Shown: one piece after another, positions 1 to 64,000 of the stretch
How positions within the stretch are numbered: position 1 is the stretch's first letter
Layout: each line of letters begins with the position of its first letter
Assembly: GCF_030867145.1 (NCBI RefSeq)
Contig: NC_134433.1
Span: 10,057,216-10,121,215 of the forward strand
DNA: 64,000 nucleotides
Reading direction: 5' to 3'
From: Opisthocomus hoazin
Taxonomy: Eukaryota; Chordata; Aves; Opisthocomiformes; Opisthocomidae
Notes under the pieces: generated by a model
The model's input: only the letters and a program-made list of their open reading frames with translations
Told to the model about the DNA's origin: nothing
Database searches by the model: none
Translations under genes and position numbers: made by a program

Positions 1-3000
1 AAAGGTCCTCTGAGCAGTCATGCATCCCTGGAGCCAGCCTTTGCTTCCACAAACCCACAGGGCAGCCCTCCCTGAGCATCACCCAGCGTGGGAGAAGCAG
101 AGCCACACGTACCCCCACTGCGTCTTTGCCCATGGCCAGCTCCCCCAGCCTCCCCCATGACACCGCCCGATCCTTCCCCCTGTCCCCGAGGACCCCGCAG
201 GCAGCAGGTGCCGGGACGGGCAGCGCGGTGGCAGAGCTCAGCTCAGGCGTGCTAACCTCTCCTCACAGGCAATCAAACCCCGGCCCCGGCAGGAGTCCCT
301 GCATATTAATTGCACGGCGTTATCCAGCCATCTGTTCCTGCAGCCAGGAAAAGAGCAGTCCCTTTGGTCTCCTCTATTAACAGGTTTCCCTGTAAATGCA
401 AACAAACCCTCCCGTCTCGGCGCCGCGCTCCAGAGCCGCTTTGAGGCACCCAGGAGGGAAGCGAGAGCTCGCGGGCATTTTAGTAAATCACAAGTGGCGA
501 ATGCAAAGGTGGGGATTTCACGCTGCCAGGCGGGAGAGCCAGGGGACGGGGTGGAGAGGCCTCTGCAAAGCCAAAACCTGAGATCAGATGGTTTCTGATC
601 CTGCTGCTCACCTTTAAACCTCTCGCCATCACCCTGCGAGGGAACGGGAAAGCAGAGCCGGCTGCAGGGGAGATCTGCTCGCACCCAACGCACCTCGGGG
701 GGCATTTCCCCTCTCCTTTCCCTATTTCACCCACCGTCTCCCTGGGCAGAGGATGCTCCGCATAAAGCACAGCACCCAGCAGGGCTGCTTCTCCGCAGGG
801 AGGTTTTACCCCCCTGCCAGCGCTGCCCCTACACCGTGCCGGGTGCCACACGCAGGGCGATGCCGGATCTGCCCCAGTGAAACCAAGCAGGAGCAAAGCA
901 TGAAGCCTTGAGAAGGGGATCAGGCCACCTAAACCTGAGGCTGAGCAGGGGTGACAGCAGGCAGGGGACACCAGCACCTTTGCAAGGTACCTCCAGCCCC
1001 TCGGGTTTTGCTCCTTTCCCGGAGCCGGGAAAGCAGCCAGCTTTGGCACGGCAGAGGCTGCACCCAACTGCCTTCCTGGTGTTGTTTCCTCTGCTTCTCC
1101 TAAATATCACCGAAATGCCAGCGATTGTCCCCAGGCTGGGCCGCGCCAGCTGGGGGGGTACCAGCCCTACCCAAAGGGAAGCAGCTGCTACGATCTCCCA
1201 GCTCCCTGCCGGGGTGAGACGGGGCTCAGAGGTGGCAGGTCTGTACCCCACCCAAAGGGCCAGCCCTCAAACACAGCCAGGAAGGGGAGACACTTCTCCC
1301 AGGAACGACGGACACTGGGCTGCCAACCTGCACCCTGCTCCTGCAGGCACCCACCTGAAGCCCTCCTGGGACAGCAAGGTCTATCAGGACAAGGGACTGG
1401 AGCCACAACATTCACCATTTCCTTTTTCCCTTGTTCAGTCCTCTCCTGCACTCTACCGCGTTGCCCCAGCAGCAGGGAGTGGCAGGTGGGATCAAGTGAC
1501 CTGACAACTGGCCATCTGGAGCATCTTTATTTATTACTCTTCATACGCATCCCCTCTGTATCTCGGCATCTGGACTCCAGCATGGAGCTGAGCTGCCTGA
1601 GGAGGCGGCAGCTCCGTGCACGTAAATGATGCTGCAACGTAAGGCAGCGGATGCTTAAAGACCATGGAGACCGCAGCCTGCTCAGTAAACAGGACGAAAC
1701 GAACCCACAGAGCTCAGAGCAGGGCAGGTTTTCCACCTCCTCCAGAGCCGGCCACAGCAGCCTGGTTCCTCACCTCCACGGGAGGTAAGACCCAAAGGCT
1801 GCGGCACCGGAGCTGGCGCCGTGACTCAGCAAGGCGGCTGCGCCGCAGCATCCTGCGGGACAGAGGATGAAGGTCGTGTCTCTCGTTAGAGAGACAGCAC
1901 TAGGAAACGACTTCCAGGGCAGAGCGTCAGCTTATCTAGGTACACCCAGCTAATTCCTACCTGTCGCGAGGAGGGGTACGTCCCGGTTCCTTTCCTCCTC
2001 TGGGCAATCTGTTCAGAGACAAAAAAAGGGATGGGATGCCCCACGTTTACCTCTGCAAACCATCTTCAGTCTTCGCAGTGATTACGTTATCCACTACAGC
2101 AGTGTTTGGCCAGGGTGATGGCACGTTTGGCCAAGCAGAGGACACTGACACAACTTCATTTCTCACCTTCATCCAATCTCCTCCTGGTCCTTCACCGCCG
2201 AGAGCCGCAAGGAGGCTGTCTTATCTCCCTTCCCAAAATGAGAGCAAGGAATGGCTGCAACTCCAAGCATGAGGCATGGCACAGGGCAGGGAAAAACCAC
2301 CCCAAAAACCAAACAGTGCAGAAAATGAACAGACAGTGTTACCATGACGGGGATTTGAAGGAGACTCTGAAGAATCTACGAGTCAGCAGGTGCTGGGAAA
2401 CAATCCTCTTCCACCTCAGCTCTACTCACCCATCCCGTCCCCAAATCCCTGCTGGTATAAGCAAAGCTTTCTGCTTGTCCATGCAATTCCCCCAAACTTC
2501 GCTGGATTTGGGCTGCTGACACAAGGAAAAGATAGAATAACCTAAGCCACACTATGAACCCCAAGTTCTAAAAATCTCCAACCCCCAGAAATCTGCTCTA
2601 CCTGCTGTATTTAAAACAGCGGGACGAGAACAAGCACGTGCTATTTGTGAGGCAAGCTCCCCGCGACCACCCGGGCACACACGCGCCCGGGGTGCAGACC
2701 GCTAGCTCTAGCGGATAGATCCATGGTTTTTAGATAACATGCACTGCCCATTTCTGGACACAAAATTGCTGACAGGCCTGCGAGTCCCCTCGGTCCAGCA
2801 AGCTGCTTCATCGCCGTCTGCCACGCGCTTCCCATTCACCGAACACAACATCCAAGCTGCGTTCCCTCAGCCTGGCCGGTCACCGCTCCTCCGTGTCCTC
2901 GAGTTCTGACACCCTCCCCCTGCCCTGCTCCCACACGATCTTTTAATTCTTTAATTCTATTAATACCACCTAATAATTACTTTGTTCCAAGCCTGCTGAG

Positions 3001-4050
3001 TAATGACTGCCGACGCTTCATTACTATTTCTGTAAAGAAACCTAGCTTTAATACATTGAATTTCTGCAGGGAGGAGTGACAAGAACTGTCCTTGCTGTCC
3101 TCTCTCTGCCTACATGATCCGCAGGGCAGGGAAAGAGCCAAGCACTTGATTCTCCAGGCATCTTCAGCGTCACAACTGTGTGATCCAGTTCAGAATGAAC
3201 TAGATTAAAATAAAACCAGCTCAGAAGAGAGTTGGAATACAAGCAGTGAGGGAAAACAGCCAGTGACCAAACAGCATCTACTGGTTTTAGGCCTCTTCCT
3301 TAAGAGAAGCTTCTACACCAGGTTCTGTCGCTCAGACCAACACTTCCCTCAACTCCTCCAGAGCTGCTGGGCTTTGGCATTTCCTTCATCTAATCAAAAT
3401 AAAGTCTGCTCAACTTGGAATTCAACCTACGTGAATTAAAGCAATTCAAAGCAATAGGGTAAGCAGCCCACAGAGCACAGAGGAAGCGCGAATTAATCGC
3501 TTCCTTCATTAACACTTACCTTCAAAGCAGTCAGCCACAGAACTCGTCAACACCAGTTCCTTGCAGACGTTTATTTTTATATTCACAAGAAGATGAATGT
3601 AAAAGAAATTTATGTAGATGCTAAATCAAGGGGTTTGTTCATAACTAGAAAAGAGTCACTCTCAGCATTTTAGTTCTCCTCTCAGAGCAGGACTGATGTT
3701 TCCACCACTGTGCTCTTTACCAACTCTTTTAAAAATCGAATTACATAAAGAGATTAAGGCCACAGAAGGTAACAAAGAGCGGCAACGTCACCTCCTGAAA
3801 AACCGCCTCTTGGATCACTTCACCCAGTTACCTGTTTCGCCAGCCTCTTCACCCCATCTTGATTTTACTTGATCACGCCCGGTTTCCCAGCCGCTGCGCT
3901 GAACAAGCAGCCCAAGCCAAAACCCAAGCAGCAGCAGAGCTGAGAGAAAGCGGTTCACCCACTTTCAGAGACTGTTTCATCACCACAGAAACTGACAACC
4001 TTGGAGACCTGCAGCTTCTACCTTCGAAAGATAAGCACATCAGGACAATT
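1..4050. other. Non-coding flank downstream of MDH2, no gene recognised
   Basis: I found no exon that I can assign to a family on either strand. The first 1.9 kb is GC-rich with scattered CpG; 2940-3070 is AT-rich. Short open frames here have no recognisable domains or coherent splice sites. In mammals the next gene beyond the MDH2 3' end is SRRM3, so part of this could be its upstream region, but nothing seen here proves that. A perfect 8-bp stem with a 4-nt loop lies at 1877-1896. Confidence 0.5.
1877..1896. repeat. Perfect short inverted repeat (8-bp arms, 4-nt loop)
   Basis: TGTCTCTC and GAGAGACA flank GTTA. It could form a small hairpin in DNA or RNA. No downstream T-run or gene gives it an obvious role, so it may be chance. 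Confidence 0.5.
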
Positions 4051-4080
4051 CCACATGGTACACTGAAAAAATGAGGCCTT

Positions 4081-4086
4081 TTTATT
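4081..4086 (-). terminator. MDH2: Polyadenylation signal of MDH2 (AATAAA on minus strand)
   Basis: TTTATT on the plus strand reads AATAAA on the minus strand, about 150 nt past the MDH2 stop codon at 4233-4235. This implies a short 3' UTR with cleavage near 4055-4070. It is the first canonical signal after the stop. Confidence 0.75.
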
Positions 4087-4232
4087 GATGATTAGACTCT
4101 GCACTGGCAACAATCATTAAGCTAATACAGACAGACTTCAACCAAAGCATGAGCTTTGAAACAGAAGTCGTAAAGTGACATGATGCCTTAATAAATTAAG
4201 GAAGTTGTTAATTCCTCTCCGTCATCAACTCT

Positions 4233-12378
<8,146 letters not shown>

Positions 12379-12419
12379 GGCGCGGCGGCTCCGGTGACTC
12401 CAACGACCTCCACGGCGCC

Positions 12420-12429
12420 GCGCCTGCGC
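12420..12429. promoter_or_regulatory. NRF1-like site GCGCCTGCGC
   Basis: GCGCCTGCGC differs at one central base from the palindromic NRF1 consensus GCGCATGCGC, a commonly bound variant. NRF1 activates nuclear genes for mitochondrial proteins, which fits MDH2. Assigned by motif only. Confidence 0.55.
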
Positions 12430-12491
12430 GGGACCGCGAGCCAGGTCTCGCGATACTTGCCTCCTCCCCCCGACCCCGCCTTGGCGGGAAG

Positions 12492-12501
12492 TCTCGCGAG
12501 A
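12492..12501. promoter_or_regulatory. Perfect TCTCGCGAGA palindromic promoter element
   Basis: This exact 10-bp palindrome is a known core element of ubiquitously expressed CpG-island promoters and has been linked to ZBTB33/Kaiso binding and bidirectional transcription. Partial copies lie at 12446-12453 (TCTCGCGA) and 12603-12610 (TCGCGAGA, running into the STYXL1 ATG). Confidence 0.8.
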
Positions 12502-12509
12502 CCTCGGCC

Positions 12510-12517
12510 TGACGTCG
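12510..12517. promoter_or_regulatory. CRE-like TGACGTCG
   Basis: It matches the CREB/ATF octamer TGACGTCA at seven of eight positions. A second TGACG half-site follows at 12525-12529. It sits between the two starts in the divergent promoter. Motif evidence only. Confidence 0.5.
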
Positions 12518-12609
12518 CCCCTAGTGACGGCTGGGCGTCGCTCCCTAGGAACCGGCCCGCGCCCGGCGGGCCGCGACGGCTGTCGGCGACAATCGCGGTT
12601 CGTCGCGAG

Positions 12610-15600
12610 ATGGCGGGGGTGGCTCTCTGCGAGCCCCGACACCTCTACAACATCCTGAACCGGCGGCCGCGGCTGGCGGAGCCCCGCCGCCTGTGCTTGC
12701 TGGGTGAGCCGGCGGGGCGGGCCGGGGGCCCGGCGGGAGTGGGCCTTGCGCTTGGGCCTTGCTCCCGTTCGCGGCCCGGGCACCGAGCCCGGCGGCGGGG
12801 CTGGGGCCTCGTCGCGTTAATTTGGCAGAAAATAAACCGCCTTGCGTTCTAACTCTCTTCACTGGAGTGAGAGGCTAGGTGTGGCTAGGTTTGAATTCTG
12901 AGTGATGTCCAATTTGCCACTACCAGTCCAGTCGCGTTTAATATGTATATTAAACTGCCACGATTCTGGATACACTAATAGCAGCCTGCACCTTCAGTCC
13001 AGTCGTGCTCATGAACTGGCACGGCCACATTTGGTCGCGTTCAGTGAGAAACTGTGACAACTGGCTGCTTAAACAGTGCAGTTTTATTTGTGCAACAGGT
13101 ATAGAGGTTTTTTGAATTGCCGGTGATAGTGACTGTCTGCAAGAAAGCACGTGCAAATATAAAATGCCTGAAAAGGTTATAAATAATACAGCCTGGCTAC
13201 AAACATTAGGGAGTAACTATTCCCAAGAAAAGCGCTTAGTTTAAGTCTCACCCAAGGCGTCCCAAGGGGCGGAGAAGCAAGGCTCAGCCCGTCAGCCGAT
13301 CCCAGCTGTTGGAGGCAGTCTGAGGTGGAGTTTCTCTTGACTTGCTCACGGTGTTATCTTCTTCTCCTCCAAAAATCTATGGTGTTATCTTCTTCTCCGA
13401 AAATCCCCCATTTCCCTGGCTATTTTTATATCCTTTCTACCTTTAAGGTTGAGTTTGAGTGACTGTAGTCATACACACCTTTTATCAGGATTGGTGTAAA
13501 ATTTTCTCGCTTCACGTTTAAAGGTATAGTTTATGAAAAATCGAGAGCGCAGACTTGAAGAGGGGTGGTTGCACCTTGGAGACGGGTAGCCTTCGGGATG
13601 GAGGTGTGTTTTGGTATTAAAATGATATTAAAACGAACAAAGTTCACGAGAGGGTAGCACTTTGGCAAGGTTTCGAAAACCTGTTGGCTCAGGGGGCCAG
13701 ATGAGCTGCTTATCAGTTCTAGAGAACCATTTCTTCCCGCTTTATCATCACGGAGCATGGCCACGGAATCTTCACTCCACTCCATCCTCTATGGTGTGTT
13801 GCAGAGAGTTGCTGTGTTAGTGGATTCCTCGCATGCCTGCTGCAGCTGTGTCCCATCCTCAGAGCTCCTTTTGCTTTTCCTCAATGGGTGAACATTGCAC
13901 GTTTTCATATAAACCTTAATTTTCAGATGTAAAACCTTAATTTTACTAATAATTCCACAGGCCTGCCTGCCCGCTGCTGCCTTTCCGCTTGCCTTTGGCC
14001 TGCTCTGGCCCGTTGCCGGGGACAGACGCTCTCCCCTGCAGCTCCCAGACCAGATTTCCACCGCGCAAAGGTTGCTGATAAGCATTTGTGTCCTTGCATA
14101 GTGCCACTGCCAAAAAAAAGGTGCCTGGTATTGTGATATTATGAAGGCTTTTGATGAGGGAGTCAGCCAGTTTGGGAGTGGGGTCGGGGTCTCTCCGGGG
14201 CCCCCGTCCCTGGGGCAGCGCAGGGGCAGAGGTGCTGGGCGCCGGGAGGTCAGAGCAGGCCCGGCGAGCGGGGCCGGGCAGTGCCGCAGAGCAGGGCAGA
14301 ACAGAGCTGTGAACACTGCGATACCACACCTGGGTCGGGACTAAAGTTGCTGGCATCGCTTGGTGTCACACAGAGACTCACGTCGGTGTCAGGGTTCGTT
14401 ATACCCACAGTGGAAAGTTTCGGTTTCCAAGAAACTGAACCTCTTTTCTCTGGTTGATGTCGGTGGCTGAATTCCCACTGGTGTAAGGAGGAACAGGATT
14501 CTACCTTGAAATCATCAAATAAGCCAATTGCTCTGTCTTGGTTGTTTTTCTCAGATGCCCGTACTCAGCGCGAATACGATGAGAGCCATATTATTACAGC
14601 ACGCAGGATTGAACAGGTGAGGGGGGACTGCTGTTTGTGCAAACCATCCCTGCGTTTAGCAGTGAGCAGTAAGCCAAAATTGGCTTAAAACCCACAGGAA
14701 TTGTCCCAGCCTCCCCTGCCTTTTCCAGCCACGTTCTACCACTGGAGGGATGTATTCTGTCACAAAGCAAGCAAAGGTGGCTTCAGTAGCCCAAAGGATT
14801 AGCACATAGGAGCTGTATATCGGGAAAAGTATTGCACAAGAACTAACATATTGTAGCCTTGTCCCACAAAGGACAGTGCTGGCATCCGTACCGCTGCGGC
14901 TGATGAAGCAATCTGGTGTAGTCTGCGTCATTTCTGCACTCTAACCGGGTCTTTCAGCGCCAAGTACAGACGTAGCCCCAAGCCTGTCCCGTAGCTATAG
15001 TGTAGTAACTTGCAAGATGTTGGCAGCGTTGATGCCACAAGACAAGTATGGAGCTGTGCTCCTGACAGAATTCCTCATTGATTTTGGTAGAGTCCTACAG
15101 GGGAGTATGTGGTACCGGATTCCGAGGAGCTGTGGTGTGTCAGATACTGTGTGGTGTACGACTGCGAGACCAGCTCTTTGGATTGCTGCGACTATGAGGA
15201 AGAGGAGGAAGAAAAAGGTACCTGTGACCCATGTTAGTCAAGACCTCACTGCAGGATAGATATTCTTCCCATTCCTCATTCAATTTTATGATCTTATTGG
15301 AAGAGATGCAAATTTACCCAGTTTTATTTGAAAAACGAACATCTGTGCTATGCCCCTGGTTTTTCACTGTGTTGTATATCTACTTAGGCTTCAAAAATCC
15401 AGATTTTATTTCAAAGCATCCTGGCAGGCCTGGTTTCCTATCTGTGGACTGATCCCTCGGAAGCTCCTTGCCACATGTGAGGAATGGGTTCTTTTTGTTT
15501 TTCCTCATTGCATTGAATTGGGCTTGTCCAACGATTGCCTTTTAGGGAGCAGTGCTGCTTTGAAGACTGAAAACACTGACTCAAGTTCCGTATGTTCACA

Positions 15601-18600
15601 GAGTGAGTACTTCCTTCTTTGAGGGTTGTAAAAGGCTTTCACATTGTCATATTTTAAAACACTTGGCTTTAATGGGGGTGATGATTTGATGGAGTTCACT
15701 GAGAAATGTGAAGAGCTGGAAACTTTTCCACGTAATTGTTCAGTCTTCCTTGAACCATGGAAATGTTTAGCTTTCATGCGTCCTTTGGCAAGGAGTTCTG
15801 CTGTGTGCAGAACCACTTCTGTATGTTTGTTTGGCTTCTGTGGCTTTATAAAGGCTACTATCATTTTAGCAAAGATTTACATCATTTTTTTAAGGAAAAA
15901 ATCTACAAGCTTAAGGGGAATGGATAAAGCCAGCATGTTTGTAAATGCTCAATGATGAGACAGTAGCAAGGGAAGGTGTGAAGAGTCAGAAGTAGGTTTC
16001 TATTGTGCTGATCTATTTCTAAAGCAGACGTAGCTAGAGGCAAGCGGGATGGATCTCTTGGGAGAAGGAGGGGGAGCAGCCATCTCACATAATCTGCTTC
16101 ACTGAAGGGAGTGTTTTAAACCTTGTGAAGAATTTATTCAAGATTCCTCCCCCTTTGCCTGAAGCAGACTAAAGAAAAGGGCCTCCATGAAACTAAGATT
16201 ATTAGATTTAAATTAATAATACTTCCTATTATGGGAACTTATTACAAGCATTTCCCAAAGAATAATGGGGAGGGAAAGAAAAAACTTTATCTAGACCTAC
16301 AAAAGAAACCACAAGAGGAATAAAAGATCAGGACAAGAGGTGAAGAGCAACGTCCCTTGTTATTGACCTGCAGCAACAGTTAAAGAATAAGTCTAGCTTT
16401 TAACAAGGCTTTCCACAGACCATTAGGTGAAATGAAAAGCAGTTTGCTGTCGGTGTCAGTGGGCCAGATGTAAGCCCCAGCGCTGACAGAGGCACTTTCA
16501 ACCTGCCCTGGCAAACAGGTTTTTGATCTCATCAGATGCTGAGGAAGGAACTGCTGTCCAACATGCCAGAAGCTTACAGCAGTTCACCCGCCATCCCGTG
16601 CTCGTCCTGAGGGGAGGATACAAGCGTTTTTCAGCTTGCTATCATTTTCTGAGGACTCAGAAAATATTGTGGATGCCGCAGGTGAGATGAGACCAATTTG
16701 CAAGGAGAAGACATTAGCATTGGTATTGAACTGGTGATGGCTAATGAATTCAAGTTAAACGGTGTTGTAAACCTGGTATCAGAGTAATTTCAAACAAAGG
16801 AAGTAAATGTAATTTGAGTTACTGTGCTTGCCCTGAGTCTCACCATTGATTCTTTTACAGCCACACTTTGCCTTTTTTATCCTTCTTCTATTGCGTGAAA
16901 GAAAGCTGATGAAAACAACCTGGGAAGATTTCTCTGATAACCCCGAACCTGGCCTACTGGCGAGTGCAGATAACTAAACAAACAGTAGCAAATGATGAAA
17001 AGAAGTGGGTTCCTCTCTGGCACGTGGTTCTCTGGGATGGCACACAGTAAATGTTTTCAGACAGAAGTACAATTCCTATCAAGCACTGTGTTCCATGTCT
17101 AGTAAGCTTTTAATCGAGAAGGATCACAAAGCAAGTGCTGGGGCATTGTTTCAACAGGCCCAGAAAGAAAACAGCCATCCACTGGAACACTGGTATCCTA
17201 ATTGTTTGGTTTCACCTACAAACAATGATCTATTTAGCTTATGAGAAACAATTGCCCTTTTTTCACGGGACCTGAGGCAGGGCAGATTTAGAGGGCACCA
17301 GACAGCAGAGAGCACCTCATCACAACATGTCTTTTGTTTCACTTGTACCTCTTCACTTCTGGTTCATGTGAAATAGCCTGTGGCACGGTGCTAAGCTGTG
17401 GGATGCTACAGTGCAGGAGAGAAAATCAATCCACTTTGTGCTTCTTTGTGAAGGGTAGCAAACTGCTGAGCTTCCCCATCAGATTCACTTGGACACCGAG
17501 TACCTCCTTGCCTCTCAGTTTAAGCTGTTCTTCTCTGTTGCTTAAATGGTTAGGCTGCTGTTTTGCTCTGCTGTAGCACTAGCCGAGTACTGGTGAAGGA
17601 TGTAGAGGCACTGTTGGCTACTCGTGTATTTTTATTCTCAGCCTGCACGCTGCAGGCACCGGAAGCAGCTGCGGGCTCACGTTGTGCCACTCCGGGGCAC
17701 CTGCAGCTCTGCAGGTGGCAGATGATTTCATTTGTCCTTGCAAACAGTAACCGGAGAAAACATCAAATGAATCTGTCATGCTGCAGTCCCTCCAGACAAT
17801 GTAAAGAATACATGCTGCCTCCTGTTTAGTTAGGATTTGTTTCAGGTAACGCCACAATGACAGCAATGCTGTTAATTATGCTCACTAAATGTAGCAAAAA
17901 CGTCAATATGCAGAAAGTCCAGGTGATTGAATGAATCACTACACTAGAATGTGTCATGGGCTGTTGACTAAGTGTGTGTTCAGTTCTTCACATGACTTCT
18001 GTTTAAGAACTTACCGAGCTGACAGGAGCAAATACGCTCTCTAAACTGAGCCTATGGTTTCTCTCTGGCAGGAACTAGACAACTTCCAGCCGTACCCTGT
18101 AGAAATACTGCCTGCAAAGTTATATATGGGCAGTTTCAAGCAGGCCTGTGACCAACAAATTCAGAAAGATCTGAAGATCAAAGCAGAAGTCAACATCTCG
18201 GAAGAGCCCGCCACACTGTAAGTTAAACAGTTCAAGGTGTATCCTCAGCAATGGCTGTGCCTGTGAAAAAAAGTGGGGTGGCACAGCACCAGAGCCCATT
18301 CGCAGAGGAGTCACTGCCTGTGAACTTCCAAGCAAACCTCTGTTTGGAGGAAAACTCAGCAGATTCAAGTGCTAATTCATGCTCACTTTTCTGATCTCTG
18401 CTCCAGAGTTTGCGCAGCAGCAACGCAGTCGTGCAGCCCTTTACCATGACATGGGTGGAATGGGTGAGAGGAGGACTTGGGAAGCCCTCAGCATTTTGAG
18501 TCTGTTGCATACCACCGTCCTTCGGGAGGAACCTACATCTCTGAGCAGCTTTCAGAGCAAAATCTTACAAACACATCAGTGTAAAAACTAAACCACCCAT

Positions 18601-21600
18601 GTTTCTCGTTGTTGGGCTTCCTTCCTCACCTACATCTGTCCATGACCATTGTGCTCAGTCTGTAGGCCATGCTGGAAATGCCATTTCACACAGTGAAAAA
18701 TCCAGTGGCATTTCTCAAGGCGGTGAGCAAAACAAAGTAACAAATCCAGTTACCTACCCCAGTGCAGGTGTACCAGCAGACATTTCTCATGCCTTTGGCT
18801 GCAGAGCAAAATATTCAAAGGTCTCTGCGCCATGGGTAGTCTTCCCATACCCTCTGCATGACTTGCTTTCACATTTCAGAGATTCCTCACCAACGTTTTC
18901 CTCCATTAGTTCTCTGAGTTGAGCTCTCTGAGCTTGTGGAAGGAGGAAGATGCTGTCATAGAAAACCACATGCAGTGAATTGGGGGACCATGTCCACAAA
19001 ACTGCTAACGTGCACTCTGTGAAGGCACTCTTGCTTTCAGTTCATCTGTTTTCGTTTAGCTCTCTGATCAAGAAAGCTGTAGGTTAAGTTGAGACATTGA
19101 TGCTGATACCATGTGGAATGGAAAATCAGTAATTAAACTGGTTCTGTGTTACAAGAACCTCAGTGTCTTACTGTAACAAATCCCTTATCATAATGTTAAT
19201 GATGACAATGATGAAAAACACACAGATGTAACAGCAAATTAAATTATCAGCTTTCCTCGAGGAAACACATTTTTTCAAAACTGCTTCTCCGGTCCATGTC
19301 ATGCTGTGTGCTGTTTTTCCAGGTTTGTAGAAGGCGGCAAATACCTCCATATATCTATTCCGGATTCACTCGATGCAGATCTTTTTTCTTCCTTTGCCAC
19401 CATTTGTCATTTCATAGGTGAGTTGTTCCCGACCTGCAATTCCTGAGGCCTTGTTCACTCTAGGATATTAGATGGGAGTGACTGCAATTCGCTCAGACAG
19501 GAAGCTCAGACAGGAGGGTCGTAATCTTTCAGGATCGGTATACTCCCAAGCAAGCCCACACCCTAATGGATACCAGAGCTGCCTTACTAACCGTCCTGAT
19601 GGACAGAGAGGAGATTTTACGGGGCACCTGGCTCTGATGTTCCTACTCACTTTAAAGAGTGCCTCACTCTGATAATAGTGAGCTTTCCACCCAATCTGAA
19701 AAGGCTTTGCTGCAGGGAGTCTACCAGGGCTTCATAGGATTCCCTCCTATTCCTTTGTTCTTAAATACAATCCTCTGACTCTTACCAGCGCAGCTCTTTA
19801 ACCACCACAGCTTTATTTGAAGAAGAGTGTGACGCACATTGGAGAACTTACCACAAGACGCTGCTATTCTTTGTGGTCTGCAGCACAGACCCACCACAGG
19901 GCCTAGGAGTACTTTCAGGTTGGACGGCATAAACCTGCCTCCAGCTGATTACATCAGAGAGGGCAAGAAAAACCATACTCTCCAGCTCAGTGCCTGCGGC
20001 AGCACAGCACACACAGCTCCTGCAGCTCCATCCTGTGATGGTGTCCAACCGTGTTGTTATCTTTTGTTACACTGATGAAACACCACCTGCCACAGACCCA
20101 GGCCCTGCTGAGCTGAGTGTTGTACAGACCCAGAAGCAAAAGACCACCCTGTCCCCACAGACCTTATAATCCAAGGACAAAATAAGAAATGACAGCTGGA
20201 CACAAAGAAAGAAACAAGGGAACAAGCGTTAAGGATGTAGTCCTGAACTGAGTGTTGTGATTTGCGTGCATTGAAACCCAAGTATCAAAATCCACTTACT
20301 TGCCTTTCATTTGGCCCCAGGTTTTTTCCCAGTAGTAGTTCAGAAGTAAGTTTCTTTCTCACATCAGTTTGTGGGAGTTTGCAAAACAGACTGTAAGAGT
20401 GTATTAGCTGTAGCTCTTGTGGAAGCATATACTGTTTACTTGACAGTCTAACTGTTTACTTGGCAGCCTAGAGTAGATTAGTTAAACTGGAACGGTTATG
20501 GGTGAACACTAGACTGAAACTCTCCACATCCTCTCAGGGGAGTGTGGCTGTCCTCATGCCAGGTGGATGTTGAAGTGAGGCCATTTGTTCTCAGGTCTTA
20601 GAACAGAACTAGTATCTCATGACAGAAATAAATCAGAAAGCTCTGGTTTAGAGCTTGAAGAAAAAACCACCAAACCTCACAGTCTCTCAACAGCAGTAGA
20701 AGAAGAGGCTTTGCCCTATGAATTCTAGAGTTCAGTTGCTGATATTCCAAAAACATGTCATGCTGTCTGCTCTGGAGAGGGAGGGAAAGCATTCAAAAGG
20801 TATTAATAAAATATAGTGCCCTTCAGGCACAGGTAGCAGAGTTGATGGGGTTAGAAGCAAGTGACAGCATCATCTTAAAGCCAAGTGGGCAACCTTTAAA
20901 CCTTTCAGGGAAGAGTTTGAGTAGCTGATGTGATGCTGACCACAACTGATTGGTCCTGGTAGGCCACTTTTCTTCAATTATGTGATGGGAAGGCGACACT
21001 GATCTGTAATGAAGCATTGACTGGCCATTGTCATTTGATTCTGGTCTTCAAAGCCATGTTTTAACTCAGTGGATTTTAAAGAAAGGCAAATGCTTGCAGA
21101 AACGGGAGCTGGCAGTGCCCATCTGCTGCTGTCAGGGTTCATGAGGGTTCCTGTCGCTCAGGCTGCTAGCCTGTCAGCTGTCACTGAATTAGCACTCGAC
21201 TGTGCCATTGGAAGCTTGATTTCCCAGATTGCTAATTTGTGATTGACATTTCTTTACTCAGACACTCAGCTGGATCATGGAGCGGTGCTGGTGTTCTCCA
21301 GCCTGGGGATAAGCCGGAGCAGCACGGTAACCATGGCCTATCTTATGCATTCCTGTCAGTTTTCCCTGAAGGTACGTCACCGTCGTATTTCCCACAGATA
21401 CTGGCTGGGTCTGCAGTTTATTTCTGTTTCTGAAGCCTCATTACTGTCATAATGAGAAAGACATTACCTGTGCTTTCATGCAGACTAGCCACCTGATAAT
21501 GTAACAGATTCTTTTACATCAGGTTGTATCTTCTTCACAGCATTAAGGAGATGGCTTAGATGTGCTTTTGGATCTGTGAGTCCTTACCCTGGCACCTGTG

Positions 21601-23914
21601 ATGTTCTTACATTTCACAGAATCACAGAATGTTTGGGGTTAGAAGGGACCTCTGTGGGTCACCCAGCCCAACCCCCTGCCAAAGCAGGGTCACCCAGAGC
21701 AGGCTGCACAGGACCTTGTCCAGGCGGGTCTTGAATATCTCCAGAGAAGGAGACTCCACCACCTCCCTGGGCAGCCTGGGCCAGGGCTCCATCACCCTCA
21801 GAGGGAAGTTCTTCTTCCTTATGTTCAGATGGAACTTCCTATTTCTATTTCTCTACTTAACCACGGGCCTATAAAAATGAATCTCTCCTGGAGCTGAGAA
21901 ATGGAGGCTCTGGAAGCTGTTGGAGTTAATCCCATCTCTTAATACCATGGGGTTACAGGGAAATTCAGAACCCAGTGCTTTCAGGGCACTGATTTACCAC
22001 TGGGCTCAGCAGCACTGGCTTCTTCCAAAATCCTGTTGTATTTCTCCAGAAGCAATCCCCTCCCACAGGTAGCACTGTAGAGAAATCTGGAATGGGATAA
22101 TACTATCCCGGAAGGGAAGTACAGGTTAAATGCCCAGTACGCTCTGCTCTGTAGCCCTGAATAATGTAAGAAAAACAATTAATGACAGCTGAGAATGACC
22201 TGGCTGTGCAGCAGCCTGGCGGCCTCTCCCCGGGTGCCAGGCCCTTCTTCCCTTCCCACACAACCCGTGGGCATCGGGCGGCCGTAGGCACCATCCCATG
22301 GCGCCTGCTTCACACAGCGCGGGATCGTTCCCATGGGAACCGAGAGGTGTCTCCTTAAAAATCTTGTCCTTGTTTGGAAAGTGCTTCCTCCTTTGGGAGC
22401 TTGAAAGGATTGATCCAGGCTTCACTGAAGCTGGACTTGTATCTAATCATTTAATTGATTTTGTGCAAACACTTGCAACACGAGCAAATCTCTCGCTATC
22501 GCTGTGTGCCAATGGGTAGTTTCAGGTTGACTGTGCCAGCAGGGCTGCAGACGCTCTTTTGTCTCTGCTGCTAATGCTGGGTGGGATTGCTCCTGCACAC
22601 TGATAACCATTCGCTCGCACGCTAAATTACCAGAGGTGCTTGCAACGGCAGTGCAAAAGTCAAAGGCTGATCCTTGCAATTTCTCGGAGTTGGTATCAAC
22701 GGGTTGGTCTCAGCATTTTACTAAGTGCTAAAAAAAAGAAGAGGAAGAGGTTGACAGGGCAGTGGTGTGGCGTGGCTGGCTTGGAAGCGCTTGCCCGTGG
22801 TCGGCTGGGCAAAGCTTTCCTGGGGGATTGCCCTGGCAGACAAGTTTGTTTCTTGCAGACAAAAGCAGTGCAACAGATTCCCTTGTGATCCTTCAGCCAA
22901 TCTAAGCAAAGATCTTTGAAAGCTTCCAAAGACGTGGGTATTGCAAAAGAAAGGCAGATTTGGGTCGTGCGGCCCCTTATTCTATTAGTAATTGATATGT
23001 GAGTGGGTCTGTTGAGTTCAGGGGAACTAGAGACACTCATACCGTGGGCCCAGAGGAGTAAATATTGGAAGGTCAGCTTTGGAGCCTGCAGAATCACTGA
23101 GATTAGCAAAACAAACTAATGGAGCGCTATCGTCTGACCTTTGGTCTCGTTGCGCTTGAGCAACCCTCCGAGTGCGAGGGGCAATCTGTTTGCAAAGCGG
23201 GAAGATGAGCACCGCTGGGTAAACCCAAGGATGCAGCTGCTGTAAAGAGAAGTAATGCCAGTGTGTTTGGCCTGTGTGTAGTAGAGTTCCTAGCTGATTA
23301 CATGGAACTAACAAGTAATTAAGATGGCAGTAATTAATGCAGTGGGATAACAGGAGGTTCATAGCTGCTCTGCCACAACAGGTCACACCGATCCAGAAAC
23401 ATGATAACCTTTGTTGCTTACCTGTGAATAGCTGATACTTCGCTGCCTCGCTTATCATCTGTGGAAGAAACAGCATTTTAGGGTAAAAATCCAGGACTGC
23501 ATTCCTCCACCGGTGTCAAATAACGCAAGCTACCTGCCAGGCAGTGAAAGCAGGCTGCCCTGCCCTCGTATCGAGGAGAGCAGAGCATGAAGGTGACAGG
23601 CTTCTCTGAAGGTCCCATCTGGAACCAGCCTGTCCAAAGTCTTACCTGCAGGTTCTCGGTGTCCAACGCGGGGAGCAAACACAAAGCTGTGTTCTCTACA
23701 AGCGTGGCTGCTTCTTGTACACACCCGAGATTCACTTTCAGTTGAAATTCCTGACACTTCTTTGCTTTCCTTCTGCTTACAGAGAGCCTGGGACTACGTT
23801 CTGGAATGCAAACCAAACATGAGACCACACCGGGGCTTTGTGAAACAGCTCTCAGACTGGGAGGCCCAGCTCTACGGGACCACGCTCACTGATGTCTCTG
23901 AACCAAATTACTGA
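12610..23914 (+). CDS. STYXL1: STYXL1 (MK-STYX) pseudophosphatase, 8 coding exons, complete
   Basis: STYXL1 is a catalytically dead dual-specificity-phosphatase-like protein. In mammals it is reported to bind PTPMT1 at mitochondria and G3BP1 in stress-granule control. Coding exons: 12610-12703, 14555-14616, 15091-15217, 16536-16681, 18072-18217, 19323-19417, 21262-21371, 23783-23914. Phase closes to 303 residues (human 313). An N-terminal rhodanese/CH2-type domain (about 1-140) contains [12 protein letters not shown] and [19 protein letters not shown]. The phosphatase-like domain follows (about 144-300) from [14 protein letters not shown]. The PTP signature HCxxGxxRS is replaced by FSSLGISRS (235-243): Ser236 sits where the catalytic Cys would be, while Arg242 is kept. 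Between Cys-rich residues 68-85 and exon 4 lies a run of six Glu (88-93). I chose the exon 3 acceptor at 15090 because it keeps phase and best matches the human protein. No canonical AATAAA was seen soon after the stop, so the 3' end is open. Confidence 0.95.
15091..15217 (+). CDS. STYXL1: STYXL1 coding exon 3 with acidic run and clustered acceptors
   Basis: This exon encodes residues 53-94: [15 protein letters not shown], then VRYCVVYD, a Cys-rich stretch and six consecutive Glu. Three AG dinucleotides lie close together, ending at 15090, 15100 and 15105. The first and third are in frame with exon 2; the middle one shifts the frame. The first gives the best match to the human EYLLPESVDLECVKYC region and has the best pyrimidine tract. 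Confidence 0.85.
16536..16681 (+). CDS. STYXL1: STYXL1 coding exon 4: end of rhodanese-like domain
   Basis: This exon encodes residues 95-143 (first codon split), including [13 protein letters not shown] and [14 protein letters not shown]. These align with the human HPVYILKGGYERF and FLRTQKIIWMPQ. The acceptor is TCATCAG and the donor CAG/GTGAGA. Confidence 0.93.
21262..21371 (+). CDS. STYXL1: STYXL1 coding exon 7: inactive phosphatase signature
   Basis: This exon encodes residues 224-260 and contains [20 protein letters not shown]. In active dual-specificity phosphatases the loop reads HCxxGxxRS. Here Phe235-Ser236 replaces His-Cys, while Gly239 and Arg242 remain. The human paralogue position reads FSTQGISRS, so loss of the nucleophile is conserved and not a sequencing error. 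Confidence 0.95.
21614..21850 (-). mobile_element. CR1 LINE fragment, 3' end, in STYXL1 intron 7
   Basis: The plus strand begins TCACAGAATCACAGAATG and continues with the conserved CR1 3' stretch (GGGACCTCTGTGGGTCACCC and onward), so the element reads on the minus strand, antisense to STYXL1. It is 5'-truncated, as nearly all CR1 copies are, and its open frame is a remnant of the reverse-transcriptase C-terminus. It starts about 240 bp after the STYXL1 exon 7 donor. Confidence 0.92.
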
Positions 23915-24647
23915 CAGGTAGCAAAGAGCACCCAGCAGGGAAAGGCGCTTCCCTGTCCCTCCCACTGCGTCCGTAGAAAGCTCCTTGAACTCAGTTTGAA
24001 AAAAGAAAAGTAATGGAAGGGCTTTCATCTTCAGCTCCAGTATTGTTTTGGACAAGTTTTGGAGCTGTTAGGGGAACTCGCCGGCAGTTTGGGGAAAGCA
24101 AATCCTGCAGGATGTGTCCCGGTGCGTGCCGCTCACCTCTTCTGTGAGCAGAGGGGATTATAACCCCGTTATCGAGTGTGCTCCTTACCCGGGGCATGGG
24201 GAAGTCATCAGGGCTCTCTCTGAAAAGGCTCGGCCATTCATAGCCCGGGAAGGTAAATGTAGAGTCTGACCGTGCCCGCGTCCAGCCCGGGTCGCTGAGG
24301 ACAGAATGTCCCCGTGGCAGCAGTCCCTCCGCTCCGCGTGCGCCTGCTCAGCCGCCCGCAGAGGCGGACGCGGCCTCTCGCAGACCGGCTGGTCGGACCG
24401 CCTGGCCAGGCCGCGCGTCCCACGTGCCCCAGCACAGCAGAGGGTGGGTTCAGATGGCGTGTTCTTGGCACGGCTGCTGAGCTGGAAGTGTCGCTCCTGC
24501 TCCGGGAAACCTGACCTCGCCGCTGTCCTACTGCACCGTGAACTCTGCACTGACACCACACCATAAAACATCACAGAAAGCTCTCCCGGCCCTTCCTTGT
24601 GCTCTGGGTGATGGATTTACCGTTTTTTCTTCAATTTAGATCACACC
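23915..24647 (+). other. STYXL1 3' UTR and intergenic DNA
   Basis: The 730 bp after the STYXL1 stop codon has no recognised gene. The 24230-24500 part is CpG-rich. There is no canonical AATAAA; an ATAAAA at about 24564 is the nearest variant. The 3' UTR boundary cannot be set from sequence. Confidence 0.5.
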
Positions 24648-24661
24648 CCCCCCCCCCCCCC
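24643..24661. repeat. Poly-C / poly-G homopolymer, about 18 nt
   Basis: An uninterrupted run of C on the plus strand (G on the minus strand) after ATCACA. It opens the C-rich block upstream of TMEM120A and is likely length-variable and hard to sequence. Confidence 0.85.
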
Positions 24662-24667
24662 GGTCTG

Positions 24668-24702
24668 TAATTCAAATACAGACCTCATTTGTATTTGAAT
24701 TA
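24668..24702. repeat. Perfect 13-bp inverted repeat, 9-nt loop
   Basis: TAATTCAAATACA (24668-24680) is the exact reverse complement of TGTATTTGAATTA (24690-24702). The AT-rich hairpin stands out between a poly-C run and a GC-rich minisatellite. I recognise no transposon terminus in it. Confidence 0.85.
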
Positions 24703-24829
24703 GGGATGAATTTGGGATTTGAATTTGGTCAGGGATGGACCCAGCCAGCCTCGGCCGTGCTGTCGCTGCAGGGACCCCAAGGACGATGCAGGCCGCCCCT
24801 CTGAGCCCCCAGGCACCCTGTGTGCCCTG

Positions 24830-25205
24830 GGGGTGTCTGCCCTGCCCCTGCCCCTGCCCCTCCCGTGTGTGCCCGGGGGGGTCCTGCCCTGCCCCTGCCC
24901 TTCCCCTGTGTGCCCGGGGGGATCTGCTCTGCCCCTGCCCCTGCCCCTGCCCCTGCCCCTGCCCTGCGTGCCCGGGGGGTCCTGCCCTGCCCCTGCCCTT
25001 CCCCTGTGTGCCCGGGGGGATCTGCTCTGCCCCTGCCCCTGCCCCTGCCCTGCGTGCTCGGGGGTTCCTGTCCTGCCCCTGCCCTGCGTGCCCGGGGGGT
25101 CCTGTCCTGTCCTGTCCTGTCCTGTCCTGTCCTGCCCCTGCCCCTGCCCCTGCCCCTGCCCCTGCCCCTGCCCCTGCCCCTGCCCCTGCCCCTGCGTGCC
25201 CGGGG
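24830..25205. repeat. C-rich minisatellite upstream of TMEM120A
   Basis: A hexamer CCCCTG/CCTGCC array is interrupted by seven copies of a TGCCCGGGGGG block (near 24868, 24908, 24968, 25009, 25057, 25088 and 25196), giving a higher-order repeat of variable spacing. It includes (CCTGT)6 at 25101-25130 and about ten CCCCTG hexamers from 25132. The complementary strand is G-rich and G-quadruplex prone. Long open frames on both strands here are repeat artefacts without stop codons. Confidence 0.92.
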
Positions 25206-25387
25206 GGGTCCGGCCCTGCCCTGCCCCGCCCCACTCCGCGCTGCCATTTCCAAGGAAAACCACACCGCAGCCGCCCCCGCCCCCGCTCCTGGCCCCGCCC
25301 CCGCCCCGCCCCGCCGGGGGGCGTGCCCGGAAGCGGGGCGGGAGGCGGTGGCCGCCCAGCGCAGCCCGGTGTGGCGGGGCCGGGGCT

Positions 25388-25437
25388 GTCCGTCCGTCCG
25401 TCCGTCTGTCCGTCCGCCCGCCCGCCCGCCCGCCGCC
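25388..25437 (+). repeat. TMEM120A: Tetranucleotide repeat in the TMEM120A 5' leader
   Basis: GTCC/CCGT units pass into CGCC/CCCG units and end directly at the TMEM120A start codon. The run is GC-rich, lies in the expected 5' UTR and supplies the CCGCC of the Kozak context. Confidence 0.9.
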
Positions 25438-28400
25438 ATGGCCGCCACGGCCGCCACGGCCTGCGGGGCCTCGGCCGCCGAGTGCCTGCGGGAGTGGGAG
25501 GAGCTGCAGGACGGCTACCAGCGCATCCAGGTACCGGGACACCCCCGGGACACCCCCGCCTGGCGGCCGTTACCCTCTGCCGGGGTCTCCCGCGGGGGTG
25601 CCGGCGGCTTGGCCCGGTGTGCCGAGCTCCCGCGCTGCCGGGGGCCGCTGGAAGGGGACGCGGCGGGGCTGGCGGGAGCCAGGGCCGGGCAGCGCCGTGC
25701 CCCGGCCCGCGGTGGGGAGGCCGCCGGGTTCCCGAGGCGCTACCCGGTGGGGCACGGCCCGGAGCAGGGCCTGCGGGGGCTGCTTCACGGCCCTGACCAG
25801 CCCGCAGCCAGGCCCCCAGGGGAGCCGGCAGCGGAACGGGGCACCCATCCCAACGCCTCACTCCACCCCGGCACCCTCCCTCCAGCGGCCGACCCCCTGG
25901 GCTGGCCGGGGGCTCCGTGCCGGGAAGGTGCCCGGTGTCGGGACGTGCCCACCCGCTTCGTGTCACCCGCAGGGTGCTCGCTGCCCGGGGACGGAGGGTG
26001 CAGCTGGCACGGGAGTCACCCAAGGAAAAGGTTGGCTGATCGTCTGCGGTTCGGGTCGCCCAGCTGTGTCTGCACCCGCTCCCTGTCCCCTGCCTTCTGC
26101 GCCGGGCGAAGCGGATGTGGTTGCGGACACGTCGGAGCTGTGCCCAGATCTGGGGCAAGGGAGGCTTTGAGAAACCTCCTCTTGCTCCACAGGGGTTGCG
26201 CGGACATCCCCGGGTCACCCACTGTGAGCCCTGCGTGCAGCCACGCAGTGCCGGCCCTCTCCTTCGGAAACCGTCTGCTGGGCTGGCTCCCGCTCCAGGC
26301 GGGGTCCGAGCGCGGTGCCGGACGGCGTGCGGAGCTGGGTCTGAGCGCGGTGCCGGACGGCGTGCGGAGCTGGGTCCGAGCGCGGTGCCGGACGGCGTGC
26401 GGAGCAGCAGGACTCGGCTGGCACCGCTAACCAAGCTGTCACAAAAGCCGCTCGCTCTCGGTGAACTCCGGAGTGAGAGAAGCAGGCGGCTCCAGGTGGG
26501 AGCAGGAAGGTTTGATGGTGGAACAGGAAAGTTTGATGGTGGAGCAGGGAGCGGGGCCATGAATCGCTGCCTGGGGTCCGCTTCCACCCCGCCGCTGCCT
26601 GTCGGCGGAGGGAGAAGGCGTTGCTTCCCTCCCCTGCGTCTCGGTTTGACGTTTGTCCTCTGGGAACAGCTCTGAGATCTGCTGATAAAGCGCTCGATAA
26701 GAGGTGCGGAGGCTAAAACGTGCACGCGTCAGGGTCTGGTCCAAGGGTTGTTGCGAGCAGCATTTAATTCCCGGGTGGAGGTGGCGTCCGGGCTGCCCGT
26801 GGTCGAGGTGAGGCTGTTCTCCAGCTGACCCGGACAAGAATGAGCATTGATCCAGCATGCTCTCCCCTTTCCTTTCTAAATATAGCGAAGAATGGCATCT
26901 AGCCTTACCCAGGTGCAGCTGGGTTACCACCACGCGAGGAGCAGGGCCGTTGGCTGCAGCCCTGCTGCAGGCCCGTCCTCTTTGTCCGGCTCGTTGCCCG
27001 GCTCCTTCCAGCTTCCCCGGGGTGCTCGGGACGGAGCCCCAGAGCCACGAGTCGGGGCAGCGGCAGGCACGCCACGAATGCTTGTTCCATCTTGGCAGCC
27101 AAAGCCACCGCTCCCGGGTGGCGGTGGCCCTCAGCTGTAGCCTTGGCCCCAGCAGAGTTCTTCTCCGAGCCCTTCCTCTCCCCTGCGCTGCAGTCGGTGG
27201 CTTCCCAACCACGGGAGCAGCCCTGGAGTGGGACCGCGTTGCTGGCTGGGCTGGCACAGCCCGGGGCCGGACCGGGCTGTGCCCTTGCAGGTACCTGCCC
27301 TGGCGCTGGGGACGGACGTCCCCACGGGAGCAGGGCTGGCTGCGGGCTCCCCAGGCACGCCTGGCCTCCTGCCCCAGCTGCTGTACAGGTGAAGATAAAG
27401 ATGGTTTTTAGCAGATCAGCATCATCAACAGATGGGCAGGTGCCCGCGCAGAGGGCCCGAGGGCAGGGGTGGCTGGGCAGGCGGCTGTCGTGCATGCCGG
27501 TCTCTCCTTCGCAGGATAATCACAAGCTGTACAAGCAGAAACTCGAGGAGCTGACCAAGCTCCAGGACGGGATCTCCAGCTCCATCGCACGGCAGAAGAA
27601 GCGGCTGAAGGAGCTGTCGTTGTCCCTCAAAAAGTAAGTTGGTGTCCTGGGACGGGAGGGGAGAGCTGTGAGGATGGTAATGAGATGCTAATGAGCTCTT
27701 CTCACGGCTCTGTCCCTGAAGCAAACCTTACTGCGGCCTCACCGGCAGCACAGTCCTGCCGAGGTCTGGACTCATTCGGGCAGATCTCCCTCAGCTTCCC
27801 TTTCCTCTGCCCCGGTTTGTGCCTGGTTTGCAGTGCAAAGCGTGCAAGGGCTTTGTGGGTGACCTGACCCGCCGCCCTCCCGCACAAAGCTCTCTCCGTC
27901 CTTCCTTGAGGAGAAGACCCATCTGGCCTCACCTCGCTCTCACTCCTGCTTCAGAGGAGCTCACCCTGCAGACAGAGCCGTGGACTTGCCTCCAGTCCAT
28001 CTTCCCCGTCCTTGGGGTGTCCTTGTCCGAGCCGGTCCCGTATCACAGAATCACAGAATGTTCGGGGTTGGAAGTGACCTCTGTGAGTCACCCAGCCCAA
28101 CCCCCTGCCCAAGCAGGGTCACCCAGAGCAGGCTGCACAGCACCGCATCCAGGCGGGGCTTGAATATCTCCAGAGAAGGAGACTCCACAGCCTCCCTGGG
28201 CAGCCTGGGCCAGGGCTCCGTCACCCTCAGAGGGAAGAAGTTCTTCCTCATGTTCAGACAGAACTTCCTCTGCTTCAGTTTGTGCCCATGGCCCCTTGTC
28301 CTGTCGCTGGGCACCACTGAACAGAGTCTGGCCCCATCCTCCTGACACCCACCCTTGAGATCTTTATCAGCATTGATAAGGTCCCCTCTCAGCCTTCTCT

Positions 28401-31400
28401 TCTTCAGGCTGAACAAGCCCAGCTCCCTCAGCCTCTCCTCGCAGGAGAGCCGCTCCAGTCCCCTCACCATCCTCATAGCCCTCCACTGGACTCTCTCCAG
28501 TAGCTCCTGATCTTTCTTGAACTGGGGAGCCCAGAACTGGACACAGCACTGCAGATGGGGCCTCATCGAGCATGTGCTGCTCGTGTAACGGAGCCTGTCC
28601 TGGTGCCAGCGCCTGTGTTTCCTCCCCAGATGCAGAGCCCACGTGAGCCCTGACCAGGAGGAGTCCATCCGAGAGACCCAGAGCCTCATAAAAGAGAGGC
28701 AGAACGTTTTCTTTGAGATGGAGGCCTATCTGCCGAAGAAGAACGGGTACGGGGCGCCTCGTCTCCGGGTGAAACGTGGGGTGCTCCTGCCTGCCCGTGG
28801 CCTTCACCCACCCTCGGACGGCGGCCGCGCGCAGGGGAGCCCCGGTGCCCGCGGGAGCTGGGCTGTGTGCTCGGCCGCCTGTCCCCTGCCCTTGGGAGGA
28901 GATGCCAAGCATTTGTGCCAGTCACGCTGCCTGGCAGCTCCGAGTGGAAAACAGCTGGGGGCTCATTCCCGGCCCCGTGGCCTCCATGGTGGCATGAGAG
29001 GGGATGGCTCTGCCTGGCAGTACTGCCAGCTCCCGGGCGGGCACCCGTCCTGACACCTCTGCTCTCTCCCCAGGTTGTATCTGAGTCTGGTGCTCGGGAA
29101 TGTGAACGTCACGCTGCTCAGCAAGCAGGCCAAGTACGGCCCCCTCGTCGCTGCCACCCTGTGCTTTGCCTGGCCTGGGACCCCTTGGCACCAGGAAACA
29201 CCAACTCCTCCCGAGCTGAGCTGCCCCACGTGCAGACACATGGCTGGCTTGACCTACCCAGTGCAGATTCCGTTCCCAGGCCGTCCCCTGCTTCCCTCCC
29301 CAGAATCAGCCGAGTCCTCGACTCCCCCTTAGGCTCCTGCCACCGGCTGGGACCGACCGTTAGCTCTGAGAAGCTAAACAGGATCCTCCACCAAAGCTGT
29401 GTCTGGGTTTCCCCCACGGTGGGGACTTCCAGGAGAGACAAGCTCATGCAGCTGCTGGCGAGCCTCCTCCTCTTCTCTTGGGAAACACCGATGGCCAGTT
29501 TTGGCACGTGGGAGCCCCCCACACGCTGGGACACTGATGCAGAGGTGTCCCCTCTTACGTCCCCAGGCCTCCCTGTGAAGGGCTGAGCAGACACCAGCCT
29601 GCCCAGCTTCCCTGGGGGCCTTCGCCAGGCTGGTGTGGGTGGGGGGCACCTAAGCTGTCTCACCTGTGTCTCCTCTCAGAAATACCCAGGGGACAAGGTT
29701 TTTTCCTGAGCATGTCCCACAGGTTCCCAACAGAGCGTCCTTTTGTCCAGCCAGGTGGGGTGGGAGGGTAGAGCCTTCCAGCAGCCACCTTGCTCCAAGC
29801 CGGCCCTTGTGCTTCCCTGCAGGTTCGCGTATAAAGATGAGTACGAGAAGTTCAAGCTCTACCTCACCATCATCTTACTGATCGTGTCCTTCTCCTGTCG
29901 GTTCCTCCTCAACTCCAGGTGAGCCTGGCTTGAATGCTGGGCAGAGACCTCGTACCAGGGCCCCTTTGTCCTCCTCGCTCCTCCCGAGAGGCCCAGAGCT
30001 GAACAGGAGATCCTGACCAAAGATCTGGCCGCTGCCCTGGAGGTGCGGTGGCTTTCGTGGCTGCTGCCATCTGGCTGAGGCCACAGTGGATGGTGAAGAA
30101 GCAGGTCTCCCTGCCCGCAGGGCGGGTGGGCGTCCCGCAGCGATGGCTCTCTCGGTGCCTGTCCCCCCAACACATGAGCAGTGGCTCTGCTGCTGCCCTG
30201 ACACCCCGCTTTGTCTCCCACCAGGGTGACAGACGCTGTCTTCAACTTCCTTCTGGTGTGGTACTACTGCACCCTCACCATCCGGGAGAGCATCTTGATC
30301 AACAACGGATCCAAGTGAGTCCGTGGGCTCGGGGAGGCCGACCTGTAGCCATTTGGTCCTCCTCTGCCAGGCTGGGGAGCTGGGATGCATTGCGTAGCTC
30401 CGTGCTTCCAAAGCGAGCAGCTCCCTCCTACTCAGGGTGTGTAGCAAACCCCGGTGATGAGTTGTACAGGGCAGGAGGAGCTGCCCGTGCAGAGGCAGTG
30501 TGGGAGGGTTGGAAGGGCCCCTGGGTGCTGCCTGGACCGGAGGCGCTGGGTCCTGCTCCGCACAGGGCCGTTTCGTAACCAGCCCCACTCCTCGCCTTGC
30601 GCTGGGCTGGCTCGGCTCCGCTGGTGCGCGTTTGGGCCTTGATTCGTGCTCGGGACCTGATGCCCCCTTCTCTGTGTCTGCCTTCCAGAATCAAAGGCTG
30701 GTGGGTTTTCCATCACTACGTCTCCACCTTCCTCTCGGGTGTCATGCTGACGTGGTAAGTCTGGGTCCCTTTGTCTCTTTGTTGGAGCTGTGGCCAGCTC
30801 AAAGGGGCCTTTGCTGCCCTAACCTGCGGCCGTGTTCCAGCTCTGTGGACGTTGGGGTCTAACTGTCAGCTCCACACGTTCCTCACCAGGCCCAAGCGCC
30901 CTAAACGAAAGCAGCCGTCGGCACCTCGGTGCGGCAGGCGGCGCAGACAGGGTCCCTGGGCTGGCAGACGCGATCCCTGCCCGGCAATTCTTGCGGAAGG
31001 GCTCTCAGCCCCCGGTTTTGGTGGGGGCCGGGGCGAGGCGGGGTGTCATTACCCTGGCCCGGGGGGCAGGCAGGGCTGGCTGTGCCTCCTCGCAGCCCCC
31101 GTCTCTCCACAGGCCGGACGGGCTGATGTACCAGATGTTCAGGAATCAGTTCCTCTCCTTCTCCATGTACCAGAGTAAGTGCCGCCGCGGGGGCTGGGAC
31201 CGGGCTGGCCTCGGGCGCTGAGCGTGCCTGCCCTGCTCTGCCACCGCTGAGACCCGGCCGCAGCTGCGCGCAGCCCTCTCCTCCCCTGGGTTTCCCCAGC
31301 CTCTTTCCCCGACCCTGGCGCTGGGACAGGCAGCGTCGTCCCGGAGCCGGGCTCGTGCTGGGGCCCGGGCCCGATGCCTGGGCGCCTGCTGACGGCACGC

Positions 31401-32949
31401 GCGCTCTCCTCGCAGGCTTCGTGCAGTTCCTCCAGTACTACTATCAGAGCGGGTGCTTGTACCGGCTGCGAGCGCTGGGCGAGAGGCACAACATGGATCT
31501 GACTGTGGGTAAGCTGGCATCTTCCCTTACTGGTTGCCCCAGTCCCCGGGGAGCTGCCACTGCTGCAGGGCCCGTGGCTGCTAGCAGCCTCCCTCCCAGC
31601 AGCAGACCCCTGCCTGGCTAACTGGGAGCTGTGGTTTCTGTTAAAGGCAACGCTGACAGTTATTTTTGTTTCGGGGCTAGCTTGACTGAGGTTGATCAGT
31701 GGCAGAAACGGTAAAAGGTAGAAATAAAGCCAAAGCTCTGAGGGCAGCACCTCCCCTGGGGCGGCAGCATCCCGTAGGCTGGATGCTCCCCCCCTCCCAC
31801 TCTCCCGGGGCCGCTGGCCCACGGCTGGCTCCCTCGGGGTGGCAGGGAGCAGCAGATGTGGTTCCCAGCATCCGAGGTTCCCCCAGGAAGCTGCCTCGCA
31901 GACCGAAGCCCTCCTGTCACCACCCCCCCGGCGCTGCGACGCCGGGCGCGCGGGCTGAGCGGCCGCAGTGAGGGCAGAGCCACCATCGCAGCTGCCGGCA
32001 GAGCGGCCCACGCCAGCATGTTCTCAGGTCCCCATGCAAACCTGTGTTCTCTGCAGAGGGCTTCCAGTCCTGGATGTGGAGAGGCCTCACGTTCCTGCTT
32101 CCCTTCCTCTTCTTTGGGCAGGTGAGTGTGCACCGACCCTTGCGCTTGGCAGCCTGGGCGTCAGGCAGGACCCGCGGGCTGCTGCAGCCAAGCGATGCCC
32201 GTGCCAGGGGCAGGGAAATGCTTTCCCAAAACGCGGAGCCTTTTTCTTTTCCTCCAAAGCGCCCTCCTCCACGGCTCGGCTGGTGAGATGGGGAGGGCCT
32301 GGGGTAGTTCTGCCAAGTGCTCAAGTGCTGTGCAAAACACGGCCACGGGGCCGGCTCCGAGAGCCCTTCCTAACCCCTGCGGAGCTTCAGCTCCTGAAGG
32401 TCCGGTTCTTCCTTGGTCGGATCATTTAGACCGATGGCCAAAAGCAGTGGGCTGGTCTGAGGCTTCCTCCCAGCTGTTGGGCTCCAGAAGGGGGGGATCT
32501 CCCAACCGGGATCCTCTGGCCCCGCACCGGGACCAGTCTCGCTGCGTGCTGGGGCAGGCTGGGCTGACACGAGGTCTGCGGGGGGGTTTGTGCCTGGAGA
32601 GAGCCGCTGGGTAAACCCCAGCATGGGGTCGAGCCTTTGCAAGGAGGAACTCCACTGAGTCTCTCTGCCCCGCAGTTCTGGCAGCTCTACAACGCCGTCA
32701 CCCTCTTCCGCATGGTCCAGCACCCGCAGTGCAAGGAGTGGCAGGTGAGGGGGCTGCCCCGTGGGGGGGTGTGCCCCGGGGGGGGTGCCCCGGGCAGGGC
32801 CCTCCTGCTGACTCGTGCCTCCGCGGCTCCTGCAGGTCCTCATGTGCGGCCTCCCCTTCTTCATCCTCTTCCTGGGGAACTTCTTCACCACCCTCCGTGT
32901 CGTCCACCAGAAGTTTCAGAACAAGAACAAAGACACGAAGTGTAACTGA
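25438..32949 (+). CDS. TMEM120A: TMEM120A (TACAN) membrane protein, 12 coding exons, complete
   Basis: TMEM120A is a homodimeric multi-pass protein of the nuclear envelope/ER. Published work links it to fat-cell differentiation and, with dispute, to mechanical pain sensing; structures show an ELOVL-like fold that binds coenzyme A. Coding exons: 25438-25530, 27515-27633, 28630-28746, 29074-29133, 29823-29918, 30225-30314, 30689-30754, 31113-31174, 31416-31508, 32057-32121, 32676-32744, 32836-32949. Phase closes to 347 residues (human 343). An N-terminal coiled-coil region (about 14-100) includes [14 protein letters not shown] and [15 protein letters not shown]. Six membrane segments follow from [18 protein letters not shown] (about 140-158) to [16 protein letters not shown]. 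The [11 protein letters not shown] stretch (194-204) holds the Trp that contacts CoA in the human structure by my alignment. The ATG lies in GCCGCCATGG after a tetranucleotide repeat. The N-terminal 14 residues (Ala/Thr-rich) differ from human. The closest alternative, TMEM120B, is less likely because the neighbours match the TMEM120A locus. Confidence 0.96.
26304..26408. repeat. Three tandem copies of a 35-bp GC-rich unit, TMEM120A intron 1
   Basis: Copies start at 26304, 26339 and 26374 with GTCCGAG or GTCTGAG followed by CGCGGTGCCGGACGGCGTGC. They are nearly identical, so the expansion is recent. Each unit carries several CpG. Confidence 0.93.
26503..26546. repeat. Two tandem copies of a 21-bp unit, TMEM120A intron 1
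   Basis: CAGGAAGGTTTGATGGTGGA is followed directly by a near copy with one or two changes (AGGAAAGTTTGATGGTGGA). A local duplication, no function apparent. Confidence 0.75.
28042..28572 (-). mobile_element. CR1 LINE fragment, 3' end, in TMEM120A intron 2
   Basis: The plus strand starts ATCACAGAATCACAGAATG, the reverse complement of the CR1 3' end. Translation on the minus strand gives degraded reverse-transcriptase C-terminal motifs such as [20 protein letters not shown]. The element is antisense to TMEM120A, 5'-truncated, fills over half of the intron, and ends about 57 bp before exon 3. Confidence 0.95.
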
Positions 32950-33506
32950 AGAGAGGCAGTGTGGGCGCCAGGACTGTTTCTCCCCCCTGGCTCCATCTCC
33001 CATTCCCACCTCCTCGATGCCGTCCAGACTCTGGTGTCCACCCTGTTCCTTGGAAGCCTGAGTGTGGGACAGAGCTTGGGGCCACTCGCAGACCGTGTCT
33101 TAGCTGTGGGGCTGTGCCCTGGTCACTCACCTGGAAGCAGGAGCACCCTCTGCCTGTCTCTCCTGGCTGCCTTCCCCCCACCTCGGCGAGCAGGGGGCCA
33201 GGGACAGTCGCTCCCCTTCCCTCGGCCTTCCGGACCTTCACCAGAGTGGTCCTCGGGGGTGAAGCCCGGCTCTGCGAGCACTCCTCACCCCAGCTCCCGG
33301 GGCACAAGGCAGGGTCCGGGGCAATGAAGGCAGAGGGGAAGAGGCCCTCGCACCTCGTCGCTGCCCCGGCACGTGTGCTGGCTTCCAGGGTGGGCCTCAG
33401 GTTCCTCCTCTCCCTGCAAGCTGAAGGAGCAGTGGAGGCATCACAAGCCTCAGCCAGGCGAACAGCACCCTGGTCTCGCATCTCCAGAGGACGCATGTGC
33501 AAAAAA

Positions 33507-33512
33507 AATAAA
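33507..33512 (+). terminator. TMEM120A: Polyadenylation signal of TMEM120A (AATAAA)
   Basis: AATAAA lies about 560 nt after the TMEM120A stop codon, following an A-rich run. It is the first canonical signal on this strand after the gene, so the 3' UTR probably spans 32950 to about 33530. Confidence 0.8.
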
Positions 33513-33974
33513 GGGCAGGTGGTGCCTGGGGTTGCTGGGGTGGTTTCAGAGCAGCCTGCATGCTCGGTGCTTTTGGCCCATCTGGTAGTGGCTCCCCTGA
33601 CACAACCTGTCAGGGAGAGGGAGGGAAAAACACTCCCCCGGTGTGGGATGGGAGAGGAGGGCAGGGGTGCCAGCACCCTCCCCAGCCCCCACGGGCCCCG
33701 TGCACAGCTCTGGCTGCCCCGGGAGCCGAGCAGGACCTCCGGGTCCCCAGAGACCTGGGGAAGAGCAGCCTCATGCTGCTGCTGGAAGCCCCCGAAGCCT
33801 TGGGAGCCAAACAGCGTGTCCAGCATGGCCGTGCCTCAGCCCCCAGCCCTCTGGCCTCGCTGCCTGCCAGCGCTCAGCACCCCGGGGCTTCCTCCCGGGC
33901 AGCAGCCATCGCTCCTCCTGCCGCCCCCTTCCCAAGCAGAGGGAGGGCAGGAAGCAAGCTCCAGAAGCAGTATT

Positions 33975-33980
33975 TTTATT
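33975..33980 (-). terminator. POR: Polyadenylation signal of POR (AATAAA on minus strand)
   Basis: TTTATT on the plus strand reads AATAAA on the minus strand, about 875 nt past the POR stop. The sequence just upstream (34020-34090) is AT-rich in an otherwise GC-rich setting, as expected of a 3' UTR. Another A/T-rich hexamer near 34076 could serve as an earlier site. POR and TMEM120A are tail-to-tail, with roughly 430 bp between their likely cleavage sites. Confidence 0.7.
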
Positions 33981-34854
33981 CCAAGGGCAAATGTATTTAA
34001 ATAATTTACAGTCATTGGACAGCCTGGAAGTTGGGTTGGTTTTTTTTTTCCCCATGATTAAATCACAAAGATGTTAAAATAAAAACAGTATTTAAAAAAT
34101 GACCATACACAGTGTGAGGGAGGGGCTGGGCAGAGGGGAGCTGCTGGCTGCAGGACCCCGGGGAGCCAGAGCCCAGATCCGGTGTCTTGGCGAGGGGAGC
34201 GGAGCCGTCCCCGCTGCGTGCTGGAGCGCAGGCGAGGAGCGGGGAAGAGGAGCGGGGTGGCTGCGGGGTCCGGGCAGCCGGCTCTGCCCTCTCCTCGGAG
34301 CAGCGGTCGCTGGCAGCGGGTGCACGTGGCCATGGTGTGGGACAGCTCTGTGCCCAGAGCCGGCTGCCAGCCCCACGGCAGGGCAGGAGGGGACGAGGAC
34401 AGGCCGCTGCCCCGCACCGCGCCCTCGCACCAAACCCCAGCGCGGGGGGCTGCCAGCTCCTCCGCCAGGCAGGCGTGGTCTCCAGCCCCACGGATAAGGC
34501 AACTCCTCGCGTTCAGGGAAGGACCCCAGAGCTCCCCCAGCACCGTCCGTCCCTCCTGCCCCACATCAGCTGTGTCCTGACCTCAGGGCAGACGCTGGTG
34601 CCCTGAGGTGCTCCCTGGGGCACCGCGGCTCCTGGACACCAGCCTGAGCTACCCCCCTGCCCCTCTCAACCCCCTCTGCCCCAGGCACACAGCCTGGCCG
34701 GGGCTGCTGTGACCAGGAGGGGTTGGGAGTGACACTGGGGTAGCTGTGGGCTGGGGACAACGCTGTCACCTGCAGCAGCAGTGGGCGAGCAGGCGCTTTC
34801 CCCAGGGCCCACGCCTGGGGACCTGTTCTCTCCCTGGCCCCACCAGCCCCGCTC

Positions 34855-37800
34855 TTAGCTCCAGACGTCCAGAGAGTACCGGCCCTTCGTCATCAGTTTC
34901 TTTACATAGTCCACGGCCTGGGGCTGGCTCATGTTCCCGAACTCGGCCACGATCTCGTAGAAGGTGTTCTGCACGTCCCGGGCCATGTTGCGAGCATCGC
35001 TGGAAAGAAGGGGACACACACGTCGAAGCCTGATCGCCTCCGGACACAGACGGTTCGCTCACCCCAGCCCGTCCGCTCGCCCTCCCCAGAACAAGGACAG
35101 CATAACCCTCCCAGGGCTTGTAACACACAAGTGGGTGAACTGAGTGACGCTCGTTTTCCTCAGAATAGGAATGTTTTCCCAAAAACTGGGAGGAGTGGTA
35201 GATACACCAGCAGGCTGTGCTGCCATTCAGCGAGACTTGGACAGGCTGAAGTGCTGGGCACAGGGGAACCTGATGAAGTTCAACAAGGGCAAGTGCAGGG
35301 TCCTGCACCTGGGGAGGAACAACCCCATGCACCAGTACAGGCTGGGGCTGACCTGCTGGAGAGCAGCTCTGTGGAGAGGGACCTGGCTGTCCTGGTGGAT
35401 GACAGGTTGACCATGAGCCAGCAGTGTGCCCTGGCTGCCAAGAAGGCCAATGGGATCCTGGGATGCATTAGGAGGAGTGTGGCCAGCAGGTCGAGGGAGG
35501 TTCTCCTTCCCCTCTGCTCTGCCCTGGTGAGACCCCATCTGGAGTACTGTGTCCAGTTCTGGGCTCCCCAGTTCAAGAAAGATGAGGAGCTACTGGAGAG
35601 AGTCCAGTGGAGGGCTACGAGGATGGTGAGGGGACTGGAGCATCTCTCCTACGAGGAGAGGCTGAGGGAGCTGGGCTTGTTCAGCCTGAAGAATTGAAGG
35701 CTGAGAGGGGACCTTAGAAATGCTGATAAATATCTGCAGGGTGGGTGTCAGGAGGACGGGGCCAGACTCTTTCCAGTGGTGCCCAGTGACAGGACAAGGG
35801 GCAACAGGCACAAACTGAAGCAGAGGAAATTCCAGCTGAACATGTGGAAGAACTTCTTCCCTCTGAGGGTGACGGAGCCCTGGCACAGGCTGCCCAGGGA
35901 GGCTGTGGAGTCTCCTTCTCTGGAGATATTCCAGACCCGCCTGGATGCAGTCCTGTGCAGCCTGCTCTGGGTGACCCTGCTTGGGCAGGGAGTTGGGCTG
36001 GGTGACCCACAGAGGTCCCTGCCAACCCCGACCATTCTGTGACTCTGTGAAGTCCCCTCCCTGCCGCTGGGCTTACCCGCACACGTAGATATGAGCGTTC
36101 CCCTCATTAACCAGCTTCCAGACGTTTTCCTTGTTCTTCTTCAGTAAATGCTGAACATAAACCTGGCAGGAAACAAGGCGGGGGTCAGGTGAGAGGGGCA
36201 GAGCCCCACGTCAGAAGGCCACAGCGAGGGAGGGGAAGCCAAGCCCCTGCTTGTGCCTCCACAAGGCAGTGGAGAAGCTGGGTGCTCCCATGACTGCCAT
36301 GGGCCTTCCCTAGGCTGCCCCAGGCTGGGAGTCTCCAGCCCTCGGGGCCTTTTCTTCTGCTGCCACGGCGGGAGCGACGCTGGGCAGCGTGAGCAAGCAG
36401 CTGGGGGATTAGAGCGGTACCTTCTCGGCCTGGTCCCTGGAGAAGGCAACGTTGAGCTGGGTGAGGACTCCCTCCCGATGGAAGCCGGCCAGCTCCTCGC
36501 GGTACAGGTAGTCCTCACGCTCGCGGCGGCAGCCGTAGTAGAGCACCGTCTCGCCCACCTCTTTGCCTGCAGAGTCACACAGCGGCCATCAGCTGGCTCC
36601 CTGCAGCCCCCCGCCCTGCCCTCCCCTCGTCCTGCCCACCCGGGGGAGGCAGAGCTGTGTTGCTGCTCCTGCTCAGAAGAGGAAGCTCGAGACTCCGATT
36701 GCTAGAAGTCTCTACATGCTTTAGCAACGAGTGACTTGACAGTGGTTACCTGGAGGTGTGGTGGCAGAGGTCAGAGAACTGGCTCAGGTCTATCCGTGCC
36801 CCCCAAATGTTCTCTGGGGCCAAGGGAGGAGGACAAAGCATCCTCATGCTGGGCAAAAACACAGCTGAAAACTGCTGTTCACCCTGCTCCACTGCCTCTG
36901 CTTTCTGCTAGGCCCGTCAGCAATGTGTGCAGCACAAGCTGCACCTTGGAGGCACCAACTGGCCCCGCTGAGCATTATCCTGCAGCAGCTCCAGGCCCCA
37001 GGGAAGTTTCTGGGCACTCACCTTGCTGCTTCATCCAGGCCCGCTCCTGAATGAAGCCGATGAAGGGGGCTATGCCAGTCCCCGGTCCGATCATGATGAC
37101 GGGCGTGCTGGGTTTGAAGGGCAGGCGAAACTGCGATTTCCTGACGTACATGGGCACCAGGGAGCTCCTCCCGTTCTCATTGGGCACCTTGTTCTTCAGC
37201 CAGTTGGTGGCCACCCCTTTGTTCAGGCGTCCCGTCTTGGTCTCGTACTCTACCATCACAGCACAGATGTGGATGGCGTTGGGGTGAACCTGCAGGGAAG
37301 GGATGTCAGCGCCAGGCAGAGAGGGAGCTCCAGACGAGGTTCTGGGCCACCCCACAGCTCAGTCCCTTGTACTCAGGGACGGGGAGAAGTTTAACTAAGT
37401 ATTAACATTGGGACAGCTATCCCTCCCCTGGCACATCAGACCTCCAAGGATGACGTCCATGAGGCTTGTGCCTGGTTGTCCAACTCACCACAGGACCACT
37501 GAGCTTCCCTTGGTATTCCTGACAACCTCAGGGCTCTGGGCACAAAGTACAGAGCGAGTTTTGATCAACCCCTGAAACGCCACCTTGCCTCCAAGCCCTG
37601 AAAGCAAAGCCTACGGGCCAAGAGGAGCAGAGCTGCAAGGAGGGCGATGGTATCAAGGCACCGCTGGCTGCGGTGTGGGACCCTCTGTGGAGGGTGGGAT
37701 AAACCCCTCTTCTCATGCACGGAGATAATGAAAGCTGCCCCCGTGACAGACAGCGTCACCAGGGCAAACTCCCCGTGTCCCGTCCCCAGCTGAGAGGAGG

Positions 37801-40800
37801 GTCAGCGGCGCTGTGGGGTCCCTCAGCAGCCTCCATCCCTGCTGGAAGCAGGCTCACCTTGGAGGAGGAGGCGATGGAGTAGTAGCGGGCTTGCAGGCGG
37901 GGCAGGAGCTCACACAAGTGGTCGATGGGGGGGCGCAGCGAGGGTATGTCCTGCAGGATGGCCAGGATGTTCCTCCGGGCCTCCACCACCCAGCTGAGGT
38001 AGAGAGCCTGCGGGCAAGGAGGGCACGCACGTGACGGCTTCCCTACGCCGCTGGCAAACGCTCCCTCAGCTCTCTGCACGTGGTGCCCAGCAGTCCTGGA
38101 TCCCTTCTGGGGATCCCCCAGCACCCGGTTTAGCCCAGTGGCTTTGCTGAGAAGGCCACAGCTCCCACCTTGCCCTCGGCGGCAGACGATGCCATTTTTC
38201 GGAGGCGCTCCTGCTCGCCGGCGTCCGTGGCGTACTGGGCCAGCTCGTAGAGGACGTTGGTGCGGGGCGGGTTGGTGATATCCAGGTAGTACGTCAGGGC
38301 TGTACGGTAGGACGTGGGGCAGGGGAAGGGATGTTTCTTATTGGATTCCTCTGAAGGAGAGAAGAGAGAGAGAAAAAAATTCAGAAATCAGCAGCTGCAT
38401 GCTGCTCCAAATCTTGTGCCAGCAGCTACACACAGCGTAGAGCTGGAGACAGCCACATGCAGCTACAGGCATGAGCGCTGCAGACAGCGCAGGGGAACAG
38501 GCTTCAGGGAGGGGAGCAGCCCTAGGGCTGAATCAGCCCTGATCCTGCGCTGAAGCAGCCCCAGCACAGGGCAGCTCCCTCTCCAGGTAGCTACGTCCCC
38601 CGGTAGCCCATTTTGTGTTTCACAGATGCTGCCTGACAGCTTATCAGAAAAAAAACAAACCAAACCAAACCAAACCCCACGCTTCCCAACGGGGCTCTCC
38701 GCCCCGAGATCCCCACGCACGGAGACACCCAGCAAACCCCCAGGCCAAGCAGGAGGGCTGCTCTCCATGGCTCGTTTGGCCTCACGCACTTACACCTCCT
38801 TCAGTTCTGGCCCCAAAAGCATCCTTAGCCTCCGCCAGCCATGGGCAGAGCCCCCTCGGGAAAGGTCAGCACCAGCAGCCGAGGCTGGAGACATTTCATT
38901 CAGCAAAGCAGGGACAGGACTGGCAGCGTGAGGAGGAGAGCCCGGGACACCGCACAGGCATCTGCCGGCTCCAGCAGTGCCACCTGCACTCTCGAAACCA
39001 GGAGCCAGCTCTTGGCCTTCTGGGCCAGCACCCCTGACGCTCCAGGTCAGGCTGCTTTAGGAGTAAGACGGGCAGCAGCTGCCATCTCCCTCCTGCCAGA
39101 GACCAGCTCTGCTGGGAACGCTGCCCAGGAAAAGCTCTTTGTGTCAGCACAAGTGCTCCCTCCCGGCAGTTCAGTCCCCAAGCCTGTGCCTCCTCCAAGG
39201 ACTGAATAACAGCATCTCAGACACGAAGCCCCCGTTGAGCTCCGGGGCTGCTGCGGCAGAGGGATGCTCCGGCGGGCCGACGCTCTGTAATTAGGAGCGT
39301 GCCGTTACATAATTTGCTGTCGAATGGGCACAGCAAACACGTTTCACAACCGACCCACTTCAGCCGGCTCGCAGCAAGTGGGCTCTGTGCCACCGCTGCT
39401 GAAATGGCACCGCATCCAGAGAGGCCACGGGATTCCTCTGCTTGCCTGGAGGTGCCCTGCGGGACCTGAAGGCGATCGGCGCCTGCCCTGGTGGGAAGGA
39501 CAGAGGCCATAGCTGCAAGAGAACTGCTGCTGCTCAGGGGGGATCCATACTCACCATCCAAATTGTTTAGGGACATGATCGTGTCCAGATCCGTGCCCAG
39601 GATCTCACCAATCTGATTCACCAGAGAGGAGTCGTTGGCTGGGTACACCGCCACGTGGTCCCCAGACTCGTACCTGGCACAAGAGCGGGAGGAGAGCAGA
39701 TGAAACACCACCACCACTTCCCGTCCACCCCGAGCCCGAGCTGCTCAGTTCGGAGACAAGCGGGCTGGTGCAAGGGGCAGCAGGACACCGCTGAGATCTG
39801 AGCTGCTACACAGCACCTGCACAACCAGGGACCCCCCAGAGCCGGCGGTCATAGCAGAAAGGACCATCGCGGAGTAATGGTTTTAAGAACCAGCTCTTTG
39901 ACAAGGGACCTCCCAGACAACAGCAGTTTTGCCAGAGACTTCAATGAGGCCAGACTTCCACAGGACAAGCCAGCTCCCCGACAGGCAAGGAGCAAAGCTG
40001 CTCGAAACCTCGGCAGTATTTTGTTACGTTAAGCCACCTGGATTCATGGCATTCTTACAAGCACACACAGAGGATTTTAAGCCAGCAAGAGGGTTTTTGA
40101 GAACAGGGCTTTATTCCCCCTATGCTTGTACACCTGAGCCAAGCAAACCCACACGTAAGCCATCCCCAGCTCTCCCCCCCTCTCATAGCTCATCTACCCC
40201 TCATTTTCTTAACAACTCCTAGAGAATTCTTGCAGCTGGGACTGCTCAGGTAGGACAGGTATGCACAGCCAGCTCCGGAGGGACACAAAGCCAGCTGGCA
40301 CAGCCAGGCACAGCGCAAGAGCTGGGAGAAAGTCCTGCTGTGGGGTACCTGACACGTGGTACAGAAACCCAGAGGGGCGGTGTTAATTAATTATGAGAAC
40401 AAGGTCCCCTTCTGCAGTGCTGGACGAGGCCAGTGCCACATCCTCGTTCTCTGCTCCTGCCAAAATAGAGGAGCAGTCTCCCATGGGAAACTACCTGATT
40501 TTGGAATCGGAGATATCCAGCTCCAGGTGCATAAGGTGTCGCTCTCCACCCTCGTTCAGCTTGCGGTTCTCCGTAACCTGGGCCAGGAAGGGGTTCTTGG
40601 CATCAAACGGTCTGGAAGGAAAGACGAGGACCCTCTGGGTTACCCTCCTGAGGCTCACAGCGCTGCCTGCATCCAGGCACGTTCCCTCTGCCTCCAGAGC
40701 AGGCTCCCATGACCTGAGCACAGGGCTGTCCTGGTTCACGTTTCAAAGCCCACTGCAGCACAAACCAAATTATGATCCTGCTGCTACCCACACTGGCACG

Positions 40801-43800
40801 GAAAACGTCATTTTCCTTCTACGCACAGCCCAGCAGCCAGCAGCTCCCGTCCCATTAAGAACACGTGATACAGAAGTGGCTTGGAGGGACTGTCCCAACT
40901 GAAAGAAATATTTCAGGCTGGAATTCATTTAACAGCTAACATCCCCACAGCAACACTGCAAGGAACCATCACACATTAGCTACCCTGGGCAAGGAAAGGC
41001 TCCAAGTGACCTCAGAACAGATGCTGCAAATGTACCACCAAAACAGCACACGTGAACACAGCCTTCTGCTCAGTTAATGAATTGGTGGTGGTGAGAAATC
41101 TCAGAGTCCCAGTGCAGATCTGAGCCCATTTCTCTTGGGCAGAGACCTGCCAGATGGCTGCACTGCAGAAAGGACACCCCCTGCAATGCAGGTGTTAGAA
41201 GCATCAAGGATCCGTCAGTCGAACCCTGGCCCACGTACACCCCGCCCAGGGTGGTTTGGTACTTACGGCTTCTGGTTCTCGTAGCTCTTGAGACGGCCCA
41301 TCTCACCGGTGTAGATTTTGTTCATGTTCACATCTGTGTGCACCACCAGCTCATACTGGCGGATACTGGAGGAGAAAAGAGAAAAAAGTCAAACTGGAAA
41401 TCACAAGGTACAGCTGGAACCATCATCTGCTTTGCTGAATTTCATAGATTCATAGAATGCTTTGGGTTGGAAGGGACCTTTAGAGGCCATCTAGCCCAGC
41501 CCCCTGCAGTGAGCAGGGATGTCTTCAACTGGATCAGGTTGATCAGAGCTCCATCCAACCTGGCCTTGAACGTTCCCAGGGATGGGGCCTCCACTGCATC
41601 TCTGGGCAATCTGTTCCAGAGTTTCACCACCCTCATGGTAAAAAATTTCTTCCTTATATCTAGTCTAAATCTACCCCCCTTAGTTTAAAGCCATCACTCC
41701 TCATCCAATCGCAACAAGCCCTGCTGAAAATATTTTCCCCGTCTTTCCTATAGGCCCCTTCAGGTACCGAAAGGCTGCTCTAAGGTCTCCCCACAGCTTT
41801 CTCATCTCCAGGCTGAGCAACCCCAATTCTCTCAGCCCTTCCTCATAGAAGAGGTGCTCCAGCCCTCGGATCATCTTTGTGGCCCTCCTCTGGCCCCACT
41901 CCAACAGCTCTGGAGTTTTGCTGCAGTTCCAAACCAATTGCAGCTTCCATCCCTTCGTCCCTCTCGAGACACGAGGGATCAGGCAGAGCATGCAGAAAGC
42001 CCAAACCAGGAGGAAACATCAGCTTCACTGGGAACATCGCAACCCAGCAAGGCCATCCACAGAGGAACCAAACCTATCACATCACCCATCCAGAACCAAA
42101 ATCCAGACCTGGGTTCAAACTCGCACCAGGACAGGCTCAGTCCAAACAGCCCCACTCGCTGTTCTACTCCACAGGTGCAGTCTCAGGTCTGGAAGGGGAG
42201 GCAGCGCACAGGGAAGGGGACAGCAGCTCAGGGCTGACGGCATGGCCACCAGAGGTGGCCAATCTCTCTGGCACCCGAAAGAACCTGCTCCCACACCCAC
42301 CTGGACTCTTCTCCCGTAGCCTCCACCCCAAAGTGCTCACACACCGCTGGCCAGAACTGCTCTCTCCAGGTGATGAAGTCTTCTTCCAGGCTAGCCAGGG
42401 CAAAAGAAAGATTCAATAACCCAGCCCCAAGTGGGAGCAAAGCGGCATTCCCAAAGGAGCCGTCTGAGATCCCTACGGACTTCCTCCCTTCACTGTAAGA
42501 AAAAGCATTCACCCTTGGACCAAGGCAGTGTTGGTACCTCCACGTGCCCACAGGTCACCAGGAGAGCATCTTCAGAGCACTAAGCAGGTGTGAGGGAACA
42601 TGCTACACCAGCCACCCCTCCCTTCACCACATCTGTCAAGGCAGGCTCTGTTATTCAGGCTCCGTCTTCAACCAACTCAGCTCCCCCCTGCCTACTCCTG
42701 GAATCAGGTCACCTGCCTAAAAGGCAGATTCCACCATGGCAATGCTTATTTTTCTGGGCCCAGGGCCTCCCACACACAGCAATGTCCCTCTCATCAGATC
42801 TTGCAGCCCTTAGAGGTAAAACCATGGGCTGATGTAATTTCCCAGATGAAGCTGCTACCCACAGGGTGCTCAGGTGAGCATAGAGAGATTGAAAAAAAAA
42901 AAAAAAAATACTGTTGTCCAAGTTGGAAGATTGCTGTACAGTTCACAAGGAGACTGAGTTTGCCTCCTCCACAGGGATGGGCGAGTTTATCCACACAGGC
43001 TGGGTCAGCAGTGGAGCTGCAGCAGGGCAAAGGCAGAGGAGGCTGCAAAGCCTCCTCGAGTATATAACTATGGTCATTTAAAGCTGATGCGGGACCTCCC
43101 AGACAAAGGATCCCCTAGGATACTCTAAGTGTACAGGGATCCGATTGTGGGAGAGAGAGCAGACAGACACACTTAGAGGCATGTCAGCTCCCACAACTAG
43201 CCCTATGGAGTTTATTTCTGTCTTAGTAGCAGAGCCAGGTCCCTGCCAAGGTCCCTTCCATGATGCCTTAGCCAGCTCAGACCAGCCCTTCAAGCCAAGC
43301 TACTCACTTGCCATCGTCATCTCCCAGCCCAAGTTCAAAGATGCGCTGGGCTCCAAGTTCCTCCAGTCTCTTGTCCACATACTTTCCCATGGCATTGAAG
43401 TGCTCGTAAGTCTTGTTGCCCAGCCCAAAGACCTGGAAGGGAACGCTGATGAGTGTGGAGAGGCAGGGGCTGGACTTTTCCCATTCCACTGGCATCCTCT
43501 GGGCAGTATCACCCAGCAAAGGATGCTGAAGCAAGACAGCAAGACCTCTCCCAGCTACCCATCAACTATTTGTGGGCCTTGAATAAGAACCTACCGCTGG
43601 TGCTTGTCTGGTCAGTAGGCACCACCTCCTCCCCTCAGCCAGGCCTCCAGCACGTCAAGAGAACACGCGTACAAGAGCTGCCTGCGCCATCTCCTCCAGG
43701 GACCAGTAAGAGCCCAGGCTGCCTGGAGACCAACTGCTGCCCCTCGCCTCCCACAAACCGCTCAGCAAATGTTTGCTCACTGCTTTACACAGAGCAGCTG

Positions 43801-46800
43801 AACATCTCTGGCAGTGGACTTTCTCCTCATACACAATTATTATGCTGCCTAAGGAATTTGGCTGGGCTTTAGGTGAGGCAGCTGTATCTCAGCCAGTTAT
43901 TCAGCTCGGCACAGGAAGAGAGCTACACGCTCCTCCAAGTGATTTAATTTGCGGGAGAAGATCTGGCCCAGGGCTGCTCAATTAGCTTCTGAACAGCAGC
44001 AGCCGCCTGAATACATTTACAGACCTCATATTCAATGCCTGCTGGGCTGTCTGCGGCAAGATATTACCAGTGAACCCTTGTGATTTAGGGAGTGGGGAAA
44101 GCGCTCTGACATCTGCATTTAAAGCCTGCAGATACATGTTTGTAAGTGTCCAGGAAGCCTGGAGAGGAAGACAATAGTGACCAGATCCAACACAGGCATA
44201 CAAGGCAAAGACATCATGTTGTGCCTTTACCAAAGCCACGTGCAGGCACAGGGGAGGGCTTTTGGCTTCCCTGCCCAAACGCAGCACAAACCAGAAGCGA
44301 GCCACTCACCGCAAATCGGAGACCTGACAGGTCAGCGTCAGCCTCCTGCAGCCAGTCGTAGAAGTCTTGGGCGTTGTCCGTCGGATCACCCTCGCCGTAA
44401 GTGGCCATGCAGAACACAGCTAAGGACTTGTCGATCTCAGAGAGGCGACTCAGGTCCGACTACAACCAAAGGAAAGAACAAACCCTGAAGGATCCCACAA
44501 TGCGGTTACTGGGCAAGCTTATTCCTACAACGCAGCTGCCTCTGGTGTGTGGAACAGCACCACGTAACGTCAAACAGCTGATTACAAAAGGGGTTGGGAA
44601 AGGCCAAACCTATCCAAAATGGCAGGGGAAATAAGGCTAACCACCCTCACTGGACTGCAAGCCAATACTTCCAGCCCACCAGAAAAGCAATGGGATTTTT
44701 CATACAAGGCTTTAAGGGACCAGGATCATTGTGGACTCTGGAGAACACCAGTGTCAGTGCCTCTGCGCAAGACTGCAGCAGTACAGGACCAATGCTGACT
44801 ACAGAAGGAATATGGAGCAAGTTTCATGCTGCCAACAGATCACTTGTGGCTCTCAAATACTCCAGGCTACCTTCCTCTTTAGTGTTGCAATATTCACCCC
44901 AAATCCATACACTAGCAAGGATCAAGCCCATCTCTGCATCTCTCCGGCTGATCCAATTTCCTTTCTTCTCCCTAAGTGGCACTACTAAAAGGACAGCTGT
45001 CCCTTGGCTAGGTCCTTCCTGGGTTTTTAGGGGACACTAAAAGGATGTTACCTATCCTGAGGCTGTTTGTGGCTAAATTACCAAGTCATACTCCTCTGGA
45101 TCCGCTGCCATGCCCCGGAGGCCATAGCGATGAGCATCTTTGGAAAGGCGGTTGGCAAACTCCTCTGCTGTACCCGTCTGGGAACCGTAGAAAACCACTA
45201 TGTTTCGCCCCTGGAGAGAAAAAGGAATCTCGGTTAAATGGTGATTACTCATTTGGCAAACGCACAGAGGAAGCACGTCTTGCCAAAGACAAAGGAATCG
45301 CCTGGGATCAGGAGCCCTGGACTGCAACCTGCAGGCAGCCAGGAGCCTGCACCTGTACGGGACTCCGACGGGTTTGCGGCAGGAAACTCAAGGCTAAGCT
45401 GTGAATAAGAACATGACTCTTGTCAGTCTCAGAGAGGTGACTCAGGTCTGACTAAAACCCAAAGCAAAGAATGAACACTCAAGATTTATTCTCAGCCTCA
45501 GGGCTGCAGGGTGACTCCTGGAAACAGGGGAATCCCTGGATGAGAACGGAGATCGGCCTAAGCTTTGGGAAAGTGCCCAAGCACTGGAGTTCCTGCTCTG
45601 TCGCAAGCCAGCTACTCAGCTACTTTGAAGTAAAACGGAAAACATATCCAGCCCTTGCTTCTTCCTCTGCTTCCTCTTGCATCCAGTCCAGCAGAATCAA
45701 AAGCTGCCAGTTCTGTGTACAATTCCCATTCCAGAGCGAGCCAGTTTGGGAACCAACCACGCAGATAACTGCCAGCCAAGAACTTTAAAGTCTTTGCTAT
45801 TTCCCTCTTGACTTTGATCTTGTATTACACTTTTTTTTTGCACCAAATGTTCACTTTCATTGTTTCCTCTAAGAACAACTCTCAGGCACAGACAGAAAGA
45901 GCTATTCCTGCCTGCCCAGACAGCCTTCCTCTGGATGCTCTTTGCAGCAGACGTGTCCGTATCCAAACCAGTCCCCCCTGCTGACAGCTAGACAGTCTCC
46001 AGAGGAAACTGGGCAGGACACGAGCTCCTCCACCTTCCCAGCACCCCGCATAGCCAGCGCAAGAAGCTTACCGTCTTCTTCATCTTCTCAATGAAGCTGC
46101 TGTCTCTCACCGGAGCTGCTCTGCAAGACAGGAGGAACCTCCTTTCAGATGAGCATGTTCATTCTTTAAAGTCAGGAATAAGCAAGTGGGGAAAAAGCAG
46201 CCCCCAGACCTCAGGAAGGCTGCCCAAAAGGGTGAGAGTCCCCACTGCCCGCTCCTGTTTGCCCTGTCCCAGGGATGCCCAGCGCTCAGCTGCAGGGCTT
46301 CTTTGCACCCAACCATGGAGCAGGAACTCACAGCAGAGGGGAGAAGCTGACCCCACGCCCCACCGCCACCAGTAAATCCTCCCACAGGCAGAGCCCCAGC
46401 ACTCAGCCCCGGCTGCCAGGAAACCTTTACTCTATCAGCTGCTCTGAGAGGTTTCACAGCTGAGCAGGTTACAAGGATCTCTCAGAGCTACAACGCAAGA
46501 GGAGGTCTCCAGACAGATCTCAGGGGCCAAGCTGCAGTGGGGGAGAAGGGAACGGAGAGCTCTGGGCCTCCCGGCACCACAGCAGACAGGCAAGGGATCG
46601 GTCCCCAGCCATGCCCCCCAGGGCAGATTCCCCAAGCTTGAAGTCAGACAGGCCTAAAAACCAGCTGTTCCAACCTCAAAACAGCATGCCAGCCACGAGT
46701 CCCAGAGCTGGAGAGCCCGGCGGAGCAGACAGACGCAGCTGGTCAGAGCCGCAGAGCCTCCGGCAAGGCAGCCGCTGCCTGCAGAGGTCCCGCAGGGCTT

Positions 46801-49800
46801 GTTCCCACGCCGGGGTTTCTGGCCCCGCGCGGATCTCCGGCACAGAGAGCATCTGCGTTACTGCATGGAGGAGGCTTTCGCTAGCTCGAAGAGGGACAAA
46901 CCACAGCAACGTCAGAAACCTTGAGGCAGAGATTCATGCTGCTGTGGCTACCCCCTATTAGGTAGGGAGCCAGAAGAGCTTTGCTACCCTAAACACACCC
47001 ATGGGTTTTCAGTGTCACAGGGTGAAAGCACCCCAGCCCTGGGGACCCTGGGAGCCCCACAAGCAGTGGTGACTCTGGCTACAGTCAGATTAGGCGCTGG
47101 GGTCTTTTCAAGGCAGGAGGGCAAGCGCCAGGAGCTCACTTGCCGTCTGCCCCGCTGGAGCTTCAGTAGCAGGGAGAAGGAACGTGGGACCCATTCCCAT
47201 TTCTTTTTCACAATGGAAGAATGCAAGGCTGGGTCTCCTGCGGGAAGAGAGAAGCCTCCAGGCGAAAAAAAAAAAAAATGCTTTTGGCTCCGGCCCATGT
47301 GAGAATATGCAGAGCTCACTAAGAGTTTCCTAAACTCTGCAGCCCAGAGGGAGGGATTTCTGCGATGCGCCGAGGCATTTGCCGAGCACACACACAGAGC
47401 GCGGCAGGGTGGGGGACATTCAGTAAAGCACGCCTTCAAGCACCACTTTCTACCCAAAGGTAACAAGGAACTCCGTAACCGGGCCCGATAGCTCCGAGCA
47501 CCAACACAGTCTCATACAGCATGCACGGAAGATGAGCAAACCCTACCCAAAAAAGCTACCCAAGGCAGCTGTGCTCCCAGCAGAGAGCGGCTCTGCACCC
47601 CCCGCTTTGCTCTCTCAGCAGCGAGCCATCTCCCCACGTTGTCATTGGCCTCCTGCTGGGAACAGGGACATTGCAAGCACCTTATGAGAGCAGATCCAAC
47701 CCTGCCCATGCTCCCGTCGGGACGGGGGCTTGGGAGAGCTGCCCCCCAGCCCGCTCACAAAACTCAGCTCTCACTTCGCTTTTGGCTCCTTGGTGAACCT
47801 CTTTGGTTTACTGCCCTCTGCGAATGAGATCCAATTAAAACAGCTGTTGGGTCAACTGCTGAAGAAAACGCTTTTAAAGCAGGAAAAAAAAAAAGTTTTA
47901 GATCCTTTCAGCAAGCTCTTTGGAAGACCAGAGGGTGCAGCACAGGGAGCATGTCCATTTTCAAAGGAGGCAACCCTGCACTGAAGCGCTGTGGTGGAGA
48001 AGAGTCCGTGGCTCAGACACAGAAGAAATAATGAGCCTGGCTTTTGAAAAAAGGCTACACAACTCCCCAAAATCGCTTCATCAGGGTGGCTTGAAAATCT
48101 GAGCTGCAAAAATGCACAGATGCCAAAGACAGAGACGACACTCATTTCCACTGCTCAGCCAGGAAAACTTAGAAGAGAAAGCGTGTTTTCAGCCATGACT
48201 GCTCCTACAGCTTAGATGCTCAGGGTAGCGACTAAGAGAGTTAGAAGAAGCGACGGGTGGAGGAAAGGGGATTAACTCCATTGTCGGAGCAATCCTTTGG
48301 CTTGCACAGAATGCCCACCCTTGGTGAGAGCCCACAGCGCAAGCGACTCCCAGGGCTCTGCCACTTTGATTTCAGCAGAAAGAAAGGAGGGGGGAGGAAG
48401 TTCCCGACAGCTCAGCAACAACATCACCGTCTCCGCTGAACACCTCTCCTTCAGAAAGCTCCCATGCCCGTGGCTTTCCTCGCGAAAGCACGCGTACGCC
48501 CAGCAGTGAGAACGTCGCAGAGAAACCAAGCGCCGACAGCAGGGTCTCCTCCGGAGCAGCTTGCCTCCGAGCGCAGCCTCTCCCCCTCCTTCTCCCCTGG
48601 GAGCAGGGAGAGGCACCCCAGCCCACCCGGCTTCAGGGCGGCAGAAGCGACCTTCGGAGCCGCAGCGGTTGACTCACCTCGCCGGGGCCACCTCGTCTCG
48701 CGGGGCCGAGTACGCGCAGCCCATGGTGGGCAGGGGAGAGGCAGACAAAGAGTCGCAGGGCAGCCGTGTCTGTCTGCGAGGGGAGGTGTGGGGGACGGAT
48801 CTAACTTAGCTCTGGAGCAACGCGCACACAGGCCTTTCCATTCTGCTCCTCCTGGGCGTTAAAGCCAAGCGTCAGCCTTTTGTTAAGGAGAAGAGAGCCG
48901 GCACAAAAGGTCCCGGCACGGGTCATAGCAGGAGTGGTCCTGTCTGCTCCGATCCTCGCGGCGGGGCTTTGGAAGTTACCGGGTGGATCCGCACAGTCCT
49001 GAGAAACTGCAACATCTGGCAGCAGCGGCAGAAAGGAATTAGGAGTGGAGAATGAAACCTCCCAGGATCCTCCGCACCACACGTCCCTCTCCCATCCTGG
49101 AGCGGGGGACGGGACACAGAACCCTCCCCTAGCCTTGTTACCTTGGAAACTGTTTATATCACAGCTGCTTTTACATATATTCTTTTTAAAAAAAAAAAAA
49201 TTGAAGCTGTAGCTGAATGAAATGATTCCAGACACTGCGTGAGCAACACTACGGGTAACTATGGCAGTGCCATTACAGAGGCAGCTCAAAGGAGTTTGTT
49301 CTCTTCAGGATCCTTTTAAATTAAATTAGAGATGGTCTCTCTTTCTCTAACACACATGCAGGCAGCAAAGAGCGCTAATCAGGCTGAGAAGTTGGAGCAA
49401 TTCCTGCCACAGGAAGCCCTACAAGCACCAGGGAATGCATTTCTCTATAGCTGCAGAATAGAGATAAGCCAGTTTCTGCCCCAAACAATTTAAAGACGGG
49501 GGAGAAGGGAGGGGGTGACACCCAGCGTACCAATCGATGTCTCGCCTGCGTCTCCCCAGGGCAGTCTGTACAATTCTGCGGCGTGGACATGCGAAAGGAA
49601 AGAAATCTGCGACTGAGAAACATGCAGAGGAGGCGCAGCTGAAGAATAAAACAAATGAGTGCATTCCGCAGCAATGCCCCTACGAGGAAGCATGGTGGCC
49701 ATGGCTGCGTGGCGATCGAAAGTCGTTCTCCCTAATGACATCTGCAGAGCAGGCCGTGGGGAAGGCTGCTCTGGTGGTTTCAATTAAATCTGAAAATGGC

Positions 49801-52800
49801 CAAAATGCAAGCAATCCTCAGCCGGCGGTATCCCGGCCTGCCCCACGCGTGCGCGCGTTACACAACAGATGTACAGGACGTCTTGTCTGCAGCAAAGCCT
49901 CAGCATACGCTGGACCCTGCCCTTCTCTGGAGGCTTCGGCCAGGAGAACAGCTCCGCTTGGCCGCAAGGGCGAGGGATCAGCAAGCACCCAAGCAGTAGC
50001 TGAACCCAGAGATCCATCGTCAGGGCAAGATCATGACTGTTCTCAGGCCATGCGGAGTAAACCCAGCCCAGGTGACATCCAGAACGGGGTATTCTGACCG
50101 CGCATCTGTTCTTCCACAATAAGGAGCAGCTGCAGCAGTGACATTTCCTTTGGAGACCCCCCTGAGCTGACGTGGCTCGATCGATGCGTGCTGCTCAGCG
50201 GCGGCTCCCAAAATCCCCAGGAGGGCACCAAGGTGCCGGACCCCGTGTTCAGGTCAGAGACTCTTCTGGCACTCTCCCACGTTGCAAGCAAAGCCGTTAA
50301 AGCAGCAGCCATCATGATGTGCCTGAAGTGCTGATCAGCACTGTGTCCTCCAGTGTTCTGAAGCTGAATTAGGAGCCAAAGGGACAGAAATGGTAGCCCA
50401 GTATCACCAGATAAAGTAGTTCAGGACAGTCTGGTGAGTTGAGGCAGAGCTGCAGAAAACATGCTGAAGAAAAGCAACACCTCTGAAGGTCAAGGCTCTC
50501 CACTTCAGCTGGAGACAGCCCCGCCAAGGGCACTGTCCCTTCACAGCTTTCTTGCCTGCAGACAGGCCAGCCCCTGCCTGCCCACACACCAGTTCGCTCT
50601 CTAGCCAGGCATGGGCAGCGGCTGACAGTACGACCCTGCATCTCGCCGATTTGCTTCTTCACCTGAAAGGAAACTCCACCCCAGACTCCAGGACGACGCG
50701 AGGGAAGGAAATCCAAGGCTTGTTTTCCCCACTCATTTCCCTCCCGGCTCCAAGTGTCCCATACAATAACAGTGCAAAAGCTGCAGGAAGCTGCTGCCTG
50801 TGCCGGAGGACAGACATGCCACCAGCCACAGCCTTGGCTCACAGGTCTGCACTGCCCTTGGCCCAGCCTGCTGCAAGGAGCCCAGCAGAGCTGCAGCAGG
50901 CACTGGCAAGGTCAGGCTTAACGCACAGGGAAAAACTACTTCAACACCTCCTCTTGCTCCTCACCTGCCTGGCTGTCACTTTTCCAAAATGCAATTGTAT
51001 CAGGCAAGGTCTGGAGCAACCTCGCCTCTCCCCCTGGTTATCGGTGATGGGACTGCTGCTCTTGCGCAGCTCTCGCACGGAGCAGTTGCACAGTGCTCCC
51101 TGCCAGCCCTCTCCCACGCAGATGGAGAAGACAGCACAGACCCCACAGGGGAAACGTAGGCAAAATGCCCGTCAGTCAGCTGAAAGCCAAAAGCCCCAGC
51201 CAGCCTCGGATGGAAGCCCACGTGCTGAGATCCTGCCACAGGACACGGTGGTAACGCACACCCGGGGTGGTCGGCAAGCCCCTCGGCAGCGTGACTTCTC
51301 TGCAAGGTCACGACAGGCTCTGGAGGAGCTGCACGTGGTGGGTGGAAACAGTCACAAGAACGGTGAGCACGGGAGCTCTCGGCGGCAATCGGCACCACGT
51401 GGGGATCTAATTCCAGACTGATGGGGCCATTTCTCCAGCCAGCTCAGCTCTCATCACAACGCAGCCGTTCTCCTTACAATCTCCAGAGGCAACTGCACGC
51501 ACTGATACTCAGCCCTCTCTTGCAGGCACAAGAGGGAAAGTATGTAACCGATCCAACAGAACAAATTCCCCAGGCAAGGCCAAGCAGGCACAGATAGTCA
51601 GGCTGCCACCAGCCTCGCACATCTGTACAAGGTGCCCCAGCCAGGGACGTTTCTTCCTTTTACACCTCCCCAGACAGAAAGTGCACTTTCCACCCTCCTG
51701 CAACACCAGGGCACGCAGCCTGCCGGAGGGCTGGCTCCGAGCTGCATGCTGCTCTGCCCATTACTCGCAACAGACCTGGCATCCCAGGCTTGCCTTCAAG
51801 CAGAGGGCTCTGCCACCAGCGGGTCGTGATCTGAGCAAATGGGAAACAGTGAGACCAAACCTGCTCCTTTTAAATTATGACCGGATTACAACACAAACAC
51901 TGGATGACGAGCCCTGAAAACTGAAAGCAGCATAACCCTCTAAGGCAGACATACAGGTCTCAGAAAATGGACCCACAACCGCTCGCTGTGTTTGATGTAG
52001 CTTTTCCAGCATAGGGTAACAGGAGCATCAATCCTCTGCTGAAATGCCTTGGCTTATCCCCAAACCTCCTCATCCGAGCAGCCTATGGACAGGTCCTGCC
52101 ACAGCTTCTTTGCCCATCAGGCCATATCACTTCAAAATGAAGGACCGAGAAGTATTTCTTGTCAGAGCAACACTCGCTAAGTGCCACGGGGAAAAACCCA
52201 CTTCAGGCAGGAGGCCTCGCTGGTGCAACTGTGCGTGTTAAATCTTGAACCTACTGCAAGCAGCCAGCCATCGCCTTCCCCTCCGCGTGGCATGGCCTCA
52301 CAACCAACCGCTCCGAGCAGGGGAGGCTACAGTGATCTGCAGCCGGCATTACAAACCCAGAGGATTCACCTTTGGTGTGTGGTTACCTTCTGCAAAGGCC
52401 TAATACTGGAAAGCGCAGAGCCGGGCGAAGGCTGAGGCTGGCTTTCTCTCTGGGGCAAACTACACCCACGCAGGGAACAGATACCGGGAGACTGAAGGTA
52501 AAGGTATTGCACAACGCCAGCTCCTACTGTCTCTGCGGCAGTGGGTTTCAAACCTCTTTACTGCTCTTAGCAATGCTCCAGGAGGAAACAGAATGAATGA
52601 CCTAAAAAGCCCGGCAGAACACTGGTGTTAAGCTTGGTATGCAACTGATACAAGGAGCTGAATGCACCCAGATCTCCACCAACGCGGCTGGCTCCTGGCC
52701 CTAAGCCCTCTGCAGAGGACGAGGTGGAACAAGGACCTCTCCCTCTCCAAATCCAGTCTCCTGCTGCTCCTGTAACCTGGCATCAAAGCCAAGAAAGTTT

Positions 52801-53480
52801 CACAAGAGCTGCCAAGCAGCTCATGCCCAGGAACTATCTCCCAGCTCCCCATGACTATTTCTTCTTTACATAGCTAAAAGTAGATAAGATTTCTGACAGC
52901 AAACCTGCTTAAGAGCAAGCCCACCTTTCTGCAGATTTCTCTAAATATGACTTTTATCAGAAAAAACAGAGAATAGCCAAAGCAATCCTTGTTTTGAAGT
53001 ACAGCCAGGGGCTTTTCTGCCTTGCCTTTTCTTGGCTGGCTTGGGCAAGGCAAATTACTGATGTGGGCCACACGGTGGGGTAAGGCAGAGCTGCAGCCTG
53101 GCTCTTCCACAGAGATTTCTCCATTGCGAGGTGAACAGCTCAAAAGAAACGCGAGGGGAGAGAAATGTGATTTGGGACTAAGTCCCCTCACCTAGGGACC
53201 TCCCAGAATCCAGCTGAGCTTCCCACACAGCCCCCAAGGACCCACCATAAGCAAGACGGAAAGCCACACTCACCCCACGCTGCCTGAGATTTGTTACTTA
53301 CACTGATTGCATTTTGGGGATGTCTGGGACTTCCTCCTTTTTCTTGCGGAAGAAGAACCAGTAAGTGAAAAGCCCGATGATGAGTGATATGAGAAACACA
53401 TCCGTCATGCTGAAGAGAGAGTCTTGCTGTCCAGTGTTGTCGGGAGGGGAGATGTTTGGTTCCATGCCAGCATCCCCCAT
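34855..53480 (-). CDS. POR: NADPH-cytochrome P450 reductase, 15 coding exons, complete
   Basis: POR passes electrons from NADPH through FAD and FMN to microsomal P450s, heme oxygenase, squalene monooxygenase and cytochrome b5 on the cytosolic ER face. Coding exons: 53480-53302, 46120-46072, 45210-45082, 44459-44310, 43432-43308, 42390-42301, 41365-41267, 40611-40495, 39673-39555, 38350-38169, 38007-37858, 37289-37022, 36566-36421, 36162-36077, 34999-34855. Phase closes to 677 residues. Seen: N-terminal anchor [17 protein letters not shown] (28-44) followed by RKKK; flavodoxin/FMN loop [11 protein letters not shown] (84-94); [19 protein letters not shown] site [10 protein letters not shown] (454-463); NADPH site [18 protein letters not shown] (531-548); YYGCRR (562-567); catalytic Cys629 in YVCGDARNMA; C-terminal SLDVWS with the FAD-stacking Trp676. 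Exon 2 starts with an acceptor 14 nt before the ATG, so at least one non-coding 5' exon lies further upstream, probably outside the window or within 53495-64000. A second possible first exon is at 48678-48724. Confidence 0.97.
35172..36051 (+). mobile_element. CR1 LINE fragment (about 880 bp) in POR intron 15
   Basis: It reads on the plus strand, antisense to POR: reverse-transcriptase C-terminal coding remnants ([13 protein letters not shown], then [15 protein letters not shown], then [20 protein letters not shown]) end in the CR1 3' tail (CCATTCTGTGACTCTGTGA). Frame changes near 35300 and 35697 show it is decayed. It fills most of the 1,077-bp intron and ends about 25 bp before POR exon 15. 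Confidence 0.95.
37022..37289 (-). CDS. POR: POR coding exon 13: FAD/NADPH-binding core
   Basis: The largest coding exon, residues 464-552 plus one base: [68 protein letters not shown]. The GVATNWL and GPGTGIAPF segments bind FAD pyrophosphate and NADPH respectively in this reductase family. One residue shorter than human in the NENGRSS loop. Confidence 0.96.
38648..38677. repeat. Short (AAACC)n tandem repeat in POR intron 10
   Basis: An A-run passes into about four AAACC units. A simple microsatellite with no sign of function. Confidence 0.8.
41442..41930 (-). mobile_element. CR1 LINE fragment, older subfamily, in POR intron 7
   Basis: The plus strand begins TCATAGATTCATAGAATGCT, then GGGTTGGAAGGGACCTTTAG, the reverse complement of a CR1 3' end. 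It therefore reads on the minus strand, the same direction as POR. It differs clearly from the other three copies, so it belongs to another subfamily. It starts about 76 bp before the exon 8 acceptor. Confidence 0.92.
42891..42909. repeat. Poly-A run, POR intron 6
   Basis: Eighteen consecutive A after GATTG on the plus strand. Homopolymer; no flanking target-site duplication was recognised, so it is not assigned to a retroposed gene. Confidence 0.8.
45082..45210 (-). CDS. POR: POR coding exon 4: FMN phosphate-binding loop
   Basis: It encodes residues 77-119: [18 protein letters not shown], then [15 protein letters not shown] and [10 protein letters not shown]. The SQTGTAEE loop holds the FMN phosphate, as in flavodoxins. 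Acceptor CTCCAG; donor TTG/GTAATT. Confidence 0.96.
47263..47278. repeat. Poly-A run, POR intron 2
   Basis: Fourteen A in a row after GGCG on the plus strand. Simple repeat. Confidence 0.75.
48678..48724 (-). CDS. POR: Candidate alternative POR first exon encoding an anchor-less N-terminus
   Basis: Within POR intron 2, on the POR strand, an ATG in the context CCCACCATGG opens 15 codons ([15 protein letters not shown]) plus two bases AG, ending at a consensus donor AG/GTGAGT. The usual exon before exon 3 also ends with two bases, so splicing to exon 3 (46120-46072) would be in frame: AG plus A gives Arg, then AAPVRDSSF. The surrounding 48470-48730 stretch is CpG-rich, as expected of a promoter. 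The product would be 633 residues: 16 new ones replacing residues 1-60, without the membrane anchor, with all flavin and NADPH domains kept. Gly2-Cys3 and Ser6 fit N-myristoylation plus palmitoylation. I infer this from sequence alone; a chance open frame next to a cryptic donor is possible. Confidence 0.5.
48725..53301 (-). other. POR: POR intron 2, upstream part
   Basis: Apart from the candidate first exon at its lower end, I see no exon with family resemblance. The plus-strand open frame of 289 codons at 50552-51421 has no recognisable domain and lies antisense to POR. If 48678-48724 is a real first exon, its core promoter lies in about 48725-48900; no TATA box is visible there. Confidence 0.5.
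53302..53480 (-). CDS. POR: POR coding exon with start codon and ER membrane anchor
   Basis: It encodes residues 1-59 plus two bases of codon 60: an acidic/Pro-rich luminal tail ([17 protein letters not shown]), a single membrane segment (about 27-44), then RKKKEEVP, the stop-transfer and linker. The acceptor is TTTACAG, with the exon beginning at 53494. The donor GT follows TCAGT; the exon 3 base A completes a Val codon. Confidence 0.96.
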
Positions 53481-53494
53481 GACGGTCAGAGGCA

Positions 53495-56400
53495 CTGTAA
53501 ACAAGGAAAACACATGAACACCAACAGTCACACAGTGCTACAGAAGACCAGAAGAGCATTAAGGGCCTTTCAGCGCGTGCTTCTCCACTATACTCTTAGT
53601 CCCAGGAGCACAAGGCAGCCTAACAACTCTTTGGAGACAGGCTTTGCACCACAATACCACGAGATCTTTTTGCATCCCAAGGTATCTCACTGTCCCACCA
53701 AGATTTTCCCTTCCCGTTGCAGCCATGCTCATCCATCAGCAGTGATTTCTGCTCTCCCTCTACCACCACCATCAGAGCAGCCCCACATTCCAGCCAAGGA
53801 GCCCAACCTGGCTCCTACTAATGCCCCAGCAAAACTCAGCGGGGACTCATGGCCAGACTTTACTAAAGCCCTTACCACGGAGCCCACGTGGTGTTAGTGG
53901 GGGAAGACCCCACTCTTCCAGTCACCCCACAGTTCTGGGGCTTTCTCCCTCCTTTCCACAAGGTGATACCCTGGACCTACTGCTGTGGTTATACACCGTG
54001 GAGCAGGACTACGGCATGGTACTTCTGTGAGCATCCCCACATTAGGTTGTTACAACACAAGTGATGAATACTTCTGATTTACTATCCACCTCCACGTGCA
54101 GATTGGATTTACTATCCAACTCTTTTTTGGGCTTCTGGCTTACCAGTCCACTCCACTGTCTTCCCCAGTTTAACTTCCACCTCCTTCAATTGGTCCTTTC
54201 AGCTTACCCACGCAGAGTTCAAGTGACTTGTGACTTCCCCATGGCCTTACCCAGAGCCCGCGTTAGCACAAGGACTAGCAACCGGCCCTCCAGCCCCCGA
54301 CTAGCCCTGTGGCCCCTGTCCTTCCCCGGGGAGCCACCCATCGCTCGCTCCCTCCCTCCCACTGCTCTGCCAAAGCTCTGCACTCCTCTGACCCTAGTCC
54401 AGATCGCAAGATTATTTTCCGAACGCACAAGGACACACTCTGTCCAAGCAAACAGATAATTAACTCAAAACTTGATTTGTAAGGGCAAAGTGACTCTTCT
54501 TGTACTTGGGCATCCTGCCAACCCAGGAGACCATGGACATTTGAACTTGCACACAGAAAAGTGACTCAGAGCTGTGGGGTGCCATGGGAGAGGAAGGATA
54601 TGTCCCGTGGCTGACCTGCAAGGTGAGAGTTAACCTGTTCATCACACCCATGCCTGCTGGAGAAAAGCTCCCAGACAGCTGAAGGAGAATCAGCAAACTC
54701 CAAGTTGTGCCTGGGCTGAGAAATAAAACTGACTGAAATTAAAGCTATGCTAATACATTCAGGAGCTGTGAAGAAAAGGGAAGGCGATGCTTACGGAGCA
54801 CTAACAAGGGAGACCGGGTAAGGTTTTCAGCAAATAAGAACCCTTTGCTGTTACCCCACCAAGGAAAAGTCCTGCTCTGGAGAACATGAAGTATTCTGCC
54901 AGAGGCCACCAGCTATAAAAGTCAGCCCTGCGGAGTGCAGAGAGAAGTCCACGGCCACCTGGCAGCAATCATGGGTGAGCTCCTGGGGTATTATTGCAGC
55001 CCGACCAGCTCTCAGCCCGATGAGAAGTTCAATTCAGTGGAGAACTTGGGAAGTGACTGTACTACAAAGGGCACTAAAACACCACTGCAAAGCTTCCCTT
55101 TAGGTTCCCAGAGATGATGCTGAGCACGGGGATGGAAGAAAAATGTGAGTGATGCAGCTGCACACAAGCAAATTGCCCATTCCCCTCCATCGGGCAGGTC
55201 ACCTTGTCCTGCCTCCCTCGCAGACAGGCTCTCCATCGCTGGATCTCAGAGCCAAGCAAGAGCTGGGTGTTATTTCTGTACCACTGTAGACTAAACTGTT
55301 AAGTTAAAGCCTCCACAACGGGAGCTTGGTTGCCAACAAAGCACAGTTCCCAGGAGGGTCCCTCTCCTCCTCCGTGCTGGGTTCCAGTAAATCAGTGAGG
55401 AGCAGGTCTGGCAACTGACACCAACAGAATGCACTGGTGGGGGGAAAAAACATTGCCAGTTTATTGCCTTCACAAGTCCTCTCCCATGACACATAAGGCA
55501 ACGACAAACCTCTGCTCAGAGGAAGCCATCAAAAAAAACCAAGGCTGACGGAGACCACGCAAAGCTGGTTTTGGGCAGGAGCTGCACTTCCGAGCACCAG
55601 ATCCAGCAGTCGCAGCAGCCAAGCCTAGGAAAGCCTCCTGGCACAGAGCACCGCAGCATCCCTTGTAACAAACTGCACGCGGAGGAGAGCTCCAAGCTCG
55701 ACAGGTCTCGGGTGAGTGGGAGGCAGCCCGGGGTGGAACGCATGCAGGCTGCACACGCCTGGCCCCACAACAATCCCCCTCCCACCTCCGAAAGCTCAGA
55801 TGTGGATATTTGCCAGCTGCCCTTAGACAGGGTGAGAGAACAAGCTCCTGGGCTAACGAGCAAGGTGAGGACTACCAGCAGCAATTCATTGCCATGCCCA
55901 AAGCAGCAGAGCTTCTGGCCTCCCGGAGCACAGGGGACAAGCAGCGGTGGTCTGCTCTCCCAAGCAGCGATGCCTTGGCAAGAGGCACCCTCGGGAAGGA
56001 AGCTCCCAGGAACGCAGCGTGGACAGACGTGGGGGAGGAAGCTGTACTATCTCCTGGCCTTCACCACGCTGCAGCTCTCCAGCGCTTCAAAGGGGAACCC
56101 TCCAGCTGCAGCAGCAGCCGGACCACCCGCTCACTCCCCACACCCACAGCCAGAGGGAAGAGCACCATTTCTGGAAGCTTACGGGTCTGGCGCGTGGGCC
56201 AGGGTCTTGGTTTGGTCTCCTCTCTTCATTCACAAGTCTCCATAGCATAAAGTTTGTATACTGACCACTAACCCTGGAAGGAAACACTGTTGCTCTCTAG
56301 TGATGGAACCAAAGGCACAAGAACGGCTTTAGTTTTGATGATGGGCTCCATCCGGTCCTGGACATGTAGTTATTCGAGTCCTGTATCTTAGCGACAGGTT

Positions 56401-59400
56401 TTTCTGTTTGCTCCCCACCCTCAGGAAAAGGTTTGCTTAGATGTACCAAGAGAAAGGCAAAGGATGTGGAATTAGACCTCATTTTTTTTTAAAGGGTTGT
56501 CATAACACAGGAACTACTACTTTAACTCGTTTCACCTAGCACAGAGGATTATTGCTCGATTTATCTCAGTCTTACCTAGTTGACTGTAACAACTATTTTC
56601 CAGAAGTTCACAGCAATTCAAATACATGTTCTTTTCTAACTTCCAGTGAAAAGAAACCTGACTTTAACTATCCTGGAAAACCTGCAGCCTCTGGAAGGAC
56701 CCTGATAGAATCAGATCAGCTTTTTAAAGGGGAAAATAAATTTATGATGCAGAAGTAAAAGTTCTCCTCACATCCATTCCACAGGTAATTATTTTATCCC
56801 CAATGTTTATTATATCTTCAATCAAGAGAAGACAGACTTCCATTTCCTCTTTTTTGTTCCTGGATCCTTGTTTATGCACACAGTATCTGGCGTAAAGCAA
56901 TCTGTCTCAGCCGAGATGTGAGGCATCTACATCACCCAGGAAAGTCACAACATTTGAAAGACTGCACTCAAGCAACGCCGTATTTCAGAACAGCTTTTCA
57001 GCCTCTGAATACAGCTTCTAAACCTGGGAATTTGTTTGATACACGGCAGCTTGCAACCATTCAAGTCACCAGGGACCCTCTCAGCGCATCTCCAGGCTGC
57101 CAAACAGATGCACTTCCTTCTCATATTAAAAACCATATTCCTACTTCTCATGCACATCTCAAGCAAAGGACTGGAAGCAGTGAGTGCCAGGCATCCTCAA
57201 ATTCCCCACAATTTCCACGTGGACTAAAGGCGCCATCACATCACAGCACCAAAAATACTAAAATATAAATGCAAACAGTATTACAACAAACAAGACGGGA
57301 TGGGGAGTGCCCTAGAAGCCGAGTGGTCAGCAACCTGAAGAGATCTATCCTTCCCCCTCTCTTGCACGCAGCCGACGGCAGCATTAGGAGATGGCGCAGC
57401 AGATGCCCCCAAAAGCATGCTGGAACCCTCAACTCCGACTGGCAGGCACAGCAACACAGTGATGAGACGTGCCTGGGAGGTCTCCCTTTCTGCCAAATCC
57501 AAAGATGTTTCTGCGAGCCACACTGTAGCATCTTCCAGCGACCAAAAAGCCTTGTCTCTGAAGCCAAGCTGGTGATTTGGGCAGCAAGTTGGCTCTTTGA
57601 GTTGAAAGAGCCCTTTATTTATACAATGCTTGGGATGAGTTTCAAGTATCCTGGGACAATTTGGCTTCCCGGTCCCAGATCAGGACTGCGGCCTGCAACT
57701 CTTGCTCCAAAAATGAGCGACCAAGCCCTGTGCCACCATAAGCACGCAGTGACCTGCAGCATCAGCTCTGCTCACACGACAGGGAAAGGAGAAGGAAGAC
57801 TGCTGACCAGGCACAGCCCCGGGCTGCCCATTGCTCCCAGCTCCCACAACCCCATCCCCAGGCTCCCGCTGATCGCAGCCCGTAGCACCAAGCAGCCCCC
57901 AAGTTCAGCTCAACACGGCAGAGAGGGCTCCCCACGATCCCCACACACCCATGTGCTGACGGGCACGAGTCCCGCTGTGCCCTACGGACTCTGCCTGCCC
58001 GGGCACGGCGCAGCACAGAGGCTGCACCCCACCTCCCATGCCCTGAGCTTACCCAAACAGCCAGTTTTCCCAAAGGGAACCAAGCGGCGGCAGCGTCCTT
58101 TGGACACATACAGATTAACACAGGAGCTGCAGCCAGAAGCTCTATTTTGCAACACGTGCACGCAAAAATCTGTGACGACTGAGTCAAAGGAGGAATCAAG
58201 CGACAAACTCACGCAATGCCATCAGTCACCATCTGCCCAACCCTCGCACCGGTGCCACGCACCACAGGGAGCTCAGCAGGGCACAGGCAGCCAAGGCTTC
58301 CCCAGCACACACAAGGTCCAGGCCGTCTCTGCTAAATGCTGGCAGGGACAGCAGGTAGGGACAGCAGGTAGCCGGTGTGAAGTCAAACCATGGTGCAGGA
58401 ACCTGCTCACCGCACACCTCGCAGCAACACCGTCACACTGCCAACACAAGCACCAGAGTGCCCAGTTCCTCCACGCTAGCTGCCCCATTCATATCCAGCA
58501 AGGACACTTACCAAAGGACTGCTTTCTGGTTTCTTGTAAACAGGAATCCATGCAAGTCACCACCACACGCTCGGAAGCCGCTGGTTGTTTCACACTGGCT
58601 TTCTCCAGTTCAGACTCCCAGTACAAGCCCCGCACAGCCGCACCAGGGAAGGGGACAAAGGGGCACTGCTGGCAGCGCTGACTTGGCAAAGCCCTCTTCT
58701 TCCTCTCTGCAGCCACATGATGATGACCCTCGTGTCAGTGACTCAGCACATGCATTGCATTTGTGAACAGAGCGGAAACATAGCTGTCACAATTTCTACT
58801 GCTGGAAGCTCTGCGCGGCTGGGGATGCCAGTATTACCACGAGATCTGCCAGAACCATCTTTCTGATCGAGAAGGACCAACCTGAACTCCCTAGGTGCAG
58901 GTGGGTGTCCATGACCAGACTCCCCACCACGTGCCTGGCCTGCCTCAGGGATCACCTGCTCCCTCATGCTGACCATCCTTGCACAGGACCATGGCACAAC
59001 ACAGATCAGGGACACAGACAGCCTTGAGAAGCAGCCTTAAAAAAAAAAAACAACACAGCTTTAAATCAGTGTTGTTTCCATTGGCATCATGGCACAGCCC
59101 CAAAAGACAGCTTCAGGGCAGAGGGGAGACAGCGTGGAAACAAGCAGCCAAAGCACACGGAAACTCCTTCTCTTTGCACAGCACTGACCTGCAGCCCGAG
59201 TTTAGAAACAATGGCAAAATAAGTAGAAACTAACTTTAAAACCAACTAAAGCACCTGGGAGATAAAAAAAAGAAAACCACTCGGCAGCCCTCTCCCAGGT
59301 CCCTGCTCGCACGGCATCTGCAGAGCTCGTCGAGAGCTCGCACAGAGGCAGCACCGAAAGGAAGCCGCGCCGAGCCCCCATCGCTCCACACAGCGGTGGC

Positions 59401-62400
59401 AGTGGAGGAGAAGGAAGAGGCTTGCTTACAAACAGGAATGCAGTCTTGTGACCTTGTGACCGGCAAAGGGTTTTCTTCTTTCACCCAGTAAAGATACGAG
59501 ACAGGCAGGTTACTGATGTGTGTCAGTAAGAGGAGCCCCACAGGCATGAGCCCACGAGGGGGGAGGAAGGCCAGGAGCAGCAGACAGAGCGCAGGGCTGT
59601 GGTGGAGATGGCATTTCTACCCAGACTCTCCCGAATCCCACTGCAGTGAAGACTTTCCTGCGCTGCTAGTGTGTGGTATTAGGCCAGGAGACCCTTGGGG
59701 CAAAACCAGACCTCATTCCTCTTCAGGTATGAATGCAACAGATCAGAGTAAGAAATTCTGTTTACATCAGCCTGTGCCAGTCACTGGCCTTGGCAAGTCT
59801 CAGATTAGCTCTTTTTCCCTTCCTTTTTAGTAAAAGGAGACTTGGCAAGCAAAGCAGTCCTTTCCAAAACAAAAGCAGGCCACTGAAGCTGGTGCTCAGA
59901 TCCAGGTTATTGAACATTGCCTCCAACAGCCCTGGATTAGCCCTTTCCCCGTAGCTCTGCCGCGCAGAGATCGCGTTTCCCCTCAGTCAGAGGCCTTTGG
60001 TCTGGGCAGACGAGCGGCCGCGCTGGGTCTGGTCCGCACAGGCTCCCTGCTCCGGGTGGGCTCACCCTACAGCCCAGTCCCTGGGCTCCTGGAGGCTGCA
60101 CTGGGGAGAGCAGGCATGGAGGGAAACCTCCCAGCTTCCTCGCCCCATCAGCCTCAGCTCGAGCACCCGTCTCGGTGCTGGCTGCGAAACACAGCAGCCA
60201 AAGCCGTGCTTTCCTCATCACGGCGATAACGAGCGGTGGTCCAGGGCTGACTTCCACCAGCTCCTCGACAATGAGGTTTGGCTTCACTACACATGAAGCC
60301 TCACTACACCTAGTACTCCTGTATCACTTTCTTCCCACATATTTCAAAAAAATCCCAGCACATCGTACAACTTCCCGTTAACCACCGTCAGCTCAGTGAA
60401 GAAGGGTGGAAAGCAGCAGTCTCTTTTCCACACAGTACTGGGAAAGTGACTCTCCATGGGCCTCTCGGCACTTCCAGCAACTCAGAACCCCCAGTCAAAA
60501 CTGAGGACTTGGCTGCAGCAGCACCTCGAGCAGGGGTTAAGAAACACACACCCAGCTCAAAGCTGCTTTTTCGGTGAACTAGAACAAATCACTCTCACTG
60601 CGCAAGGTCTCTTCTAGCCGGACCTTGACACACCGGCTCAGACAACTGCAGAACTTCTATTTTAGGCATGAGACAGATGTGGAGAGTGCATCCGTCAGTC
60701 TGGAGCTTGAAATACTGCATATTTGAGCTTTCACTGTCAAGCTTGGATTTTTTTCTGGCCAATAGTTCTTTCTCAAGGACAGCAGAGCAGCTGTAAAAGC
60801 AAGGAGGAGAACAAGAAGAGGAATGGTTTTACTGAAGCAGAAAGCAACTCTACCCTACGGGTATACCAAGGTGGGGTTATGCAGGAAGCCCAGTGCACTG
60901 AACCAAAGGACTTACAGCATTATCCAACACAAAAATGAATTCAAACTTGCCAAGGTGCCTGAAAGGAAAGCAACCCAGAATTACTGAATTTGCACACTTC
61001 CTTTCACGAGACAAAAACCTATATCTCAACCTTTCAACAAGGATGTGGGGCATCTCACCAGCTTAGGCACCTGAACACCTTCCTTCACGCTGACTAACAA
61101 GAGCCAGCGCAGAAAAACAAGTGTTGAGGATTACAGGATAAACAAAGCCCGAGAACAGCAGGTAAACTGAACCCCTTGCTAAGACTGTTCCCCAGCCTCC
61201 CTTCCCAGGGAGGGACAAAATCAGTGCATCACGCTTCAGGCATCATTTGGAAGTGGAATAGGGGTCTCAACACTGCTGATATTCAGGAGTTGGGAAGACT
61301 GCAGGAGTTTTAGACCACCCTTATGCCAGCTACCGTGGGCACTGCTCTGTCAAACCAATCACTCAGAGGGCTATGCTGCAAAGTCTCCAGAGCAACCCAT
61401 GCAGGCATGTATTTTGCATGGCTGAGGTCCTGCTGAAGGAGTTTTTCTAAGATCAAGAGGGTAATGTGGTATTTTTTTCCAGCTGCCTCTTCCACAAGCA
61501 TTGTATCCAATGCTGCCACAGTTGGAAGTTCAGGGAAAACCATTCTTCTCCAAACTGGCCATTTGCTTACCCCTGCCTGCATTTGCTGAGGGTTTGTTTT
61601 AGTAGCTGTGATTTTGCCAGCAGCCACGACGGGGAGGGAGCACTATGGACGGGGCTGACAGCCACAGACTTTGACCTCTTCCACCGGGAAGAGCTTGGAC
61701 AGCAAAACCCTCCTCCAATGCTGTTCTCCTTTGGGAGGTTTTCTTTGAAACTAACAGCTGGAAGGGCATCAGAGGCACACGGTTAAATAGACCACGCAAA
61801 GGTTTAAGAACTGTAAAGACCTCTGACTGGAACAGTATGTTTTGGGGATTTATTTACTCAAAGAAAACCAAGCACTGTTTGTATGGAACTGGGACATTTT
61901 GTATTTATAAGGTAGCTCTCCTCTGAGGACGCGAGAGCTTTTCAGACATTACGTGCCTGTCTCCTACGTCGCTGTAAGGGAAGGGGCTGTTAGTGCACAA
62001 TCCTTACACCACGTGGTAACTCCGCCAGAGAGCTGCCCTCCTGGCCCCAGACCCCAGCTTCACATCTGGCCGCCCTATTAGCAGCACATGAACCTCCCTG
62101 CCCGCTGTGGGTAAGGCGATTGGAGCTGGATTTCACCTTTACCAACACTTGTGAAATGCAGGCAACAGCCCAGTCCCCTGCAACCACACGCACCAGCAGA
62201 CCCCAGAACATCAATCCCGTACCCAGAGCAGATATCCCTGTGCCGAGAAGGGACACGAGGCCACAGGACAACAGGCAAGCCAGGCAGGGAATTAAGTGGG
62301 GTCACAGGCTGAAAGGCTGATCCTCAGTTGCCAAAACCGCAGCTCTCCAACTCCAGACTCCCACCCCAGCACAGTCAACATAAACAGAAGATACTTGACA

Positions 62401-64000
62401 GGATTTTTCTTTCCCTTCGTAACGCGAGCTGCTCCTCTTACCTCCAGCAGTTATGCATACAGCCGTTACACAACCAGGGCTTGCACAATCCTTGCAGGCA
62501 TTTTATCAGCTTGCTCCTCCAAAGCTTGGAGCTAGCTGAAACCGAGAGATGCTAGCAACGATCCATGAAAGCAAGTCAACAGATGGATTTCACAAGCAAC
62601 CACACAGCAAGATCCAGGATACTTAACAGCGCTGCAAAGACAGACCTACCAACTCCCTAAGCTGGTTACCAAACCTTCCCGGCAGATTTGCACACGCGCT
62701 GCCAGAGCCAGGTTTTCCAAGGAGAAAAATCCAACCCCATCTTTAACTCCGAACCTCCCCAGCTCCTACTCCATACAGCGCGAACAGAAAGGAAAATTAG
62801 TCAGTAATTCTACTGTATTCCTTGCAAAGGAATAACTAGATGCCCCAAAGTGGCTGATAACTAAGCAAGAATACTACAAGAATCTGTCATCATAGGTCAA
62901 AATCAGTCACTCTTCGGACTTGTGGCCCCAGAGAAGCCACGGGAGATACAAGCGCTCCGCTTCCAGTCGCTCTTCCTGCATTCTGTGAGCCATCAGCAGC
63001 ACACCATTGATTTGAATGTTTACTTGGCGAGAAGCAGCAAGAGATTACGAGCAGTCTGTAATTATTTGTTCTGATATATGAAATTTCAAACTCTATAAAA
63101 CACCAACTTTGGCAGGGGTGCACCTGTCACTGCAGGGCTCGTGACTCACCCTCGACAATAGTGTGTATAAAGTGATCTCACCGCTCAGATCAAATGATCA
63201 CGTTGGGAAAGCAACTTATGCAAGTTCTATGAATTGTGTTTTTAGAGGCAGGAGAAAGCCCACGTCAGGAAACAGAACAAAGTTCAGTGTGAGCAGAGGT
63301 AACTGCCAGGTGGGGTTCTTTTATACCAGAGGAAAGGGATGGGGAGGAGATGGCAGGAGCAGAGACCTGAGCAGGGAAGCCTCTTCCCTGCTCCCTCAGG
63401 AATGAGCAAACACTATCTTGGCTGCGCTGCAACAGCCAAAGGAGAAAGTAAAGATCAAATGAGATTTCAGTCCACGTGCCACTTTTTCTGCGGGTGAACT
63501 GGGTAAAGAAATCATCGCTCCCAGCTCCCGGCCCGTCAGGCCTCGCTGCCAGCCGACCTCCCCAAACCCAACCGCGCCCACAGATGTGACAACCTGCTCA
63601 AAAGGAAGAGGTTACCTCGCACCAACGGCTCTGCAAGCAAGCGTTGACGGGGCCTGTGAACTCCAACACGAAGGGCAGCAAGCAGCAGCGGGGAAAGCCT
63701 CCCTCAAGACAAGACAGGAGTTTTGGTCGTTTGGCCCTGTCAAGCTCCTCTGGAAGAAACAAAATAAAAGTTGCAGAAGGCACTTACTTGCTCAACCCTG
63801 GCTACCCAGAAGGTGCCACCCAAAAGATTACTGACTGAACAGGAGTCAACTGCAAAGCGATAAAAAGCGAGAGGTTTTACTCTGTCACAACTAGAGCAGG
63901 ACTAATTAACAGAGGATTAAGTCAGCTTTGGGACACTACCTCCTCCTTCCTTTCCACTCTCCACCTTAGTCTCCAAGGCTTCTACACTAGAAGACTAAAA
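53495..64000 (-). other. POR: Probable POR intron 1, no exon recognised
   Basis: The POR start-codon exon begins at 53494 with a splice acceptor, so transcription must start further up on this strand. No clear CpG-island first exon or protein-coding exon can be identified in these 10.5 kb. Minor CpG clusters lie near 59280-59400 and 59940-60070. A 470-codon open frame on the opposite strand (57269-58681) has no family resemblance. A duplicated 13-bp GGGACAGCAGGTA unit lies near 58346-58371. Confidence 0.55.

What the first reader, a model, noticed from the sequence alone, without database searches (positions are those of the whole stretch)
48678..48724. Candidate alternative first exon of POR giving an anchor-less reductase
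Seen: inside POR intron 2, on the POR strand, an optimal Kozak start (CCCACCATGG) opens 15 codons that run directly into a consensus donor AG/GTGAGT, leaving two bases. The next exon (46120-46072) needs exactly two. The junction makes Arg followed by AAPVRDSSF. The local DNA is CpG-rich. Known: protease-cleaved POR lacking about its first 55-60 residues stays soluble and reduces cytochrome c but no longer supports P450s. Inferred: this exon would replace precisely that anchor and linker and leave the flavin domains whole, giving a 633-residue isoform from an internal promoter.
Basis: partly seen in the sequence, partly recalled or inferred. Interest (0 to 1): 0.82.

Follow-up and report, generated by a model that had tools for sequence, protein, structure and literature searches.

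The report
Lipid-anchored second form of POR
A tiny extra exon in the gene for P450 reductase, the enzyme that feeds electrons to drug- and steroid-processing enzymes, is shared from shark to birds and cattle and probably replaces the enzyme's usual ER anchor with a fatty-acid anchor, so it should work on a different membrane.

Summary
Window 48724-48678 (-) encodes [15 protein letters not shown]+AG before a GTGAGT donor, in phase with POR exon 3. A Markov null expects 0.0013 such exons per intron.

The exon is conserved. Of 147 distinct proteins returned by three searches, 23 (20 named organisms) carry MGCx[YF][SA] joined to POR exon 3: catshark, bichirs, sturgeon, gar, bowfin, teleosts, birds, dog, red deer, cattle. 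In the 13 fish pairs that share a contig length, the isoforms differ only before exon 3. A profile of three mammalian exon peptides picks this place alone in the window (E 1.1e-7; next 0.25).

The exon most likely swaps the ER helix for a myristoyl/palmitoyl anchor. A src-myristoylated engineered POR is active and redirected to the plasma membrane (PMC7660101).

Open: no RNA, lipid or localisation data; promoter versus splicing unresolved; no primate or rodent copy among the hits; no POR splice variants in dog liver (PMC10833530). Seven paper searches listed no description of it.

The parts
48678..48724 (-). Alternative first coding exon of [18 protein letters not shown] plus two bases (AG); N-terminal MGCxxS dual-acylation motif
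   Evidence: homologous exon peptides in 20 organisms; profile hits E 1.3e-6 and 1.1e-7 to 1.1e-4
48672..48677 (-). 5' splice donor GTGAGT, phase 2
   Evidence: 9-mer GAGGTGAGT beside the donors of 14 other POR exons
48774..48796 (-). Candidate 3' splice acceptor GTCCCCCACACCTCCCCTCGCAG just upstream of the ATG; would make 48773-48678 a 96-base in-frame exon
   Evidence: 13 of 15 pyrimidines, among the top 3 of 71 YAG candidates of the intron under that simple count
48101..49200 (.). CpG-rich stretch around the exon, possible internal promoter
   Evidence: o/e up to 0.76; a TATAAA at 49158, no GC box, CCAAT, CRE, NRF1 or ETS consensus found in 49200-48670
53302..53480 (-). Canonical POR first coding exon (lumenal tail, transmembrane anchor, linker), phase 2 donor
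46072..46120 (-). POR exon 3 shared by both forms ([16 protein letters not shown])
34855..46120 (-). POR exons 3-16, complete reading frame of the FMN, FAD and NADPH domains

Best explanation
The feature is an alternative N-terminal coding exon of POR, conserved in jawed vertebrates, that swaps one membrane anchor for another. Used instead of exon 2 it makes a 633-residue reductase whose transmembrane ER anchor is replaced by Met-Gly-Cys-Ala-Tyr-Ser... After Met removal, Gly2 would be myristoylated during translation and Cys3 palmitoylated at the Golgi, sending the intact diflavin reductase to Golgi/plasma-membrane cytosolic faces, where it would feed NADPH electrons to non-P450 acceptors or take part in redox control, in the manner of eNOS and membrane CYB5R3. 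Shown: exon, frame, donor, uniqueness in the genome, conservation, motif. Inferred: transcription in hoatzin, lipidation, location, client.
For: Exon and phase; chance expectation 0.0013 per intron. Of 147 distinct proteins from three searches, 23 carry MGC..[STA] within the first 200 residues and 21 of these begin with it; 20 named organisms from catshark to cattle. Columns over 24 sequences (23 + window): M, G, C 24/24; position 5 Y/F 24/24; position 6 S 22, A 2; position 8 P 21; PS00008-type pattern (recalled) 24/24. Exon-only profiles: 16 non-bird peptides E 1.3e-6, next 1.5, in 2,986 six-frame pieces; 11 peptides not found with the hoatzin query 6.2e-7, 8 fish/shark 1.1e-4, 3 mammal 1.1e-7, each with this place first and next best 0.25-0.48. 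In 14 forms compared, the first 11 residues of this exon are more alike (mean 0.62) than the canonical anchor exon (0.51). MGC forms fall on more than one branch of the teleost POR duplicates, and tarpon has two on two contigs. POR with a v-src myristoylation signal in place of its anchor was functional and redirected to the plasma membrane (PMC7660101, passages). Met-Gly-Cys is described as the dual-acylation consensus of G-alpha and Src proteins (PMC9409123 and PMC11678294, passages).
Against: No RNA, mass-spectrometry or imaging evidence was available. Dog liver RNA-seq (five greyhounds, five beagles) reported no POR splice variants (PMC10833530, passage). No primate or rodent MGC form was among the 41 proteins listed for a human-tailed query, and no turtle, squamate, amphibian or platypus one in any of the three lists. 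Only 3 birds showed it; 2 of these models (crow, godwit) have it inside a longer protein and the third (Callipepla) has a damaged tail. Both sturgeon forms have Ala at position 6. Retrieval used similarity, so conservation is somewhat overstated. Elephant-seal models show that unrelated alternative first exons also get annotated (P0120, P0125, P0134).
Confidence: 0.8

Rival explanations
1. Soluble, anchor-less POR: the exon merely removes the transmembrane helix, and the enzyme works in the cytosol on soluble acceptors.
For: No hydrophobic stretch in the exon; deleting the anchor gives a functional cytosolic POR in cells (PMC7660101, passages).
Against: If only solubility mattered, Met-Gly-Cys, an aromatic at 5 and Ser/Ala at 6 need not be kept in 24 of 24 sequences.
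Confidence: 0.1
2. Internal cassette or leader exon: the exon is included between exon 2 and exon 3 (96 or 123 bases, in frame in hoatzin), so that Met-Gly-Cys is not N-terminal and a long linker is inserted into anchored POR.
For: Acceptor at 48774 with 13/15 pyrimidines; both candidate acceptors give an open in-frame insertion. Crow and godwit gene models contain the MGC stretch internally.
Against: 21 of 23 annotated relatives begin at this Met. The crow model reads exon 2 in a non-canonical frame and the godwit reading upstream of the ATG lies in another frame than hoatzin's. Optimal Kozak context at the ATG.
Confidence: 0.07
3. Chance ORF plus annotation noise.
For: No transcript seen here; unrelated alternative first exons are annotated in elephant seal.
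Against: Chance 0.0013; independent exon-only profiles find it; same phase and Arg junction from catshark to cattle.
Confidence: 0.03

Closest known systems
Canonical POR (NADPH-cytochrome P450 reductase)
   Same: Same gene and the same exons 3-16
   Different: N-terminal transmembrane ER anchor (exon 2) instead of MGCxxS
CYB5R3 (cytochrome b5 reductase 3)
   Same: Flavoprotein reductase whose N-terminus differs between forms; [quoted passage not shown] soluble form in erythrocytes (PMC9706631, passages)
   Different: Unrelated N-terminal sequence; there the choice is lipid anchor versus soluble, here transmembrane helix versus a predicted lipid anchor; no Cys3 (recalled)
Endothelial nitric oxide synthase
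   Same: POR-like diflavin reductase domain (NOS chains match POR); N-terminal myristate plus palmitate; Golgi and plasma membrane (PMC11678294, passages)
   Different: eNOS palmitoylation sites are Cys15/Cys26, not Met-Gly-Cys, and the lipids are on its standard form
Src-family kinases and G-alpha subunits (Met-Gly-Cys dual acylation)
   Same: Met-Gly-Cys N-terminus (PMC9409123, passages)
   Different: Not oxidoreductases; no relation outside the motif
Engineered v-src-POR fusion
   Same: Myristoylation signal in place of the ER anchor of POR; functional, redirected to the plasma membrane (PMC7660101, passages)
   Different: Laboratory construct, not encoded by the gene

Membership tests
POR (diflavin reductase) | FMN, FAD and NADPH domains intact in the product | tested here: met
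   Open frame through exons 3-16; relatives with the same N-terminus carry PF00258, PF00667, PF00175; solved POR chains align from residue 16-17 of P0003 onward, i.e. after its exon
POR (diflavin reductase) | N-terminal transmembrane ER anchor | tested here: not met
   Exon replaces exon 2; [16 protein letters not shown] has no hydrophobic helix
Dually acylated Met-Gly-Cys proteins | Met1-Gly2-Cys3 with small residue or Ser at 6 and no Pro at 7 | tested here: met
   24 of 24 sequences fit a PS00008-type pattern (pattern recalled)
Dually acylated Met-Gly-Cys proteins | Myristate on Gly2 and palmitate on Cys3 | not testable with these tools
   Needs labelling or mass spectrometry
Alternative first coding exon | Start codon, open frame, donor in the phase of the next exon | tested here: met
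Alternative first coding exon | Conserved in relatives at the same junction | tested here: met
Alternative first coding exon | Own transcription start inside intron 2 | tested here: inconclusive
   CpG-rich stretch but few promoter motifs and a good upstream acceptor
Alternative first coding exon | Spliced RNA | not testable with these tools
   Only database models ('isoform X2' and the like) were seen, no reads

The most novel reading that the evidence does not exclude
Jawed vertebrates keep a second, lipid-anchored POR, made by swapping one 47-base exon (in hoatzin), that moves the cell's general NADPH electron donor from the ER to the Golgi or plasma membrane to serve non-P450 partners (for example heme oxygenase, quinones or lipid-peroxidation control), a compartment of POR biology that papers have not described as far as seven searches here show.
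Probability: 0.5. Interest if true: 0.92.

Novelty: new variant of a known kind. Interest (0 to 1): 0.78.

Why it matters
POR is held to be the ER-bound donor for microsomal P450s, and its anchor is taken as a fixed part. A conserved alternative exon that trades the transmembrane helix for a predicted fatty-acid anchor would mean that a second POR pool on other membranes has been kept since the split of sharks and bony vertebrates. It would offer a source for POR activity outside the ER, and it gives a short, unique exon by which RNA, knock-out and imaging tests can be aimed at that pool alone. Studies that delete or sequence POR without this exon may miss it.

Tried and rejected
Chance explanation: rejected by the intron null, the window-wide scan and exon-only profiles. 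I worried that the profile was circular, since some of its members were found with the hoatzin query; profiles limited to members found by other queries gave the same single place.

Promoter motifs: little found. Structure prediction of the quail relative P0003 gave mean pLDDT 57 and pTM 0.44. Residues 1-24 were under 50, but so were many others, and P0003 is a faulty gene model (residues missing near 163-170 and extra ones near 528-554), so I do not use it.

Papers: looked for alternative or acylated POR forms; one search returned nothing and the other listings showed none. Searches were for motif background, FSP1 background and gene-prediction background. All ten are search listings over open-licence papers only; most subscription journals are not held. 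Passages only were read of PMC7660101, PMC10833530, PMC4240602, PMC11678294, PMC9409123 and PMC9706631.

Comparisons that did not inform: dog and cattle pairs (490/635 and 189/574 in an ungapped count; the models differ by insertions), and Paramisgurnus against the other loach (602/606, two species).

Full report
What is there. The window holds a complete POR gene on the minus strand: first coding exon 53480-53302, exon 3 at 46120-46072, and exons 4-16 down to 34855. All introns after exon 3 have AG...GT ends and the frame is open to a final DVWS. The first 88 residues of the canonical product shown for the hoatzin entry P0011 are the same as in the window; over the whole protein that low-quality entry matches at 93% with 8 mismatches and 2 gaps. 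The window is therefore probably Opisthocomus hoazin (inferred). In intron 2 (7,181 bases), 48724-48678 reads ATGGGCTGCGCG...GCGAG and is followed by GTGAGT. Joined to exon 3 it gives [25 protein letters not shown] and a 633-residue protein.

Is it chance? With RNNATGG it gives 0.009, with any ATG 0.05, and with any ATG plus the loosest donor 0.72. It is the only RCCATGG-to-AG|GTRAGT candidate in the window on either strand, and the 76-base stretch has one match in the 1.48-Gb assembly.

Relatives. Three searches of the protein database, each scoring only residues 1-40 of the query, returned 50, 58 and 41 proteins, 147 distinct. Of these, 23 contain MGC..[STA] in their first 200 residues: 9 first seen, 11 and 3. 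They come from 20 named organisms: Corvus, Limosa, Callipepla; Erpetoichthys, Polypterus; Megalops (two contigs), Clupea, Engraulis, Denticeps, Amia, Lepisosteus, Acipenser (two contigs), Aplochiton, Anguilla, Paramisgurnus, Misgurnus; the shark Scyliorhinus; dog, red deer and a cattle hybrid record (names as given). Twenty-one begin at this Met; in the crow and godwit models it is internal. Many fish entries are named isoform X2; from recall, NCBI's predictor adds such variants only with transcript support, but I saw no reads.

Same gene, one swap. Only the first 15-17 residues differ, ending in Arg. A tree of 25 tails places MGC forms on more than one teleost branch (Anguilla/Megalops B, Clupea/Paramisgurnus, Engraulis/Denticeps/Aplochiton), although several forks are weak or open. 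The exon thus probably predates the teleost duplication, and its presence in Scyliorhinus suggests the jawed-vertebrate ancestor.

Independent recovery in the window. A profile of the exon peptide alone, from 16 non-bird sequences (4 of the 20 non-bird records dropped as identical in the exon), finds the hoatzin exon at E 1.3e-6 with the next best at 1.5 among 2,986 six-frame pieces. Because part of that set was found with the hoatzin query, I repeated it with subsets: 11 sequences found only by the other two queries (6.2e-7, next 0.48), 8 fish/shark (1.1e-4, next 0.39), 3 mammals (1.1e-7, next 0.25).

What the exon does. Over 24 sequences positions 1-3 are M, G, C in all, position 5 is Y or F in all, position 6 is S in 22 and A in 2 (both sturgeon), position 8 is P in 21 (H in deer and cattle, R in shark), and 24 of 24 fit a PS00008-type myristoylation pattern, which I recalled. 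Met-Gly-Cys is described as the dual-acylation consensus of G-alpha and Src proteins, with Gly2 myristoylation needed before Cys3 palmitoylation in G-alpha-o (PMC9409123, passages). The first 11 residues of the exon are on average more alike (0.62) than the canonical anchor exon (0.51) across 14 forms, with the caution that the forms were found by similarity. I conclude that the exon is an acylation signal and not mere removal of an anchor. POR with its anchor replaced by a v-src myristoylation signal was functional and redirected to the inner plasma membrane in human cells, and cytosolic POR without anchor was also functional (PMC7660101, passages). The natural exon would therefore be enzymatically tolerable either way.

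How the mRNA starts. The exon sits in a CpG-rich stretch, but 49200-48670 shows only a TATAAA at 49158 and no other searched motif. An acceptor with 13 of 15 pyrimidines ends at 48774; using it makes a 96-base in-frame exon. The crow model joins exon-2 sequence, in a frame that is not the canonical one, to the stretch before the ATG. Promoter and splicing are therefore both open; the protein made from the Met-Gly-Cys start is the same.

Against. Dog liver RNA-seq from five greyhounds and five beagles reported no POR splice variants (PMC10833530, passage), so if dogs use the exon it is elsewhere or rare. No primate or rodent form appeared among the 41 proteins of the human-tailed query; the database is clustered at 90%, so this does not show loss. 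Turtle, squamate and platypus entries in the lists have other N-termini. Elephant-seal models carry unrelated first exons, a reminder that single models prove little. Lipidation, place and partners are inferred.

Verdict. The feature is real and conserved; the reading 'alternative first coding exon' is supported and 'anchor-less' probably wrong. It is a new variant of a known enzyme: annotated without comment as isoform X2 in databases, and not described in the listings of seven searches of open-licence papers.

Noticed in passing
P0044, P0047, P0050 (start), P0049 (inside): Some squamate canonical POR proteins begin MGTASSK before the transmembrane anchor, a myristoylation-like start on the ordinary form; a further snake entry (P0043) has METASSK, without the Gly.
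   Followed up: no
window 48773-48678 and 48800-48678: With either candidate acceptor the exon would also be an in-frame insertion (96 or 123 bases) between exons 2 and 3.
   Followed up: partly
window 49501-50300: Second CpG-rich patch in POR intron 2 (o/e up to 0.74), unexplained.
   Followed up: no
P0120, P0125, P0134 (Mirounga leonina): Elephant-seal POR models with three different, non-MGC N-termini joined to exon 3.
   Followed up: no
P0020, P0123, P0131, P0135, P0136: Gene models that fuse a rhomboid domain (PF01694) upstream of POR in bird and mammals; the N-terminal part of P0020 has no convincing match in this window.
   Followed up: partly
P0053, P0054 (Acipenser ruthenus): The sturgeon exon has Ala instead of Ser at position 6, on both of its two contigs.
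   Followed up: no
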